Assembly: GCA_017464475.1 (NCBI GenBank)
Contig: JAFTZQ010000005.1
Span: 239,339 to 303,338 of the forward strand
Length of the DNA: 64,000 nt
Origin: Paludibacteraceae bacterium
Lineage (GTDB): Bacteria; Bacteroidota; Bacteroidia; Bacteroidales; Paludibacteraceae
Reading direction: 5' to 3'
Shown here: piece by piece, positions 1 through 64,000 of the stretch
Numbering within the stretch: position 1 is the first letter of the stretch
Layout: every line of letters begins with the position of its first letter
The notes under the pieces: model-generated
What the model was told of the DNA's origin: nothing
The model's input: the letters and a program-made list of their open reading frames with translations, nothing else
Databases searched by the model: none
Position numbers and translations under genes: made by a program

Positions 1-893
1 GGACGGTGGAGGCTTACCGCGATGATCTGCGGGACTTTTGCCGTTTCCTGGGTGTGCCGCAGGATCAGTACGATCCGAAGAAGGTGGACGAGAATGATGT
101 CAAGACTTGGATGCTGGATCTGCTGGAGGAGCAGAAACAGTCCCCGCGGTCGGTAAAACGCAGGCTATCGGCATTGCGCAGTTTCTATAAGTTCCTGCTT
201 CGTACCAAACTGACCGACCGCGACATCACCGCCCGCGTTGTTCCGCCTAAGGCGGACAAGCCGTTGCCGGTGTTCTTCCGCCCGGAAGAGATGGAGGCGG
301 TTGCGCGGATGAACGACGGATCCGCAGATGCGGGGGAGGCAACTTTTGAGGAGGTACGCGATTTTCTGATTATTGAGATTCTGTATCAGACCGGAATGCG
401 TCAGGCGGAGTTGTTGGGACTACAGGATGCCGATCTGGACTTGGCGCAGGGGCAGGTGCGCGTCTTCGGTAAACGGCGTAAGGAACGGGTGATTCCTATC
501 GGCGAGGCATTGAAGGGGCTGATCCGGAACTACCTGGAGGAGCGCAAAGCGATAGCCGGAGAGAGAAGCGAGGCATTTCTCGTCAAGCGAACCAAGAAGG
601 GCGAGGTGGTGCCGATGACGAAAAACACCTTATATAATATTGTGCGCGCGCGTATGGGAGAAGTGAGTACGCTGAAGAAGCACTCGCCGCATGTGCTGCG
701 TCACACGTTTGCGACCGCGATGTTGGATAACGGTGCCGATATCCGTACGATTCAGGAGCTTTTGGGTCACGCATCGCTCTCCACGACCCAAGTCTATACG
801 CATACCACCTTTGAGCAAATAAAGCGTGTCTATATGGCGACTCACCCCCGAGCAAAGGGTGCTGGAGGGTCAAAAAACAAGAAAAACGACTAA
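1..893 (+). CDS. xerC: XerC/XerD-type tyrosine recombinase, 5' end cut by window edge
   Basis: Tyrosine recombinase of the Xer family, which resolves chromosome dimers by strand exchange at dif-like sites. The frame is open to the window edge and the first visible residues (EAYRDDLRDF) already lie inside the N-terminal SAM-like core-binding domain, so the true start is upstream; the in-frame GTG at 6 is not a credible start. The catalytic domain shows the family residues in order: Arg in TGMRQAELL (about residue 131 of the visible part), HVLRH (His-x-x-Arg), LGHAS, and the nucleophilic Tyr in TTQVYTHT. It stands upstream of the tRNA-tuf block, where Bacteroidetes usually carry such a gene. 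A phage or transposon integrase is less likely in this core context. Confidence 0.85.
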   Translation, partial: TVEAYRDDLRDFCRFLGVPQDQYDPKKVDENDVKTWMLDLLEEQKQSPRSVKRRLSALRSFYKFLLRTKLTDRDITARVVPPKADKPLPVFFRPEEMEAVARMNDGSADAGEATFEEVRDFLIIEILYQTGMRQAELLGLQDADLDLAQGQVRVFGKRRKERVIPIGEALKGLIRNYLEERKAIAGERSEAFLVKRTKKGEVVPMTKNTLYNIVRARMGEVSTLKKHSPHVLRHTFATAMLDNGADIRTIQELLGHASLSTTQVYTHTTFEQIKRVYMATHPRAKGAGGSKNKKND

Positions 894-917
894 AAAATGC
901 ATTTTTTTGCAGAAATA

Positions 918-949
918 TTTGGTCAATTCAAAAAAAAGCAGTACTTTTG
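918..949 (+). promoter_or_regulatory. Promoter of the Thr-Tyr-Gly-Thr tRNA cluster
   Basis: TTTG at 918-921, 20-base spacer, TACTTTTG at 942-949: a full match to the Bacteroidetes primary-sigma consensus. Transcription would start shortly before the first tRNA at 982. Almost the same stretch of about 40 bases recurs inverted before the tRNA-Gln gene (56915-56946). Confidence 0.85.
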
Positions 950-981
950 CACGCTTTTTCGTCGGAAGTGTATTGACGAAC

Positions 982-1054
982 GCCTCTATAGCTCAGTTGG
1001 TAGAGCACTAGATTTGTAATCCAGCGGTCGTTGGTTCGAGTCCGACTAGAGGCT
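982..1054 (+). tRNA. tRNA-Thr (anticodon TGT)
   Basis: Cloverleaf of 73 nt: acceptor GCCTCTA pairs with TAGAGGC (1047-1053), D-arm GCTC/GAGC, anticodon loop TTTGTAA with TGT, T-arm GTTGG/CCGAC around TTCGAGT. The anticodon stem has one A-C mismatch. The CCA end is not encoded. First of four tRNAs in one transcript. Confidence 0.9.
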
Positions 1055-1073
1055 CAAAAGATCTTTGAAAAAT

Positions 1074-1155
1074 GGGTGTGTTCCAGAGTGGCCAAATGGG
1101 GCAGACTGTAAATCTGCTGTCTTCGACTTCGGTGGTTCGAATCCATCCGCACCCA
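1074..1155 (+). tRNA. tRNA-Tyr (anticodon GTA)
   Basis: 82-nt class II tRNA with a long variable arm. Acceptor GGGTGTG pairs with CGCACCC (1148-1154, one G-T wobble). Anticodon region GACTGTAAATC carries GTA. T-arm GGTGG/CCATC around TTCGAAT. CCA is not encoded. Confidence 0.9.
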
Positions 1156-1185
1156 CACATTGCGCGGCAGTGCTGCAAATGCGAC

Positions 1186-1258
1186 GCGAAAGTAGCTCAG
1201 TCGATAGAGCACTAGCCTTCCAAGCTGGGGGTCGCGGGTTTGAGTCCCGTCTTTCGCT
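1186..1258 (+). tRNA. tRNA-Gly (anticodon TCC)
   Basis: 73-nt cloverleaf: acceptor GCGAAAG pairs with CTTTCGC (1251-1257); anticodon TCC inside GCCTTCCAAGC; T-arm GCGGG/CCCGT around TTTGAGT. It follows tRNA-Tyr by 30 nt in the same tRNA operon. Confidence 0.9.
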
Positions 1259-1263
1259 CTTAT

Positions 1264-1335
<72 letters not shown>

Positions 1336-1376
1336 CTCACGCGTTCGACAAATAGATCGCAAGCGCGCAAAAAATA

Positions 1377-1414
1377 AAAGGTTGGTCAACGGTCTACATT
1401 GACCGGCCTTTTTT
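1377..1414 (+). terminator. Terminator between tRNA cluster and tuf
   Basis: Hairpin AAGGTTGGTCAA / TTGACCGGCCTT (two G-T wobbles) followed by a run of T. It would end or attenuate the tRNA transcript 65 bases before the tuf start. Confidence 0.7.
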
Positions 1415-1479
1415 AAGTTAAAGGAAACAAACAAAAACAAATTTTGTTTATTAACGTTAATAAAAATTAAAGAATTACT

Positions 1480-2667
1480 ATGGCAAAAGAAAAATTTGAC
1501 CGTTCGAAACCGCACGTAAACATCGGTACCATCGGTCACGTTGACCACGGAAAAACGACTCTGACCGCAGCTATTACCACCGTATTGGCAAAGAAGGGTC
1601 TTTCGGAGCAGCGTTCTTTCGATTCAATCGATAACGCTCCCGAGGAGAAAGAGCGTGGTATTACAATCAACACCGCACACGTAGAGTATCAAACAGCAAA
1701 CCGTCACTACGCACACGTAGACTGCCCGGGCCACGCTGACTATGTAAAGAACATGGTTACCGGTGCCGCTCAGATGGATGGTGCTATCATCGTAGTAGCT
1801 GCAACTGATGGTCCTATGCCTCAGACCCGCGAGCACATCCTGTTGGCTCGCCAAGTAAACGTACCGCGTCTGGTTGTATTCATGAACAAGTGCGATATGG
1901 TTGACGATCCTGAGATGCTTGACCTCGTTGAGATGGAGATGCGTGAGCTTCTCTCGTTCTATGAGTTCGACGGCGACAACACCCCGGTTATCCGCGGTTC
2001 TGCACTGGGTGCACTGAACGGTGTTCCGCAGTGGGAAGAGAAGATTATGGAGTTGATGGACGCTTGCGACAACTGGATCCAGCTGCCTGTACGCGCCGTT
2101 GACAAACCGTTCCTGATGCCGGTTGAGGATGTATTCTCGATCACCGGTCGTGGTACTGTTGCAACGGGTCGTATCGAGACCGGTGTCATCAAAGTAGGTG
2201 ACGAGGTTCAGTTGATCGGTCTGGGTGCAGAGGGTAAGAAATCTGTTGTTACCGGCGTTGAGATGTTCCGCAAACTGCTGGATCAAGGTGAGGCTGGTGA
2301 TAACGTAGGTCTGCTCCTCCGTGGTATCGACAAAGACGAGGTTAAACGTGGTATGGTATTGACTCACCCGGGTATGGTAAAACCGTACAGCGAGTTCAAG
2401 GCTTCGGTTTATATCCTGAAGAAAGAAGAGGGTGGTCGTCACACTCCGTTCCACAACCACGATCGTCCTCAGTTCTACATCCGTACAATGGACGTAACCG
2501 GTGAGATCACTCTGCCGGAAGGAACTGAGATGGTAATGCCGGGCGATAACCTGGAGATCCAAGTTAAGTTGATCTATCCGGTTGCTTGCTCTGAGGGTCT
2601 GCGTTTCGCTATCCGTGAGGGTGGTCGTACCGTAGGTTCGGGCCAGATTACCAAACTGATTGACTAA
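1480..2667 (+). CDS. tuf: Elongation factor Tu
   Basis: Cytoplasmic translation GTPase that delivers aminoacyl-tRNA to the ribosomal A site. 395 aa, full length for the family. The GTPase domain (about residues 1-200) shows the P-loop GHVDHGKTT near residue 19, the switch II region DCPGHADY near 80, and NKCD near 136 for guanine recognition; the two beta-barrel domains follow, ending in [14 protein letters not shown]. The effector-region signature EKERGITI near 53 is intact. The start is ATG in [10 protein letters not shown], as is usual. Placement between a tRNA cluster and tRNA-Trp/secE is the standard arrangement in the phylum. Confidence 0.99.
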
Positions 2668-2690
2668 TAATCAATCACTATTCCTCAACC

Positions 2691-2719
2691 AAATCAACGA
2701 GCAATGCGCTCGTTGATTT
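2691..2719 (+). terminator. Perfect 12-bp hairpin after tuf
   Basis: AAATCAACGAGC (2691-2702) pairs without mismatch with GCTCGTTGATTT (2708-2719) around a 5-nt loop. No T run follows, so it may act as a processing or 3'-end stabilising element between tuf and tRNA-Trp rather than as a strong terminator. Confidence 0.6.
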
Positions 2720-2787
2720 GAGAGGAGGAAGCGCGACAATTATACGAGTTACGCAGTAACGAAGTCATTGATCGCCGCTTCCGACGA

Positions 2788-2858
2788 ACGGAAGTCCTCC
2801 AATGGTAGGAGAGCGGTCTCCAAAACCGTTAATGTGGGTTCGATTCCTGCCTTCCGTG
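2788..2858 (+). tRNA. tRNA-Trp (anticodon CCA)
   Basis: 71-nt cloverleaf: acceptor ACGGAAG pairs with CTTCCGT (2851-2857); D-arm CTCC/GGAG; anticodon loop with CCA between GCGGT and ACCGT. The T stem contains G-T wobbles. It lies between tuf and secE, as is common in Bacteroidetes. Confidence 0.88.
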
Positions 2859-2953
2859 CTGTTACATGACATAGCTTCCGATTCGACTTTAACCAAGGGT
2901 TAGAGCCGGATTGTTGGCGCAGATATAATATAAGATAAAAAATAACTACTGAT

Positions 2954-3142
2954 ATGAAAGTTGTAGAGTACATCCAAGAATCGTACAACGAACTGGTTCA
3001 CAAGACGAGTTGGCCGACCCGCAAAGAGTTGGCGCAAAGCTCAGTGATAGTATTGATTGCTTCCATAATACTAGCGCTGATAGTATGGCTTATGGACTGG
3101 TGCTTTGAGTCGATCATGACTTTTGTTTACGGTCTGTTCTAA
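2954..3142 (+). CDS. secE: Preprotein translocase subunit SecE
   Basis: 62-aa inner-membrane protein, the small clamp subunit of the SecYEG channel. An amphipathic N-terminal segment with the family motif SWPTRKEL (residues about 19-26) is followed by one hydrophobic helix (about 31-58, VIVLIASIILALIVWLM). The size is typical for the short single-helix SecE of this phylum. It lies directly before nusG, the nearly universal secE-nusG order. Confidence 0.95.
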   Translation: MKVVEYIQESYNELVHKTSWPTRKELAQSSVIVLIASIILALIVWLMDWCFESIMTFVYGLF

Positions 3143-3187
3143 GATTTGAGAATTTGAAGATTTGAGAATTTGAAAATTTGAAAATTA
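3143..3187 (+). repeat. Word-repeat cluster, secE-nusG spacer
   Basis: Degenerate tandem words built on ATTTGA (GATTTGAGAATTTGA, then variants) fill the whole spacer from the secE stop to the nusG start. One of many such spacer clusters in this window. Confidence 0.8.
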
Positions 3188-3189
3188 GT

Positions 3190-3741
3190 ATGGCTGAAAA
3201 CAAGAAACAATGGTATGTGATGCGTGTTATCTCCGGTAAGGAGGGCAAGGTAGAGGAGTATATCAATTCTGCTTTGATTACCAGTTCTCTTTTCCAGGAG
3301 TACGTATCGCAAGTTCTGATTCCCAAGGAGAAAGTGGTGACGCTGAAGAACGGCAGGCGCACGGAGAAAGATCGCAATCTGCTTCCGGGCTATGTGCTGG
3401 TAGAGTGTTACCTATGCGACGAGAGCTTCCCTCTGTTGCGTAATATTCCCCATGTGATGGGATTCCTGAGCGGCGGTAAGACGTCTGCCAAGCCGGAACC
3501 GGTTTCGCAAGAGGAGGTCAACAAACTGGTTGGTATCGCTTCCGAATCGGAGAGCCGTGCAGCGAGCGAGATTTCGTTCCTCGTAGGCGAGAGCGTCAAG
3601 GTCGTAGATGGTCCGTTCAACGGATTCAAGGGCACTATCCAAGAGGTGAGTCAGGACAAACACAAGCTGAAAGTGGTCGTCACGATCTTCGATCGCCAGA
3701 CTCCTCTGGAGCTCGGTTTCAATCAAGTAGAAAAAGAGTAG
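3190..3741 (+). CDS. nusG: Transcription termination/antitermination factor NusG
   Basis: 183-aa NusG, which binds RNA polymerase, promotes processivity and couples transcription to translation. The NGN domain begins QWYVMRVISGKEGKVEEYI; the C-terminal KOW domain shows VGESVKVVDGPFNGFKGTIQEV (about residues 125-147). I chose the ATG at 3190 (MAENKKQWYV); an in-frame TTG at 3178 is also open but lies inside the repeated spacer and adds no conserved residues. It lies between secE and rplK as expected. Confidence 0.96.
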   Translation: MAENKKQWYVMRVISGKEGKVEEYINSALITSSLFQEYVSQVLIPKEKVVTLKNGRRTEKDRNLLPGYVLVECYLCDESFPLLRNIPHVMGFLSGGKTSAKPEPVSQEEVNKLVGIASESESRAASEISFLVGESVKVVDGPFNGFKGTIQEVSQDKHKLKVVVTIFDRQTPLELGFNQVEKE

Positions 3742-3848
3742 GAGACTTCGTTACAGGTCGTTAGTTACTACTCGGTAGTTTCAATTTATTAACCGGCCGA
3801 GGACGCCAAGTCCGCTATCAGGCCAAAAACTATTAACAACGTAAAACT

Positions 3849-4271
3849 ATGGCTAAAGAAATTGCTGGTTTTATCAAACTCCAAATCAAGGGTGGCGCAG
3901 CCAACCCTGCACCTCCGGTAGGCCCGGCTCTGGGTTCGAAGGGTGTGAACATCATGGAGTTCTGCAAACAGTTCAATGCCAGAACGCAAGACAAAGCAGG
4001 CAAAGTACTGCCTGTAATCATTACCGTTTATGCTGACAAGTCGTTCGACTTCGTCGTTAAGACTCCTCCTGTAGCAATCCAGTTGCTGGAGGCAGCCAAG
4101 GTGAAGAGCGGAAGCGACCAGCCGAACCGTACCAAGGTAGCAACGATCACTGAGGAGCAAGCTCGTCAGATCGCACAGGACAAGATGGTGGATCTCAACT
4201 GCTTCACCTTGGAGTCCGCTCTCCGTATGGTAAAGGGTACCGCACGCAGCATGGGTATCGTAGTAAAGTAA
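3849..4271 (+). CDS. rplK: 50S ribosomal protein L11
   Basis: 140-aa protein of the GTPase-associated centre of the large subunit, binding 23S rRNA helices 43/44. It begins [29 protein letters not shown], the conserved proline-rich N-terminal domain, and includes [11 protein letters not shown] and the C-terminal rRNA-binding domain ending ARSMGIVVK. Length and start are standard. First gene of the rplKAJL run. Confidence 0.98.
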
Positions 4272-4296
4272 TTCACTTCAATCAACATCAACAATT

Positions 4297-4986
4297 ATGG
4301 CAAAACTGACAAAAAAACAGAAGCTTGCTGCTGAGAAGATTGAAGCAGGTAAGCTCTACACGATCGAAGAGGCAGCGGCTCTCGTAAAAGAGATCACTAC
4401 CACTAAATTCGATGCAAGCGTAGATATCGACGTACGTCTGGGTGTTGACCCGCGTAAAGCCAACCAGATGGTTCGCGGCGTCGTAGCGCTCCCTAACGGA
4501 ACGGGTAAAGTAGTCCGCGTTCTCGCACTCTGTACTCCGGATCAGGAGGCAGCTGCCAAAGAGGCAGGTGCTGACTATGTAGGTCTGGATGAGTATATTG
4601 AAAAGATCAAAGGTGGATGGACTGACATTGACGTCATCATCACCCAACCTCAGATCATGGGTAAGATCGGTGCACTCGGTCGCGTATTAGGTCCTCGTGG
4701 CTTGATGCCGAACCCCAAGAGCGGTACCGTTACCATGGACGTAGCGAAAGCTGTAAAAGAGGTAAAAGGTGGTAAGATTGACTTCAAGGTTGATAAGTTC
4801 GGTATTGTACACACCTCTATCGGTAAAGTAAGCTTCAGCGCTGAGAAGATCGCTGAGAACGCTCTCGCGTTCATCGAAACGATCAAGCACCTGAAACCGG
4901 CGGTATCGAAAGGTGAGTACATCAAGAGCGTTTATCTTTCCAGCACTATGAGTCAGGGTATTAAGATCGATACCAAATCGCTTTAA
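4297..4986 (+). CDS. rplA: 50S ribosomal protein L1
   Basis: 229-aa L1, the mobile-stalk protein that helps release E-site tRNA and in many bacteria represses its own operon by binding the mRNA. The conserved [15 protein letters not shown] block is present (about residues 132-146), with [17 protein letters not shown] after it. It starts 25 nt after rplK. Length matches the family (about 230 aa). Confidence 0.98.
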
Positions 4987-5008
4987 TCTCTAAAAACAAC
5001 AGACAAGT

Positions 5009-5539
5009 ATGAAAAAGGAAGATAAAAATCTCGTCATTGAAGCGCTGGGTGCCCAACTGGCTGAGTACGCACATTTCTACCTCGTAGATATCGAGGGTTT
5101 GGATGCGGCGAAGACCAGCGAGTTGCGTCGCGCATGCTTCAAGCAGGAAATTAAGCTCTTGGTAGCTAAGAACACGCTGCTGCATAAGGCTCTTGAGAAA
5201 AAGGGTATTGATGCAGAGATCTTCTCGGCTCTCAAGGGTAACACCGCGCTGATGCTGAGCAACACCGGTAATGCACCTGCCAAACTCATCAAAGAGTTTA
5301 CCAAGGGCGATAAGACGGGTGAGGCTAAGCCGCAGCTCAAAGCAGCTTATGTAGAAGAGACTGTCTATGTAGGCAAGCAAAATCTCGAGTTCCTCTGCGC
5401 TATCAAGTCCAAGAACGAGCTCATCGCCGAGTTGGTTGCATTGCTGCAATCGCCTGCGAAGAACGTTATCTCGGCTCTGCAGAGCGGACAAAACACCATC
5501 CATGGTGTACTGCAAACTCTCGGCGAGCGTGCCGAGTAA
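5009..5539 (+). CDS. rplJ: 50S ribosomal protein L10
   Basis: 176-aa stalk-base protein that anchors the L7/L12 dimers. The N-terminal rRNA-binding domain begins MKKEDKNLVIEALGAQLAEY, followed by the family pattern LRRACFKQEIKLLVAKNTL (about residues 37-56). The C-terminal helix that carries L7/L12 ends IHGVLQTLGERAE. It is 22 nt after rplA. No extended L10 leader is visible in so short a gap. Confidence 0.97.
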   Translation: MKKEDKNLVIEALGAQLAEYAHFYLVDIEGLDAAKTSELRRACFKQEIKLLVAKNTLLHKALEKKGIDAEIFSALKGNTALMLSNTGNAPAKLIKEFTKGDKTGEAKPQLKAAYVEETVYVGKQNLEFLCAIKSKNELIAELVALLQSPAKNVISALQSGQNTIHGVLQTLGERAE

Positions 5540-5582
5540 TCGAAATATCGATATATCAAAATACAGATATTCCGAAAAAACA
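5540..5582 (+). repeat. Word-repeat cluster, rplJ-rplL spacer
   Basis: Short repeated words around ATATC and CGATAT (for example CGAAATATCGATAT) directly after the rplJ stop; the same vocabulary recurs at 54485-54523. Confidence 0.55.
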
Positions 5583-5620
5583 AATTAACTGAATAAAAAA
5601 CTTTTTAAATTTATAAGACA

Positions 5621-6001
5621 ATGGCAGATCTTAAAGTTATTGCTGAAACATTAGTTAACCTTACTGTTAAGGAAGTAAATGAACTCGCTACTATCCTCAA
5701 AGAGGAGTACGGAATTGAGCCGGCTGCTGCAGCTGTAGCAGTTGCTGCTCCTGCTGCTGGCGGCGCTGCTGCTGAGGCTGCAGAGGAGAAGACCTCTTTC
5801 GACGTAGTTCTGAAGAGCGCAGGTGCTAACAAACTCCAGGTTGTAAAAGCCGTTAAAGAGCAAACCGGTCTGGGCCTGAAAGAGGCTAAAGACATCGTTG
5901 ACGCTGCTCCTTCTACCGTAAAGGAAGGTGTTGACAAAGCTACTGCAGAGGCTTTGAAGAAAGCTCTCGAGGAAGTAGGCGCAGAGGTAGAGCTGAAGTA
6001 A
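5621..6001 (+). CDS. rplL: 50S ribosomal protein L7/L12
   Basis: 126-aa multimeric stalk protein that recruits translation factors. An N-terminal dimerisation domain is joined by an Ala-rich hinge (about residues 35-55) to the C-terminal domain [38 protein letters not shown], the factor-binding face. Typical length. An attenuator-like hairpin follows before rpoB. Confidence 0.98.
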
Positions 6002-6037
6002 TACCCCTACTGACCAACCACTCTGATCGGGTGGAAT

Positions 6038-6076
6038 AGGTTTAGATCCGCATGCAAATGTGGGTCTAAACCTTTT
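6038..6076 (+). terminator. Attenuator/terminator between rplL and rpoB
   Basis: Hairpin AGGTTTAGATCC / GGGTCTAAACCT (one wobble) followed by TTTT. It sits where many bacteria keep a partial terminator that lowers rpoBC expression relative to the ribosomal proteins. The rest of the 233-base gap is AT-rich, and I see no further gene in it. Confidence 0.75.
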
Positions 6077-6234
6077 CTGCTCAATAGGACAGAATGATTA
6101 AATAACTGAAAAATTTGGTAATTATTACATGGTGAAGATTAAAATAATATAAAACACATCACCAACGATTTAGATTTAAATTATTCATTACCAACAGTTT
6201 AGTTCTGTTAAACAATTATCAACCATCTAAAATA

Positions 6235-9200
6235 ATGGCTACAACAAAAAAACAGCAGAGAGTCAACTTTAGCCGCATGCAACAGCAGATGCCCTATCCT
6301 GACTTTCTGGACATTCAGCTGAAGTCCTTCCAGGAATTTCTGCAGATGGATTCTACTCCGGAGCAGCGTCGTAAAGAGGGACTCTTTAAGGTATTCTCGG
6401 AGAACTTCCCGATTCAGGATACCCGTAACAGCTTCACGTTGGCATTTTTGGACTATTCGGTGGACCGTCCCCGCTACTCGATTGAGGAGTGCATCAAGCG
6501 CGGTCTGACCTATAGTGTGCCTTTGAAAGCCAAACTGCGTTTGAGCTGTGACGATCCGGATCATGAGGATTTCGACACCGTCGTTTCCGACGTGTACCTG
6601 GGTACAATTCCTTACATGACGCCGAAAGGCACCTTTGTCATCAATGGTGCAGAGCGTGTGATCGTCAGTCAGTTGCACCGTTCGCCGGGTGTATTCTTCG
6701 GCACGTCGATGCACTCGAACGGCACCAAACTCTATTCGGCGCGTATCATTCCGTTCCGCGGCTCGTGGATTGAGTTCGCTACGGACATCAACAAGGTCAT
6801 GTATGCGTACATAGACCGTAAGAAGAAATTGCCGGTAACGACCTTGCTTCGTGCCATCGGTTTTGAGTCCGACAAGGACATCCTCAACTGCTTCGATTTG
6901 GCAGAGGAGGTAAAAGTGAACCGCGAGGCACTGGAGGCTTGTATGGGTCGTAAGTTAGCCGGCTATGTAATGAAACCGACGATCGAGGATTTCGTGGATG
7001 AGGATACCGGCGAGGTATCGTCCATCGAGCGAAACCAGATTGTGGTAGAGCGTGAGGAAGAGCTGACGCCGGAGATCATTGATATCATCCTGGAGTCCGG
7101 TTCCAAATCCGTCCTGCTGCACAAGGATCAGGAGCGCGAGAACGACTTCTCTATCATCTTCAACACCTTGCAGAAGGATCCGGCTAAGACGGAGAAAGAG
7201 GCAGTCCTCTATATCTACCGTCAGTTGCGTAATGCAGAGCCGGCGGACGACGCAACGGCACGAGAGATGATCCAGAACCTCTTCTTCTCCCAGAAGCGTT
7301 ATGACCTGGGTGAAGTAGGCCGTTATCGTATCAACCGCAAGCTCAACATGTCGATCCCGGAGGATACCCGTGTGCTGACCAAGGAAGATATGATCGAGAT
7401 TATCAAATACCTCGTCAAACTGATCAACAGCAATGCCGAGGTGGATGATATCGACCACTTGTCCAACCGTCGTGTCCGTACGGTAGGCGAGCAGCTCTAC
7501 AACCAGTTCGGTATCGGTCTGGCCCGTATGGCGCGCACCGTCCGTGAGCGTATGAACGTACGCGACAACGAGGTCTTCACTCCGACGGATCTGATCAATG
7601 CGAAATCGATCTCTTCGATCATCAACTCGTATTTCGGCACCAACGCGCTGAGCCAGTTCATGGACCAGCAGAACCCGTTGGCTGAAATCACCAACAAGCG
7701 TCGTATGTCGGCTCTTGGTCCCGGTGGTTTGAGTCGTGACCGTGCCGGATTCGAGGTGCGAGACGTACACTACACCCACTACGGTCGTCTCTGTCCTATC
7801 GAGACGCCGGAAGGACCGAACATCGGTCTGATCTCTTCGATGTGTATCTATGCCAAGATCAACGACCTCGGTTTCATCGAGACCCCTTACCGTCAGGTAC
7901 ATGACAGCGTAGTTGATCTGGATAACGAGCATGTCGTTTATCTCTCCGCAGAGGATGAGGAGAAGCAGGTGGTAGCACAGGGTAACGCTCCGTTGACACC
8001 GGATGGCCATTTCATCCGCAATAAGGTTAAGACCCGTCTGGGTGCTGATTTCCCTGTTGTGGGACCGGATCAGGTGAACCTGATGGACGTCGCTCCTTGT
8101 CAGATCGCTTCTGTCGCTGCAGCCCTCATTCCGTTCCTGGAGCACGACGATGCCCACCGTGCGTTGATGGGATCGAACATGATGCGCCAGGCAGTACCTC
8201 TGATCACCTCCGAGGCTCCTATTGTAGGAACCGGTATTGAGGAGCAGTTGGTTACCGATAGCCGCACCCAAATTGTTGCTGAGGGCGAAGGAACCGTAAC
8301 GTATGTGGATGCAGATGTCATCCGCGTGCTCTACGATCGCTCCGAGGAGGACGAACTGATCAGCTTCGAGCCTGCTGAGAAAGAGTATAAGATGCCTAAG
8401 TTCGAGAAAACGAACCAGAATACAACCATCGACCTTCATCCGCTTGTCCGCAAAGGAGACAAGGTAACGAAGGGTCAGATCCTGACCGAGGGTTATGCAA
8501 CCCAGGCAGGTGAGTTGGCGCTGGGTAAGAACCTGAAGGTGGCTTATATTCCTTGGAAGGGTTATAACTACGAGGATGCCATCGTGCTCTCCGAGCGCAT
8601 TGTGCGCGAGGATATGTACACTTCTGTTCACGTAGTAGAGCAGTTGCTTGAGGTACGTGACACGAAGCGCGGTATGGAGGAGTTCACAGCCGACATCCCG
8701 AACGTATCCGAGGATGCTACCAAAGACCTCGACGAAAACGGTATTATTCGTATCGGTGCTTACATCCAGCCGGGTGATATCCTGATCGGTAAGATCACTC
8801 CGAAGGGAGAGACGGATCCGTCTCCGGAGGAGAAGCTGCTGAAGGCTATCTTCGGTGACAAAGCCGGCGATGTGAAGGATGCTTCTCTCAAAGCCAGCCC
8901 GTCCTTGGATGGTGTTATCATCGACAAGAAACTCTACGCGCGTGCCAATAAGGATCGCAAGCAGAAGATGGAGGATAAAGAGACGATGCAGAAGATGGAC
9001 AATGAGTTCAAGGTTAAAGCCGATGCTCTCCGCGCCAAACTGATCGACAAACTCTATGCGCTGCTGAACGGCAAGGCTGCTGTTTCGGTAAAGGATATTC
9101 TGGGTACCGAGTTGATCTCCAAAGGTCAGCATTTCTCGAAGGAGCGTCTCAACGAGATCGACTTCTTCTCCGTGCTCCTGGAGGGTTGGACTACCGACGA

Positions 9201-10047
9201 GCACAAGAACGAGTTGGCAGCTCAATGTATCCTGAATTACATCGCTAAATACAAAGAGATGGATGCATCGCTCAAACGCGAGAAATTCAACCTCACTATC
9301 GGCGACGAACTGCCGAACGGTATTATCCAGATGGCGAAAGTTTATATCGCCAAGCGTCGTAAGATCCGCGTGGGTGACAAGATGGCAGGTCGTCACGGTA
9401 ACAAGGGTATCGTTTCCAAGATCGTCCGTGTAGAGGACATGCCGTTCCTCGCGGATGGTACGCCGGTTGATATTGTGCTGAACCCGATGGGTGTGCCTTC
9501 CCGTATGAACATCGGTCAGATCTTCGAGGCAGTGCTCGGTTGGGCAGGTCAGGAACTGGGCGTTAAATTCTCTACGCCTATCTTCGACGGATGTACGATG
9601 GAGCAACTGGACGAGTGGACCGACAAGGCAGGTCTGCCGCGTGGCGGTAAGACCCAGCTCTATGACGGCGAGACGGGTGAACCGTTCGACCAGATGGCTA
9701 CGGTCGGTGTGACTTACTTCATGAAACTGGGGCACATGGTGGACGATAAGATGCACGCCCGTTCGATCGGTCCGTACAGCTTGATTACCCAGCAGCCGCT
9801 CGGCGGTAAAGCGCAGTTCGGTGGACAGCGTTTCGGTGAGATGGAGGTCTGGGCACTGGAGGCTCACGGAGCCGCACACGTGCTGCAAGAGATCCTGACC
9901 ATCAAGTCCGATGACGTCACCGGTCGTGCCCGTACATACGAAGCAATCGTCAAGGGTGAGCCGTTCCCGACACCGGGACTGCCCGAGTCGCTTAACGTGC
10001 TCCTGCACGAATTGCAAGGTCTGGCACTCAGTATCAATATGGAATAA
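6235..10047 (+). CDS. rpoB: RNA polymerase beta subunit
   Basis: 1270-aa catalytic-core subunit, forming one pincer of RNA polymerase and most of the rifampicin pocket. Recognisable blocks: an N-terminal lobe; the rifampicin-region [33 protein letters not shown] (about residues 467-499); [11 protein letters not shown]; the DEDGD-surrounding region; and [12 protein letters not shown] near the active site (about 1048). It ends with the clamp-contacting segment [18 protein letters not shown]. The rifampicin region shows the ordinary sensitive-type residues (D-Q-Q-N, H-K replaced by N-K as is common in Bacteroidetes). rpoC follows after 15 nt. Confidence 0.99.
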
Positions 10048-10062
10048 AATTGGAGGGCAATT

Positions 10063-13000
10063 ATGGCTTTTAAACAAGAAAATAAACGAACCGGTTTCAC
10101 CAAGATCTCTATTGGTCTTGCGTCTCCCGATGAGATCATGCAGATCTCTTCCGGCGAGGTGCTTAAACCGGAAACAATCAACTATCGTACTTACAAACCG
10201 GAGCGCGATGGTCTGTTCTGCGAGCGCATTTTTGGTCCTACCAAGGACTATGAGTGCCACTGCGGTAAATACAAACGTATCCGTTACAAAGGTATCGTCT
10301 GCGAGCGTTGCGGCGTAGAGGTAACTGAGAAGAAGGTACGTCGTGAGCGTATGGGACATATCAAACTGGTAGTGCCCGTAGCGCATATCTGGTATCTCCG
10401 TTCGCTGCCGTCCAAGATGGCTGCGCTGCTCGGTATCCCGACCAAGAAACTGGAGTCCGTCATCTATTATGAGAAATATCTCGTGGTACGTGCCGGAGCG
10501 CTGGCGGGTCAGGAGATCGGCGAGAAGAACGAGGCGGACAAGAACCGTCTGCCGATCGAGGACCGTATGTTGCTGGACGAGGATCAGTACATGCAGGTAC
10601 TCAGCATCATGCCGGAGGACAACGAACTGCTGGAGGATACGGATCCGAACAAGGTAGTGATCAAGATGGGTGCTGAGGCGGTTTATGACCTGCTGGCTGC
10701 AATCGATCTGGACGAACTGTCTTACGAGCTCCGTGCTACGGCAGACAAATCGTCTTCGGCTCAGCGTCGTCAGGAGGCGCTCAAACGTCTGCAAGTGGTT
10801 GAGGCGTTCCGTGCTTCGAAGGGAAAGAACCGTCCGGAATGGATGATTCTGCAGGCGATCCCTGTTACTCCTCCGGAGTTGCGTCCTCTCGTGCCGCTGG
10901 ATGGTGGACGTTTCGCTACCTCCGACCTCAACGATCTCTATCGTCGCGTGATCATTCGTAACAACCGTCTGAAACGACTCATCGAGATCAAAGCGCCGGA
11001 TGTGATTCTGCGCAACGAGAAACGTATGTTGCAGGAGGCGGTGGACTCGCTCTTCGATAACAGCCGCAAGACTACGGCTATGAAATCGGAGGCTAACCGT
11101 CCGCTGAAATCTCTCTCCGACAGCTTGAAGGGTAAACAAGGACGTTTCCGTCAGAACCTGCTCGGTAAACGTGTGGACTATTCTGCGCGTTCGGTTATCG
11201 TGGTAGGTCCGGAGCTGAAGATGCACGAGTGCGGTCTGCCTAAAGAGATGGCGGCTGAGCTCTATAAACCGTTTATTATCCGCAAGCTCCTGGAGCGCGG
11301 AAAGGTTAAAACCGTTAAATCGGCAAAGAAGATCATCGACCGCCGCGATCCGGAGATCTATGAGATCCTTGAGCACGTAATGGAGGGACACCCTGTTCTG
11401 CTGAACCGTGCTCCGACACTGCACCGTCACGGTATCTTGGCTTTCCAGCCGAAGATGATCGAGGGTAAGGCTATTCAGCTTCACCCGCTGGCATGTGCCG
11501 GATTCAACGCCGATTTCGATGGTGACCAGATGGCGGTGCACTTGCCGCTGTCCAACGAGGCGATCCTGGAGGCGCAACTCCTCATGCTCGGTTCGCACAA
11601 CATCCTTGACCCGGCTAACGGAAACCCGATCACCGTGCCTTCACAGGATATGATCCTTGGTCTCTATTATATTACTAAGGAACGCGCAGGCGTGAAGGGA
11701 GAGGGACTCTCCTTCTATTCCGAGGAAGAGGCTATCATCGCGCTCAACGAAGGTGTGGTGGATATCCATGCGAAAGTGAAAGTACGTATCAACGGCGAGA
11801 TAATTGAGACCACTCCGGGGCGCGTTATCGTGAACCAATACGTACCGGCAGAGATCGGATTCCAGAACGTGCTGATGAAGAAGAGCGCTGTCAAGGGCAT
11901 TATCACCAATGTCATCAAGACCTGCGGTGTGGCTCGTGCTGCACAGTTCCTCGACGACATCAAGGACCTCGGTTACTATCGCGCTTTCCGCGGCGGTCTG
12001 AGCTTCAACCTCAACGATATTATTATTCCGGAGGAGCGCGAAGAATACGTTGCGAAGGGTAATGCAACCGTTGAGATGCTGAATGAGCAGTACATGTACG
12101 GTCAGATCAATGATGACAAGCGTTACCAGGATACGGTGGATACATGGAAAAATATCGACGAGGAACTGACCAAAATCGTCATCAAGCACATGGCTGAGGC
12201 GGACGAAGGATTCAACTCGGTTTACATGATGATGGATTCGGGTGCCCGTGGTAATGCCGGCCAGATCAAGCAGTTGGCAGGTATCCGTGGTATTATGGCG
12301 AAGCCGATGAAAGCCGGTTCGACCGATACACGTACCGATATTGAGAACCCGGTTATCGCGAACTTCAAAGAGGGTATGTCTGTGCTGGAGTACTTCATCT
12401 CTACCCACGGTGCCCGTAAGGGTCTTGCTGATACCGCTTTGAAAACAGCCGATGCCGGTTATCTGACCCGTCGTCTGGTCGATGTATCGCACGATGTGAT
12501 CATCAATGAGGAAGACTGCGGTACGCTCCGTGGTATTACGGCACGCGCTATCAAGGATCAGGACGGACACGTCAAGGCTTCTCTTACCACTCGTATCTTG
12601 GGTCGTGTATCAGTTCATGATATCTTCGACGAAGAGGGCAATCTGATTGTTGCTTCGGGCGAAGAGATCCGTGAGGCAGCTTGCGAAGCAATCGAGGCTG
12701 CAGGTATCGAGGAAGTAGTAATCCGTTCGGTGCTCACTTGCGAGAGCAAGCATGGTGTCTGCGCGAAGTGCTACGGCCGGAACCTTGCATCCCGTAAGAT
12801 GGTACAGAGAGGTGAGGCTGTCGGTGTCATCGCTGCACAGGCAATCGGTGAGCCGGGTACTCAGCTGACTCTGCGTACCTTCCACGCCGGTGGTTTGTCC
12901 GGTTCGGCTGCGCAAGATAAATACAAACTGAACCGCGATGGTATCATCGAGATCGAAGATCTGCGTACCATCACTACGGACAAGGGCGAGACGATCGTTG

Positions 13001-14355
13001 TAAGCCGTAAGAACACCATGAACCTCAAAGACGAGAAAACAGGTGTCATCTTGGCTTCCTTCGATATCAGCTACGCTTCCAAACTGTATGTTACTCCGGG
13101 CGAGAAATACCCGAAGGACACACTCGTTTGCGAGTGGGATCCGTACAAGGCTCCGTTGATCATCGAGCAAGAAGGTACTATCCATTATGAGGATGTCATC
13201 GAGGGCGTGACCTGCAAGACGGAAGTCGATGAGGCAACCCAGATGAAGGAAGTATATATCATCGAGTCGAAAGACAAGACGAAGATGCCGCAGGCACATA
13301 TCTTGGACAAGGATGGCAATATCCTGCGTTCGTACAACCTGCCTGTGAAGGCTAACTTGGCGCTCGTTGAGGGTGCTGCTGTTAAGCCGGGATCGATCCT
13401 CTTCTCTATGGCTCGTTCGGCTAACAACGGTGGTGATATCACCTCCGGTCTGCCGCGTATCACCGAGCTCTTCGAGGCGCGTAACCCGTCCAACCCGGCT
13501 GTTGTAGCCGAGATCGACGGTGAGGTTTCGTACGGCAAGATCAAACGTGGTAACCGTGAGCTCTTTGTTACTTCCAAACTGGGTGAGCAGAAGGCTTATC
13601 TCATCCCGTTGACCAAACAGATCCTCGTGCAAGAGGGCGATTATGTACGTGCCGGTGTAGCGCTGTCTGACGGTGCTATTACGCCGGAGGATATCTTGGC
13701 TATCCAAGGTCCGACTGCCGTACAGAACTATATCGTTCAGGAGGCGCAGGAGGTTTATCGTCTGCAGGGTGTGGAAATCAACGATAAGCACTTCGAGATC
13801 ATCGTGCGCCAGATGATGCGTAAGGTAGAAATCTTGGAGCCGGGCGATACACGCTTCTTGGAAGGCGATGTGGTTGACAAACTCGACTTCTTGGAGGAGA
13901 ACGATCGTATCTGGGGTCGCAAAGTGATCACCGATGCCGGTGATAGCGAAGTACTCCGTGAAGGTCAGATCGTTACCGCACGCCGTCTGCATGATGAGAA
14001 CTCGTCGCTCCGTCGTCGTGATAAGAAACTGGTTCAGGCTCGTGACGCCGAGTGCGCTACGGCGAAACAGATTCTGCAAGGTATCACCCGCGCTGCGTTG
14101 GGTACCAAGTCCTTCATGTCCGCTGCTTCCTTCCAGGAAACAACCAAAGTCCTCAACGAGGCTGCTATCCGCGGTAAGGTGGATTACCTCGAGGGAATGA
14201 AGGAGAATGTGATCTGCGGTAACCTCATTCCTGCCGGAACAGGTCTGCGTGAGTTTGCCAAGATCTCGGTACACAACCAGGAGGAGTATGCTGCGATCCA
14301 GGCTGCGCGTGAAGCAGCCGAGGCTGCCCTCAACGGCGACGAATATAACCGCTAA
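10063..14355 (+). CDS. rpoC: RNA polymerase beta' subunit
   Basis: 1430-aa catalytic subunit. The N-terminal zinc-binding domain shows [20 protein letters not shown] (Cys pairs near residues 66-84). The active-site motif [12 protein letters not shown] (about residues 484-495) carries the three Mg-binding Asp. The bridge helix and trigger loop region and the second zinc site ([13 protein letters not shown], about 889-901) are present. The C-terminus ends in an acidic tail. No split or intein is seen. Operon partner of rpoB. Confidence 0.99.
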
Positions 14356-14357
14356 TT

Positions 14358-14392
14358 CCTAGTTAGACTAGTTGTCCTAGTTCATCTAGTCC
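14358..14392 (+). repeat. Word-repeat cluster after rpoC
   Basis: Repeated CTAGTT/CTAGTC words (CCTAGTTAGACTAGTT and variants) begin three bases after the rpoC stop. The same vocabulary recurs at 33959-33998. Confidence 0.75.
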
Positions 14393-14394
14393 AA

Positions 14395-14427
14395 AACATC
14401 CCTGCTCCGAAAAGGAGTGGGGATGTT
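14395..14427 (+). terminator. Terminator hairpin of the rpoBC operon
   Basis: 14-bp stem AACATCCCTGCTCC / GGAGTGGGGATGTT (two wobbles) with a GAAAA loop. Only a weak T content follows. It marks the end of the core block. Confidence 0.7.
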
Positions 14428-14602
14428 CTGCTTGACTTTCGGGTTGCCGACGCGATCATCACGGGATCATCTCCCGACCAACACGCGATCACCTTAGGAC
14501 GACATCGGCTCCACAATAGCCCCACAACGGCATAATCTCATCCTTCCGTTGTGTAAAAATTGACGGAAATAGTGTAAAAATCGTTCGCGCGCCCTCCCGC
14601 GC
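14428..14602. other. Gene-free spacer between core block and accessory island
   Basis: Mixed-composition spacer. It holds a short CGGGA/TCCCG hairpin near 14462-14476 and a few GCGATCA repeats. I see no open frame with coding character and no tRNA. Confidence 0.5.
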
Positions 14603-14633
14603 TTGCGTATATGAAATATTTTTCGTACCTTTG
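14603..14633 (+). promoter_or_regulatory. Promoter of the PIN toxin-antitoxin pair
   Basis: TTG at 14603-14605, 20-base gap, TACCTTTG at 14626-14633, followed about 65 bases later by the first gene of the pair. Fits the Bacteroidetes consensus. Confidence 0.8.
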
Positions 14634-14697
14634 CGTCGTGAAGTTATTAATTAGTCCATAACGGATGAAAAAATAGAACCTTTAAAACAATAAGAAT

Positions 14698-14856
14698 ATG
14701 TCAAGAAAAGAGATTCTGAGAAGGCAAAAGGAAATGCGGGAAATGGCCGCTGAGTACACGGCAAGAACAGGTAAGCAACCATCCAAAACTTTTTTGGCTG
14801 CGATAGAAACGCAAGGCTGTATTACAATTAATGACCCTGCTTTTTTACCGTTGTAA
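14698..14856 (+). CDS. Small antitoxin-like protein upstream of PIN toxin
   Basis: 52-aa basic, helical-looking protein (MSRKEILRRQKEMREMAAEY...) that ends ITINDPAFLPL. It is not recognised as a named family, but size, position and a 3-nt gap to a PIN-domain gene are those of a type II antitoxin. The charged N-terminus could bind DNA and the hydrophobic C-terminus could wrap the toxin; this is inference. A promoter with consensus elements lies 65 bases upstream, so the pair is transcribed together. Confidence 0.7.
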   Translation: MSRKEILRRQKEMREMAAEYTARTGKQPSKTFLAAIETQGCITINDPAFLPL

Positions 14857-14859
14857 TAT

Positions 14860-15282
14860 ATGCGTTACTTATTAGATACCCATATTTTCCTTTACATCGC
14901 TATTGATAAAGAATATATTGATAGCGACGTAATGTCTATTATCACGGATTATGATAATACACTCTGCGTGAGTGCTGAGACTTTGCGTGAATTAGTAGTT
15001 GGGTATAATAATCGCAGTTTTTCTACAAAAAGATGGAAAACTTGTGAGGAATTGATAAATGCGATAGCAGAAACTTACAATATAGAGGTGCTTCCATTGA
15101 CGGAACAAGTGATGCAGACTTATTCCCGTCTGCGGAGGAATGAAGCGCAGGGGCACAAAGATCCGTCGGATCATGTAATCATATCTCATGCTATCACGTT
15201 GGGTTTGCCGTTGATCAGCAGTGATACGCGTTTCCCATATTACGAGAAACAAGGTTTGAAACTGATTTTCAATCATAAATAA
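14860..15282 (+). CDS. PIN-domain ribonuclease toxin (VapC-like)
   Basis: 140-aa PIN-domain protein, probably a VapC-type endoribonuclease that cuts tRNA or rRNA when released from its antitoxin. It begins MRYLLDTHIFLY (first acidic residue D6), continues SAETLRELV (conserved Glu), and carries DPSDHVIISHA (about residues 107-117) and LISSDTRF (about 122-129), which together give the acidic Mg-binding set. It has the usual length for the family. Start ATG at 14860, 3 nt after the antitoxin stop. The exact RNA target cannot be inferred. Confidence 0.88.
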   Translation: MRYLLDTHIFLYIAIDKEYIDSDVMSIITDYDNTLCVSAETLRELVVGYNNRSFSTKRWKTCEELINAIAETYNIEVLPLTEQVMQTYSRLRRNEAQGHKDPSDHVIISHAITLGLPLISSDTRFPYYEKQGLKLIFNHK

Positions 15283-15318
15283 CTAATCTTTTTATTTGAC
15301 AATTAAATCTCAAGTATT
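15283..15318 (+). promoter_or_regulatory. Leader shared with surface-protein genes
   Basis: The stretch before the ATG at 15319 (TAATCTTTTTATTTGACAA, then TTAAATCTCAAGTATT) resembles the leader of the 1544-aa surface protein at 27386 and, in its first part, the leader at 15806-15841. All are followed by ATGARAMAC starts. Function unknown; see findings. Confidence 0.5.
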
Positions 15319-15453
15319 ATGAGAAACGAAAAACCAATAGATATGAGAAGAATAGAAGAATTGGAGAGTAAGGAACTCTTGACCCCGGAGGAGTTCAAAG
15401 AACTTGGTCACTATCGTATGTCCCAAATGATTCATCCTCAAGCAGCATGTTAA
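15319..15453 (+). CDS. Small antitoxin-like protein (partner of RelE/ParE-like toxin)
   Basis: 44-aa acidic protein: MRNEKPIDMRRIEELESKEL, then LTPEEFKELGHYRMSQMIHPQ. Not recognised as a named family. Its stop overlaps the start of the next gene (ATGTTAA at 15447-15453), a translational-coupling layout typical of antitoxin-toxin pairs. The upstream leader and the first three residues (MRN) match the start of the giant surface gene at 15842, so this pair may have captured that gene's leader. Confidence 0.6.
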   Translation: MRNEKPIDMRRIEELESKELLTPEEFKELGHYRMSQMIHPQAAC

Positions 15454-15779
15454 GATACACTCAACAAGCAAATGAGGATTTGTCCTGCATATTGGCAGGA
15501 CTTGTATCTTTTCGAATAGGCGATGCGCTCGATCCTTCTCTGACGGTTGAGCATGCAAGTCAGATTTTTGATGACATCGCTGAACATATTGATTCAATAG
15601 AAGGTCTGACATACCATCGTGCAAATACATTTGGCGGACTGGAAAGTTATGGAAAATACGTATATACATATACGCGGAATAGAACTAATTGGTACGCATT
15701 CTATGACAAGTGTAACGATGGAAGTTTTGTAGTAAATCGCATCACGAATAACTGGAATATTCTTTTGCCTCGTTTATGA
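15447..15779 (+). CDS. RelE/ParE-superfamily toxin-like protein
   Basis: 110-aa protein with features of the RelE/ParE fold: an N-terminal helical region (MLRYTQQANEDLSCILAGL), a central GLESYGKYVYTYTRNRTNWYAFYDK segment, and a C-terminal strand with VNRITNNW, a pattern seen in Bacteroidetes RelE/ParE-family toxins. It would act on ribosome-bound mRNA (RelE) or gyrase (ParE); the sequence does not decide which. It overlaps its upstream partner by 7 nt. Second TA-like pair within 1.1 kb. Confidence 0.7.
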   Translation: MLRYTQQANEDLSCILAGLVSFRIGDALDPSLTVEHASQIFDDIAEHIDSIEGLTYHRANTFGGLESYGKYVYTYTRNRTNWYAFYDKCNDGSFVVNRITNNWNILLPRL

Positions 15780-15805
15780 GTCAAGACAAAAATAATCAAC
15801 ATAAA

Positions 15806-15841
15806 TATCTAATCTTTTTGTTTAACTAAAATCTAATTAGT
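15806..15841 (+). promoter_or_regulatory. Leader of the 2265-aa surface protein
   Basis: TAATCTTTTTGTTTAACTAA, then AATCTAATTAGT before the ATG. GTTTAACTAAAAT is also found in the leader of the minus-strand surface gene (27323). No TAnnTTTG box is visible in the 62-base gap. Confidence 0.45.
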
Positions 15842-18800
15842 ATGAGAAACAATTTTCTAAATTCGGTAGCGTACGACCCGATCGCGGAGCCATGCGCCGC
15901 GAAGACGCCCCAAAACACAGGGGGGGGTACTTCGCGAACTAAAAACCGTTCGGTGACGGTCAATCTGTCGTCAGGCACAACGACGAACCGAGAGATGACC
16001 GAGAGAAGACCGAGAGAAGACCGAGAGACCTTCGTGCTTGGTTTCCTAAAATATGCTGCCTGCATGCTGATGCTCCTCTTTGTGGGCGTCGGAAATGTGT
16101 GGGGAGAAGAAGTCAAGCTCGTATCTGTTGGAAATGAGGCTGTTTCTATGATTGCAGGCGAAGGAACTGCTCCTAATTTCTTTAATGATAAGACTTATAA
16201 AAGTGGGGATGAGTCATATTCTGTTACAATCTCGCTGAATACATTTACTACGGCTCAAGGTTCAGAGTATAAACCCGATGGGACGACTAAGTATAAAGAT
16301 TACTACTACAATGTGAATAGCACGTGTGATATGTCTGGAACCCCTGCCAATTATATCAAGGTTTCGGCAACAAACTGCAAAATTTCTAAGATAGTAGTAC
16401 GTGGTGCGTGCGCTAGTTCTACCATTCAGTCTCTTCCTGCGGTAGGATTTGTGAATGGCTTACCGGAAACTACAACTATAGGTAGTAATGCAGGACGTAG
16501 AGCTGATGTAATTATCTCTGATCAAACGTGCTCTTATACAGCGAATAAACGCTTTGATCAGGGAAGTGCTGCTACTTATATATTCTCAACTAATGTATCA
16601 GAAGTTTATTTCTCTAAACAATTTAAGAAAGTAGCACTGCCATCTGCATCTGCTTGGTCTTCAGTCCCCTCATCTAGCCAAACGTATTGTGTATTTGGTA
16701 TGGATGTGTATGTTGTCCCTGAAGGATCCAAAGAGTCAGCTATTAACTACACTAATTTGAAAGGAGCAGATAACTCCGCCAACCCGACTAAATATACAGA
16801 GGGAACTGGTATCGCTTCATTTACAGATTTGGCTGACGTAACTGGTTATTCGTTCGCAGGTTGGGATCCTGCTTCTATTAGTGCGTCGGCTACTGGAGAA
16901 CAAACAATCAACGCAACATGGACGGCTAATACTCACTCGTTAACATGGAATATTCCGGTTGATGCAACTATTACTAATCCGGAGACATATACTCACGGAA
17001 CGGTGGCTTATGGAACAGCGATTGTTGCTCCGACGCTTTCTCGTGCCGGTTATGATTTCTTAGGATGGGATGCTACTCCTGAGGCAACGATGCCGGATAA
17101 CGATTTGGAATATACAGCTCAGTGGCAAGCAGAGGCTCAGAAATTTGATATTACTTATTCTAATCTTAAGGGATCGGATGTATCTGCTTATCCGACAAAG
17201 TACTCCAAAGGAATTGGTATTGCTTCTTTTGCTCCGTTGGCAGATGTAGAGGGATTCCATTTTACAGGTTGGAGTCCGGCTTCTATTTCTACAACCGATG
17301 AAGGCGATAAAGAGATTGAGGCTCAATGGATACCGACCTATTCGCTTACTTATAATCTGAATGGTGGTACTGGTACCCTACCGACAGAAACGGCTAAGTA
17401 TGCGACACAGGAGTTTGCTTTGGCAGCACAAGGCGACATTGTTGCTCCGGCCAACAAGCAATTCCTTGGATGGAAAGACCAAGATGGCAATAAATATGCC
17501 GCAGAAGCGAACTTTACAATGCCGGGTAAGGCTGTTACCTTGACAGCTTACTGGGCAGCAAAGGTAGAGGATGTGATTTATTCTTGGGAAAGCCCGGAAG
17601 GAACTCCGATAGAAACAGGTGGTACGGCTAAATTCTACACGGGTGACACAGATAACTCCAGTGCGACCGAGAATAATCGTGTAAATTATGCAAATAATCC
17701 AATCAATGGTGATGGTGCAACTCTGTATTATACTCTCCGTCTGGACAAGGATGTTGATTATTCTGCTGAGCACGTTCGTATCTTTTTGAATAGCGCATTA
17801 AAGGAAGGCGATAAGATTGCGATAACGGCTTATTATACCAAAAATCAAGACAAGACCATAGCTCCAAAGATAGCAAATGGCTCCAATGAGGTAGTTTGCT
17901 CCACAGATAATTTGGTGAACTTGTATAATGGAGGTACTCCTGTCACCCAAACCAAGACACTCAATGATAAAGCAGAGGGAGCGACAACGCTTAAGTTGAC
18001 TCGTAGTGCAACATCTACTACGGCATGGATTACCAAGTTGCAAATCGTTCGTGAGTCTTACGTAGATGAAGATCTTTTGTTGACCGTAAAGTTCAACTAT
18101 AATGATGGAGTTACTCCGAATGCTACAATCCAAGTAGCTACCGGTCAAGCAGTTGCACAACCCGCCAACCCGACCTGGGCACATCATCGTTTCAACGAAT
18201 GGCAGTTGGCTGGCTCTGCATATGATTTCTCGTCTGCTGTAACAGGCAATATTACCTTGGTTGCAGACTGGACTCAACTCTACACGATTACTTATGCAAA
18301 GGGCGACGAGGGTGCAACAGGTGATGCTCCTGTACAGGAAGACAAGGCTCAAGGAGAGACGTTTACCGTTGCCGCTAATCCCTTTACTGTAGCAGGTAAA
18401 GATTTCGTTAAATGGAATGACGGTACTAATGACTACGCTCCGGGTGCGACTTACACCGTTGGAACAGATAACGTAGTCCTTACCGCACAATGGAAAGCAG
18501 CGGCTGACAAATATACGGTTATCTTCAAAGATGGTACGACTGAATTAGGTACTAAGTTGTTTGATGTTACTACTAATCCGTCTGATGCTGATATTGACAA
18601 AACAAAAGCATTGTGCACTTTCGCTGCATGGCAGAAAGAGGGCGTGGACATAGCTCTGGATGATGCCTTCTGGGCTACTGTAGCAAAAGATGCAGAGATT
18701 ACTCTTACTGCTCGTTGGGCAAAGGCTTTTGCTCTTGATATTGACTTCGAGGCATTCATTGATGCAGAAGGAACAAGTGGCGACTGGGGCGCAGAATTAG

Positions 18801-21800
18801 CAGCAAAGAACTATGCTATTTCCAGCACCACTAATGTAACGCTTGACGCTCCGGATAGCAAACCTGCTGACAAAGGCTTGAAGATTAAGAATTCAGGTTC
18901 ATACATCTCTTTCAATGTAAATGCCGGCAAACTGGTATTGCTTAAGGCTGGTGTGCTGAGTGGTGCTGAAGCATCTGTTGATGGCGGAACAAATTATACT
19001 GCTTTGAGTGGTGCTTCAGGTTCTACAGGTGCCTCTGTTGTTACTCCGCTTTACAATGCCGATGAGGCTGAGTATAGAATCCGGACTACCACAGGTTCTT
19101 ATAATATCATCCAAGCCATCACCATTACCAATCCGTTTACCGTTTCGTTCGAGGCTCACGGAGATGCAGACCCTGCTTCTCTGAACGGTACTCCTTCTGT
19201 AACGCTTCCGAGTGCGACGAATGGAACAGAGAGTTTCCTCGGATGGTTTACAGAGGCAACAGGTGGCGAGAAAATCGGTAATGCAGGTGATTCATATACT
19301 CCGACTGCTGACATCACCCTTCACGCTCAATGGGAGGCTGTTTCGACAGACGCACGCCTGAGTGCTATCACGTTCTCCAGTGATGCAGGTACATTGGCTC
19401 CTGCCTTTGATCCGGAGGTAACGGAATACACCTATACAATGCCTTACGGAACGGCATCTATCCCGACTATTACCGGCGCAACGGCAGTGAATGCAAATGC
19501 ACAAACTCCGATTATTGGTGAAGCTGTGGCTGCTTGGGGGGAGGCTCAAACGATTAAGGGTGTAGCTCAGAGTGGCGACAAGAAGACCTACACAATCACG
19601 ATGAAGGTCGCTCCGAAAGATGGCGTTTGCCTCGTTTGGGCAGATATACCGTCAAATAGTACCATCACGTATAATGCGACTAAATCTAAGTATTTTGCAG
19701 AGTCAGATGTTACGCTTGCAACTACTGTCAATGGTAAGGACGGGTCAGCTCCTTCGGGCGTTAAATTCCAAGGCAGCACTTACATTCATATTGGCGGTGC
19801 ATTCCTTGCCGGTGATGTTTTAGCATTAGATGTAACATATGCAGCGAATGGTACAAATCAAACGATGTATGTTTATGACGCACAAGCAGGTGCTGAAGAA
19901 AACATCATTGGTACGTTAGCCGGAGGAAAAACTCCTGCAGGTCTAAATGAGGTGACTCTGATGAAAGATGCTGCTGATTTGTGGCTTGTTCGTGGTGGTC
20001 AAAATAGTGATTGGAATCCTCACGTAGATTATGTAGCAGTTTATCGTCCGATGAATCCGGTGCTGAAGAAAGTAACGGTAAATGGTGTTGAGGGAACTCC
20101 TGTGGCAAATGTTATCTCGATAGAGGTTCCTGCTTCTACCACTCAGCCGCAATTAGAAGCTATCGCATATGATTGGGTATCCAACAATGATGAATGGACA
20201 GCTGCTCATACTCCTGCAGCAGCTAACACTTGGGAGTTTGGTGTGGCTAACACTGTCACTCTGACAGACAAAGACGGTGACGCGAGTGTTTACACGATTA
20301 CCGTAACCAAGGCTGAGGCTTCGCACGACGCAACGCTGAGTGCATTGAGCGTAGAGGGTTACAGCCTGAGTCCGGCATTTGATCCGGCAGTGCTGACCTA
20401 CAATGTAGAGTTGGCAAAGGGTACCGTAATAGCTGATCTGCTGGCTGTAAGCTACACGCTGAACCATGTAGGTGCAACGGCTGTCAAGACCGACGCAACT
20501 GCTCTGCCGGGCGCAACGACTATCGTTGTAACCGCAGAGGATGGTTTGGAAGCAAACAAGAAGACTTACACCATCAACTTCACCGTAAGCACGAAGGACA
20601 AAGTAGTTATCTTCGATGGCTCTACGGATGAAGCATTGAGAGACGTTCCTGCTGCTTTAGCAACTGAAGGTTTTGCTTGGGTCAAGAACTCGGACGATGC
20701 AGGTAAGTTTAAATATATCGAGTATACTTCTGTTTCCGGCTACACGCACGCGATATATACAAACGGTAGCTCGAATGCCAACAGAAATATAGCAGTAACT
20801 ATTCCTTCGAAATATGAGGCTCAATTCGAAATTGCTCAAGCAAGTAACTCTGATGCTACCCGCCATGCTTACGTCGGTGCAGCCAATAACACTGCTTATG
20901 CCGATGCATTGTTCTCAGTAGAGAGCGCAAGCAAGACGGATGGTCAAAAAGCAACGAGCGAAGCTCTCGCAGGAGGTAAGACCTATTACATCCATAGCGA
21001 TAATAGTATTAACATTCTCGAAATCAACCTCTATATCGACCGCGTATCGGAGGCTCCGGCTATTAGTGCTCAACCGGCTGCTTTGGCAGTCTGCGATGCA
21101 GCAACGAACACCAACGCCCTGTCAGTAACGGCAAGCGTAGAGGCAGGTACGTTGAGCTATCAGTGGTACAAGGTAGTAGAGGAAGGCGACGACGTGGCTG
21201 TTGGTACCAATAGTAATGAGTTCGTTCCGACTGCTCTGGGCGACTACTATGTAGTTGTCACCAACACTGAAGGTTCTTATAAGCCGAGCAGCACGAAGTC
21301 TGAAATCGCTACCGTAAGCCTGAAAGCACAGACGGAGATCACCGGCTTTGAGAATGCTGCCGCTCCTCTGAATACAGAGAAGACGCTGTCTGTAACCGCT
21401 GCAGGTACGGGTACACTGACTTACAAGTGGCAGGCTTGCACCGAGGCAGGTGTAGTAACGGACGAGAATGTTCTGAGCAGCGCAGCTGCTTATGACGTTA
21501 CCATTACCGAGGAACCGCAGTATTACCTTGTAACAGTAGAAGGTGAGTGTGGAAGCGCTACCCAAGTTCTCTTTGCAAAGAAATGGGCAGACCTTGAGTT
21601 GGTTGACGTAGATGGTTCTATGACTTGGAACTTTGCTGCAAGCAATACCGGTATAACCGAAGATGTGACAGTTCCGTCTACGATGGTTCTTGCTAATGCA
21701 GGTCAAGGTGCTATGCCTAATACTGACAACTTCCGCTCGGATATGTTGAAGGCTATTGTAGGTTCAACGGGAACGGCTGTACGCCAGAGTAGTACCGATG

Positions 21801-22639
21801 GCGGTTGCTATCAAGGTACAGGCATTATGTTCCATACAACCGTTCCGGGTATCGTAACTGTTACATACCGTGGCACAGGAAATAATGCAGACGTAACTCT
21901 GACCGTAGGATCGAAGACATTTGACACTTATCAAGGCGCATGGAAAACGTGCGACAAGGTATTCGTTCCTGCCGGCGATGTAGAAATCTCTTCTGTAGGT
22001 ACAATGCGTATCCAGAAGATCGTCTTCAATGCTGAGCCGGATTACACCCGCAATGTAACGGAAGGTCGCTTTGGAACTATCTGCTTGCCGAACGGCGGTG
22101 TGATGGTTGGTGCTGAGTTGTTCGAGATCGCTTACTACGGCGAGAGCACGCAGAAGGTATTCTTGGATAACATCATCAATGGTGAGATGGAAGCCGGCCG
22201 TCCGTATATCTTCCTGCCGAAGGAAGGTACAACGCAGCTGGCAGTCTTCTACACGGATGAGGCTAATGCTTCGCAAGGAAGCCACAACGGTCTGATCGGT
22301 TTCATCGGTGATGCCGAAGATGCGTACTTCAATATTCCTGCCGGCGAGGGTAACTACATCCTCCAGAACAACTACTACCGCGAAGTTCCAGCAGGCGCTT
22401 GGGCTCGTATCAAGAGCAATCGCGCATACATCAAGTTGAGTGCAATCAATCCTCATGAGTCTGCTTTGGCTCCGGGTCGTCGTCGTATCTCGATGGGTGT
22501 TCAGAGTGAGCAAGTAGCTACGGGAATGGAGAACACCGGCTTCGAGAGCGAGGCTCCGCGTAAGGTGCTGATCAACGGCGAGCTCTTCATCATCCGTGGT
22601 GAGAAGATGTACGACGCTAAGGGACAGCTGGTAAAATAA
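15842..22639 (+). CDS. Giant secreted repeat protein (2265 aa), probably phase-variable
   Basis: Predicted exported surface protein. The first about 64 residues are an unusual polar extension; the hydrophobic signal core (FLKYAACMLMLLFVGVGNVWG, cut here into motif ends FLKYAACML and GVGNVWG) spans about 68-88. InlB/Listeria-Bacteroides-type repeats (pattern 'FAGWDP...INATW', 'FLGWDATPE...YTAQW') run from about 298 to 962 and again 1102-1167. Cadherin-like segments (DARLSAI, HDATLSAL) follow near 1170 and 1495, and Ig-like segments (LSYQWYK, LTYKWQA) near 1740-1900. The C-terminal about 205 residues, ending in NGELFIIRGEKMYDAKGQLVK-type tail, resemble the end of the 1544-aa protein. Codons 27-29 lie in a G8 tract and codons 49-63 in four 11-bp repeats, so slippage would switch the frame. 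Ligand unknown. Adhesion is an inference. Confidence 0.8.
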   Translation: MRNNFLNSVAYDPIAEPCAAKTPQNTGGGTSRTKNRSVTVNLSSGTTTNREMTERRPREDRETFVLGFLKYAACMLMLLFVGVGNVWGEEVKLVSVGNEAVSMIAGEGTAPNFFNDKTYKSGDESYSVTISLNTFTTAQGSEYKPDGTTKYKDYYYNVNSTCDMSGTPANYIKVSATNCKISKIVVRGACASSTIQSLPAVGFVNGLPETTTIGSNAGRRADVIISDQTCSYTANKRFDQGSAATYIFSTNVSEVYFSKQFKKVALPSASAWSSVPSSSQTYCVFGMDVYVVPEGSKESAINYTNLKGADNSANPTKYTEGTGIASFTDLADVTGYSFAGWDPASISASATGEQTINATWTANTHSLTWNIPVDATITNPETYTHGTVAYGTAIVAPTLSRAGYDFLGWDATPEATMPDNDLEYTAQWQAEAQKFDITYSNLKGSDVSAYPTKYSKGIGIASFAPLADVEGFHFTGWSPASISTTDEGDKEIEAQWIPTYSLTYNLNGGTGTLPTETAKYATQEFALAAQGDIVAPANKQFLGWKDQDGNKYAAEANFTMPGKAVTLTAYWAAKVEDVIYSWESPEGTPIETGGTAKFYTGDTDNSSATENNRVNYANNPINGDGATLYYTLRLDKDVDYSAEHVRIFLNSALKEGDKIAITAYYTKNQDKTIAPKIANGSNEVVCSTDNLVNLYNGGTPVTQTKTLNDKAEGATTLKLTRSATSTTAWITKLQIVRESYVDEDLLLTVKFNYNDGVTPNATIQVATGQAVAQPANPTWAHHRFNEWQLAGSAYDFSSAVTGNITLVADWTQLYTITYAKGDEGATGDAPVQEDKAQGETFTVAANPFTVAGKDFVKWNDGTNDYAPGATYTVGTDNVVLTAQWKAAADKYTVIFKDGTTELGTKLFDVTTNPSDADIDKTKALCTFAAWQKEGVDIALDDAFWATVAKDAEITLTARWAKAFALDIDFEAFIDAEGTSGDWGAELAAKNYAISSTTNVTLDAPDSKPADKGLKIKNSGSYISFNVNAGKLVLLKAGVLSGAEASVDGGTNYTALSGASGSTGASVVTPLYNADEAEYRIRTTTGSYNIIQAITITNPFTVSFEAHGDADPASLNGTPSVTLPSATNGTESFLGWFTEATGGEKIGNAGDSYTPTADITLHAQWEAVSTDARLSAITFSSDAGTLAPAFDPEVTEYTYTMPYGTASIPTITGATAVNANAQTPIIGEAVAAWGEAQTIKGVAQSGDKKTYTITMKVAPKDGVCLVWADIPSNSTITYNATKSKYFAESDVTLATTVNGKDGSAPSGVKFQGSTYIHIGGAFLAGDVLALDVTYAANGTNQTMYVYDAQAGAEENIIGTLAGGKTPAGLNEVTLMKDAADLWLVRGGQNSDWNPHVDYVAVYRPMNPVLKKVTVNGVEGTPVANVISIEVPASTTQPQLEAIAYDWVSNNDEWTAAHTPAAANTWEFGVANTVTLTDKDGDASVYTITVTKAEASHDATLSALSVEGYSLSPAFDPAVLTYNVELAKGTVIADLLAVSYTLNHVGATAVKTDATALPGATTIVVTAEDGLEANKKTYTINFTVSTKDKVVIFDGSTDEALRDVPAALATEGFAWVKNSDDAGKFKYIEYTSVSGYTHAIYTNGSSNANRNIAVTIPSKYEAQFEIAQASNSDATRHAYVGAANNTAYADALFSVESASKTDGQKATSEALAGGKTYYIHSDNSINILEINLYIDRVSEAPAISAQPAALAVCDAATNTNALSVTASVEAGTLSYQWYKVVEEGDDVAVGTNSNEFVPTALGDYYVVVTNTEGSYKPSSTKSEIATVSLKAQTEITGFENAAAPLNTEKTLSVTAAGTGTLTYKWQACTEAGVVTDENVLSSAAAYDVTITEEPQYYLVTVEGECGSATQVLFAKKWADLELVDVDGSMTWNFAASNTGITEDVTVPSTMVLANAGQGAMPNTDNFRSDMLKAIVGSTGTAVRQSSTDGGCYQGTGIMFHTTVPGIVTVTYRGTGNNADVTLTVGSKTFDTYQGAWKTCDKVFVPAGDVEISSVGTMRIQKIVFNAEPDYTRNVTEGRFGTICLPNGGVMVGAELFEIAYYGESTQKVFLDNIINGEMEAGRPYIFLPKEGTTQLAVFYTDEANASQGSHNGLIGFIGDAEDAYFNIPAGEGNYILQNNYYREVPAGAWARIKSNRAYIKLSAINPHESALAPGRRRISMGVQSEQVATGMENTGFESEAPRKVLINGELFIIRGEKMYDAKGQLVK
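15920..15927 (+). repeat. G8 homopolymer in the coding region before the signal peptide
   Basis: Eight consecutive G, read as part of Thr-Gly-Gly-Gly-Thr (codons 26-30). Change by one base would shift the frame before the signal peptide. Confidence 0.85.
15987..16030 (+). repeat. Four tandem 11-bp repeats before the signal peptide
   Basis: ACCGAGAGATG, ACCGAGAGAAG, ACCGAGAGAAG, ACCGAGAGACC in direct succession. Unit length is not a multiple of three, so gain or loss of a unit changes the frame. The first unit contains an in-frame ATG (15995). Confidence 0.9.
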
Positions 22640-22657
22640 CATGAATTTTGGCAAAAA

Positions 22658-22696
22658 GTAGATTAGTGGAGTGGGGCAACCTGCCCACTAATCTAC
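22658..22696 (+). terminator. Terminator-like hairpin after the giant gene
   Basis: Perfect 12-bp stem GTAGATTAGTGG / CCACTAATCTAC, 18 nt after the stop codon, without a clear T run. Confidence 0.65.
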
Positions 22697-22721
22697 CAAT
22701 GATAACAAAAATTTGTCGAAC

Positions 22722-22760
22722 TTCGAGGGCACCGACACGGCAAAGCCGTCCCACCTCGAA
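22722..22760. other. Nested inverted repeat in spacer
   Basis: TTCGAGG (22722-22728) pairs with CCTCGAA (22754-22760), enclosing ACGGC-AAA-GCCGT. A compact two-stem structure of unknown role between the giant gene and the VapD pair. Confidence 0.5.
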
Positions 22761-22841
22761 TTTCCGTTCGCACTTTTGTGCTAGTAACAAGCCTTATAGC
22801 ATATAAAAATTCAAATAATTTTGATTTTTAAAGCCAAAGTC

Positions 22842-22872
22842 TTGTGTATTCCAAATTTTTGTAGTAAATTTG
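22842..22872 (+). promoter_or_regulatory. Promoter of the VapD pair
   Basis: TTG at 22842, 20 bases, TAAATTTG at 22865-22872; first gene starts 26 bases downstream. Confidence 0.8.
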
Positions 22873-22897
22873 CAGCCGAAAGAGAAAGGATAGTATT

Positions 22898-23074
22898 ATG
22901 AAACTTGGAGATTATGTTCTGATTTCGCCAGAAGTAACCCTACTTAAGGAGTGGGTTCGTGGAAAGGTTATCGAAGTAGAAGCAAATCCGTTTGTGGGTA
23001 CAGTAATTTCTGCACAGACGGCGGATGGCAACATCTATTTTAATAAAGAGTCTCTGTTCAAAGCCGCAGTATAA
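22898..23074 (+). CDS. Small antitoxin-like protein upstream of VapD
   Basis: 58-aa protein MKLGDYVLISPEVTLLKEWV...NKESLFKAAV with a beta-rich, SH3-like look (short strands around GKVIEVEANPFVG). Family not recognised with certainty. It is 3 nt upstream of a VapD gene and shares its promoter, the position of the VapX antitoxin in Haemophilus vapXD; I infer the same role. Confidence 0.65.
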   Translation: MKLGDYVLISPEVTLLKEWVRGKVIEVEANPFVGTVISAQTADGNIYFNKESLFKAAV

Positions 23075-23077
23075 ATT

Positions 23078-23362
23078 ATGTATGCTCTTAGCTTTGATAT
23101 GAATATTGCTGATTTGCAGCAGTATTTCGGGGAACCTTATAACGGAGCCTATTATGAGATTAAACGTACCTTGGAGGGATGCGGCTTCTACTGGATACAG
23201 GGAAGTACCTATATGACCAACAACCAAGATATGACATCTCTTTTCAGAGCGATAGAAGCACTGAAAAAGATAGATTGGTTTCGGCAGTCCGTTCGCGACA
23301 TACGTGGTTACCGCGTAGAGAACTGGTCAGATTTTACTCCAATAATGAAAGAAAATGACTAA
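23078..23362 (+). CDS. vapD: VapD-family ribonuclease toxin
   Basis: 94-aa protein of the VapD family, Cas2-like ferredoxin-fold endoribonucleases. The N-terminus MYALSFDMNIADLQQYFG, the central YNGAYYEIKRTLEGCGFYWIQGS and the later MTSLFRAIEALKKIDWFRQSVRDIRGYRVE follow the family closely; the conserved early Asp (D7) is present. Length is typical (about 90-95 aa). It forms an operon with the small gene upstream and is followed 1 nt later by a 44-aa peptide gene. Confidence 0.9.
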   Translation: MYALSFDMNIADLQQYFGEPYNGAYYEIKRTLEGCGFYWIQGSTYMTNNQDMTSLFRAIEALKKIDWFRQSVRDIRGYRVENWSDFTPIMKEND

Positions 23363-23363
23363 T

Positions 23364-23498
23364 ATGAAAAAGAAAATTTATAATCAACCGATTGTGGAGA
23401 TCGCTGAGTCGTTAAAGCCGATGGTGACCATCTGCGCGAGCTTACTTCCTGGCCCTCCGGTACCTCCGGGAGGAACAACGCCGGAAGAAGGCGACTAA
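23364..23498 (+). CDS. 44-aa MKKK-type peptide
   Basis: Peptide with an N-terminal MKKKIYNQPIVEIAES and a Pro/Gly-rich, acidic C-terminus (PGGTTPEEGD). Another 44-aa peptide with the same frame pattern (MKKK-Y-QP-VE ... GG...EG-D) follows the 1544-aa surface gene at 32070. Small proteins of this general kind are frequent in Bacteroidales, but I know no established function. It follows vapD by 1 nt and ends before a hairpin terminator. Alternatives are a secreted peptide or a modified-peptide precursor; no maturation enzyme is visible nearby. Confidence 0.7.
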   Translation: MKKKIYNQPIVEIAESLKPMVTICASLLPGPPVPPGGTTPEEGD

Positions 23499-23533
23499 CC
23501 ATTACTCACATCCGCAAGGATGCACAGATCATC

Positions 23534-23557
23534 AAAGGCAGCTTCACGGCTGCCTTT
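23534..23557 (+). terminator. Terminator hairpin
   Basis: AAAGGCAGC pairs with GCTGCCTTT around a 6-nt loop, 35 nt after the peptide gene. Confidence 0.75.
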
Positions 23558-23635
23558 GCGTGTCTTTGGCGGGGGATCGGTAAGGCTCATAAAACAGCGA
23601 TTTTGGCGACAAAACAAAAATAATTGCAAAAAGAC

Positions 23636-23666
23636 TTGCAAATGTCAAAAATATTTAGTAACTTTG
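23636..23666 (+). promoter_or_regulatory. Promoter of the first DUF4160/DUF2442 module
   Basis: TTG at 23636, 20 bases, TAACTTTG at 23659-23666. The first copy of a 24-bp direct repeat starts 10 bases downstream. Confidence 0.8.
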
Positions 23667-23675
23667 CAGTCGGAA

Positions 23676-23699
23676 TTGAAAAACAAGAGTACTAACGGT
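23676..23699 (+). repeat. 24-bp direct repeat, copy 1
   Basis: Begins TTGAAAAACAAG and ends TACTAACGGT; perfect match to 24120-24143. The two copies bracket the DUF4160 remnant and DUF2442 gene. Confidence 0.9.
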
Positions 23700-23701
23700 A
23701 T

Positions 23702-23894
23702 ATGAGTCCAACTTTTTTAAAAGAGAAAGGAGGACAAAGAAGCAAAATTCTGGTTAGAGCCCCAAGTGGAAATCGCATACAAAGGCGACTTTAGCCAGCA
23801 TGAGATAAATAAAATCCAACAAGTTGTCGAACTATATGCAGACTACTTCAAAAAGCAATATCAGCTCCACATCGGTGGACGTATTGATGATTAA
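23702..23894 (+). pseudogene. DUF4160 gene with internal deletion and frameshift
   Basis: The start reads MSPTFLKEKG, as DUF4160 proteins do, then breaks. The remainder of the family (EAKFWLEPQVEIAYKGDFSQHEINKIQQVVELYADYF, in segments) continues in another frame from about 23743. The missing middle is the YRFFFYSNDHEPIHVHV core seen intact in the second copy at 25883. About 20 codons appear lost, and the direct reading from the ATG stops at TAG 23792. The DUF2442 gene overlaps its 3' end. It appears to be a dead half of a two-gene module. Confidence 0.75.
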
Positions 23895-24123
23895 CGACAA
23901 AGGCGTTATGATCTCAGTACAAGGACAGGATTATTTCCTTTCTTTCAACCGTGTACCATGGATGCGCGATGCTACAATCAATGAAGTGCTGGATGTACAG
24001 ATGAGTGGAAAAAATGCCATTGAGTGGCCCAAGTTAGACGTAGATCTGGAGGTTGAGTCTCTCAAACATCCGGAACGCTATCCGCTTCTGATTAAACGCA
24101 ATGAGTTGGATTATGTTTCTTGA
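23836..24123 (+). CDS. DUF2442 protein
   Basis: 95-aa DUF2442-type protein: a beta-rich N-terminus (VDVLMINDKGVMISVQGQDYFLSFNRVPWMRDA) followed by the family's conserved end, GKNAIEWPKLDVDLEVESLKHPERYPL. I chose the ATG at 23836; an upstream TTG (23824) is also open. DUF2442 genes are commonly found beside DUF4160 genes and are suspected partners in a TA-like unit; function is not established. Its DUF4160 partner is broken, so this copy may be an orphan. Confidence 0.8.
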   Translation: MQTTSKSNISSTSVDVLMINDKGVMISVQGQDYFLSFNRVPWMRDATINEVLDVQMSGKNAIEWPKLDVDLEVESLKHPERYPLLIKRNELDYVS

Positions 24124-24143
24124 AAAACAAGAGTACTAACGGT
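24120..24143 (+). repeat. 24-bp direct repeat, copy 2
   Basis: Perfect copy of 23676-23699, overlapping the DUF2442 stop codon region. Confidence 0.9.
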
Positions 24144-24231
24144 TAAGACACAACATTGAATGAACATTCGAACTCTCTATAGTATATACGCGACAACATC
24201 GCAAATAACAGGGGAGAACTCGCCTTCTACG

Positions 24232-24258
24232 TACGCACTATCTATCGGGTAGTGCGTA
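24232..24258 (+). other. 9-bp inverted repeat in spacer
   Basis: TACGCACTA pairs with TAGTGCGTA around 9 bases, 68 bases before the ORF6N gene. Could be a terminator or an operator; no T run. Confidence 0.5.
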
Positions 24259-24325
24259 TTGCGTTTATATGGAGCTTGGCGGCACGCCTTTCGCGTACGC
24301 GTGTATAAATAAGGAATAAAAAAGA

Positions 24326-24976
24326 ATGAACGAAAAAGATAAGATATTACCAGTAGGGCAACAGGCTCTGGCGGAGATACAACGGCATATTTTGCTGCTG
24401 CGAGGAAAACAGGTGCTTCTGGATTTCCAACTTGCGGCGATGTACGGAGTGGAGACTAAAGTATTAAATCAAGCAGTAAAACGAAATATTAATCGTTTTC
24501 CGGAGGATTTTATGTTTAGACTTACCCGTCAAGAAGTCGCATATATGAGGTCACAAATTGTGACCACATACACGCAAGCCATAGAAAATCAACAAGATGG
24601 TGATTTCGGAGAAGCGGCGTTGCATGGTAAACGTAGAGCGGACGCATTACCTTACGCATTTACGGAGCAGGGAGTGGCAATGTTGTCCAGCGTGTTGAGA
24701 AGCGAAACAGCGGTGCAGGTGAATATAGCGATAATGCGCGCTTTTGTGATGGCTCGTCAGATAGTGGTCGAAACACGTGAGAATGCATTAGCCATAGAGG
24801 AACTGAGGGCAAGAATGAAGATGCTTGAAGATGCTTTGGAAAACAACTTGGAGGCAGTGAATGACTTGAGTGAAGATATGCGGCAAGAACTGGACAATAT
24901 ATATAATGCTATCGGAGCATTAAGCATAACGCCCAAAGAGCCCAAAACTCCTCGCAACCCGATAGGTTTCAATTGA
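24326..24976 (+). CDS. ORF6N-domain DNA-binding protein
   Basis: 216-aa protein. The N-terminal ORF6N domain (about residues 14-100) shows [47 protein letters not shown] (in consecutive segments), a DNA-binding module related to phage antirepressors. [15 protein letters not shown] follows near 110, then a coiled-coil stretch (about 145-195; [17 protein letters not shown]). Such genes are widespread in Bacteroidetes accessory regions; the regulon is unknown. It stands just upstream of the invertase gene, though separately promoted. Confidence 0.85.
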
Positions 24977-25025
24977 ATGAAGCATAAAAAGCACTTTGAC
25001 ATTATGATATGAGCGAAAAAAGCAG

Positions 25026-25033
25026 TACCTTTG
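25026..25033 (+). promoter_or_regulatory. Promoter -7 box of the invertase gene
   Basis: TACCTTTG, 14 bases before the ATG. No good TTTG lies at the 20-base distance (the nearest is 24995-24998), so activity may be weak or regulated. Confidence 0.6.
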
Positions 25034-25047
25034 CGTAAAAAAAACTT

Positions 25048-25659
25048 ATGAGGTACGGTTATATTCGCGTTAGTAGCGACAAGCAGACCGTTGAGAATCA
25101 GCGGTATGAGATCAAACAGTTTTGTCTCAAAGAAGAGATGAGTATTGATGGCTGGATCGAGGAGACAGTCTCCGGCGCCAAGCCTTATTCCAAACGCCGG
25201 CTGGGCAAGTTACTGAAGAACGTGCGCGAGGGCGATGTGATCATCTGCAGCGAGCTAAGCCGCTTGGGCAGGAGTCTGTTCATGGTGATGGAGATTCTGA
25301 GCCTCTGCATGGAGCGCGGCTGCTCGGTATGGACGGTCAAAGACGGCTACCGGCTGGGGGACGACATCCAGTCCAAAGTGCTGGCATTCGCTTTCGGGCT
25401 GTCGGCGGAAATCGAGCGCAAGCTGATCCGCCAGAGGACCTGCGAAGCGTTGGCAAGGCTCAAGGCGGAAGGCAAGATTTTAGGGCGTCCGAAAGGAAGT
25501 AAAAAACGCAAAGAGGTGCATCCTCTGTACCGCCGCGAAGGGTACATCCGGCGGCTGTTGGAGGAGGGCTGTTCGCTACGCGAGATAAGTCGGCGGCTCC
25601 AATGCAACCGAAACACGCTCAAACGCTATATGGATGCATACATGTCGCAACAGACGTAG
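25048..25659 (+). CDS. Mpi-type serine DNA invertase
   Basis: 203-aa small serine recombinase like Bacteroides fragilis Mpi, which inverts promoters of surface-structure genes. The catalytic domain begins MRYGYIRVSSDKQTVENQ with the nucleophilic Ser in RVSS (about residue 10); the CSELSRLGRS block carries the conserved Arg residues (about 68-76). The E helix with SAEIERKLIRQRT follows, and the C-terminal helix-turn-helix (about 160-200) includes GCSLREISRRLQCNRNTLKRYM. Full length for the Hin/Mpi group. Possible substrates in this window are the inverted repeats at the start codons of two surface genes, but no known Mpi site is proved. Confidence 0.88.
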   Translation: MRYGYIRVSSDKQTVENQRYEIKQFCLKEEMSIDGWIEETVSGAKPYSKRRLGKLLKNVREGDVIICSELSRLGRSLFMVMEILSLCMERGCSVWTVKDGYRLGDDIQSKVLAFAFGLSAEIERKLIRQRTCEALARLKAEGKILGRPKGSKKRKEVHPLYRREGYIRRLLEEGCSLREISRRLQCNRNTLKRYMDAYMSQQT

Positions 25660-25738
25660 TTCTATATTGCTTCGCAGCAAGCTGCGATAGATAATTGAAA
25701 CGGCTGCGCCGTGGCTGCGACAAGTCGCAAGAAAGCCA

Positions 25739-25780
25739 TAAATCGTTCCCGCACGATAATATACGGGATATGAACATTGA
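25739..25780 (+). repeat. 42-bp direct repeat, copy 1
   Basis: Starts TAAATCGTTCCCG, ends ATATGAACATTGA; identical to 26430-26471. It contains an imperfect inverted repeat (GTTCCCG ... CGGGATATGAAC). Confidence 0.92.
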
Positions 25781-25824
25781 TATAATGAATAAGACTGAAA
25801 AAGGCATTTTTTTTGCTCAAAAAC

Positions 25825-25855
25825 TTGTGTATGTCAGAAAAAAGCAGTAATTTTG
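25825..25855 (+). promoter_or_regulatory. Promoter of the second DUF4160/DUF2442 module
   Basis: TTG at 25825, 20 bases, TAATTTTG at 25848-25855. Confidence 0.82.
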
Positions 25856-25882
25856 CATGCAAAATTTGAAAAAGACAGAGTT

Positions 25883-26116
25883 ATGCCCACTTTATTTAAC
25901 TTATTCGGATTTCGATTTCTGTTCTATTCGAACGATCATGAGCCGATACATGTGCATGTTATAAAAGATGATCATGAAGCAAAATTTAGCGTTGATCCTG
26001 TAAAACTCATAGAAAATAACGGGTTGAAAGCATCGGAACTCAGGTTGGCAGAATCCGTTATTGAGGAGAATAAGGAGATTATTATCAATCGTTGGAATGA
26101 GTACTTCAAAAAATAA
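25883..26116 (+). CDS. DUF4160 protein
   Basis: 77-aa DUF4160 protein: MPTLFNLFGFRFLFYSNDHEPIHVHV is the typical N-terminus with its conserved His cluster (HEPIHVHV, about residues 19-26), and VIEENKEIIINRWNEYF the typical end. I chose the ATG at 25883 because an earlier in-frame ATG (25853) overlaps the promoter's TAATTTTG box. It precedes a DUF2442 gene by 5 nt. The pair behaves like a TA-type cassette by layout; biochemical role unknown. Confidence 0.85.
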   Translation: MPTLFNLFGFRFLFYSNDHEPIHVHVIKDDHEAKFSVDPVKLIENNGLKASELRLAESVIEENKEIIINRWNEYFKK

Positions 26117-26121
26117 TAGTA

Positions 26122-26331
26122 ATGCTGAACGTCTCTAAAATATGGTTGACCGACACCGAAGTATGGATTCGTACCGCGGATGGTCGTGAAGGATGTGAGC
26201 CATTTATCCGTTATCCTCGGTTGTTGAATGCAACTGAGGCGGAAAGAGCGGACTATCAATGTACTCCATTTGGTATTCACTGGCCCCAAATTGATGAGGA
26301 TCTGTGTTTTGAAGGCTTTTTGAATCAATGA
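26122..26331 (+). CDS. DUF2442 protein (second copy)
   Basis: 69-aa short DUF2442 protein: MLNVSKIWLTDTEVWIRTADG, then EPFIRYPRLLNATEAERADYQCTPFGIHWPQIDEDLCFEGFL in segments. The ending (IHWPQIDEDLCFEGF) is the family signature. It is the downstream partner of an intact DUF4160 gene and is followed by a strong terminator. It is considerably shorter and divergent from the copy at 23836, so the two modules are not recent duplicates. Confidence 0.82.
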   Translation: MLNVSKIWLTDTEVWIRTADGREGCEPFIRYPRLLNATEAERADYQCTPFGIHWPQIDEDLCFEGFLNQ

Positions 26332-26356
26332 AGAGATCTATGACATCCATATTTTT

Positions 26357-26390
26357 AGTCAGACACGGCAAGAACTGTGTCTGACTTTTG
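26357..26390 (+). terminator. Terminator of the second DUF4160/DUF2442 module
   Basis: Perfect 10-bp stem AGTCAGACAC / GTGTCTGACT followed by TTTGTTT. Confidence 0.85.
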
Positions 26391-26429
26391 TTTCAGTCTT
26401 GTTCAATATGTCAAAAAAGGAACAGGCTG

Positions 26430-26471
26430 TAAATCGTTCCCGCACGATAATATACGGGATATGAACATTGA
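26430..26471 (+). repeat. 42-bp direct repeat, copy 2
   Basis: Perfect copy of 25739-25780, directly followed by CATTATGAAACACTT, the start motif of the surface-protein genes. Confidence 0.92.
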
Positions 26472-26475
26472 CATT

Positions 26476-26687
26476 ATGAAACACTTAAACTGTTCAGTAA
26501 AAGGGAGAACAGAAGGTAAATAAAACATTTTGACCAAAGAAAACTTTGCTTAATTTGATTAATTTGTGAACAAAAAGAAAGAAGACAACATTTTTAGTTA
26601 GTCCAAAATTACCCAAAATTAAAGAAAAATTTCCGTTAAATCAGCAGCCGAAGGAAACTTTAAAAAACATTAAAAAATTGGTATATT
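26476..26687 (+). pseudogene. Start fragment of a surface-protein gene, then AT-rich spacer
   Basis: ATGAAACACTTA at 26476 copies the start of the genes at 27386 (+) and 27323 (-), but the frame stops after 15 codons (TAA at 26521). ACATTATGAAACACTT is identical in 26471-26486 and 27381-27396. The remaining bases to 26687 are AT-rich with a doubled CCAAAATTA; I see no gene there. Confidence 0.5.
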
Positions 26688-27323
26688 TTAATCGGTCGAT
26701 TGTTGTGAGCCAGGGTCTGGGTCACTAGAGGAAGAATAATTTACTGTAATGGAGTATACTCGCACGGAAGCAGAGCCTGCTAATGTAATACTTTCAATAT
26801 CATCATTTATCGTAAATGTGTAATTGTCAGGATTTTCAGCCGTAGTCGTTTGAGCAGTTTTTCCATTTACCGCTATAGTTGCACTTGAGTTTTTTGAACC
26901 ACCTGTGTTGTCGCAATTGACAACTATAGAAGTAGCATACACACTACCACTTTCTGATAGAGCGATTGATAAACTAGAAGCATTACCGGATTTCCCTAAT
27001 CTAATACATGATTTTGTATCCCCATAATAGATATTACCACTATTAACGCTAAACGGTGAAGATTGTACATAACTACGGGAATCTGATGCGATAACAGTAC
27101 TTGCTTGCGTAGTAGCGGTTAAAGGTGTCGCAGAATTAGCATTGTTAGCAAACGTAATAGTGTAATTCTCTCCCCAAACCTGTCCAACTCCGGCAAGCAA
27201 AAAAAGCAACATAAATGTAATGTGTTTTAGCTGTTGCCGCCGACGGTCAGCCGACGGTGAGCCGACGGTCGCGTACGACGCAAGACCGACGCTGAGCCCA
27301 AATTGAGTTAATAAGTGTTTCAT
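26688..27323 (-). CDS. Short secreted protein resembling the N-terminus of a giant surface protein
   Basis: 211-aa predicted exported protein. I start it at the ATG at 27323 (MKHLLTQFGLS), which matches the start of the divergent gene at 27386; an upstream in-frame start at 27380 would lie in the shared promoter gap. The signal core ends LLFLLAGVGQVWG (about residues 34-50), nearly the same as in the 2265-aa protein. One beta-rich domain follows and ends VYSITVNYSSSSDPDPGSQQSTD, where the 1544-aa protein would continue into Ig-like domains, so it looks truncated. Three 11-bp repeats lie before the signal core. It may be a remnant, a silent cassette, or a short secreted protein. Confidence 0.65.
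   Translation of the reverse strand: MKHLLTQFGLSVGLASYATVGSPSADRRRQQLKHITFMLLFLLAGVGQVWGENYTITFANNANSATPLTATTQASTVIASDSRSYVQSSPFSVNSGNIYYGDTKSCIRLGKSGNASSLSIALSESGSVYATSIVVNCDNTGGSKNSSATIAVNGKTAQTTTAENPDNYTFTINDDIESITLAGSASVRVYSITVNYSSSSDPDPGSQQSTD
27239..27271 (-). repeat. Three tandem 11-bp repeats before the signal peptide
   Basis: GCCGACGGTCA, GCCGACGGTGA, GCCGACGGTCG (plus-strand reading). They sit in codons about 18-28 of the minus-strand gene; unit changes shift the frame. Confidence 0.9.
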
Positions 27324-27325
27324 AA
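27306..27325. repeat. Inverted repeat, left copy, over start codon of minus-strand gene
   Basis: AGTTAATAAGTGTTTCATAA; 19 of 20 bases match the reverse complement of 27384-27403. Includes the minus-strand ATG. Confidence 0.85.
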
Positions 27326-27383
27326 AATCAATTATTTTAGTTAAACAATATATAAAAATATACAAACAATTAAATTTCAAACA
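27326..27383. promoter_or_regulatory. Divergent control region between two surface genes
   Basis: 58 AT-rich bases between the start codons of two divergent genes, enclosed by inverted repeats. GTTTAACTAAAAT (minus reading) is shared with the leader at 15806. No full TAnnTTTG box on either strand. Confidence 0.5.
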
Positions 27384-27403
27384 TTATGAAACACTTTTTA
27401 ACT
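27384..27403. repeat. Inverted repeat, right copy, over start codon of plus-strand gene
   Basis: TTATGAAACACTTTTTAACT, the inverted partner of 27306-27325; includes the ATG at 27386. Confidence 0.85.
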
Positions 27404-30400
27404 AATTTCTTGCGAATGGGCAGCACCGTTTCTACCCCCCCCATTCGTAGCGCAATGCGTAGCATCCTATTGGTTTTAGGACTCCTTCTCGGCAGCTTGA
27501 GTATGTGGGGAAAGACAATAAGTTGGAATTGTTCCCAATTGGGAAGCTCTACAATAACTGGTCCTATTTCAGGAGACATTGACGCTAACATCTCTTTTAC
27601 ATCTTCAAAAGGAGGAGCGGACAATGCGACAGCGTACAATAAGGACGGAACGATTAGACTTTACTACAAAAATACGGGAAATGGTAGTGATCTTACGCTT
27701 ACGCCAGATGAGGGAGTTACTATAACAGAAGTAGTACTCACTGCGAAAAGTAGTTATGCTGTGGATTTTTCGTATAGTATAGATGGAGGGGCAGCCACCG
27801 CTGGAAGTTGGAGTGACTTATCTGCCACTATTTCTGATATATCAGCTACGTCGTCTTTTAAAATTGTAAATAAGTCAACAACCGCTCAATTACGCCTGAC
27901 AAATATTACCATAACATATTCAACCGGCGGAGGTGACATAATTGTTAAGACTCTTAAGAGCATCGCAGTCGAAGGAATGACAACTTCATATGAGCAAAAC
28001 GACGCATTCTCGTTTGACGGAACATGTAAGGCTACATACAGCGTTACTGTAAATAATGTGCCGCAAGAAGATGAATTGAAGACGGTTACACCGACTTCTG
28101 TTTCTACTCCTGATATGACCGAAGCTGGCAATAAGACGATTACGGTTACTTATGTGGAAGGCGAAGTGGAAAAATCTACTACGTATAATATTACCGTTGT
28201 CGCTGCGGGAGGTGATAAGCTGACACGTGAGACGACCGGCGTATCTGGCACTAACTATACCGGGTGGAGTGGAAAATCTGGTGCATCGGGTGCCGTTTAT
28301 TCCGGTAATTCAGCAGGAAGTAACGAGTCTATCCAGTTGCGCAGTAACAATAATAACTCAGGTGTCGTTTCTACCACTTCGGGCGGATTGATTAGGAAAG
28401 TAAAAGTGGCTTGGAATAGCAATACGGCTTCTGGACGTACTCTTAATGTGTATGGTTCAAATACTGCATATACTGCCGCTTCTGACTTGTATGGAGATAA
28501 CAAAGGAACTCTGTTAGGAACTATCGTTAATGGAACATCCACTCAATTGGAAATTACTGATGACTATGAGTATGTAGGTGTACGTTCTAATGATGGTGCG
28601 ATGTATCTTACTTCCATTACTTTTGTATGGGAGCCAGGTAAACAGTTGGAGTCGATTGCGGTTAAGAACAATCCTAATAAAGTAAGCTATAATATCGGTG
28701 ATGCGTTTGATGCTGCCGGTTTGGTTATTACTGCTACTTACGATGACTCTTCTAAGGAAGACATCGCTTACGCAGGCAATGAAGACAAGTTCTCGTTCAC
28801 GGGCTTCAGTAGTGCAGCAGCTGCGGCTGCACAAGCAATTACCGTTACTTACGGCGGCGAGAGCACAACGTTCAATGTCGAGATTAAGGACGTTACCTTG
28901 CAGACTGTAACAGTCAGAGGCACGCCAGCCACAACTTCTTATACAGCAGGTGACACGTTTGACCCGACAGATCTGACGGTAATGGGACATTATTCCGACA
29001 ACTCGGACGCTCCTATTACTTCAGGCATTACATGGTCGTATCCCGATGCAAATAATACTCTGGTGAAAGATCAGACCTCTATCCGCGTGGTGGCTACGGT
29101 GGATGAAATTGCCAGTGAGGCATATACCGTTAGTGGGTTGAGCGTTACAGCCGCTCCGTTAGTAGCAAGTTGGGTGGCTTCGGAGCATTATAACGAAACA
29201 ACAGATATGACGGCAGAAACGGTAGCCTTTGGTCCGAGCAACAATTTCTCTATTGTATTCGGCGCGGGAACTAATACTCAAAATGCACCTAAATACTATA
29301 CCTCAGGAGAGGCTGTCCGTGCATACGGAGGCAATACATTTGCGCTTTCTTCGAATGACTATAAGTTTAAAGAGATTGTGATTGGCTTCGGAAGTAGTGA
29401 TGGAAGTAATGCTATTTCTGCTAATGTAGGAACATATGAAGCCGGAACATGGACGGGAAATTCGAAAGAAGTTGTCTTTACTATAGGTGGTACAAGCGGA
29501 CAGCGTCGTATTGCATCTATCACGGTAACATACGAAGCGGCATTGCCTTCTGTAGAGACTCCGACATTCTCTGTTGCCGAGGGCACGTATTTTGAGACTC
29601 AGAATGTAACTATTACAACTGAAACCGCAGGTGCTACCATCTATTATACAACGGATGGTGCAGAGCCTACTACTGGATCGAGCGTTTATAGTGATCCTAT
29701 CGCCGTTTCGACGGGTATGACCATCAAGGCTATTGCCGTGAAAGACGGTATGGACAACAGCGCAGTAGCTTCGGCTACGTATGCTATGGGACCTGTTTTT
29801 ACCAGCTTTGAAGCCTTGGTAGCTGCAGATATAACAAGTGGTACGAAGGTAAAGGTCTCATTCGAGAAAGTCGCCATCAAGAAGATTGACACGAACAAAA
29901 AGTACGTAACCTTCGATATTCAGAAAGAGGAGAAAGATATTGAGATTTATTTCAATACTGAAGCCTTGCCTGATACATGGGTAGTCGGTGGCACACTTTC
30001 GGGTACAATTCTTGCTCCGTGGAAACGATTCGCACAATCTAACAATCTTGTTTGCTGGGAGTTGGCTCCGGAGAGTGGTTGGCAATGGACGAACTTGACT
30101 TATAACAGCCCGATAACAAAGGAGATTGACCATGTGACGGTAACTGGTACTGCAACCAAGACGGCATACGTGGACGGCGAAGTGTTTGATCCCGCAGGTC
30201 TGACGGTTACACTGTACTATACGGATGATACTAACGAGGAGGTTACAGAAGGCATTGTATGGGCTCCGACCACCGCTTTGACCGAGGGAACAACTTCGGT
30301 GAACGTAACGGCTAAAGTAAACGAAGTGACCAGTGCTGCTTATCCTGTATCTATTACCGTCAGCGAGATTCCGACCAAGACGATTGCAGAGTTCATTGAC

Positions 30401-32020
30401 GCAGGTGGAGGTCGCTGCTACCTTGTAGGTGTGGTTGGTACAATTGCAAACACCACATACGGAAACTTTACATTGACCGATGCAAGCGGAAGTATCTATG
30501 TATATGGTTGCTTAAATTCAGAGGGAGAGCCGAAGAAATTTGCTGCGTTGGATGTGGAAGAAGGTGACCGCATCAAAGTAATAGCCGGGCAATATATGAA
30601 TCATGCTACGCAAGGTCATGAAGCGGTTGACGTAAGGTTTGTAGAAGAATTGGCTCCGGAAGTAGTTGCTGTAACAGGTGTTACTGTTGCTCCGACTGAG
30701 ACCACTATTAAAGTAGGCAAGACTGTTACGCTGGCGGCTACAATTGAACCTGCTTTGGCAACGAACACCAACGTAACGTGGGAATCCGATGCAACCGGAG
30801 TGGCGACCGTAGATGAGAGCGGCGTTGTATCTGCTGTTGCAAAGGGAACAGCAATCATTACAGTTACCACGGAAGATGGCGGATTTACCGCAACATGTGT
30901 AGTAACCGTTATTGACGCATCCGCTCGTGCAGAGGGCAATGCGGTATTCCAGAAAGTAACGGCAACTGAAGACATTACTAATGGCAAATACTTGATCGTT
31001 TATGAGGATGGTAGTGTTGCCTTTGATGGTGCATTAGAAACCCTAGATGCAGTAGAAAATACAATTAGTGTAACTATTGATAATGGTATTATCGTTGCTC
31101 CGGCAGACGCTGCCTTTACGATTGATGCAACAGCGGGGACGTTGAAATCTTACAGCGGAAAATATATAGGGCAAAATAGCAATGATAATGGCTTAGCTAC
31201 TTCTGAAGAGGCTATTACAAATACATTATCAATTGGCGGAGGTGAAAACGCAGATATTGTGTCGAGTTTAGCACACCTACGTTATAATAGTGCAAGCAAC
31301 CAACTGCGCTTCCGTTATTATAAATCCGCTTCGTATAGCGGTCAGAAAGCGGTTCAACTCTACAAAATGTTAGAGCCTACTGAATTACGTACTAGTCTCT
31401 TTGAAGGCAAGTGGGGAACGATTTGTCCAGATAAGAAAGTTATGCTTCCTACCGGTGCTTCGTTCTACACGCTGACCTATCTGCAGATGGCAGGTGAAAT
31501 GCCGTACAAACTCTTCTTCGATGAGATAGAGACTGATTATCTGGAGGCTGGTAAACCGTATCTGTTCATCGCTGAGGGCGAAGTTATCAAGGGTGTTAAG
31601 GTTGGCGCCGCAGTTCCAGAGGCTGCTAACTACAATGGCTTCTACGGAAACGTAGGAGGTAGCACAATACAGATTAGTACAAGCCAGAACGCATACAAAG
31701 CAGACGAAGACGTAGTGAACTATTATGGTCTAACCAACAATACATTCACTCTGTTGGCTAACGGTACGAATGTGGCTCACGAGCGCGCTGTAGTTCAGAT
31801 TAAGAATGGTCAGTTGGATTGCGCTAATCCTCCTCATTCTTTGCCTGCACCTCGCGCTGGCGCACGTCGAGTAGTAGCAGGAAACAATGCTCCTGCTGTA
31901 GCAACGGGCATGGATGAGCTGAATGCTTCCGAAACTCCGGTTAAGGTAATGATTGACGGTCAGTTGTTCATCCTCCGCGGCGAGAAGATGTATAACGCTA
32001 ACGGACAGTTGGTAAAGTAA
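27386..32020 (+). CDS. Large secreted multidomain surface protein (1544 aa), probably phase-variable
   Basis: Predicted exported protein starting MKHFLTNFLRM. The hydrophobic signal core ends LLLGSLSMWG (about residues 29-44). The N-terminal beta domain is followed by Ig-like group 3 units (KTLKSIAVEG near 188, KQLESIAVKN near 418, TVTVRGTPATTSYTAGD near 507), a chitobiase-C-type domain (YYTTDGAEPTTGS, about 722-795), another group 3 unit near 915, an OB-like segment (VGVVGTIANTTYGNFTLTDASG, in parts, about 995-1080) and a group 2 Ig domain (about 1093-1170). The last about 210 residues match the end of the 2265-aa protein in layout and finish NGQLVK. A C8 tract in codons 17-19 lies before the signal core. 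Binding target unknown. Confidence 0.8.
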   Translation: MKHFLTNFLRMGSTVSTPPIRSAMRSILLVLGLLLGSLSMWGKTISWNCSQLGSSTITGPISGDIDANISFTSSKGGADNATAYNKDGTIRLYYKNTGNGSDLTLTPDEGVTITEVVLTAKSSYAVDFSYSIDGGAATAGSWSDLSATISDISATSSFKIVNKSTTAQLRLTNITITYSTGGGDIIVKTLKSIAVEGMTTSYEQNDAFSFDGTCKATYSVTVNNVPQEDELKTVTPTSVSTPDMTEAGNKTITVTYVEGEVEKSTTYNITVVAAGGDKLTRETTGVSGTNYTGWSGKSGASGAVYSGNSAGSNESIQLRSNNNNSGVVSTTSGGLIRKVKVAWNSNTASGRTLNVYGSNTAYTAASDLYGDNKGTLLGTIVNGTSTQLEITDDYEYVGVRSNDGAMYLTSITFVWEPGKQLESIAVKNNPNKVSYNIGDAFDAAGLVITATYDDSSKEDIAYAGNEDKFSFTGFSSAAAAAAQAITVTYGGESTTFNVEIKDVTLQTVTVRGTPATTSYTAGDTFDPTDLTVMGHYSDNSDAPITSGITWSYPDANNTLVKDQTSIRVVATVDEIASEAYTVSGLSVTAAPLVASWVASEHYNETTDMTAETVAFGPSNNFSIVFGAGTNTQNAPKYYTSGEAVRAYGGNTFALSSNDYKFKEIVIGFGSSDGSNAISANVGTYEAGTWTGNSKEVVFTIGGTSGQRRIASITVTYEAALPSVETPTFSVAEGTYFETQNVTITTETAGATIYYTTDGAEPTTGSSVYSDPIAVSTGMTIKAIAVKDGMDNSAVASATYAMGPVFTSFEALVAADITSGTKVKVSFEKVAIKKIDTNKKYVTFDIQKEEKDIEIYFNTEALPDTWVVGGTLSGTILAPWKRFAQSNNLVCWELAPESGWQWTNLTYNSPITKEIDHVTVTGTATKTAYVDGEVFDPAGLTVTLYYTDDTNEEVTEGIVWAPTTALTEGTTSVNVTAKVNEVTSAAYPVSITVSEIPTKTIAEFIDAGGGRCYLVGVVGTIANTTYGNFTLTDASGSIYVYGCLNSEGEPKKFAALDVEEGDRIKVIAGQYMNHATQGHEAVDVRFVEELAPEVVAVTGVTVAPTETTIKVGKTVTLAATIEPALATNTNVTWESDATGVATVDESGVVSAVAKGTAIITVTTEDGGFTATCVVTVIDASARAEGNAVFQKVTATEDITNGKYLIVYEDGSVAFDGALETLDAVENTISVTIDNGIIVAPADAAFTIDATAGTLKSYSGKYIGQNSNDNGLATSEEAITNTLSIGGGENADIVSSLAHLRYNSASNQLRFRYYKSASYSGQKAVQLYKMLEPTELRTSLFEGKWGTICPDKKVMLPTGASFYTLTYLQMAGEMPYKLFFDEIETDYLEAGKPYLFIAEGEVIKGVKVGAAVPEAANYNGFYGNVGGSTIQISTSQNAYKADEDVVNYYGLTNNTFTLLANGTNVAHERAVVQIKNGQLDCANPPHSLPAPRAGARRVVAGNNAPAVATGMDELNASETPVKVMIDGQLFILRGEKMYNANGQLVK
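27435..27442 (+). repeat. C8 homopolymer before the signal peptide
   Basis: Eight consecutive C, read as Thr-Pro-Pro in codons 17-19. Slippage would frameshift the protein before export. Confidence 0.85.
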
Positions 32021-32069
32021 GATATGAACGTTGAACGAATGAATGTTTAATGAATTAAGGAGTGCAATT

Positions 32070-32204
32070 ATGAAAAAGAAAGAATATATTCAACCTTTAG
32101 TGGAGAGCACTATATTAGGAACATGCGTCATTATGCAGACCGAGGGAGCCAGTACTATTATAAATAATACAATGACGCCTATAGGCGGTGAAGGCGTAGA
32201 TTAA
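32070..32204 (+). CDS. 44-aa MKKK-type peptide (second copy)
   Basis: MKKKEYIQPLVESTILG ... PIGGEGVD, 44 residues, the same length and the same conserved ends as the peptide at 23364. A purine-rich AAGGAG lies 10 bases before the ATG. It directly follows the 1544-aa surface gene (50 bases) and precedes a terminator, so it may be cotranscribed with it. Middle residues are not conserved between the two copies, so the ends are what selection keeps. Function unknown. Confidence 0.7.
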   Translation: MKKKEYIQPLVESTILGTCVIMQTEGASTIINNTMTPIGGEGVD

Positions 32205-32230
32205 AAACCCTTCCGCTTTAGGCGATGCAT

Positions 32231-32258
32231 CCAGCCCTGTCAGAAATGGCAGGGCTGG
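32231..32258 (+). terminator. Terminator hairpin
   Basis: CCAGCCCTG pairs with CAGGGCTGG, with TTGTGTTTT after it. Ends the surface-protein/peptide unit. Confidence 0.8.
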
Positions 32259-32330
32259 TTGTGTTTTAGAAACTAAAAATATCCTAAAGAACGAAAAAAT
32301 AATGATTTTTTGCTTTTTTTTATAAAAACA

Positions 32331-32362
32331 TTTGGTTTGTAACTAAAAAATAGTTACCTTTG
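32331..32362 (+). promoter_or_regulatory. Promoter of hicAB
   Basis: TTTG at 32331-32334, 20 bases, TACCTTTG at 32355-32362, 15 bases before the hicA ATG. Confidence 0.85.
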
Positions 32363-32377
32363 CACAAAATTTGTAGT

Positions 32378-32635
32378 ATGAGCTCAAAAGATAAATTAAT
32401 TGCGCGATTCCTACTGCTGCCGTCCGACTTTACTTTTGATGAGTTAGAGAGACTCCTTAAAGCGCTCGGATATACTAAATCCAACAAAGGCAAGACATCG
32501 GGTTCGCGAGTAATATTCAAAGATAAGGAAGGGCATCCAATAATGCTGCATAAACCTCATCCGGGAAATATCGTAAAGCAATATGCACTTCGGCAAGTAT
32601 TAGAAGAACTGGAGAATAAAGGATATCTAAAATAA
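32378..32635 (+). CDS. hicA: HicA-family mRNA interferase toxin
   Basis: 85-aa protein with the HicA double-stranded RNA-binding-like fold. TFDELERLLKALGYTKSNKGKTSGSRVIF is the typical N-terminal region, and HPIMLHKPHPGNIVKQYALRQVLEEL includes the catalytic His of the HKPHP motif (about residue 57). I chose the ATG at 32378; an earlier in-frame ATG at 32360 overlaps the promoter box. It is 7 nt upstream of hicB. HicA cleaves translated mRNA when free of HicB. Confidence 0.93.
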   Translation: MSSKDKLIARFLLLPSDFTFDELERLLKALGYTKSNKGKTSGSRVIFKDKEGHPIMLHKPHPGNIVKQYALRQVLEELENKGYLK

Positions 32636-32642
32636 AACAACT

Positions 32643-32981
32643 ATGAATACATTGAGTTACAAAGGCTATCTCGGGACTGTTAGTTTTTCAGAAAAAGATG
32701 CCTGTTTCTATGGAAAGATAGAAGGAATAGACGGGTTGGTGAATTTCGAAGGTGAGAGCGTTCAGGAATTGACAGCTGCCTTTCATGAAGCGGTGGAAGA
32801 TTATATGGCATATTGTGCTGCAGAAGGCATAACGCCTCACAAAAGTTACTCCGGACAATTAAATATCCGTATCAAACCGGAGACGCATAGCGCAATAGCC
32901 GCGTTGGCAAAACAAGCAGGCGAATCCATTAATGCATTTATCAGTGAAGCATTAGATATGCGAGTGGCGGCGATGCTATAG
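32643..32981 (+). CDS. hicB: HicB-family antitoxin
   Basis: 112-aa antitoxin of the toxin-first hicAB order. The N-terminal partial RNase H-like fold (YKGYLGTVSFSEKDACFYGKIEGIDGLVNFEGESVQEL) binds HicA; the C-terminal ribbon-helix-helix (GQLNIRIKPETHSAIAALAKQAGESINAFISEALDMRV, about residues 74-110) binds the operator. Both domains are intact. Confidence 0.93.
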   Translation: MNTLSYKGYLGTVSFSEKDACFYGKIEGIDGLVNFEGESVQELTAAFHEAVEDYMAYCAAEGITPHKSYSGQLNIRIKPETHSAIAALAKQAGESINAFISEALDMRVAAML

Positions 32982-33052
32982 CGGGAGTAGTGTAGCAAAA
33001 GGTTGCAATAAGTCGCAAAATAAACCTTCAGGCACTTTTTTCTCCTAAATAC

Positions 33053-33083
33053 TTGCATATTTGATTTTTTTGTAGTACCTTTG
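33053..33083 (+). promoter_or_regulatory. Promoter of the nucleotidyltransferase/HEPN pair
   Basis: TTG at 33053, 20 bases, TACCTTTG at 33076-33083. Confidence 0.85.
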
Positions 33084-33119
33084 CGGCGTCAAAGGTAAAA
33101 GAACGAAAGGAAAAAAGGA

Positions 33120-33440
33120 ATGATTGATTCGATGCAATTCATAGGACGTTTGTCGAAACTGGGAAAGGAAATCCTTCCGAGTACTGCTTCGCTGTGGCTG
33201 TACGGATCCCGAGCCAGAGGCACAGCCCATGAAGATTCTGATTGGGACTTGCTGATATTATTGGATGAAGATAAGGAGAAAAGTACCGATTTTGTGCAAT
33301 ACGCATATCCATTTACGTTAATGGCATCAGAAGAAGATCAAATGGTTATACCGCAGATTTATACCAAAAATCAATGGAAACAAATGCAGTTTACACCATT
33401 TGTCAAAAATGTTGAACACGATAAAGTAGTACTGGTATGA
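33120..33440 (+). CDS. MNT-type nucleotidyltransferase antitoxin
   Basis: 106-aa minimal nucleotidyltransferase. The polymerase-beta-type motif LYGSRARGTAHEDSDWDLLIL (about residues 28-48) supplies the GS and the DxD metal-binding Asp pair. In characterised MNT/HEPN systems this protein neutralises the HEPN ribonuclease by AMPylating it. It overlaps the HEPN gene by 4 nt (ATGA), consistent with coupled translation. Confidence 0.9.
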   Translation: MIDSMQFIGRLSKLGKEILPSTASLWLYGSRARGTAHEDSDWDLLILLDEDKEKSTDFVQYAYPFTLMASEEDQMVIPQIYTKNQWKQMQFTPFVKNVEHDKVVLV

Positions 33441-33829
33441 GTTTGACGGAAGAAGAGCGCCGGGTTATGGTAGAACTGGAAATAGAGCGCGCAGAAAAAA
33501 TCACAATGCAGTTTGAAACATTGCGAGAGCAGCAATATTGGGACACGCTCGTTAATCGTATGTATTATGCCGCTTTCCATGCAGTAAGCGCATTGCTTAT
33601 CCGTAATGCTCTGCACGTGCATACGCATAGAGGTGCGCTTAATATGTTTAATAAGGAGTTTGTGCGCACAGGAGTGTTTTCCGAGGAAGAAGGACACTTG
33701 TTTTCAAAACTAGAAGGTTTACGCGAACGAGGTGATTATAATTGCTTTGTTGATGCAACGGAAGATGATGTTGTCCCACTTATAGAGCCATTAAAGGCGC
33801 TTATAGAGAAAATCAAAGGAATGCTATAA
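33437..33829 (+). CDS. HEPN-domain ribonuclease toxin
   Basis: 130-aa HEPN protein. The YWDTLVNRMYYAAFHAVSALL helix (about residues 35-55) and the later LRERGDYNCFV (about 97-107) match the HEPN family; the Tyr in the RGDY segment is the position AMPylated in related systems. The classical RxxxxH is not clear in it, so nuclease activity is inferred from the pairing. Partner of the preceding nucleotidyltransferase. Confidence 0.85.
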   Translation: MSLTEEERRVMVELEIERAEKITMQFETLREQQYWDTLVNRMYYAAFHAVSALLIRNALHVHTHRGALNMFNKEFVRTGVFSEEEGHLFSKLEGLRERGDYNCFVDATEDDVVPLIEPLKALIEKIKGML

Positions 33830-33847
33830 TAAAAATCTATAATAGCA

Positions 33848-33880
33848 AACAACCACGAAACAACCACGACAAAACCACGA
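33848..33880 (+). repeat. Word-repeat cluster after HEPN gene
   Basis: Three copies of AACCACGA with short spacers. One of the spacer word clusters. Confidence 0.6.
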
Positions 33881-33917
33881 TGGAGTGGCAGAAGCATAAA
33901 TGGGAGCAGAAACATAC

Positions 33918-33950
33918 AAAAACAGACAACCGTGCGGTTGCCTGTTTTTT
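33918..33950. terminator. Bidirectional terminator between HEPN gene and secG
   Basis: AAAACAGACAACC / GGTTGCCTGTTTT with a 4-nt loop (one mismatch) and A and T runs on the two sides, so it can serve both convergent transcripts. Confidence 0.8.
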
Positions 33951-33958
33951 GTGGGTGG

Positions 33959-33998
33959 GACTAGTTGGCTAGCGCTGACTAGCGGACTAGTTGAATAG
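33959..33998. repeat. Word-repeat cluster next to secG
   Basis: GACTAGTTGGCTAGC and variants on CTAGT; same vocabulary as the cluster after rpoC. Confidence 0.65.
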
Positions 33999-34005
33999 TA
34001 GTCGC

Positions 34006-34326
34006 TTAATCGGCAGATTCAGCAGGGAGCTCAGCAGCAGGTGCCGGAGCAGCGGGAGCCTCGTCGATGACGATAGCCGATTGCTCCTCAGCAGTAGCCT
34101 GCTGGCCTTTGTTGAAACCAACAGCAGCAATGCTGAAAACCACAATAAGCGCTACGAGCGTCCAAGTAGCTTTCTCCAAGAAGTCAGCCGTTTTGGGCGC
34201 ACCCATAACCTGGTTGCCACTCGCGAAACCGGCAGCCAAGCCACCGCCCTTACTATTCTGTACCAACACCAAAAGCGTCAGCAGGATAGCGGCGATAACG
34301 ATCAAAATAGTTAAAAAAATGTACAT
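34006..34326 (-). CDS. secG: Preprotein translocase subunit SecG
   Basis: 106-aa SecG, an accessory subunit of the SecYEG channel. Two hydrophobic helices are visible (about residues 3-22, IFLTILIVIAAILLTLLVL; and about 50-70), with the family loop QNSKGGGLAAGFASGNQVMGAPKTADFLEK between them. The Ala/Pro/Glu-rich C-terminal tail is longer than in E. coli. It is divergent from the sigma-54-type regulator, an order often seen in Bacteroidales beside lptE. Confidence 0.95.
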   Translation of the reverse strand: MYIFLTILIVIAAILLTLLVLVQNSKGGGLAAGFASGNQVMGAPKTADFLEKATWTLVALIVVFSIAAVGFNKGQQATAEEQSAIVIDEAPAAPAPAAELPAESAD

Positions 34327-34335
34327 AGCTATATA

Positions 34336-34374
34336 AATTTACAATTTACACATTTACGATTTACGATTTATTTG
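34336..34374. repeat. Word-repeat cluster in the secG leader
   Basis: ATTTAC/GATTTAC words in tandem (TTTACAATTTACACATTTAC and continuing). Same vocabulary as 56644-56672 and as an in-frame segment inside the dehydrogenase gene near 52470-52501. Confidence 0.75.
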
Positions 34375-34422
34375 ACCATTGATTCAATTAGCCAAAACGA
34401 CCGAACATCGCGAAATCGGGTG

Positions 34423-34454
34423 CAAAAGTACTACATTTTTTTCAAATATGCAAA
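34423..34454 (-). promoter_or_regulatory. Promoter of secG
   Basis: Minus-strand TACTTTTG (34423-34430) and TTTG (34451-34454), 20 bases apart. Confidence 0.85.
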
Positions 34455-34469
34455 TATTTCCGCAAATAA

Positions 34470-34501
34470 TTTGCGTATTCAAATTTTTTGTAGTACTTTT
34501 G
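34470..34501 (+). promoter_or_regulatory. Promoter of the sigma-54-type regulator
   Basis: TTTG at 34470-34473, 20 bases, TACTTTTG at 34494-34501; divergent from the secG promoter 16 bases away. Confidence 0.85.
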
Positions 34502-34524
34502 CATGACATTTTGGCAGTTTAGAT

Positions 34525-35724
34525 ATGACACCACAAGAATTATTGGGAATAAAGCAGCGTTTTGGGATTATCGGTCAGAGTCCTCTGCTGAATCGCGACA
34601 TCGAGATCGCCGTGCAAGTAGCGCGGACGGATCTGAGTGTGCTGATCACCGGAGAGTCCGGTGTGGGTAAAGAGCATTTCCCGAAGATCATACATGCCTA
34701 TTCTGCGCGCAAACACGGTGCGTATTTTGCCGTGAACTGCGGCGCTATTCCGGAGGGGACGATAGACAGTGAGTTGTTCGGCCACGAGAAAGGTGCGTTC
34801 ACGGATGCGAAGAGCGAACATAAAGGATATTTCGAGATTGCGGACGGCGGTACGCTGTTTTTGGACGAAGTAGGTGAGTTGCCGCTACAGACCCAAGTGC
34901 GGTTGCTACGTGTGTTGGAGACGGGTGAGTTTCTGCGGATGGGTTCGAGCAAAGTGCAGAAGACGAACGTCCGCGTAGTGGCTGCGACGAACCTGAACAT
35001 GCGTCAGGCGATCGAGGACGGGCGTTTCCGTGAGGACCTCTATTATCGTCTGAACACCGTAGAGATTCGCGTGCCTGCATTGCGCGAGCGCAAAGAAGAT
35101 ATACCTCTGTTGTTCCGTAAGTTCGCCGTCGATTTTTGCACGCGATACCAAATGCCGCCTTTGTCGCTGAACGAAGAGGCGACGCGGTTGCTGCAAAATA
35201 GTTACTGGCGAGGTAATATCCGTCAGCTCAAGAACCTGGCTGAGCAGATTGCTGTGATTGAACTGGACCACCAGATCAGCGCGGAGACGCTGATGCGTTA
35301 CCTGCCGAAAGAGGAGAACCAGCAAGGGCTTGTTTTACGTGCACCGGCGCAAGAGCAAGGCGGCAAGGACTACTCCCACGAGATAGGGATTCTCTATAAT
35401 CTGGTGATGCAGAACAAGAAAGATCTGGAGGAGTTGAAAGCGATTATAAGCGGCGAAGGGTTGCGGGTGACGGGTTACGGGGAGACAGCCCAAGAGGCGA
35501 CTCCGACCATCACAATCTCGCAGCCGGAGACACCTGCGCGCAAGCATGTGGATGCCGAAGAGGCGGAAGACATCGAGAGCGGTAGCCTGCGGGTGGAAGA
35601 CAGCGAAAAGGAGTTGATCCGCAAGGCGCTGGAGCTGACCAAAGGCAACCGCAAAGAGGCTGCTGCGCGGCTGGGCGTGTCCGAGCGGACGCTGTACCGG
35701 AAGATAAAGGAGTATGAGTTGTAG
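34525..35724 (+). CDS. Sigma-54-type AAA+ transcriptional regulator without receiver domain
   Basis: 399-aa enhancer-binding-type regulator. The AAA+ domain starts almost at once: Walker A GESGVGKE (about residues 43-50), the loop GHEKGAFTDA (about 82-91), Walker B GGTLFLDEVGEL (about 109-120), then the sensor region RVVAATNLNM. The C-terminal Fis-type helix-turn-helix is NRKEAAARLGVSERTLYRKIKEYEL. No N-terminal receiver is present. In sigma-54 activators the loop is normally GAFTGA; here the fifth residue is Asp. The gene overlaps lptE by 11 nt, and the same pair is common in Bacteroidales, so it may control envelope genes. Confidence 0.88.
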   Translation: MTPQELLGIKQRFGIIGQSPLLNRDIEIAVQVARTDLSVLITGESGVGKEHFPKIIHAYSARKHGAYFAVNCGAIPEGTIDSELFGHEKGAFTDAKSEHKGYFEIADGGTLFLDEVGELPLQTQVRLLRVLETGEFLRMGSSKVQKTNVRVVAATNLNMRQAIEDGRFREDLYYRLNTVEIRVPALRERKEDIPLLFRKFAVDFCTRYQMPPLSLNEEATRLLQNSYWRGNIRQLKNLAEQIAVIELDHQISAETLMRYLPKEENQQGLVLRAPAQEQGGKDYSHEIGILYNLVMQNKKDLEELKAIISGEGLRVTGYGETAQEATPTITISQPETPARKHVDAEEAEDIESGSLRVEDSEKELIRKALELTKGNRKEAAARLGVSERTLYRKIKEYEL

Positions 35725-36223
35725 TGTACGATACATAGTGTTGTTGGTGGGAATGGTGCTGAGCGGATGTTCGATCAGTTATAAATTCAACGGAGCGAAC
35801 ATCAATTACCAGACAACGCACTCTATCTCCATCGCTGATTTTCCGAACAATGCAGCGATGGTGAATCCGACGCTGAGTCCGAACCTGACGGAGGCGATCC
35901 GGGATCTGTTCCAGCGCCAGACGCGGTTGCAGGTACTGAGCAAAGGCGGAGACCTGGAGATAGAGGGTGAGATCGTGGGTTACGACATCAGCCAAGGAGC
36001 GATCTCGGTAGATAACTACGCTTCGGAGAACAAACTGACCATCCGCGTGGCGGTGCATTTTACCAATAATATCTACCCCGAAGAATCGTTCGACAAGACG
36101 TATTCCGCTTCGCAGACCTACGACGCGAGCCGGTTGCTGACCGATGTGCAGGACGAACTATGCAATATTATTATCACCGAGATATCGGAGAATATATACA
36201 ATGACACGGTGGCAAAGTGGTAG
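35714..36223 (+). CDS. lptE: LptE-like LPS-assembly lipoprotein
   Basis: 169-aa outer-membrane lipoprotein that plugs and stabilises the LptD lipopolysaccharide translocon. The signal peptide ends with a lipobox LSGC (about residues 16-19), followed by SISYKFNGANINYQTTHSISIADFPN, typical for Bacteroidetes LptE. The rest alternates beta strands and two helices and ends NIIITEISENIYNDTVAKW. The start overlaps the regulator's last codons (ATGAGTTGTAG), suggesting translational coupling. Confidence 0.88.
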   Translation: MSCSVRYIVLLVGMVLSGCSISYKFNGANINYQTTHSISIADFPNNAAMVNPTLSPNLTEAIRDLFQRQTRLQVLSKGGDLEIEGEIVGYDISQGAISVDNYASENKLTIRVAVHFTNNIYPEESFDKTYSASQTYDASRLLTDVQDELCNIIITEISENIYNDTVAKW

Positions 36224-36259
36224 TTGAAAGTTTAGAGTTTAGAGTTTAAAGTTTAGAGA
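36223..36259 (+). repeat. Word-repeat cluster before the export gene
   Basis: AGTTTAGAGTTTAGAG and variants fill the whole lptE to export-lipoprotein spacer. Confidence 0.75.
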
Positions 36260-36261
36260 TA

Positions 36262-37068
36262 ATGAGATACTTTAGAATTTTAGCAGTACTGCTGGTTGCG
36301 ATAGCAGGCGCGAGTTGCGTGACGCAAAAGCAGTTGACTTATCTGCGCGGCGCGGATGCGCAGACGGCAGATTCGCTGAATACACAGTTTCAATCGCGGA
36401 CGGAAGCGATCATCCGCAGCGGTGATGCGTTGACGATTTTTGTGTCCGCGCTGGATGTGGAGGCGGTGACGCCATACAACCTGCCGACCGTGACTTATGC
36501 TATTCCCGGCACGGAGCGGACGCAGACGACCCCGATGCTGCAGTACTATCTGGTAGATGAGGAGGGAAACATCGAGTTTCCGGTGCTGGGTACTATCCAT
36601 GTAGCCGGACTGAAACGTCCCGAAGTAGCTCAGTTGATCAAATCGAAGCTGGAGAAGCAGGTGGTGAATCCGCTGGTGCAAGTGTCGCTGGTGAATGCGC
36701 ATGTGTCGGTGCTGGGGGAGGTGAACAGACCCGGTCAGGTACCCATGACGACGGGTCGTATCACTCTTCTGGAGGCGCTGGCTGCAGCAGGAGACATGAC
36801 TCCTTACGGCAAGCGCGATAATGTGTTGATCACGCGCGAGGTGGACGGTAAGTTGCAGATCGCCAGAGTGGACATGCGCAGTACCGATTTGCTGACATCG
36901 CCGTATTATTATCTCCAGCAGAACGACGTGGTGTATGTCTCGCCGAACAAGGTGCGGGCTGTGAGTAGTACCAACGCGGGGCTGTGGTTAAGTATGGTAA
37001 GTACCGTAGCGAGCGCGGCAACCGTGATAGTGACGGTGGTGAATGCTGCCAGACCGACAGGAAAATAA
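36262..37068 (+). CDS. Wza-like polysaccharide export lipoprotein
   Basis: 268-aa outer-membrane export protein. A signal peptide with a lipobox-like GASC (Cys about 19) is followed by the poly-export domain (about residues 45-140: YYLVDEEGNIEFPVLGTIHVAGL, VNPLVQVSLVNAHVSVLGEVNRPGQVPM in parts), then an SLBB-type segment (TLLEALAAAGDMTPYGKRDNVLI). The C-terminus has a hydrophobic helix (about 240-262). With the Wzc-like gene 32 nt downstream it forms the export pair of a Wzx/Wzy-type exopolysaccharide or capsule system. Confidence 0.9.
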   Translation: MRYFRILAVLLVAIAGASCVTQKQLTYLRGADAQTADSLNTQFQSRTEAIIRSGDALTIFVSALDVEAVTPYNLPTVTYAIPGTERTQTTPMLQYYLVDEEGNIEFPVLGTIHVAGLKRPEVAQLIKSKLEKQVVNPLVQVSLVNAHVSVLGEVNRPGQVPMTTGRITLLEALAAAGDMTPYGKRDNVLITREVDGKLQIARVDMRSTDLLTSPYYYLQQNDVVYVSPNKVRAVSSTNAGLWLSMVSTVASAATVIVTVVNAARPTGK

Positions 37069-37100
37069 ACAGTGGTCCAAAGGACCGGAAATATATCATT

Positions 37101-39374
37101 ATGGAAAATAAAAGCAATGAGATAGATGTGCGCAAGATATTGCGTATAATAGTGGAGCATTGGTGGTGGTTCGTGCTCGGCGTAGCTGCTTGCACGATGC
37201 TGGGCGTGGCTTATTACCTGCGCAAAGCGCCTCAGTGGACCACCGACGCGAGTGTGGTCTTGCGCCAGAAAGAAGGTTCCGGCACATCGCTGGACGCCTT
37301 GTCCATGTTAGGTCTTTCTGGCAACCGCGCCGCAGAAGACGAGGTGGTTGTGTTGTCTTCCCGCGGGTTGCTATACCAAGCTATAGACGCCCTGAATCTA
37401 TGGGACGCTCCGTCCAAACGCGGCGGGCTGCGATGGGAGGGTGAGTTCCGCCATCCGGCATTGACGATCGACTATTTGTCGCTGACGGAGGACGCGCAGA
37501 TCAAACCTTTTGTGGTCAAAGTGAAGCCGACGAAGAAGGGTTACAAAGTGAAGACCAAGATGGGCTTTTTCCATCGCTCCACGACGCGTGTAACCGATCT
37601 GAGCGAACCGATCGAAACCGATATAGGCACGATCCGCATTCATGCCAACCGTCCTTTGAGCCCCGACACGACATATCGTGTGGCTCATTCGCGTCGCGAG
37701 TTGGTGGTAGCCGGATACCAAAAGAAATTGAGCGTCACGCTGCATAAGAAAGAGTCGAACATCATTCATATCTCTACCCAATCGCCTGTGCCGGAGCGCG
37801 ATAAAGCGCTGCTGCACCAGATGATAGAGCAATACAACCTGAACGCGATCGTAGATAAAAACATGCTGGCGACCAACACGGCGGCGTTTATCGACGAGCG
37901 GCTGGATATCATCACCAAAGAATTGGGCGAAGCGGAAGAGGCTGTGTCGGATTACAAGCAGCAAAACAACATCGCGGACATCAGCACGCAGGCGAATCTG
38001 TTCTTGCATGCCAGCAGCGCTGAGCAACGCGCGATGGCGGAGATCGAGACCCAGCTGAGTCTGGTGGAATACATCGATGAGTTCCTGCGCGACGACACCA
38101 AGCGCAACAGCCTGATCCCGTCCAATATAGGTCTGTCGGACGCTTCGCTTGCCAGCGGACTGACGGAATACAATGCGTTGCAGTTGCAACGGATGCGCAT
38201 CCTGCGCACGGCAACGGAGGACAACCCTGTGATCGAACAGATGAATGCGCAACTGGCTTCCATGCGGGAGAATATCATCGAGACGATCGGTTCGGTTCGT
38301 GAGAGCCTGAAGATCCGTCAGCGGAACTTACAAGCCCAAGACACCAAATTCAACCGCCAGATTCAGAATGCTCCTGAGCAGCAACGCGAGTACGTGCGCG
38401 TCGTTCGTCAGCAGCAGATCAAAGAGCGGCTGTATGTGTTCCTCTATGAGAAACGCGAGGAAAACGCGCTGATGCTGGCGGCTACGGCTACGCCGGCGAA
38501 GATACTGGATATGCCGCAACGCGATGTGAAGAGCCAGAGCCCGAAGTTAACCAAACTGCTATTGCTCTGTATCATCCTCGGATTGCTGATACCGGCAGCG
38601 ATATTGTATATCTTGGTTCTTTTCAACGACACGATTGACGACGTGAAGGAATACGAGAGGCGGATCAAGGCGCCGCTGCTGGGTCAGCTGGTACAAAACA
38701 GCCGCAATGCACATATCGCTATTCATGAGGGCGAATCCACCGTTTCGGCAGAACTGTTCCGCTTGATCCGTACCAACTTGCGGTTCGTGCTGCCGAAAGA
38801 AGCGAAGAATCCGGTGATCTTGGTGACCAGTAGCATCAACGGCGAAGGCAAATCGTATGTGTCTTGCAATACCGCATTGTCCCTCGCTATACTGGGCAAG
38901 AAAGTGGTGCTGGTAGGTATGGACATTCGCAAACCGATGCTGACGACCTATTTCGGGCTGAAGACCAAAGGCCATCTGACCGACTATCTGGCAGAGCCGG
39001 ATGTGACGGTGGACGATATTATTGTGGCGAGCGGCGAACACAAGAACCTCGATTTGATCCCTTGCGGCACGATTCCTCCCAATCCGGCGGAGTTGCTGCA
39101 GACGGAGCGGGTGGAGGAGTTATTCGCCGAACTACGCAAGCGATATGACTATATCATCGTGGATACAGCCCCTGTGGCGCTGGTGAGCGATACCTACCAG
39201 CTGGACCGCATAGCAGACATGACGATTTATGTAAGCCGGTATAAATACACGCCGAGTGAAATGATTGACTATCTTAATAATATGATCGACCAGAAGCGGA
39301 TGCATAATGTGGCATGTGTGCTGAATGGCGTCAAGGGTCTGCGTGCGGGCTACGGATACGGAGGACAACAATGA
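37101..39374 (+). CDS. Wzc-like chain-length determinant and BY-kinase
   Basis: 757-aa inner-membrane co-polymerase. The N-terminal Wzz domain starts MENKSNEIDVRKILRIIVEHWWWFVLGVAA with the first membrane helix (about residues 21-42). A long periplasmic coiled-coil region (about 230-480) is followed by the second helix (about 487-510, LLLLCIILGLLIPAAILYIL in part). The cytosolic BY-kinase domain has Walker A SSINGEGKS (about 573), Walker A' VVLVGMDIRKP and Walker B YDYIIVDTAPV. The C-terminal tail GYGYGG holds only two Tyr, fewer than in classical Wzc. I start it at the ATG at 37101. It overlaps topB by 4 nt. Confidence 0.9.
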   Translation: MENKSNEIDVRKILRIIVEHWWWFVLGVAACTMLGVAYYLRKAPQWTTDASVVLRQKEGSGTSLDALSMLGLSGNRAAEDEVVVLSSRGLLYQAIDALNLWDAPSKRGGLRWEGEFRHPALTIDYLSLTEDAQIKPFVVKVKPTKKGYKVKTKMGFFHRSTTRVTDLSEPIETDIGTIRIHANRPLSPDTTYRVAHSRRELVVAGYQKKLSVTLHKKESNIIHISTQSPVPERDKALLHQMIEQYNLNAIVDKNMLATNTAAFIDERLDIITKELGEAEEAVSDYKQQNNIADISTQANLFLHASSAEQRAMAEIETQLSLVEYIDEFLRDDTKRNSLIPSNIGLSDASLASGLTEYNALQLQRMRILRTATEDNPVIEQMNAQLASMRENIIETIGSVRESLKIRQRNLQAQDTKFNRQIQNAPEQQREYVRVVRQQQIKERLYVFLYEKREENALMLAATATPAKILDMPQRDVKSQSPKLTKLLLLCIILGLLIPAAILYILVLFNDTIDDVKEYERRIKAPLLGQLVQNSRNAHIAIHEGESTVSAELFRLIRTNLRFVLPKEAKNPVILVTSSINGEGKSYVSCNTALSLAILGKKVVLVGMDIRKPMLTTYFGLKTKGHLTDYLAEPDVTVDDIIVASGEHKNLDLIPCGTIPPNPAELLQTERVEELFAELRKRYDYIIVDTAPVALVSDTYQLDRIADMTIYVSRYKYTPSEMIDYLNNMIDQKRMHNVACVLNGVKGLRAGYGYGGQQ

Positions 39375-41353
39375 TAGTTTGTGTGGCAGAGAAACCGTCG
39401 GTGGGTGCCTATATAGCGAATGTGCTGGGCGCCAAGCAGCGGAAGGATGGGTATTTTGAAGGGAACGGGTACCAAGTGACTTGGACCTTCGGACATCTGT
39501 GTGCGCTGCTGGATCCGCAGGAATATACGGAGCAATGGAAGGCATGGAGCCTGAGTTCGCTGCCGATGATTCCGCCGCGGTTCTCTATCAAAGTGTCCGG
39601 CGACGAAGGAGTGCATAAACAATTCAACGTCATCAAATCGCTGATCAACCAAGCTGAAGAGGTAATCAACTGCGGCGATGCGGGGCAAGAAGGAGAGTTG
39701 ATCCAGCGATGGGTCTATCAGCAGGCGGGATGCCGGTGCCCGGTGAAGCGACTGTGGGTCAATTCGTTGACGGAAGAAGCGATCCGCGAAGGATTCAAGG
39801 CGCTGAAAGACCAATCGGAATACCAGCACCTGTATGAGGCGGGTCTGATGCGCGCCATCGGTGACTGGCTGCTGGGCATGAACGCCACGCGCGCATATAC
39901 AATAAGGTATGCCCGCGGGAGCGGAAAAGGACGTCAGGTGCTGTCCGTCGGACGAGTGCAGACACCGACGCTGGCGCTGGTGGTGAAACGGCAGGCGGAG
40001 ATAGAAAATTTCAAGCCGCGCACCTATTGGGAACTGAAGACCAACTACCGCGATACACTCTTTAGCGCCCAGATTCCGGTGGAGGAAGACGAGTATGCCA
40101 TCACCTCCGAGGAACAGGGTCAGGCGCTGGTGGATAGCATCAAAGATGAGCCGCTGGTAATCACTTCCGTGGAGAAAAAGAAAGGGCTGGAGTTTGCACC
40201 GAAACTCTATGACCTGACTTCGCTGCAGGTCGATTGCAACAAGAAATACGGTTTCTCCGCCGACCAGACGCTGCAACTGATTCAATCGCTGTATGAGAAA
40301 CGCGTGACGACTTATCCGCGTGTGGACACGACCTATCTGAGCGACGACCTCTATCCCAAAGTGCCGGGTACATTAGCCGGAATCAAAGATTATTTCCCTT
40401 CGGTGGCACCGCTGCTGGGACTGAAAGCCGACGGCAAAAAAGGAGCAGGTTCGTTGCCCAAATCCAAGAAAGTATTCGATAACAAGAAAGTAACCGACCA
40501 CCATGCCATTATCCCTACCGGGCAACGTCCGGACGCGCTGACGGCGGATGAGAAGAAAGTGTATGACCTGGTGGCGCTGCATTTCATTGCGGCGTTCTAT
40601 CCTGAATGCGAAGTGAGCAACACGACGGTGCTGGCGAAAGCAGGAGAGATTGATTTCAAAGTGACCGGTCGCGAGGTTCTCAAACCCGGATGGAGAACGG
40701 TCTTCGAGAAAGCCCCTAAAGACCTTAACGACTCTAAGGACCCTAACGACCTTAATGACCCGGGTGACTCCAATGACCCTGCCGAAAACCCCGACTCCGC
40801 CAAGTCGCTTCCGGCTTTCACGAAAGGCGAGAGCGGTGCGCATGAGCCGGTTCTGAAAGAGAAAACGACCACGCCGCCTAAATACTATACGGAGGCAACC
40901 CTGTTGCGCGCGATGGAGACGGCGGGTAAGACGGTGGATAATGACGAACTGCGCGAAGCAATGAAAGAGAACGGAATAGGACGTCCGTCCACCCGTGCGG
41001 CGATCATCGAGAAACTATACCAGCGCAAATATATCGTCAAACAAGGCAAATCGCTCCGCGCAACGGAGGTCGGAATAGACTTGATTCATACGATCGTTTC
41101 GCCCCTGCTGAAATCGGCGGAGTTGACCGGTCTATGGGAGAAGAAACTGCGCGAGATAGAACGCGGCGAATATACGGCGCAGCAGTTCTTGGACGAACTG
41201 AAAGAAATGACTTCCGGTGTGGTACGCGACGTGAAGACCAATAAAGCCGGCATGTTATGCCCCGTCTGTCGCCAAGGCTTGATCATTCGCGGCAATACCC
41301 AGTACGGTTGTTCCAGATGGCGAGAAGGATGTTCCTATCGAGAGCCGTTTTGA
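39371..41353 (+). CDS. topB: DNA topoisomerase III (type IA)
   Basis: 660-aa type IA topoisomerase, which passes single strands and decatenates recombination intermediates. The TOPRIM domain begins MIVCVAEKPSVGAYIANVLG with the acidic motif NCGDAGQEGELI (about residues 99-110). The catalytic Tyr is in KRVTTYPRVDTTYLS (about 315). FTEQGIGRPSTRA-type motif appears as ENGIGRPSTRA (about 535). The C-terminal zinc ribbon has CPVCRQG...YGCSRWREGC. A low-complexity segment (about 452-478, DLNDSKDPNDLNDPGDSNDP) interrupts the fold in the same word vocabulary as the spacer at 49990. It starts inside the Wzc stop (ATGA). Confidence 0.92.
   Translation: MIVCVAEKPSVGAYIANVLGAKQRKDGYFEGNGYQVTWTFGHLCALLDPQEYTEQWKAWSLSSLPMIPPRFSIKVSGDEGVHKQFNVIKSLINQAEEVINCGDAGQEGELIQRWVYQQAGCRCPVKRLWVNSLTEEAIREGFKALKDQSEYQHLYEAGLMRAIGDWLLGMNATRAYTIRYARGSGKGRQVLSVGRVQTPTLALVVKRQAEIENFKPRTYWELKTNYRDTLFSAQIPVEEDEYAITSEEQGQALVDSIKDEPLVITSVEKKKGLEFAPKLYDLTSLQVDCNKKYGFSADQTLQLIQSLYEKRVTTYPRVDTTYLSDDLYPKVPGTLAGIKDYFPSVAPLLGLKADGKKGAGSLPKSKKVFDNKKVTDHHAIIPTGQRPDALTADEKKVYDLVALHFIAAFYPECEVSNTTVLAKAGEIDFKVTGREVLKPGWRTVFEKAPKDLNDSKDPNDLNDPGDSNDPAENPDSAKSLPAFTKGESGAHEPVLKEKTTTPPKYYTEATLLRAMETAGKTVDNDELREAMKENGIGRPSTRAAIIEKLYQRKYIVKQGKSLRATEVGIDLIHTIVSPLLKSAELTGLWEKKLREIERGEYTAQQFLDELKEMTSGVVRDVKTNKAGMLCPVCRQGLIIRGNTQYGCSRWREGCSYREPF
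40717..40800 (+). repeat. Word-repeat segment inside topB
   Basis: GACCTTAACGACTCTAAGGA-type words on GACC(C/T)TAA encode the Asp-Asn-Pro-rich linker. In frame with topB. Confidence 0.75.
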
Positions 41354-41428
41354 CAACTAAAGTTAGCAAAAAACGCACATGTGTAAATTTTACGTCAATT
41401 TTTCTACAAAAGATTGGCGTTTTTTGTG

Positions 41429-41436
41429 TACTTTTG
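41429..41436 (+). promoter_or_regulatory. Promoter -7 box of the pectin locus
   Basis: TACTTTTG, followed by a 94-nt leader with a GCACGC-GTG-GCGTGC hairpin (41454-41468). No clear TTTG lies 20 bases upstream, so an activator may be needed. Confidence 0.6.
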
Positions 41437-41529
41437 CAGCCGATTTCTCTCTAGCACGCGTGGCGTGCGCACGAAGAAGCAATTTACTAACCCAAATTAA
41501 ATTAATATCAACACAAACAAATTCTCTTT

Positions 41530-44500
41530 ATGAAACTGAATTCCAGTGTGTTCCGTACCATGATTCTCTCGGCTTTGCTCTTTGTGGGCATGGCTGCTGA
41601 GGCTCGTGTGATCAGCGGAGTTGTTAAAGACGCAACAGGCGAGACCATTATCTCCGCCTCGGTTGTGGTGAAGGGTACCTCAATTGGTACAGTAACGGAT
41701 TTCGACGGTAATTACAGCCTCGATGTTCCGAATGATGCAAAGGTGCTTGTTTTCTCGTACGTCGGTATGAAGACGCAGGAGTTGAACATCACCGGCGATG
41801 TGATGAATGTTGTGCTTTCCGAGAACAGCGAGGTGCTGGAGGAAGTAGTCGTAACCGGTTATGGCACGACCAAGAAGCGCGACGTGGTAACTTCTGTGGC
41901 ATCGGTTGGTGCAGACCAGATCAAAGACATTCCTGTGACGAGCGCAGCAGAAGCTCTTCAAGGTAAATTGTCGGGTGTGTCAGTTACAACGACCGAGGGT
42001 AGTCCGGATGCAGATGTGAAAATCCGTGTTCGTGGTGGAACTTCTCTGACCCAGAGCAACGACCCGTTGTATATCGTAGATGGAATGCCGGTTTCCAGCA
42101 TCTCGGATATTGCTCCGAGCGACATTGCCTCAATGGACGTTTTGAAAGACGCTGCGGCTACTGCTATCTACGGTGCGCAAGGTGCTAACGGTGTTATCAT
42201 CATTACTACCAAAGATTCCGACACGGAGGAAGACAAGATGACCTTCCATGTGGATTATTCCGGCTTCATAGGTTGGAAGAAGATTGCTAAGAAGTATGAT
42301 GTAATGAAACCGAAAGAATTTGCCTTGATGCAGTATGAGTGGGCTTCGATGAAATATAACACCACCGATCCCGGTAACTCGGACCTCCGCGGCCAGTTCT
42401 ATGCGTACTTTGACAAACTATACAACGATACTAAATACAAGGATCCGGCTGAAATTGAAACAACGCCGATTTCTACTCTTCTGTCTCAATATGAAGATCC
42501 GGCGCAACATGAATTCATAGATTGGCAGGACAAGACTTTCGGACGTACGGGATTCAACTCCAACCAGTCTGTTAGTGTCAGCGGTGGTAACAAAAATGCC
42601 AATTTTACGCTCTCGTACAACCGCATTGACGACAAAGCGATTATGGAGCAGTCAAACTATACTCGTAACAATATCTCCGGTAAAGCAAAATTCAAACCGT
42701 TTAAGAATTTTACGATAGGTTTTACTACTCGTTATACCAGCACTCAGGTTTTGGGATCCGGATCAAACGCCATTAAGGATAACGGTACTTCTACTGAATC
42801 TCGTCTGCGTAACTGCGTAGTTTATACTCCGACAACGTTGCTGACCAAGGATGACGGTACAGGAGGGGACGAGGATGAAACTTTCGGATCTCTCTATGAT
42901 CCTTTGACGACTATCCGCGATAACTACAAACTGAAAGCGGATAAGAAGTGGAATATCCAGGGCTATATGAGCTATAAGTTTGCGAAGCATTTCACGGCTC
43001 GTGTAGATCTGGGTTATGAGACCCGTCATATTACTACGGATCGTTATTATGGTCCTACCACTTATTTCTCGCGTAACACGGGCCGCCCCGGAATTGAGGG
43101 CGGAACCGCTCAAATTCAGGTTACGGATGAATACAGCTCCACATTGACAAACCACAACACTTTGGAATGGAAACAAACATTCCAAAATAATCATAATGTA
43201 AGTGTTTTGGTAGGTGAAGAGACAGTGATCCGCAAAGGATCTACTCAAACAGAATACGGTTTTGGCTACAAAGGTAGTTATGATGTGCTAAACGGCGAAA
43301 TATTCAATTATATGGGTCAAGCCGCTTATTCGGAGTTTACCAATTATATCAATCCGCGCGATAACCAATTATCGTTCCTCGCACGCGCTAATTACGATTA
43401 TAAAGGTCGTTATTATTTAACGGCAACTTTCCGCGCTGACTGTTCTACTCGTTTCGTGAAAGGGCATCAGTGGGGTTACTTCCCTTCAGGAGCTGTAGCA
43501 TGGCGTATGTCCGATGAAGAGTTTATGGAGGGTGCGTCGAGTTGGTTGAGCAATTTGAAACTCCGTCTCTCGCTCGGTATGGCAGGTAACAATAATGTAG
43601 ATCTCGGTTATCTCCATCCTGATTTCCTGTCGCAACAGATGACCTATATTGATATGGGACAGGGAACCAGCAATATCTTGGTAGTTGGTGGAAGTGATAA
43701 GATCGCCGCTAACCCGAATCTGAAATGGGAGACAACAGTAACTCGCGACTTTGGTATCGACTACGGTTTCTTCAACGAGCGTTTGACCGGTACGATTGAC
43801 CTCTATTGGAATACTACGAAAGATCTGATTATTCGTCAAAACATGCCGGCGCGCTATAACTTCCAATACCAGAATATCGGTTCTACCCGCAATATGGGTA
43901 TGGAGTTCTCTATCAAGGGTGTTATCCTTGATCATAAGTCCAAAAGCCTGAGCTACAATCTGTCTGTTGATGCGAATATTTCGTTCAACAAAACACGTGT
44001 GCAAGACCTTGGTAATATGACCTCGATGTTGGCGCAGACCAGTTGTTTCGGTTCTTCCGAATACCTGACGACGGCAGAGTTCCTGCTGGAGGTTGGCCAG
44101 CCTGTTGGTAATGTGATTGGTTATGTAACGGATGGTTATTATACCGCTGCGGATTTCCAAAGTTACCAGACCTCCACTCATGCATGGGGATTGGCGAACG
44201 GAGTACCAAGCTATGGCGATGGATTCCTGACCAACAAACCGGTGCCGGGTTCGATCAAATTCAAAGATCAGAACGGCGACGGCGTGATTACGGAAGAAGA
44301 CAAAGTCATCCTGGGTAACACTGTTCCTACTCACTCTGGCGGTTTTAACATCAATTTCAATATTGGTGGCGACAAATGGGGTAAGTTCGACTTGGCGGCT
44401 AACTTCACTTTCGCATTCGGAAACAAGATTCTGAACCTCTCTAAAATGGAGTACACCACAGTAACCGAGAAGACGAAGATGCGTAACCTCATTACCAATA

Positions 44501-44952
44501 TGGCATTCAACAACCGCTATTCGCTTTATACCGGTGAAGGTGCTTATATGCCGGACGCTTATGCAACAGGAGCTCTGATGGTAGGTGATGCATATACTGC
44601 GTTTGCAAATCAATTGGATCAGGCCAATATCGATAAGGGAGCCAATACGCATAGTCCGATCATGTCGCACTATGTAGTTACAGACCAGCACATGGAAGAT
44701 GGCTCGTTCTTGCGTCTGAACCAGCTGACTATCGGCTATTCGCTGCCGAAAGTTTGGATGGAGAAAACAAAAGTGATCAACAATATCCGCGTTTATGTAC
44801 AAGGCAGCAACTTGTTCTGCGCAACGAAGTATAGCGGTCTGGATCCCGAGGTGGATACCCGTTCCAGCAAGAACCCGTTGACTCCGGGCGTTGACTTCTC
44901 CGCTTATCCGAAGAGCCGCGGTATTAACGTAGGTTTGAATATTCAGTTCTAA
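41530..44952 (+). CDS. SusC-type TonB-dependent outer-membrane transporter
   Basis: 1140-aa SusC-family receptor that imports glycan fragments across the outer membrane with its SusD lid. The signal peptide ends GMAAEA (about residue 25). A carboxypeptidase-regulatory-like N-terminal domain (RVISGVVKDATGETIISASVVVKG) precedes the TonB box/plug (EVVVTGYGTTKKRDV). The SusC signature KDAAATAIYGAQGANGVIIITTK is at about 212-234. The barrel ends KSRGINVGLNIQF with terminal Phe. Adjacent pectinases suggest pectic oligosaccharides as substrate (inference). Confidence 0.95.
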   Translation: MKLNSSVFRTMILSALLFVGMAAEARVISGVVKDATGETIISASVVVKGTSIGTVTDFDGNYSLDVPNDAKVLVFSYVGMKTQELNITGDVMNVVLSENSEVLEEVVVTGYGTTKKRDVVTSVASVGADQIKDIPVTSAAEALQGKLSGVSVTTTEGSPDADVKIRVRGGTSLTQSNDPLYIVDGMPVSSISDIAPSDIASMDVLKDAAATAIYGAQGANGVIIITTKDSDTEEDKMTFHVDYSGFIGWKKIAKKYDVMKPKEFALMQYEWASMKYNTTDPGNSDLRGQFYAYFDKLYNDTKYKDPAEIETTPISTLLSQYEDPAQHEFIDWQDKTFGRTGFNSNQSVSVSGGNKNANFTLSYNRIDDKAIMEQSNYTRNNISGKAKFKPFKNFTIGFTTRYTSTQVLGSGSNAIKDNGTSTESRLRNCVVYTPTTLLTKDDGTGGDEDETFGSLYDPLTTIRDNYKLKADKKWNIQGYMSYKFAKHFTARVDLGYETRHITTDRYYGPTTYFSRNTGRPGIEGGTAQIQVTDEYSSTLTNHNTLEWKQTFQNNHNVSVLVGEETVIRKGSTQTEYGFGYKGSYDVLNGEIFNYMGQAAYSEFTNYINPRDNQLSFLARANYDYKGRYYLTATFRADCSTRFVKGHQWGYFPSGAVAWRMSDEEFMEGASSWLSNLKLRLSLGMAGNNNVDLGYLHPDFLSQQMTYIDMGQGTSNILVVGGSDKIAANPNLKWETTVTRDFGIDYGFFNERLTGTIDLYWNTTKDLIIRQNMPARYNFQYQNIGSTRNMGMEFSIKGVILDHKSKSLSYNLSVDANISFNKTRVQDLGNMTSMLAQTSCFGSSEYLTTAEFLLEVGQPVGNVIGYVTDGYYTAADFQSYQTSTHAWGLANGVPSYGDGFLTNKPVPGSIKFKDQNGDGVITEEDKVILGNTVPTHSGGFNINFNIGGDKWGKFDLAANFTFAFGNKILNLSKMEYTTVTEKTKMRNLITNMAFNNRYSLYTGEGAYMPDAYATGALMVGDAYTAFANQLDQANIDKGANTHSPIMSHYVVTDQHMEDGSFLRLNQLTIGYSLPKVWMEKTKVINNIRVYVQGSNLFCATKYSGLDPEVDTRSSKNPLTPGVDFSAYPKSRGINVGLNIQF

Positions 44953-44973
44953 TCCCGAAAAATACTAACAATT

Positions 44974-46920
44974 ATGAAAGCAAAATATTTAATTTTAGGT
45001 GCTCTTGCACTTACTTTGGTAGCCTGCGAGAAGGGCTTCTTTGAGACCGAATCTCCTTCGGCAATGGATGAGGCAGTCTTCAAATCGGCTGACTTGACAG
45101 AGCAAGCAATTGGCGCTATATATAACACTTTTGGCGAAGATAAATCGTTCCGTAATCGTCTTTGTGGCGGATATGTAGCCATGAATACGGATATTGAGCA
45201 CTGTTCCAAAACGGAAGATAAAGATTATGCCGCGTATAACATAACGGGTGGTACAGGTGACCTTTCTACCTCTAACGGTAAAGACCCATGGGCGTATTTG
45301 AACTCGGCTATTGAGCGCGCTAACGTAGTTGTGGATGGTATTCGTGCTCATTCTGACACAACGGATGCTACATTCAAATATCTCCTCGGAGAGGCGCTCA
45401 CCTTACGCGCATTCTGCTATCTTGAGATGGTGAAATTGTGGGGAGATGTACCTGCAAGTTTTGAATCTTTCAATGGATACAACCCGAATGTCCTTTATAC
45501 AAAGAAACAGGACCGTAATGTGGTCTTCGAGCAGTTGCGGATCGATTTGAAGGAGGCGGCTCGCCTGATGCCTTGGTCTGCCCAGTGTCCCGGTAACGCG
45601 CGCAATTATACCGGTCGTCCCTCCAAAGCTCTTGCTTTAGGATTATTGGCACGTGTGGATATGATGTATGCCGGTTTGGCTATGCGTCCGGATGTGTTCA
45701 CGGAAGGGGGGACTTCCGCTTGCTCTATCCAGTATAACGTAAAGGATGCTGCTACCCGTCAGGAGATATACAAAGAGGCGGCTGAGGCTTGTGCGCAGAT
45801 TATCAAACAGGAGGACTGGAAATTCAAAGAGAATTTCGAGGATGTCTTCAAAGACCTCTGTGCGGACGTAACCGACTACTCGAAATCCGAGTGGATCTGG
45901 GCTTTGCCATTCCTCGATGGAGCACGTGGACAGGTGTTGGCTCTGACCGGCAATAAAATGTCCACAAACTGTGCTGGCGCATTGGTCAACACAATCTCTT
46001 ATGGCGCAGGCAATAGCAACAATGCTAAAACTCAATCCATGATTGAGATTGTTCCGACATTCTATTATGCGTATGATAAAGCAGACAAACGTCGTGATGT
46101 TACTATCTTGCCTTGGACATGGGAATATGACGATGGCTCCGGCACCGCGCCTTCCGGTTATACCGAAGTGGTTTTCCCAGGGGTATCCTCTACGGATAAG
46201 AAAGTGTATCAAAAACAGTCGAATATCGGCCAGCTGTACCTCGGTAAACTTCGTGTAGAATGGATGGTTCGCAGTTATGCTTCCAACGAGGATTGTATTG
46301 ATATGCCGGTTCTTCGTTATACCGACATCCTCTTGATGTACGCTGAGGCTACGATCGGTTCTAAAGAAGGAAATGGTCCGGGCGAGCAACTCGGCGTCAG
46401 CGCACAGGACTGTATAGATAAGGTACGCGAGCGCGCGGGACTGACATCTGTTCCTCTGACTATGGATAATATCATCAACGAACGCGCATTCGAGTTCTGC
46501 GGCGAGAATATCCGTAAGTATGACCTTATGCGTTGGGGTATTCTCAAAGAGAAATTGGAGAAAGCGCAAGCAGACGTATATGATCTGCAGAATAACACAG
46601 GCGCTTTTGCCGGTCGTCCTGACAGCGTTTATTTCCACTACACCCGTAATGATGATTATGCGCAGAACGGTGCTGCTTATGTCTTCGATCGTTTCGTAGG
46701 TCTGGACAAGGATGCAACGAAGCCTGCTGATTTTGACAAGGAAAGCGGTTGGGTTGCTAAATCGTTCTTCGACAAGGATGAAGTGCCTAGCATAACAACG
46801 GAGAACTGGTATCTCTACAAAGCAGGAACGGATATTGACATGCACCAGTACTGGCCGATCTTTGATGTCAATATTGCTGCTTCTAATGGAACTCTCTGGA
46901 ATGACTACCTCTATAAGTAA
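44974..46920 (+). CDS. SusD/RagB-family glycan-binding lipoprotein
   Basis: 648-aa surface lipoprotein that captures glycan and closes over the SusC barrel. The lipobox LVAC (Cys about 18) follows MKAKYLILGALALT. The N-terminal helical region has KSADLTEQAIGAIYNTFG and YLLGEALTLRAFCYLEMVKLWGDVP, the usual TPR-like SusD pattern. The C-terminal signature RYTDILLMYAEA appears about 449-460, followed by INERAFEFCGENIRKYDLMRWG. 22 nt after susC. The following gene starts inside its last codons. Confidence 0.95.
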   Translation: MKAKYLILGALALTLVACEKGFFETESPSAMDEAVFKSADLTEQAIGAIYNTFGEDKSFRNRLCGGYVAMNTDIEHCSKTEDKDYAAYNITGGTGDLSTSNGKDPWAYLNSAIERANVVVDGIRAHSDTTDATFKYLLGEALTLRAFCYLEMVKLWGDVPASFESFNGYNPNVLYTKKQDRNVVFEQLRIDLKEAARLMPWSAQCPGNARNYTGRPSKALALGLLARVDMMYAGLAMRPDVFTEGGTSACSIQYNVKDAATRQEIYKEAAEACAQIIKQEDWKFKENFEDVFKDLCADVTDYSKSEWIWALPFLDGARGQVLALTGNKMSTNCAGALVNTISYGAGNSNNAKTQSMIEIVPTFYYAYDKADKRRDVTILPWTWEYDDGSGTAPSGYTEVVFPGVSSTDKKVYQKQSNIGQLYLGKLRVEWMVRSYASNEDCIDMPVLRYTDILLMYAEATIGSKEGNGPGEQLGVSAQDCIDKVRERAGLTSVPLTMDNIINERAFEFCGENIRKYDLMRWGILKEKLEKAQADVYDLQNNTGAFAGRPDSVYFHYTRNDDYAQNGAAYVFDRFVGLDKDATKPADFDKESGWVAKSFFDKDEVPSITTENWYLYKAGTDIDMHQYWPIFDVNIAASNGTLWNDYLYK

Positions 46921-48340
46921 GATAGTACCTCTCTTGGCTCTTGTCTTCTGTCTCTCCGCTTGCGGAAGAGACGAAGGCAAGGAGCCGGTTCCCGTTTCTT
47001 CCGTGCCGGCTTTCCCCGGGGCGGAAGGCGGCGGTATGTATGCCTCCGGAGGTAGAGGGGGAGTGGTGATACATGTCACTACCTTAGAGGATGCACGTGA
47101 TGAAATAACGAAGCAACCGGCTATTGGCACACTCCGAAAGGCGCTCCAGATGGATGGAACACGTACCGTCGTTTTCGATGTGGCGGGAACGATCAATCTC
47201 ACCAGCCAGCTGGAAATAACAGGCGGAAATCTTACTATTGCGGGGCAAACAGCACCTGGAGATGGCATCTGTATAGCGGGCTATCCTGTAGTTGTCAAAG
47301 CAAGCAATATCATTATTCGGTTCCTCCGCTTCCGTATGGGAGACCAGAACAAAGTTGAAGGCGATGCACTCACTATCTGTGAACACAGGAATATCATAGT
47401 GGATCATTGCTCTTTCTCTTGGAGCACAGATGAATGCGTCAGTGTGTATGGTAACACGGATTTTACGCTCCAGTACTGCTTCATCACCGAGAGCCTGAAA
47501 GCCTCTGTGCATGCCAAAGGAGCGCATGGGTACGGAGGTATATGGGGAGGAACGAACGCTTCGTTCCATCATAACCTTCTCGCGCACCATCAGAGCCGTA
47601 ACCCGCGTTTCGACCACGATTACGTCAATGCCAAATGTGTCGGACCGATTGATTATGTCAATAATGTGGTCTATAACTGGGAGAGCAACTCCGCTTATGG
47701 CGGAGAAGGAACCAACAACGGTGCCGGGGGAAGGCATATCAATTTTGTGGCTAACTACTACAAACCGGGACCTTCTACCAAATCCGGCGTGAAGTCGCGC
47801 CTCCTTAATCCTACCACCAAGTGCTCTAACTGCACCCAAAAACCCGGTGGTACAGTGGAACCCGGTAAGTTCTACCTCGTTGACAATGTGATGGCGGGAT
47901 CTTCCGAAGTAACCGCGGACAACTGGAAGGGCGTTAATCCGGACGAGTCGGCCAAGAAAGACCTATGCAAAGCTTCTGCCCGTTGGACGGACGGACTCAC
48001 CGCGCTGACCAACGAGCAGACTGCTGAACAGGCTTTCGAAACCGTTCTCGCTAAAGCCGGATGCTCGCTCCATAGAGACGCGCTCGATACGCGTATAGCT
48101 AACGAGGTGCGTAACGGCGGAGGCAAACTCATCAACTCGCCGGACGAAGCAGGGGGATATCCCGTGCTGGACGCCGGAACCCCTGTTACTGACACCGACC
48201 GGGACGGAATGCCCGACGAATGGGAGGATGCTAACGGACTGGATAAGAACGCTTCTTCGGATGGAAAATTATACACACTGGACAAAAAATATACCAATTT
48301 GGAGATCTATCTTAATAGTTTGGTACAGGATTTGTTCTAA
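46901..48340 (+). CDS. Pectate lyase lipoprotein (polysaccharide lyase family 1-like)
   Basis: 479-aa secreted lyase that cleaves de-esterified pectin by beta-elimination. I start at the ATG at 46901 (MTTSISKIVPLLALVFCLSACGRDEG), giving a signal peptide with lipobox LSAC; upstream in-frame starts lie in susD. The parallel beta-helix domain begins PAFPGAEGGGMYASGGRGG, typical of Bacteroidetes pectate lyases, with IIVDHCSFSWSTDECVSVYG and SRNPRFDHDYVN around the active cleft. The C-terminal DTDRDGMPDEWEDANGLDKN is a calcium-binding-like segment. Confidence 0.88.
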   Translation: MTTSISKIVPLLALVFCLSACGRDEGKEPVPVSSVPAFPGAEGGGMYASGGRGGVVIHVTTLEDARDEITKQPAIGTLRKALQMDGTRTVVFDVAGTINLTSQLEITGGNLTIAGQTAPGDGICIAGYPVVVKASNIIIRFLRFRMGDQNKVEGDALTICEHRNIIVDHCSFSWSTDECVSVYGNTDFTLQYCFITESLKASVHAKGAHGYGGIWGGTNASFHHNLLAHHQSRNPRFDHDYVNAKCVGPIDYVNNVVYNWESNSAYGGEGTNNGAGGRHINFVANYYKPGPSTKSGVKSRLLNPTTKCSNCTQKPGGTVEPGKFYLVDNVMAGSSEVTADNWKGVNPDESAKKDLCKASARWTDGLTALTNEQTAEQAFETVLAKAGCSLHRDALDTRIANEVRNGGGKLINSPDEAGGYPVLDAGTPVTDTDRDGMPDEWEDANGLDKNASSDGKLYTLDKKYTNLEIYLNSLVQDLF

Positions 48341-48366
48341 TCCTTTGAACCATAAAAGAAACGAAT

Positions 48367-49905
48367 ATGAAAAAAAGTCTTTTATCTTTGAGCGCAGCGG
48401 TCTTTGCTCTTTTGTCTATGAGCCTAACGGCTTCCGCGCAAACGAAGTATTCCCATTATTATCAGGATCTGCCCTGCGCAGTAGAAGAGGTTAAGGAAGT
48501 CATCATCCCTGATTACACGGTGAATATCGTGGATTTCGGTGGTGTCGGTGACGGCGTGACGGATAATACCGAAGCGTTCGCTAAGGCGCTTAAACACCTG
48601 AAAAAACAAGGCGGTGGTCACCTCATCGTACCCGATGGCAAATGGCTCACCGGACCGATCAAACTGGTTAGCAACTTGGATCTGCATCTGGCGGACAACG
48701 CGATTATTTTGGGCTCGACCAATAAGGAACTCTATGTGCAGAAATCCGACTCCCTCCGTGACGGTTCCAAGAAATGCCATGCCCTCATCTACGGCTCCAA
48801 ACTGGAGAATGTCTCTATCACTGGACATGGCACCATCGACGGACAGGGTATCTACTGGCGTCCGATCAAGCAAAAGAAAGTAGTGGCTCCGGAGGTTGTG
48901 GCTGCCGATGGAAATGTGTGGGAAGACGTGCTCGCAATGGGCGGCGTCACCAAGCCTGACGGCAACAGCAAGAAATGGCTCGTTTGGTATCCGTTCAACC
49001 TCAATAAGGAGTATAACATCCCTAATATAGCCAAGGACCCGATCATTCAGGAGAAAATGCGTCCGCATCTGGTGAACATCACCGACTCCAAGAATATCCT
49101 TATGGAGAATGTGCACCTGCTCAACTCTCCGAAATTCCACTTCGTGCCCACGCGCGTGCAAAACCTTATTATTGACGGCGTGCATATCCGTTGCCCGCAC
49201 TGGGCGCAGAACGGCGATGCCATGGACCCGGGAAATATCCAAGTGGCGCTTATCGTCAACTGCAATATCTCCTGCGGCGATGATGGTATCTGTATGAAAG
49301 GCGGCGTGGGACAGAAAGGTGTGGATGCAGGTCCCCAGCGCGATTTCCTCATCACCAACGATACCGTCTATCGTGCACACGGTGGCTTTGTCATCGGTTC
49401 CGAGTTTTCCGGCGGTATGCAGCGTCTGGTGGTCAAAGACTGCCGTTTCGAAGGTACCGACATCGGTTGCCGTTTCAAATCCGCTCCAGGACGTGGTGGT
49501 TGGTGCGAGGACATCTATTGCTATAATATCATCATGAAGGATATCCGCGAATCCGCTTTCCTCATCTCCTCCGGCTATGCCGACAAGGGTGCAGGAGTCT
49601 CCGCTACCGACTCCGACGACAAGAACGCGTTCTTCCCCGATTGGTCCAATATCACCTTCCGCAATATCACCTGTATCGGTTCCAAACAGGCGGTCGATAT
49701 TCAGGGCCTCAAGGGTAAACCCGTGCATGACATCCTCTTTGACCAGGTTATGATAATCGGTAATAAAGGTGGTATCAAACTGGAGAACGCCGAGAATATC
49801 AATTTCACCAACTGCCAGATCAACCCCAAACCCATGCCGATCACGGAGTACAAAAAGATAAAAAATGTGCTCTATAACGGCAAAGATCCGGACGCAGCGG
49901 AGTAA
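48367..49905 (+). CDS. Glycoside hydrolase family 28 polygalacturonase
   Basis: 512-aa exported pectinase that hydrolyses alpha-1,4-galacturonan. The signal peptide ends LTASAQ (about residue 25). VDFGGVGDGVTDNTEAF is the usual GH28 N-terminal motif (about 57-73). The beta-helix holds the acidic catalytic region GDAMDPGN (about 286) and CGDDGICMKGG (about 306-316), and FVIGSEFSGG and GCRFKSAPGRGGWCEDI carry the later active-site His/Arg positions in family layout. Fourth and last gene of the pectin locus. Confidence 0.92.
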   Translation: MKKSLLSLSAAVFALLSMSLTASAQTKYSHYYQDLPCAVEEVKEVIIPDYTVNIVDFGGVGDGVTDNTEAFAKALKHLKKQGGGHLIVPDGKWLTGPIKLVSNLDLHLADNAIILGSTNKELYVQKSDSLRDGSKKCHALIYGSKLENVSITGHGTIDGQGIYWRPIKQKKVVAPEVVAADGNVWEDVLAMGGVTKPDGNSKKWLVWYPFNLNKEYNIPNIAKDPIIQEKMRPHLVNITDSKNILMENVHLLNSPKFHFVPTRVQNLIIDGVHIRCPHWAQNGDAMDPGNIQVALIVNCNISCGDDGICMKGGVGQKGVDAGPQRDFLITNDTVYRAHGGFVIGSEFSGGMQRLVVKDCRFEGTDIGCRFKSAPGRGGWCEDIYCYNIIMKDIRESAFLISSGYADKGAGVSATDSDDKNAFFPDWSNITFRNITCIGSKQAVDIQGLKGKPVHDILFDQVMIIGNKGGIKLENAENINFTNCQINPKPMPITEYKKIKNVLYNGKDPDAAE

Positions 49906-49923
49906 ATAACAAAATTTCTACAT

Positions 49924-49958
49924 TTTTCGGCAAAATGTACTTGCATATTTGCCGAAAA
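49924..49958. promoter_or_regulatory. Operator-like inverted repeat over the -33 element
   Basis: TTTTCGGCAAA (49924-49934) and its perfect inverse TTTGCCGAAAA (49948-49958) enclose the TTG of the next promoter. A repressor or activator bound there would control it. Confidence 0.6.
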
Positions 49959-49971
49959 TGTAGTATCTTTG
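49941..49971 (+). promoter_or_regulatory. Promoter of the small secreted protein gene
   Basis: TTG at 49941, 20 bases, TATCTTTG at 49964-49971. A leader of about 90 nt follows. Confidence 0.85.
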
Positions 49972-49989
49972 CACTCGAAATACTTTCTT

Positions 49990-50033
49990 TAGTGTCCTTA
50001 TTGACCCTAAAGACATTAAAGACCTTATTAACT
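49990..50033 (+). repeat. Word-repeat cluster in leader
   Basis: TTAGTGTCCTTATTGACC-type words with GACCCTAAAGAC and AAAGACCTT. Same vocabulary as the topB insert. Confidence 0.6.
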
Positions 50034-50067
50034 AACAAATATTATTAACTTTAAAATCAAAATCATT

Positions 50068-50787
50068 ATGAAGAAAATTTTCCTCTTCGCAGCTGCCGTT
50101 GTTGCAGCTCTCACAGTAAACGCTAAGGTTTACGATCTTTCTACGATGAATTTTGCACAGTCTGATTTGACAGTTACTGGTGGCGAAATCACGGACAATG
50201 CATCTAAATCCTATTTCGAAGTTAAAAACAACGCAGGTGAAACTGTAGAGATGAAGGTCGCTCAACTTCCGAACATGGTGTTCTCTTACAAGAACTCTAG
50301 TGTTAAAACAGCTTTCAAAGTTTATTATAACGCGGCTGATAAAGAAGGCAACGGTAAAATCCAGATGGATGGTAACCAGCGTGACATCACTATCTCGAAC
50401 GTAAAAGTTGGTGATAAGATTATTCTTTGGGTTAACTCAAAAGGTGACACCGGTGCTCAATTCGTAGATGGTGATAAAGGTACTGCTTTCACTGGATGCG
50501 CTGCTGTGGATCCTTCTGCTGCTGGTATTGGCTCTGCTCTTCCTGGAAAAGCTAATGAGACCGATATGTACGCTATCGAACTGCAAGCTATTGCTTCGAC
50601 GGTTATTATTCGCGAGACTGTAGGTGGATACGTGCTTCACAAAATCCAAATTGGCGAAGATGGCGGATCAAGCGAGGCTATCGACAACATCGAGGCTGGC
50701 GAGAGAGCTGTTAAGTTCTTCGAGAACGGTCAGCTCATCATCCTCAAGAATGGTGTTCGCTACAACGCTCTTGGTGCAAAACTTTGA
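50068..50787 (+). CDS. Small secreted protein with conserved C-terminal tail
   Basis: 239-aa exported protein. The signal peptide MKKIFLFAAAVVAALTVNA ends about residue 19. The mature part is beta-rich (KVYDLSTMNFAQSDLTVTGGE, then VGDKIILWVNSKGDTGAQF) without a family I recognise. The last about 30 residues, AVKFFENGQLIILKNGVRYNALGAKL in parts, resemble the tails of the two giant proteins (NGELFIIRGEKMYDAKGQ, NGQLFILRGEKMYNANGQ), which suggests a shared surface-sorting signal. It has its own promoter and a terminator, and a tandem duplication starts inside its last codons. Confidence 0.8.
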   Translation: MKKIFLFAAAVVAALTVNAKVYDLSTMNFAQSDLTVTGGEITDNASKSYFEVKNNAGETVEMKVAQLPNMVFSYKNSSVKTAFKVYYNAADKEGNGKIQMDGNQRDITISNVKVGDKIILWVNSKGDTGAQFVDGDKGTAFTGCAAVDPSAAGIGSALPGKANETDMYAIELQAIASTVIIRETVGGYVLHKIQIGEDGGSSEAIDNIEAGERAVKFFENGQLIILKNGVRYNALGAKL

Positions 50788-50850
50788 TTTACACCAATGG
50801 CCCTATAGGCTTGGTGCAAAGCTTTGATTTACACCAACGGTCCTTTAGAC
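50771..50850 (+). repeat. Tandem 40-bp duplication over gene end
   Basis: Two 40-base units (50771-50810 and 50811-50850), 35 of 40 bases identical, each starting TTGGTGCAAA and containing the inverted pair TTGGTG/CACCAA. The first holds the stop codon of the preceding gene. Confidence 0.9.
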
Positions 50851-50859
50851 CAATAATGT

Positions 50860-50879
50860 ATCAGCCATGCATGGCTGAT
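50860..50879. other. Perfect 20-bp palindrome
   Basis: ATCAGCCATG followed directly by its inverse CATGGCTGAT. Between the tandem duplication and the terminator. Confidence 0.8.
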
Positions 50880-50884
50880 CACCA

Positions 50885-50915
50885 AAAAGGCTCGCAATCG
50901 CGAGCCTTTTCTTTT
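50885..50915 (+). terminator. Strong terminator
   Basis: GGCTCGC / GCGAGCC stem with a 4-nt loop, flanked by A and T runs. Confidence 0.92.
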
Positions 50916-51007
50916 TCCCTTCTTTGTCCCTCCTCCTTTTCTTTTGCTCCTCCCCCTCTCTTTCCTCCCTTTTTTGTTGCACCTTTTTTCCTCCATTTTT
51001 CGTTCCA
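50907..51007 (+). other. Polypyrimidine tract
   Basis: About 85 bases almost free of purines (TCCCTCCTCC, CCTCCCTTTTTTG and similar). No gene. Confidence 0.75.
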
Positions 51008-51062
51008 AAAGGGGGTGATAAGGGGGTGATTAGGGGGTTATTACGGGGTGATTAGGGGGTTA
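51008..51062. repeat. G-run array reaching the dehydrogenase stop codon
   Basis: Five G4-G5 runs in TGATTAGGGGGT-type words. On the minus-strand transcript it is C-rich and starts at the stop codon. Confidence 0.8.
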
Positions 51063-52649
51063 TTCGTATAACACAGCTATGCGACAAGCGGCGTTGATAC
51101 CATCCAAAGCACTGCTCGTTATGCCGCCTGCATAGCCTGCGCCTTCGCCGCAGGGGTATAAACCAGGCGTACTGACCGACTCCATCGTCTCCGGATCGCG
51201 GATGATACGCACAGGGCTGCTGCTACGGCTCTCAACGCCCACGATGACTGCTTCGTTCGTCAGGAAGCCCGGATATTTCTTGTCGAAATCACGAAAACCT
51301 TGTTGCAGCCGTTTGCCTATTCCTGCCGGTAACCACTGATCCAGACGGCTTGGCACGATGCCCGGCAAGTAACTGCATGCCGGCAGATCCTTACTCGCTC
51401 TGCCCTCCACAAAATCCCGCATCCTCTGCGCCGGAGCTGCTGATGGCTGATGGCTGATGGCTGACTGCTCAAAGGCGAGCCGTTCCAGCTCTTCTTGATA
51501 CTCCAGCCCGCGGAGCGGATCGTCCCCCGGTATATCCTCAGGATTGATCTGAACGACCATGCCGCTGTTGGCGTACGGCGAGTTGCGGTGGCTGGCTGAC
51601 ATACCATTCACCACGCACATCCCTTCCGCACTTCCTGCCGGCACGATATGTCCGCCCGGACACATGCAGAACGAATAGACACCTCGTCCGTCCACCTGCG
51701 TCACGAGGCTGTAACTCGCGTTGCCAAGGTATTTGATAACCCCCTCCTTCTCCCCCTCAAGGGGAGTGTTCCTCCCTTGTGGGGAGGTTAGGTGGGGTTT
51801 ACCCAGATGATACATCAGCCTGTTGATCAACTCCTGCGGATGTTCGGCGCGAACGCCCATCGCAAAACCCTTTGTCTCCATCGCTACACCTTCGGCGGCT
51901 AACATCCGGTACGTGTCGTGCGCCGAGTGCCCGATCGCGAGGATAATAGGGAACCGGCTGATGGCTGACGGCTGACCGCTGATAGCTTTGAGGCTTCTCA
52001 CGCAAGTCTCAAAGTGTATCTCCCCTCCGTGCTCCAGAATACACTCCCGCATTCGTTTGATAATCGTCGGCAACTTGTCGCTTCCTATATGTGCGTGCGC
52101 TTCGTAGAGCACCGTGTCCGGCGCACCGAAATAATGGAATATCTCCATCACCCGCTGCATGTTACCCCGTTTCTTGGAGCGGGAGAACAGCTTGCCGTCG
52201 GAGAACGTACCGGCTCCGCCTTCGCCGAAGCAGTAATTAGATTCCGGATTCAGCCCCTCGTTGCGGTTCAGCAAAGCAATATCCTTCTTCCGTTCACTCA
52301 CTTCCTTGCCCCGCTCATAGATAATAGGTTTGATCCCGTGCTCTAACAGGGTCAGCGCAGCAAAAAGGCCCGCCGGACCGGCTCCAATGATGATGGCTTC
52401 GCGTTTTGCTTCATGCACATCTTGGTACACCGGCGGTGTATAGAGTGGGAAACGGTCACCATCCGGGGAATTGTTAATTGTAAATTGTGAATTGTGAATT
52501 GGTATGGGCTTTCCTTCCTCGTCCGCCAATACAGTAAGATGCACTTTCAGCTCTCGCTGTCGTGCATCTACTGAACGCTTTACCACCCGCCATTTCCGGG
52601 CAGCTTCATACGCCTCCTTTGGGGATAATATATACTGTGTCGTTTTCAT
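51060..52649 (-). CDS. FAD-dependent dehydrogenase with word-repeat insertions
   Basis: 529-aa flavoprotein of the NAD(FAD)-utilising dehydrogenase group (COG2509-like). The dinucleotide-binding motif AIIIGAGPAGLFAAL is at about residues 85-100. Conserved Cys/Gly segments include YCFGEGGAGTFSDGKLFSRSKKRG, LAIGHSAHDTYRML and the final PCGEGAGYAGGITSSALDG, which closes the FAD site. Four low-complexity segments interrupt it: HNSQFTINNS (about 52), SGQPSAISRF (about 224), LTSPQGRNTPLEGEKEG (about 285) and EQSAISHQPSAAP (about 395). They remain in frame and use the vocabularies of nearby spacers. Substrate unknown. Confidence 0.85.
   Translation of the reverse strand: MKTTQYILSPKEAYEAARKWRVVKRSVDARQRELKVHLTVLADEEGKPIPIHNSQFTINNSPDGDRFPLYTPPVYQDVHEAKREAIIIGAGPAGLFAALTLLEHGIKPIIYERGKEVSERKKDIALLNRNEGLNPESNYCFGEGGAGTFSDGKLFSRSKKRGNMQRVMEIFHYFGAPDTVLYEAHAHIGSDKLPTIIKRMRECILEHGGEIHFETCVRSLKAISGQPSAISRFPIILAIGHSAHDTYRMLAAEGVAMETKGFAMGVRAEHPQELINRLMYHLGKPHLTSPQGRNTPLEGEKEGVIKYLGNASYSLVTQVDGRGVYSFCMCPGGHIVPAGSAEGMCVVNGMSASHRNSPYANSGMVVQINPEDIPGDDPLRGLEYQEELERLAFEQSAISHQPSAAPAQRMRDFVEGRASKDLPACSYLPGIVPSRLDQWLPAGIGKRLQQGFRDFDKKYPGFLTNEAVIVGVESRSSSPVRIIRDPETMESVSTPGLYPCGEGAGYAGGITSSALDGINAACRIAVLYE
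51436..51470 (-). repeat. GCTGATG word cluster inside dehydrogenase gene (1)
   Basis: GCTGATGGCTGATGGCTGAT-type tandem words. Coded as Gln-Ser-Ala-Ile-Ser-His. Confidence 0.8.
51738..51800 (-). repeat. C/G-rich word cluster inside dehydrogenase gene (2)
   Basis: CCCCCTCAAGGGGAG and GTGGGGAGGTTAGGTGGGG, the same vocabulary as the spacer at 52654-52692. Confidence 0.8.
51956..51986 (-). repeat. GCTGATG word cluster inside dehydrogenase gene (3)
   Basis: GGCTGATGGCTGACGGCTGA and continuing; second copy of this vocabulary in the same gene. Confidence 0.8.
52470..52502 (-). repeat. AATTGT word cluster inside dehydrogenase gene (4)
   Basis: ATTGTTAATTGTAAATTG and variants, coded as Ile-His-Asn-Ser-Gln-Phe. 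Same vocabulary as spacers at 56644 and 56753. Confidence 0.8.
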
Positions 52650-52653
52650 CCTA

Positions 52654-52691
52654 CGTCCCCTCCCCCTGAGGGGAGGGTCAGGGTGGGGTTT
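52654..52691. repeat. C/G-rich word cluster between recA and dehydrogenase
   Basis: CCCCTCCCCCTGAGGGGAGG then GTCAGGGTGGGG; lies in the 42-nt gap and could fold as a hairpin (CCCCTCAG-type stem). Confidence 0.75.
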
Positions 52692-53747
52692 TTATTCGCC
52701 CGATGATTTCTTACCCATCTTGCTTAGCACAGCCTCCAGACCCAGTTCTTTGATCTTCTCGGTGATCTTAGCCTCGATCTCGTCGCAGAGATCCGGGTTC
52801 TCAGCCAGCACATCTTTCACTTTGTCGCGACCTTGACCGAGTTTGGTGTCGCCGTACGAGAAGAACGAACCACTCTTCTTGATCACCTCTGTCGCAACAG
52901 CAAAATCAAGAATCTCTCCGATGCGCGAGATACCTTCGTTGAACATCAGGTCGAACTCTGCTTTCTTGAACGGAGGTGCCACTTTGTTCTTCACTACCTT
53001 CACGCGCACTTGGTTACCTTTGATCTGGTCGCCGTCTTTGATCTGACCCGTGCGACGGATATCCAGACGAACGGACGCATAGAATTTCAGCGCGTTACCA
53101 CCGGTAGTGGTCTCCGGGTTACCGAACATAACACCGATCTTCTCGCGCAACTGGTTGATGAAGATGACGGTCGTACCGGTTTTGTTCACCGAAGCGGTCA
53201 TTTTACGCAATGCCTGCGACATCAAACGAGCCTGCAGACCCACTTTGTTGTCACCCATATCGCCGGTGATCTCTGCTTTCGGCGTCAATGCGGCTACCGA
53301 GTCAATGACAATCAGGTCCACCGCAGCGGAACAGATCAACTGGTCGGCTATCTCCAGTCCCTGCTCGCCGCTATCCGGCTGAGCAATCAGCAACTCATCA
53401 GTGTCCACGCCTAATTTCTCTGCGTAGAAGCGGTCGAATGCGTGCTCGGCATCGATGATAGCGGCGATTCCGCCGGCTTTCTGAACTTCCGCCATGGCGT
53501 GAATAGCCAATGTGGTCTTACCGGACGATTCCGGACCATAGATCTCAATTATACGTCCTTTCGGGTAACCGCCCACGCCCAAAGCGTAGTTCAGACCCAG
53601 ACTTCCTGTCGGAATAACAGGGATATTGTCTATCTTCTCGTCGCCCAATTTCATGATGGCGCCTTTGCCGAACTCTTTGTCAATCTTTGCCATCGCGGCT
53701 TGCAGTGCTTTCAGTTTCTCTGCCGATGGTCCTTGTTTCTCTGCCAT
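52692..53747 (-). CDS. recA: Recombinase RecA
   Basis: 351-aa RecA, which forms filaments on single-stranded DNA and drives homologous recombination. Walker [10 protein letters not shown] (about residues 70-78), MAW-type Walker [11 protein letters not shown] (about 144-153), the L1/L2 DNA-binding loops with [18 protein letters not shown] and [25 protein letters not shown] are all present. Full length. Ends GKKSSGE. It has its own upstream promoter with a palindrome in the leader. Confidence 0.98.
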
Positions 53748-53781
53748 AATATAGTGTATTTTAATGTTTCGTTATGTCGTC

Positions 53782-53799
53782 ATGACGTAATTACGTCAT
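53782..53799. promoter_or_regulatory. Palindrome in recA leader
   Basis: ATGACGTAATTACGTCAT, an 18-bp perfect palindrome between the -7 box (53808-53815) and the recA ATG (53747). Position suits an operator; no canonical LexA motif is seen. Confidence 0.55.
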
Positions 53800-53807
53800 T
53801 CCGACTG

Positions 53808-53838
53808 CAAAGGTACAAAAAAAAAAGCACATACGCAA
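53808..53838 (-). promoter_or_regulatory. Promoter of recA
   Basis: Minus-strand TACCTTTG (53808-53815) and TTG (53836-53838), 20 bases apart. Confidence 0.85.
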
Positions 53839-53846
53839 GGTTGTGC

Positions 53847-54482
53847 TCATTTTTTTGAAAAATATCTGCAATATGCCGCTATTCCGCATTGTTCGCAATG
53901 AGGTTTGCGCGCGGTGCAGACATACCGTCCGTGCAGCAAAAGCCAATGATGTGCCTTGGGAATGACTTCCGCAGGAATGTATCGGACCAGTGCTTTTTCG
54001 GTCTGCAGCGGATTCTTGCTGTTCGTCGTCAGACCGATTCGTTCGCTGACACGGAAGATATGGGTATCGACAGCCATCGTAGGCTGGTTCCAGATCACGG
54101 CACAAACGACATTAGCGGTCTTGCGTCCCACGCCTTGCAGGGTCTGCAGATCCTCTATATTGTCCGGCACTTGGCTATGATAGACTTCCACCAGCCGCTT
54201 TGCCATATCCACCAGATGTTCCGCTTTGGAGCGCGGGTAACTGACGCTTTTGACGTATTCGAACACCTCGTCGCTCGTCGCCTGCGCCAGCGCTTCCGGC
54301 GTAGGGTAGGCTTCGAACAGAGCAGGTGTCACCATATTCACCCGCTTGTCTGTGCATTGCGCCGACAGCATCACCGCCACCAGCAACTCGTACGGGTTGG
54401 AATAGACCAACTCGCTCTCGGCAATCGGCATGTTTGCCTCAAACCAAGCGAGAATATGTTCAAACCGCTGTTTGGTCGTCAT
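53847..54482 (-). CDS. nth: Endonuclease III
   Basis: 211-aa DNA glycosylase/AP lyase that removes oxidised pyrimidines. The helix-hairpin-helix LQGVGRKTANVV includes the catalytic Lys (about 120), and VDTHIFRVSERIGL the catalytic Asp (about 138). The C-terminal iron-sulfur loop C-x6-C-x2-C-x5-C (CTARKPHCEQCGIAAYC) is intact. Standard length. The recA promoter begins 9 bases beyond its stop. Confidence 0.96.
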   Translation of the reverse strand: MTTKQRFEHILAWFEANMPIAESELVYSNPYELLVAVMLSAQCTDKRVNMVTPALFEAYPTPEALAQATSDEVFEYVKSVSYPRSKAEHLVDMAKRLVEVYHSQVPDNIEDLQTLQGVGRKTANVVCAVIWNQPTMAVDTHIFRVSERIGLTTNSKNPLQTEKALVRYIPAEVIPKAHHWLLLHGRYVCTARKPHCEQCGIAAYCRYFSKK

Positions 54483-54484
54483 GT

Positions 54485-54523
54485 TGTTATTTCGTTATTC
54501 CGATATGTCGATATTTCGATAAG
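54485..54523 (-). repeat. Word-repeat cluster, nth to DUF4924
   Basis: TTATTTCGTTATTCCGATAT and ATGTCGATATTTCGAT-type words; it extends into the last codons of the DUF4924 gene (NIDISE). Confidence 0.65.
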
Positions 54524-54953
54524 TCCCGCTTAAAAACTTCAGTAACTTGGTCGCTTGCTCTTGTACGGAAGCCGTCTCCGGCGTGATCTCGCGTTTCTGC
54601 AGGTGCAGCAGCATGATCTGGTATAGCAGCAGCAGACACGCTTCGATGTCGCTCATGGTCGGGCGGTCGGTCTTGGCTTTGAGCAGGTTGAGCGAAGGTT
54701 TCAGTCGCATAATAGCCGCGCGATACATTGCATCTTCGTCCAGCAGCCGGCTGTGCAACTCTTCCATCTCGTCCAACGCATTGGCGGCTAATTGCAAGTG
54801 CCCGCTCTCCATAATACCCTCGCGGTGCATCATCTCGTTCAGTTCGCTCAACTCAGGAGTGGCACCAGCCTGATCCGGAAAGGCGCGTAAATAATCCTCC
54901 ATCTGCCATAGATAGAGGATATATTCGGCGATATTGTCTTTTTTACTCTTCAT
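54495..54953 (-). CDS. DUF4924 family protein
   Basis: 152-aa, all-helical, cytoplasmic-looking protein. I start at the ATG at 54953 (MKSKKDNIAEYILYLWQMED), which matches the usual DUF4924 opening; it overlaps the end of the S4-domain gene by 11 nt. Central helices are charged and regular, without catalytic motifs. The last six residues fall in a word-repeat cluster. Function unknown; conserved beside pth and nth in Bacteroidetes. Confidence 0.8.
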   Translation of the reverse strand: MKSKKDNIAEYILYLWQMEDYLRAFPDQAGATPELSELNEMMHREGIMESGHLQLAANALDEMEELHSRLLDEDAMYRAAIMRLKPSLNLLKAKTDRPTMSDIEACLLLLYQIMLLHLQKREITPETASVQEQATKLLKFLSGTYRNIDISE

Positions 54954-55356
54954 CGTCGTCAAAATCAATCTCGTCCAGATAATTGTCGCTCATAAAGGTC
55001 TCAATCTCGCGTCGGTCTTTCTTGGTCGGACGTCCCAAGCCTCTGTCGCGGACACCGTTGCCTGCCATGCGGGCGAGTTCCAACAACTCCAGTTGCTTGG
55101 GATCCGTACAGTCGCGCATGTATTCCGGCACAAGTTTGGCTCCCAGTCGGTTTTCCGTCAGTTGCAGCACGCGGTATGTATAGGTGATCGGACCTTTGCG
55201 CACGCTGAACGTGTCGCCCACTTTGAACGTCCGGCTCGGTTTGAGTTGCACACCATTCATCGTGATCCGTCCGTTCTTGCACGCGTCCGCGGCAATAGAG
55301 CGTGTCTTATACACCCTCATCGCCCATAAATATTTATCCACTCGTACTTCTGCCAT
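54943..55356 (-). CDS. S4-domain RNA-binding protein (Hsp15-like)
   Basis: 137-aa protein with an S4 RNA-binding domain at its N-terminus: VRVDKYLWAMRVYKTRSIAADACKNGRITMNGVQLKPSRTFKVGD in consecutive segments (about residues 4-50). This resembles Hsp15, which binds free 50S subunits carrying nascent chains. A Lys/Arg-rich region (GLGRPTKKDRREI) and an acidic tail (DEIDFDDDEE) follow. It overlaps the DUF4924 gene by 11 nt and lies downstream of pth. Confidence 0.85.
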   Translation of the reverse strand: MAEVRVDKYLWAMRVYKTRSIAADACKNGRITMNGVQLKPSRTFKVGDTFSVRKGPITYTYRVLQLTENRLGAKLVPEYMRDCTDPKQLELLELARMAGNGVRDRGLGRPTKKDRREIETFMSDNYLDEIDFDDDEE

Positions 55357-55360
55357 TACC

Positions 55361-55392
55361 TTTGTCCTTAGTCCTTAGTCACTTAGTCACTT
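55361..55392 (-). repeat. Word-repeat cluster, pth to S4 gene
   Basis: TTTGTCCTTAGTCCTTAGTC and CACTTAGTCACTT words fill the spacer. Confidence 0.75.
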
Positions 55393-55953
55393 CCCATTAT
55401 ACTGATTCATCGTCCGGTCAATGCCGGTGAGACAGAAACTCGGAATAATCTCCGTCGTGACTTTCAGTCTTTCCGGCAGGGCTTTCTCTTCCTCTTCGGT
55501 CCAATGTCCCAGCACAAAATTGATCTGTGCGCCGCGGGTGAACTCATTGCCGATACCGAATCGCACGCGTGCGTACGCGTCCGTTCCTATTACAGATTGT
55601 ATGTTTCCGAGTCCGTTATGTCCGCCGTTGGAACCCTGTTTGCGGATCCGGATCGTACCGAACGGCAGGTTCAGATCGTCCACCAGCACCAGCATGTTCT
55701 CCACCGGGATCTTCTCCTGCTGGAGCCAGTAACGCACCGCATTGCCGGAGAGGTTCATGAATGTGGAGGGTTTGAGCAGCACCATCTCGGCGTTCTTCAC
55801 CCGGCATTTGGCTACAAAACCATAGCGTTTGTCCTCCCATTTGGCGTTAACCGACGCAGCAAATGCATCGATCATCATAAAACCGATGTTATGCCGCGTG
55901 CCGGCGTACTCGTCGCCGATATTGCCCAATCCGACTATTAAAAACTTTGCCAT
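55387..55953 (-). CDS. pth: Peptidyl-tRNA hydrolase
   Basis: 188-aa enzyme that recycles tRNA from stalled peptidyl-tRNA. [23 protein letters not shown] (in parts) carries the conserved Asn10 and catalytic His (about 21). [44 protein letters not shown] and the Asp around DDLNLP complete the active site. Normal length. Confidence 0.97.
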
Positions 55954-55994
55954 TTCTTCTAAAATTAGGAGCGAAGCATCATAGATACTCCGCT

Positions 55995-56030
55995 CCTTTG
56001 TACTTTGTACTTCGTCCCTTGGTACTTAGG
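55995..56030 (-). repeat. Word-repeat cluster, rplY to pth
   Basis: CTTTGTACTTTGTACTTCGT and GGTACTTAGG words between the two genes. Confidence 0.7.
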
Positions 56031-56031
56031 C

Positions 56032-56589
56032 TTACGCCTGTTTGCTCTGGCGAGTAGCCTTAACCTCTGCTACGCAAGCGTCAGCCGGGTTGACGAACTT
56101 CAGACCCTCTACCTTAACGTCAGCAACAGCGATCTTCTTACCCAGACCCAGCTCGGTAACATCGATGTTGATGCGATCAGGGAATGCGGTGTAGATACCA
56201 CAAGCTTTGAGTTTGCGCATGTCTTGAACCAGCTTACCACCGGCTTTTACACCTTCTGCCAGACCATTGAGTTGGATAGGAATCTCAACTACAACCGGCT
56301 TCTTCTCGTCCACTGCGAGGAAATCGATATGCAGCGCTTTGCCATCAATCGGATGGAACTGGAGCTCTTTTACGATTGCCTTCGTCTTGGTGTCGCCTAC
56401 GGTCAGATCAACGATCTGGGTGTCCGGGCTGTAAATCAGTTTGCGAACGTCTGCTGCTGCCACGGTGAAAGTGCAGTTCAGACCGCAACCATAAATGTTG
56501 CAAGGAATCAAGTCCTCTGCGCGAAGTGCCTTAGCGGCTTTCTTTCCGTACTCGCTACGCGGAGTACCTACAAGTGCAAATTCTTTCAT
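56032..56589 (-). CDS. rplY: 50S ribosomal protein L25 (Ctc type)
   Basis: 185-aa long-form L25/Ctc, which binds 5S rRNA. The N-terminal L25 domain (about residues 1-92) begins MKEFALVGTPRSEYGKKAAKALRAEDLIPCNIYG, and the beta-barrel C-terminal domain includes VEIPIQLNGLAEGVKAGGKL. Ends ATRQSKQA. In Bacteroidetes it usually neighbours pth, as here. Confidence 0.96.
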   Translation of the reverse strand: MKEFALVGTPRSEYGKKAAKALRAEDLIPCNIYGCGLNCTFTVAAADVRKLIYSPDTQIVDLTVGDTKTKAIVKELQFHPIDGKALHIDFLAVDEKKPVVVEIPIQLNGLAEGVKAGGKLVQDMRKLKACGIYTAFPDRINIDVTELGLGKKIAVADVKVEGLKFVNPADACVAEVKATRQSKQA

Positions 56590-56643
56590 TGTTTAAATGT
56601 TGTTTGTGTTACTTAATACCGTGTATCTCATCACACGAAACTG

Positions 56644-56672
56644 AATTTACAATTTACAATGTACAATTAACA
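56644..56672. repeat. Word-repeat cluster upstream of rplY
   Basis: AATTTACAATTTACAATG, then TACAATTAAC. Confidence 0.75.
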
Positions 56673-56752
56673 AAGGGCTCACAAAGTTTGGTACGAACTT
56701 ATAAAATCCGTACGGACATTAAATTTTGTACAAAACTCTCTAAAACGCCTTG

Positions 56753-56781
56753 TGAATTGATAATTGTTAATTGTCAATTAT
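56753..56781. repeat. Word-repeat cluster near tRNA-Gln
   Basis: GAATTGATAATTGTTAATTG then TCAATTATT, downstream of the tRNA. Confidence 0.75.
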
Positions 56782-56791
56782 TCAGCTTTGT

Positions 56792-56860
56792 TGTCCACCG
56801 AGGAGTCGAACCTCGCTTCTCGGAACCAAAATCCGGTGTAATACCGATATACGAGTGGAC
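56792..56860 (-). tRNA. tRNA-Gln (anticodon TTG)
   Basis: 69-nt cloverleaf on the minus strand. Acceptor GTCCACT pairs with GGTGGAC; anticodon loop TTTTGGT gives TTG; T-arm CGAGG/CCTCG around TTCGACT. The D-arm is short and imperfect (GTAT/ATTAC). CCA is not encoded. Confidence 0.8.
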
Positions 56861-56863
56861 AAA

Positions 56864-56902
56864 ACCATTTACCATTTGGTCATTTACAATTTGATCATTT
56901 GG
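56864..56902. repeat. Word-repeat cluster upstream of tRNA-Gln
   Basis: CATTTACCATTTGGTCATTT and CAATTTGATCATTTGG words between promoter and tRNA. Confidence 0.7.
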
Positions 56903-56914
56903 CAAAAGCGGGTG

Positions 56915-56946
56915 CAAAAGTACTGCTTTTTTTTGAATTGACCAAA
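56915..56946 (-). promoter_or_regulatory. Promoter of tRNA-Gln
   Basis: Minus-strand TACTTTTG (56915-56922) and TTTG (56943-56946) at 20 bases. The stretch matches the tRNA promoter at 918-949 over about 40 bases. Confidence 0.85.
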
Positions 56947-57272
56947 TATTTACGCAAAAAAATAAAAAAAAAATGCATTTGCATGATTTCTAAGGTATTT
57001 TAGGCTACCGGCGTGCCGAAATACTATATGTTTCTAAAAAAATGACTTTCCAATTCAAAGTGTGAAAATAGCCGATTATTAAGATTCTGACATTATACCC
57101 AAATCCGTCCAAGAGCAGCGCAAGGTCAGCGCGACCTCTGCCGCTTGAACCGACATTGAGCAGAGATGGGTAGGCAATAGGTCCGGTGATGGATAACAGA
57201 TGACTAAGAATATACAAGAACAACTAATGCCGAATTTTCGAACAGGGCGTTCGAAAAAATAATAAAATGACA

Positions 57273-57325
57273 TTGCACTATTTGCACTATCTGCACTATT
57301 AAGCGCGAAAGTGCAGAAAGTGCAG
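57273..57325. repeat. Word-repeat cluster with inverted half
   Basis: Three TGCACTAT-type words then two GTGCAG words in opposite sense, able to pair (CTGCACT/AGTGCAG). Confidence 0.75.
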
Positions 57326-57340
57326 TATAAAAAAATGACA

Positions 57341-57400
57341 TGACCGGATTGACCGGATTGACCGTTTGGGGTGAAACGGTCAAAAAGGTCAAAACGGTCA
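57341..57400. repeat. Word-repeat cluster with hairpin
   Basis: GACCGGATTGACCGGATT, then GACCGTTT-GGGGTG-AAACGGTC hairpin, then GGTC words. Confidence 0.8.
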
Positions 57401-57497
57401 GAACAAAAAATTATATACCGGCCTCAAGGGATATAGGATGGGGGTCTATTTTTTTAGGAAAGAAAAATTCGCCTATTTTTCATGCATTTATGTTTTC

Positions 57498-57725
57498 TTA
57501 CCTTATTGTATCTTGTTCCTCTTTGTGAAGGCGTTTGCGTTCCGCGCGATTGCGCTTCATCTGTTGGTAATAGACAAAGCCCCTCATCGTCTCATGCCCT
57601 CCGAATCCTTCTTGGAAGGTAATATCAGAAATGCGGTCAAGTTCCGCATCTTCCTCCCTGCGGAGTTTTATTTCCCGACACCAGAAACGAATGTCAGAGA
57701 TTAGTCGTTTTGTGTATTTGAACAT
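57498..57725 (-). CDS. Small hypothetical protein at the end of the glycan operon
   Basis: 75-aa, highly charged protein (MFKYTKRLISDIRFWCREIKL, later MKRNRAERKRLHKEEQDTIR). No family recognised and no signal peptide. It follows the glycosyltransferase by 5 nt on the same strand, so it is probably the last gene of that operon. Likely soluble and helical. Confidence 0.6.
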   Translation of the reverse strand: MFKYTKRLISDIRFWCREIKLRREEDAELDRISDITFQEGFGGHETMRGFVYYQQMKRNRAERKRLHKEEQDTIR

Positions 57726-57730
57726 AATGG

Positions 57731-58687
57731 TTATTTGTTTTTATGCTTATATAATGCCGCTTTAATAGTTTTTAATAATGACTGCGGACATAAAATAGCA
57801 GCCATAATGAAACTGCCCATCATCGCTAAATAACGTTTCTCTGCTTTATAGGCGAAAATAAGACTAATCCATACCCAATTCGTTTTGCGTAGGTCTGCTG
57901 CTATATCGGCATATTCTGATGGTAGTATATCCGCTACTTTCCTGCAAATATCTCTGCTGGCTTTCGCTCGTGCAACCCGATTGACGGTATGTGTTAAAGA
58001 TGTTGGATTGACGCGATATGCACATGTGACTTCATCCAAATAATAAAACGGTCCATAAGAATGAAGGATAATCCACAACTGCCAATCTCCTAAATAAGGA
58101 CTAATGGTATAAAGAAGTTTTTTGTTTACTTCCTCATAATTGCGCGTGCTATACATGACTGTTGCTGTTGTGTAATGATGTTGTGGTACAGAGAAAAAAT
58201 CTTTTAGTGTATATTTACCTTCTTTATTTTCTGGTACACTATTCCCTAATTTTTGAGTAATTACATTTCCTTTTTGATCTACGACACTAGTATCCGTAAC
58301 TACTGCCATGAGTAGCGGGTCGCTCTCCAATATATTTACTTGTTTCTGTAACTTTAATGGGTCAGTCCAAAAATCATCTCCTTCACAGATTGCAACATAT
58401 TTTGCTCCAGTAGCAAGTATAGCATCTTGCATAACAAAAATCAATCTTCCATCAGACCTAGAGTATTGATTTTCTGTTTCGTATATTGGGTGAATTATGT
58501 CCGGGTATTTTTGTTCGTATTCACGGATTATTGCCGCTGAGTTATCCGTCGAGGCATCATCATGCACTATTGCCACAAACGGGAAGTCCGTTTTTTGCAT
58601 TACAAATCCATCTAAACATTCTTTTAAATATGGCTCGTGGTTATACACAAGGCAATGGATTGCAACCAATGGTTTAATTTTATTCAT
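57731..58687 (-). CDS. Glycosyltransferase family 2
   Basis: 318-aa GT-A-fold glycosyltransferase. LVAIHCLVYNHEPYLKECLDG is the usual opening; VHDDASTDNSAAIIREY (about residues 41-57) is the nucleotide-binding acidic motif, and CEGDDFWTDPLKLQKQ (about 98-113) holds the DxD-like metal site and the typical EGDDFW stretch of O-antigen/capsule family 2 enzymes. The C-terminus has a weakly hydrophobic segment (about 285-305), maybe membrane-associated. It overlaps the KAS III gene by 4 nt. Donor and acceptor sugars unknown. Confidence 0.9.
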   Translation of the reverse strand: MNKIKPLVAIHCLVYNHEPYLKECLDGFVMQKTDFPFVAIVHDDASTDNSAAIIREYEQKYPDIIHPIYETENQYSRSDGRLIFVMQDAILATGAKYVAICEGDDFWTDPLKLQKQVNILESDPLLMAVVTDTSVVDQKGNVITQKLGNSVPENKEGKYTLKDFFSVPQHHYTTATVMYSTRNYEEVNKKLLYTISPYLGDWQLWIILHSYGPFYYLDEVTCAYRVNPTSLTHTVNRVARAKASRDICRKVADILPSEYADIAADLRKTNWVWISLIFAYKAEKRYLAMMGSFIMAAILCPQSLLKTIKAALYKHKNK

Positions 58688-59790
58688 CCTTTTAAAAAAT
58701 CTGATATTGAATTAATTATTCCTTCTTCAAAGATTTCGTCAGTCTCTATAACCGGCAAAATATCAACAATATTAATAGTAGCAGAGCATACTCCCCAACT
58801 CAGCCCAACACCAAAGCCGCACATTAGTGTATGTATTGTTTTTTTATCATTATTCGAGCCATAGGAGTCGCACAATAAAAGAGGGATAGCAGCTGCTGAT
58901 GTATTGCCATATTTATCAAGACATATCGGCATTTTCTCTATATCAATTTTGAATTTTTTAGCAATAGTTTGGAGGATAAAACGATTGGCTTGATGCAGAG
59001 CAATGCAATCATAACTATCTATAGTAGTATTCGCAATTGCAAGAAACTCTTTTATGGTTCGTGGGACATCTGTGATGGAGAAAGAAAACACATTTTCACC
59101 CTGCATGATAGTATTATAGAGAGTACGTATATTCCCATCTTCGAACAGAATGTCATCGTGAGAAGCATTCATGTTACGAAACCCGCCTGCAGGTGCAATA
59201 ATATTTTGGTAACCGGTTCCATCTGTTTTAAGAATGCCTTTAATCTCAGATGGAGAATCTGTTTTCTCTAGTAAAATAGCACTTCCGGCATCTCCAAATA
59301 ACATCGCAACAGACTGATCTTTAGGATGCGTCATTTTTGTAAGTGTCTCTCCGACAAGAAGCAGTGCTTTATTAATATCAGAAGACTGCATAAGTGCACA
59401 GACTGTTTGCAAGCCATATACGAACGCAGAACAACCTAGACTTATGTCAAATGCAACGCAATTTTTATTTAAACGTAAGCGTTTGTGCAAGACGCAAGCA
59501 GTCGCCGGACGGCGATAATCAGCTGAATGGGCAACAAAAACAAGCGCTCCGATATCATCTCGAACTACATTCTTCTGGTTAATGATATTTTCTGCTGCTG
59601 CATAGCAAAGATCAGATGCTGTTTGATGTTCGGCAGTTTTACGAAACTGTTTAATACCGGTAGATTCTTTAAATCGAGCAACTTTCTCGACTCCAAATTG
59701 ATTCGCAAAAGAATCCACCGATATTATTTGTTGTGGAACTGCTGCACTAATGGCGGTAATATGGATGTTGTGAAATTGGAAATATGCCAT
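58684..59790 (-). CDS. Ketoacyl-ACP synthase III-like enzyme (1)
   Basis: 368-aa thiolase-fold enzyme of the KAS III/FabH group. The catalytic triad is complete: Cys in DISLGCSAFVYGL (about 119), His in LHQANRF (about 265), Asn in YGNTSAAAIPLLL (about 298). KAS III joins an acyl-CoA to malonyl-ACP to give a ketoacyl-ACP, but relatives also act as acyltransferases. It differs clearly from the second copy at 60541 (about one third identity by eye). Its place in a glycan operon with ACP and an SDR argues for making a short acyl group for a sugar, not for general fatty-acid synthesis. Confidence 0.88.
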   Translation of the reverse strand: MAYFQFHNIHITAISAAVPQQIISVDSFANQFGVEKVARFKESTGIKQFRKTAEHQTASDLCYAAAENIINQKNVVRDDIGALVFVAHSADYRRPATACVLHKRLRLNKNCVAFDISLGCSAFVYGLQTVCALMQSSDINKALLLVGETLTKMTHPKDQSVAMLFGDAGSAILLEKTDSPSEIKGILKTDGTGYQNIIAPAGGFRNMNASHDDILFEDGNIRTLYNTIMQGENVFSFSITDVPRTIKEFLAIANTTIDSYDCIALHQANRFILQTIAKKFKIDIEKMPICLDKYGNTSAAAIPLLLCDSYGSNNDKKTIHTLMCGFGVGLSWGVCSATINIVDILPVIETDEIFEEGIINSISDFLKG

Positions 59791-59795
59791 ATTAT

Positions 59796-60551
59796 TTATG
59801 CTCGATTTAATACTCCACCATCAATAATCAGACTAGAACCTGTAATCCAAGAAGCGGCATCCGATAATAGATATATTATGGAATATGCTATGTCTTGAGG
59901 CGTTCCATAACGTTTCATTGGATAGCGTTGCATATCTTTTTCTATTTCCTCTGCCGTGAACGTAAGATTTTCTACAAGTTCTGTTTGAACCATTCCAGGA
60001 TGAATAGCATTGAACCGTATTTGTTTCACAGGGGTTATTTCTTTATTACAATAATGCATAAAACTCGCTAAAGAGGCTTTCGCACCTCCATAAATAGAAT
60101 TAGCATTACTACATCCGAAAGATGCTGCCGATGATACAAATACAACAGATCCGTTTTTTGCAATCTTTTTTTTCTTCAATAAGTTATTTGTCAATAAAAT
60201 TGGCGAAAACAAATTAGTTTCATAGACATGCAGCAAATCTTCTTTCTTAATAAACCCTATAGGCTTGGTGAAAGAAATACCTGCATTGTTAACTAATCCG
60301 TCTATTACCGGTAACGAAGATACAAGTAGTTCCAAATCCTCTTGTTTCGTTAAATCTCCCACTACTTGCATGTGATTGCCATTAGGGTTTAATGCGTCAA
60401 AAGTAGATTGTAGCCGTTCTGCATTTCTTCCCGTAATAATAACATTCGCTCCTAATTTAGAGCATTCAATTGCGGTAGCTCGTCCGATACCAGAGGAGGC
60501 ACCAGTTATGAGAATAGTTTTCCCATTCAAAGAATAAGGATTATACGACAT
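59796..60551 (-). CDS. SDR-family oxidoreductase (FabG-like)
   Basis: 251-aa short-chain dehydrogenase/reductase. The NAD(P) motif TGASSGIG (about residues 15-22), NNAG (about 88-91), catalytic Ser in VFVSSAASFG and the YGGAK (Y-x3-K, about 152-156) are present. It may reduce the 3-keto group made by the neighbouring KAS III enzymes to a hydroxyacyl-ACP; reduction of a nucleotide sugar is the alternative. I start at the ATG at 60551 (MSYNPYSLNGK), which overlaps the upstream gene by 11 nt. Confidence 0.88.
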   Translation of the reverse strand: MSYNPYSLNGKTILITGASSGIGRATAIECSKLGANVIITGRNAERLQSTFDALNPNGNHMQVVGDLTKQEDLELLVSSLPVIDGLVNNAGISFTKPIGFIKKEDLLHVYETNLFSPILLTNNLLKKKKIAKNGSVVFVSSAASFGCSNANSIYGGAKASLASFMHYCNKEITPVKQIRFNAIHPGMVQTELVENLTFTAEEIEKDMQRYPMKRYGTPQDIAYSIIYLLSDAASWITGSSLIIDGGVLNRA

Positions 60552-61620
60552 AAGTACTTGTTTCTGAATCTTCAAGTTCAACTAAATCGGATATGATTAT
60601 ATTATTGTCTGTTTCAAATAATACCGTTCCCCAACTAAGACCAACGCCAAAACCGCAGCACAATAATTTCCGTGGTTCTCGTAATTGCTCTTTTAATTGA
60701 GTTACTATAGTCATTGGAATAGACGCACCATTAGTATTTCCAAATAAATGCAGACTATTTGGCACTTTGGATGAATCTAATTTAAGTTTTTTAACGATAA
60801 AGTTATTCATTTTCAAATTTGCTTGATGGAAGACATAATAATCGGCGTCTTGATAATCCAAACCAAAATGTTCACTCAGTTTTTTTATGGATTTTGGTGC
60901 TGTTGTTATTCCAAACGAAAACACGTCCATTCCTTTCATACGACTTTGAAGACGATGTAACTTTTTTCCCTCATATTCGTAATATTGGAATGAAGACTCG
61001 GTTATTTGATTCCGACTTCCACCATCAGGAGTAATAATTGCGTCAAAACCTGAGCCGTCAGTTCCTAAATGAAACAATAGACTTGTTGCATTTGCTGAAT
61101 ATTCCAGAGCGGTTACTGTCCCAGCCGATCCAAACAAGGGATTCATTTTCCCTTTTACACGCCCTTTTGCATCTCCGACCATCAACAATGCTTTCTTTAT
61201 ACCTCCTGAATTGACTAGTGCGGCTAAAGAACTTAGCCCATAAAGCCATCCCGAACAGCCTATAGACATGTCTGTCGCATAACAATCTTTACTTAGCCCC
61301 AGGCGATCTTGCAATATACATGCAGTTGCAGGAAGAATATAGTCCGGAGTTTGAGACACAAAAAGGATTCCTTCAATATCTTTTTTATCCCATCCTAAAT
61401 CTGCAATCAGCCTTTCTGCTGCACCATAACACAAATCGGATGTACATAAAGTGGAAGATGTTCTTCTTTCCTTTACGCCTGTTGTCGCAATAAAATCTTC
61501 AGGAGAATAGTCAGAAGAAACATTATCATTTAGCTCCGGGTGTAGATTACTAGAAACGTGTTTAGGAACGCCCGCAGCCATTCCGGCAATACGGACGTTC
61601 TTAAATTCCAAGAAAGCCAT
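60541..61620 (-). CDS. Ketoacyl-ACP synthase III-like enzyme (2)
   Basis: 359-aa second KAS III. Triad: Cys in DMSIGCSGWLYGL (about 120), His in FHQANLKM (about 260), Asn in FGNTNGASIPM (about 290). The GNTNGAS motif is nearer to housekeeping FabH than in the other copy, though the surrounding operon is the same. Two non-identical KAS III enzymes suggest that one condenses and the other transfers or extends the acyl chain. It starts one base before the ACP stop. Confidence 0.88.
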   Translation of the reverse strand: MAFLEFKNVRIAGMAAGVPKHVSSNLHPELNDNVSSDYSPEDFIATTGVKERRTSSTLCTSDLCYGAAERLIADLGWDKKDIEGILFVSQTPDYILPATACILQDRLGLSKDCYATDMSIGCSGWLYGLSSLAALVNSGGIKKALLMVGDAKGRVKGKMNPLFGSAGTVTALEYSANATSLLFHLGTDGSGFDAIITPDGGSRNQITESSFQYYEYEGKKLHRLQSRMKGMDVFSFGITTAPKSIKKLSEHFGLDYQDADYYVFHQANLKMNNFIVKKLKLDSSKVPNSLHLFGNTNGASIPMTIVTQLKEQLREPRKLLCCGFGVGLSWGTVLFETDNNIIISDLVELEDSETSTYVV

Positions 61621-61850
61621 TACATTTTACTCTTTACAGTATTGAACAAATCTTCAATTGTTTTTGCCTTTTTAACATCATCGCCTTTCAGGGCAACATC
61701 ATATTCCTCATCAACCATAGCAATTACACTAAGTCCAATAAGTGAACTCCACTCATCGTTGTCACGAAAATCGGTTGCTCCAGAAAAGTTAGAAGTGTCA
61801 GTGTCTTCAAATAAGTCGGCAAATTTTGCCACAAATTCATTAAGTTCCAT
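61620..61850 (-). CDS. Acyl carrier protein
   Basis: 76-aa small acidic carrier protein. Helix II starts at EWSSLIGLSVIAMVDEEYDV; the Ser before Leu in WSSL (about residue 36) is the likely phosphopantetheine site, replacing the usual DSL. It is a dedicated, divergent ACP, clearly different from housekeeping AcpP (usually near fabF). It lies between the acyltransferase and KAS III genes. Confidence 0.85.
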   Translation of the reverse strand: MELNEFVAKFADLFEDTDTSNFSGATDFRDNDEWSSLIGLSVIAMVDEEYDVALKGDDVKKAKTIEDLFNTVKSKM

Positions 61851-61894
61851 AAATTTAAAAATTTAATTGTTTGTATTAATTTTTGTAATAATTT

Positions 61895-62536
61895 TTAATA
61901 GACAATTTTTTTTGCAGGGTTGCCAAACACATGCTCTCCGTCTTTTACATTACGAATGACGACACTGTGTGCTCCTACTTCAGCCATTTTACCAATTTTC
62001 TTTTGGCGAAGTAATGAAGAGCGGACATGCATTACCGATTCATCTCCAATTTCGGAATATCCACCAAGAAACGAGAATGCCTCTATGGTTACAAAATTGC
62101 CGATATTGACGTTATGACCAATGTTTGAGAAGGGATGTACTATACAATGTTTGCCAATGTGCACATTATCAGAAACACAAGACCAGCCTGAGATAAACGA
62201 CCCCTCACCTATATAAGCCGTAGGATTCACACAATTCCCCTCGCAAATGATTGTTTGAAATTTGCCTCCTTTTGCAGTTATGATATCAACGTAATATTTT
62301 CTCCATTCTGATGCTCCCATAGCCACAAAGAAAACATCATCCATTTGGACTTCATATTCTTCTGGAGAACATAATATTGGAGGATAGTTACCATTTAGTC
62401 CATCAAAAGCCGATAATTTGCTATCAAGAAATCCTTTAATGTCAAATTCCTTTTTTAAATATGCTGGACATACTAGTGTGCTCGCATATACCTCGCGACC
62501 CCATCCTCGGGCTCCGACAATAATTAGATGCTTCAT
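61895..62536 (-). CDS. Hexapeptide-repeat sugar O/N-acyltransferase (PglD/NeuD-like)
   Basis: 213-aa left-handed beta-helix acyltransferase. The N-terminal Rossmann-like part (MKHLIIVGARGWGREVYAS) binds the nucleotide sugar. Hexapeptide repeats (about residues 100-185; 'IGEGSFISGWSCVSDNVHIGKHCIVHPFSNIGHNVNIGNFVTIEAF' in segments) supply the acyl-donor cleft, with catalytic His near HPFSNIGH. The end FGNPAKKI is typical. I start at the ATG at 62536; it overlaps the aminotransferase by 4 nt. It may transfer an acetyl or the ACP-bound hydroxyacyl group. Confidence 0.85.
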   Translation of the reverse strand: MKHLIIVGARGWGREVYASTLVCPAYLKKEFDIKGFLDSKLSAFDGLNGNYPPILCSPEEYEVQMDDVFFVAMGASEWRKYYVDIITAKGGKFQTIICEGNCVNPTAYIGEGSFISGWSCVSDNVHIGKHCIVHPFSNIGHNVNIGNFVTIEAFSFLGGYSEIGDESVMHVRSSLLRQKKIGKMAEVGAHSVVIRNVKDGEHVFGNPAKKIVY

Positions 62537-63648
62537 TTTTCTATACATTCTATTACACGTTCAACATCTTTTTCACTCAATTCATGGTGCATCGGGAGAC
62601 ACAAAACCTCATTCGCCATCTTCGCCGCTACGGGTAAATTATCTGGAGAAGCAGAAGGATATTCCTTATACGGATTAAGCGTACTAATTAAAGGATAGAA
62701 ATAGCGACGAGCAAAGATATTATTTGCTTTCAGTTTTTCATAAAGTGCATCGCGGCTCATTCCATATTTCGCTTCATCTACAAATATTGGGAAATAGCCA
62801 TAGTTATATCGAATATTCGGATGCTCTAACAAATAAGTTAATCCCTCTATCTGATCTATTGCAACACGATATTGAATAGCAATTTTACGACGCTTGTCTA
62901 TTGCGGTATCTACTTGCTTCAGATTTAATAATCCGAACGCGGCTCGCATCTCATCCATCTTGCCATTTATACCCGGAGCAACGATAGTTGTCTCGCCCCT
63001 AAAACCAAAGTTCTTGAGATTGTCTATATGGTACTTCATCTCTGCACTATGGCAAATAAGCGCGCCGCCTTCTACTGTCCCATAGACTTTGGTCGCATGG
63101 AAACTGATCGTACTAATATCGCCCCAATTGAGTACGGACTTCCCTTCTTTTCGAACACCAAAAGCATGAGCTGCGTCATAGATGACTTTCAAGTTGTGGC
63201 TTTTCGCAATTGCATATATTCGCTCATCATCACATGGCTGCCCATACACATGTACAGGCATAATAGCAACCGTATTGGGTGTAATGACATCTTCAATTTT
63301 AGATGGATCCATATTGCCGGTTGTTGGCTCAACATCGACAAAAACAGGGGTTAAACCATTCCACCAAATAGAATGAGTAGTGGCTACAAATGAATATGGA
63401 GTTGTAATAACTTCGCCTTTTTTGAGACCAAGAGCTTGCAACGCCGTTATCAAGGGAAGTGTACCATTGGTAAATAGAGAAATATATTCCACTCCGAGGT
63501 AGTCCGCTAAAGCCTGCTCCAATTTCCGGTGCATGGAGCCGTTGTTGGTCAACCAGCGACTATCCCATATCTGTTGAAGATATAGGTTGAACTCTTGCAA
63601 ATCCGGCAAGAGCGGAGAAGTTACTAAAATAGGTTTGCTACTTTGCAT
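62533..63648 (-). CDS. DegT/DnrJ/EryC1-type sugar aminotransferase
   Basis: 371-aa PLP enzyme that converts a keto-nucleotide sugar to an amino sugar. SMHRKLEQALADYLGVEYISLFTNGTLPLITALQALG covers the PLP phosphate-binding region; YDAAHAFGV (about residues 158-166) carries the ring-stacking and Asp residues; SFHATKVYGTVEGG (about 182-195) holds the PLP Lys. The C-terminal MHHELSEKDVERVIECI is typical. First gene of the operon: its start follows the structured leader. Confidence 0.93.
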   Translation of the reverse strand: MQSSKPILVTSPLLPDLQEFNLYLQQIWDSRWLTNNGSMHRKLEQALADYLGVEYISLFTNGTLPLITALQALGLKKGEVITTPYSFVATTHSIWWNGLTPVFVDVEPTTGNMDPSKIEDVITPNTVAIMPVHVYGQPCDDERIYAIAKSHNLKVIYDAAHAFGVRKEGKSVLNWGDISTISFHATKVYGTVEGGALICHSAEMKYHIDNLKNFGFRGETTIVAPGINGKMDEMRAAFGLLNLKQVDTAIDKRRKIAIQYRVAIDQIEGLTYLLEHPNIRYNYGYFPIFVDEAKYGMSRDALYEKLKANNIFARRYFYPLISTLNPYKEYPSASPDNLPVAAKMANEVLCLPMHHELSEKDVERVIECIEK

Positions 63649-63954
63649 AAAAACGCGGATCTCTTCTTTTGCTTATTCGCCATTGAGGTCCTGAGAAAAC
63701 CGAAAGATTCGAATAAGCAATGCAGAAACCCACGCCGTGTATACAATCACACATGCGTACGATTTGATTAGTACGCATAGGCATAGAAATATACACCCAT
63801 GGGCATCTACTACTGCCTTGTTTTTGAAATCTTTCGACTTTTGAAATTTCTCAGGTTTCAATGGTCAAAAACAAGCGTTAGTAAACGCCATTAAATATGT
63901 CTGCTCCCTCACTCCGAAATATCACGCAGACATCCCAGCGTGAGTTTGCGGCTG
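63649..63954 (-). promoter_or_regulatory. Structured leader of the glycan operon
   Basis: About 300-nt untranslated leader between the promoter and the aminotransferase. Stem A: TTGCTTATTCG (63669-63679) pairs with CGAATAAGCAA (63710-63720). Stem B: CCATTGA-CCTGAGAAA-CGAAAGATT (63680-63709) pairs with its inverse at 63828-63864. Because the left arm of stem B lies in the loop of stem A, they exclude each other. ATGCGTAC/GTACGCAT (63753-63778) is a third hairpin. A purine-rich AAAGAAGAG follows stem A before the ATG. Confidence 0.65.
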
Positions 63955-63986
63955 CAAAATTAGTAATAAATTTTGATTTATGCAAA
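63955..63986 (-). promoter_or_regulatory. Promoter of the glycan operon
   Basis: Minus-strand TAATTTTG (63955-63962) and TTTG (63983-63986), spacer 20. The transcript would begin about 300 nt upstream of the first gene. Confidence 0.85.
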
Positions 63987-64000
63987 TATATCAGAAAGAA

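Follow-up and report, generated by a model that had tools for sequence, protein, structure and literature searches.

A G-run in a palindromic frame as a probable phase-variation switch in a genus of Bacteroidales

We found that a short run of G residues between the start codon and the signal peptide of a giant exported protein in a Paludibacteraceae bacterium is enclosed by a small palindrome, and that the same arrangement recurs in many genomes of the genus. Judged from sequence comparisons, the G-run is probably a slippage switch, forming the variable segment of a cassette for phase variation that many members of this Bacteroidales genus carry. The window, i.e., the whole stretch of 64,000 nucleotides that was analyzed (G000:C13:239339-303338), belongs to a 1.9-Mb assembly with an estimated completeness of 71%.

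Gene 1 of the window is an open reading frame (ORF) encoding a giant exported protein of 2265 aa (15842..22639), which is in frame in this assembly and carries a List_Bact_rpt (Listeria-Bacteroides repeat) annotation; the match of its InlB-type repeats in Pfam was weak and below the cut-off, and a search of NCBIfam gave no match. A G8 tract (15920..15927) starts at codon 27 of the ORF, and an 11-bp array with the consensus ACCGAGAGAAG lies at 15987..16028 (TRF: 3.8 copies, 96% matches, score 77), its first unit differing by one base from the next two. Both repeats fall within the first 63 codons, and the hydrophobic segment is located 3' of both of them, in a signal-peptide region at 16043..16120 (profile A1, FLKYAACMLMLLFVGVGNVWGEEVKL) of a kind frequent in the genus; all of these features are on the plus strand. 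In silico, tracts of G6, G7, G9, G10, and G12 reduced the product to 32, 37, 33, 38, and 34 aa, respectively, and G5 and G11 left the ORF open. The loss or gain of one array unit gave 94 or 72 aa, respectively, and the gain of three units left the frame open. The ORF map, the TRF result, and these predicted lengths confirm the claim of a sequence-only reading that the G8 tract and the 11-bp repeats stand between ATG 15842 and the signal peptide and are frame-shifting. No orthologue with the same mature protein was found, and hence no length variant is on record for the tract of gene 1 itself.

The same reading had offered the in-frame ATG within the first 11-bp unit (15995..15997, plus strand) as an alternative start. 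This ATG is indeed in frame and is a possible but less likely start, which would skip the G8 tract but not the remainder of the array. ATG 15842 is the better candidate for two reasons. The 5' leader running into it (15797..15860, plus strand) resembles leaders ahead of other ATG-started ORFs and recurs just before such ORFs in three of the six matches checked (L003, L035, and L041); two of the other matches lacked an ATG-started ORF, and one had it only farther off. Furthermore, in related exported proteins the palindromic element described below begins roughly 7 to 50 codons past an in-frame ATG. Directly upstream of the giant gene, at 14860-15779 of the window, we observed three ORFs in an arrangement resembling a toxin-antitoxin operon: one with a PIN domain (Pfam), one of 44 aa, and one of 110 aa that has no family. 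The 44-aa ORF recurs in L041, and L370 and L311 have, by reading, a similar C-terminal end beside an element.

The G8 tract of gene 1 lies within a 37-bp palindromic element, GCGAAG-N15-G8-TA-CTTCGC (15899..15935, plus strand), whose G-strand is the coding strand. A second element in the reverse orientation (27413..27447, minus strand) places a C8 run at 27435-27442 of the coding strand of gene 2, which encodes a second giant exported protein (27386..32020, plus strand; 1544 aa; Big_2, Big_3, and CHB_HEX_C_1) that is also in frame in this assembly and whose only NCBIfam match was far below the cut-off. In silico, C7 and C9 truncated this product to 30 and 21 aa, respectively, so that in both window genes a homopolymer in the 5' coding region is predicted to cause an early stop when its length changes. 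The sequence-only reading had remarked on neither the palindrome around the G8 tract nor the C8 run, which occupies the same position in gene 2. Between the two giant genes lies a serine resolvase-family ORF (25048-25659), adjoining an ORF6N-domain ORF (24326-24976; Pfam).

The N-terminal G8 region, in the form GCGAAG...CA-G8-(T)A(A)TTCGC, is common to the window and two relatives (G034 and G079). A signal-peptide profile made from these three loci matched 85 of 121 genus genomes at E values up to 0.1. The 30 profile loci fetched yielded 24 readable ORFs, ten of which had a G or C run of at least 8 upstream of the signal peptide; the arms were present in all ten, three of these being the profile's own seeds, and in L082 and L105 the element was in the reverse orientation. 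A narrow pattern of the element was found in 56 of 178 genus genomes versus 2 genomes for its reversed control, and a generic pattern, CGAAN{0,24}HG7N{1,25}TTCG, gave 255 matches in 111 of the 178 (own genome included) versus 15 matches in 14 genus genomes for the control. In 24 genomes of other families, the generic pattern did not exceed its control (seven matches each), with lengths of 29 to 56 and one match in the range of 35 to 39. Among 84,980 named species, a narrower pattern occurred in 92 contigs, of which 33 are titled Paludibacteraceae and 17 Bacteroidales, many from ruminants; the other 42 belong to many phyla and include four further Bacteroidota-like or unplaced titles. Viral contigs gave four pattern matches.

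The consensus consists of the inverted arms GCGAA[T/G]...[A/C]TTCGC, whose outer G and C follow to some extent from the pattern searched for, within about 36 bp at near-constant spacing, with a G-run of 7 to 12 floating inside and often an outer T...A flanking the arms. Among the 148 matches listed of the 255 (two redundant ones left out), the total length was 35 to 39 in 123, with 17 to 65 allowed, and the left and right spacers summed to 18 to 22 nt in 84%, versus 15% under a naive uniform expectation; the start of the G-run spanned offsets 5 to 24. Such a length would set the arms about three helical turns apart. TA directly followed the G-run in 91 of the 133 listed elements with a total length of 33 to 41. 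As for an RNA hairpin with C4-G4 pairing, tried as a structure of the window element, it generalized poorly across elements when folding was compared with shuffles.

Four elements are present in the own genome: the two in the window, a third at C34:54058, and a fourth, which has G11, at C13:42085. Three of its six isolated G8 runs lie in the palindromic element near the starts of exported-protein ORFs. In six genomes chosen because they carry the element, there were 36 isolated G8 runs, and 14 of the 27 inspected by reading lie in an element. Among isolated G8 loci, ATTCGC was also seen ahead of G8-TA in L301, L280, L296, and L307, and L301 has a complete 37-bp GCGAAT...ATTCGC pair without a G-run just upstream of its G8. 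Several contigs of genome G066 carry multi-copy hairpins, CCCCCTCGATAAGGGGGGG, possibly another genus-internal repeat. A literature search of titles and abstract openings, mostly without subscription papers, returned no description of a palindromic G-run element, and the family is apparently undescribed.

Pfam scans of selected proteins revealed many surface, polysaccharide, and restriction-modification genes among the carriers, in a tally of carriers only. They include acyltransferases of the Acyl_transf_3 (L128, L147, L314, and L381) and MBOAT (L368 and L357) families, a GNAT protein (L109), glycosyltransferases (L153, L385, and L177), a rhamnosyl transferase (L151), an HsdS protein in which the element follows the Methylase_S stretch (L145), AraC-type helix-turn-helix (HTH) proteins (L313, L319, and L340), and exported proteins. 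Exported proteins, acyltransferases, glycosyltransferases, and HsdS are classes typical of contingency genes. Three metabolic-looking carriers, i.e., a PS decarboxylase (L157), an HpcH/HpaI protein (L159), and a TPP enzyme (L318), may be chance pattern matches, and no Pfam family matched L110, L124, or L148. The G11 element of the own genome (L340; G000:C13:42085-42123) closely precedes the start codon of a gene for an AraC-type HTH protein, and loci with related starts in other species (L300, L313, L319, L322, L348, and L349) have G8 to G10 there; a regulator may therefore be switched too.

Comparison of related loci revealed that the length of the tract varies between species among the other carriers of the element. 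We found that 60 of 131 non-redundant elements fall into 22 clusters of related flanks, and in 19 of these clusters the G-number is not uniform. Since the loci compared come from different species and, for the most part, from consensus sequences of metagenome-assembled genomes (MAGs), some of the single-base differences may be assembly errors. The flanks of L311 (G7) and L370 (G9) are nearly identical, and their alignment, about 280 columns long, has its sole gap at the tract. Clear length changes were likewise observed between L368 (G8) and L369 (G7), L355 (G9) and L356/L324 (G8), L123 (G7) and L176 (G8), L138 (C9) and L164 (C8), L333 (G8) and L360/L361 (G9), and L322 (G9) and L348 (G8). In L165, L166/L179, L373, L376, and L156, the G-number was altered by substitution at constant total length. 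The three clusters with a single G-number are L115/L133 (G8), L158/L162 (G8), and L163/L178, the last pair differing by an extra A ahead of the G-run and not within it.

Several of these differences coincide with the loss of a reading frame. L368 is an open MBOAT acyltransferase gene, whereas in its close relative L369 the frame ends right behind the tract; the two are related at the DNA level, and no Pfam family was matched by the pieces of L369. Similarly, L164 is in frame and L138 out of frame, and L178 is in frame whereas the frame of L163 ends at the tract. A frame break also coincides with the tract in L357 and L387, the downstream piece matching MBOAT in the former and no family in the latter. 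In L327 and L378, the ATPgrasp_ST match starts at profile position 62 right after the tract and the upstream ORF is in another frame; in the split genes L327, L378, and L369, the piece ahead of the tract had no Pfam match. In L049 (G079), the frame of an ATG 11 codons upstream closes after 25 codons in all.

Automatic classification of the 131 elements assigned 52 to in-frame 5' coding positions (43 with a hydrophobic stretch), 5 to out-of-frame positions, 3 to ORFs without an ATG, 6 to split genes, 9 to internal in-frame positions, 17 to 3' ends, and 39 to noncoding positions. Some labels are doubtful: the split ATP-grasp gene L378 was labeled in-frame; L141, L167, L349, and L386 are ambiguous, L167 having a second in-frame ATG beside the element; L124 was labeled a 3' end though its frame differs from that of its relatives; L340 was labeled by an antisense ORF; and L121, one of the six split cases, has both halves at the element and may be two genes, so that no weight is placed on it. 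G8 was present in 42 of the 52 in-frame 5' coding elements versus 14 of the 39 noncoding ones (Fisher p = 2e-5, with loci that are not independent), and the total length modulo 3 was 2 in 41 of 52 versus 10 of 39, respectively; among noncoding elements, the G-number varies from 7 to 12. In a further tally, 31 of 35 were in frame, and we place no weight on the binomial p value, which assumes a rough one-third null and non-independent loci. A bias toward G8 and toward one length class modulo 3 that is confined to the coding class is the signature expected of an unstable tract under frame selection. Since the G-number is tied to the frame only in the 5' coding copies, a role of the tract in expression is indicated.

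Replication slippage in the G-run would alter its length by one or two bases. In gene 1, where the cassette follows the start codon of a giant surface protein and precedes its signal peptide, G8 is predicted to keep the 2265-aa frame open and G7 or G9 to end translation within 40 codons. We infer that slippage produces the length changes, that they occur often and reversibly within a population, and that they switch surface exposure. As far as sequence comparison between species can tell, slipped-strand phase variation by the G-tract is well supported: the earlier proposal of slippage-type control gains strong support where the G-tract is concerned, given the differences in G-number, the out-of-frame relatives, and the predominance of in-frame lengths in 5' coding copies only, and the data speak neither for nor against the 11-bp array, which that proposal had also included.

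Against a frame switch stand the 39 noncoding elements, which cannot have frame switching as their role. A different function of the palindrome deserves consideration. It might primarily serve for protein binding or recombination, or be what a small mobile unit has left behind, with the G-run as a fixed part whose length changes are incidental; we regard this as possible, if rather unlikely. Such a function accords with the retention of arms and spacing whether a copy is coding or noncoding and whichever way it is oriented, with the abrupt end of similarity at the element edge seen by eye in L163 versus L158 and L138 versus L164, and with the weakly similar pair L105/L165 (129 bp at 72%), in which the element has opposite orientations. 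Arm pairs without a long G-run and with a total length of 36 to 40 also seem over-represented (28 of 70 among the matches listed), a tally that is inflated by orthologues and on which no claim rests. However, the spacer sequence differs between unrelated loci, unlike that of a transposable unit, and the G-number follows the frame in the 5' coding copies only. The element might instead act at the RNA level, as a hairpin in the mRNA leader or early coding region that affects translation or stability. Folding is good for the window element (z -3.7), shuffling the spacers makes G-strand RNAs slightly less stable (mean z -0.6 for the native ones), and L115 and L133 seem, by reading, to sit in a 5' leader; yet the mRNA carries the C-strand in 21 of the 52 in-frame 5' coding elements, whose folds hardly exceed those of shuffles (mean z -0.25), and an Rfam search of eight loci gave no match at E values up to 1, which makes an RNA hairpin improbable. 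Even less probable is the absence of any switching, in which case the repeats would be stable parts of an ordinary long, degenerate N-terminal leader. The open 2265-aa frame of this assembly and the long N-terminal extensions without a G-tract elsewhere in the genus (e.g., L083, L085, and L087) would suit such a leader, whereas the differing G-numbers of related loci and the existence of out-of-frame copies would not.

The other repeat of gene 1 could also be the main switch, with G8 as a secondary one, since the frame closes with one 11-bp unit more or less. Arrays of other 11-bp units precede signal peptides in several relatives, as seen by eye, and one such array in L163 is missing from its relative L178. 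Nevertheless, the unit of gene 1 is dispersed. A double unit with up to two mismatches gave 18 matches in the own genome (13 forward and 5 reverse) versus none for the reversed pattern, and these collapse to ten places, the window array included. Six of the other places were read and are mostly intergenic; one of them coincides with the 3' end of an ORF for an ABC transporter, and another immediately precedes the start of a further exported protein. Array-type matches occurred in at least 16 of 36 same-genus genomes and, among the matches listed, in none of 24 other-family genomes, where at most nine candidates were scored per genome and the counts are thus lower bounds. Because the unit recurs in the own genome and in the genus, it is a dispersed genus repeat that is also present in this gene. 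Moreover, no orthologous length variant of the array was found. We therefore consider the array very unlikely to be the main switch; it belongs to a dispersed repeat family of its own and is probably secondary, adding at most some frameshifts to those of the G-run. Other 11-bp tandem arrays of unrelated sequence are located in the window at 27239-27270, 14450-14491, 33847-33880, and 51010-51064, and GCCGACGGTCA-like units were noted ahead of signal peptides in the relatives L079, L085, and L163.

Returning to the G-run as the probable switch, the arms are the new part of the cassette. They could be bound by a protein, promote slippage through a structure that they form, or be the trace of a recombination junction. 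More speculatively, the palindromic frame of fixed length might attract a dedicated factor or take up a particular DNA structure, either of which would generate or preserve the G-run and localize its mutation, so that the element would be a programmed hypermutation cassette rather than a site of passive slippage. We put this forward as a tentative and, at present, unlikely reading; a cassette of this kind could be placed at the 5' end of a coding region as well as in the interior of a gene, in its leader, or at its end. The frame around the tract raises the question of whether localized hypermutation can be addressed by a DNA element. If the switch operates as proposed, a gut Bacteroidales genus would possess a set of genes switchable by slippage, in an order known mostly for inversion, and the short sequence signature would allow such genes to be found in metagenomes.

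Known systems share some of these traits. REP/BIME and MITE-like repeats are dispersed short palindromes occurring in both orientations. The present element is likewise a dispersed palindrome, whereas its copies have no conserved interior: unrelated loci differ in their spacers, and only the arms, the spacing, and the G-run are held in common. Phase variation in Bacteroidales is known mostly from DNA inversion. Invertible promoters and genes of this order also yield variable expression of surface genes, and the present element, too, is found in both orientations; however, a segment flips there, whereas here the length of a homopolymer changes, the arms are only about 5 to 7 bp, and opposite orientations were seen in one weakly similar pair of loci (L105/L165) among 131 elements. 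Such invertible promoters and genes are mentioned in PMC11868660. In an acetyltransferase-related gene of Bacteroides fragilis 638R, an extra C in a run of four Cs causes a frameshift, for which the authors suggested a slippage mechanism (PMC3090145). This case likewise involves a single-base change of a run in an acetyltransferase gene of a polysaccharide locus, but it concerns a short run at one locus, and the passage on it mentions no palindromic frame. The poly-G and poly-C contingency loci of Campylobacter, Neisseria, and Helicobacter are similar: genes for surface structures and polysaccharides have G or C runs within or outside their coding sequence, and changes in run length shift the frame. 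To our knowledge, no inverted-repeat frame surrounds the G-runs of these three genera, and we know of no other contingency locus with a near-constant palindromic frame around its tract. Slipped-strand loci of the three genera are treated in, e.g., PMC6321876 and PMC8355987. The tract described here, in a comparison made from sequence between species, differs from these loci in being enclosed by an inverted-repeat frame whose length is nearly constant.
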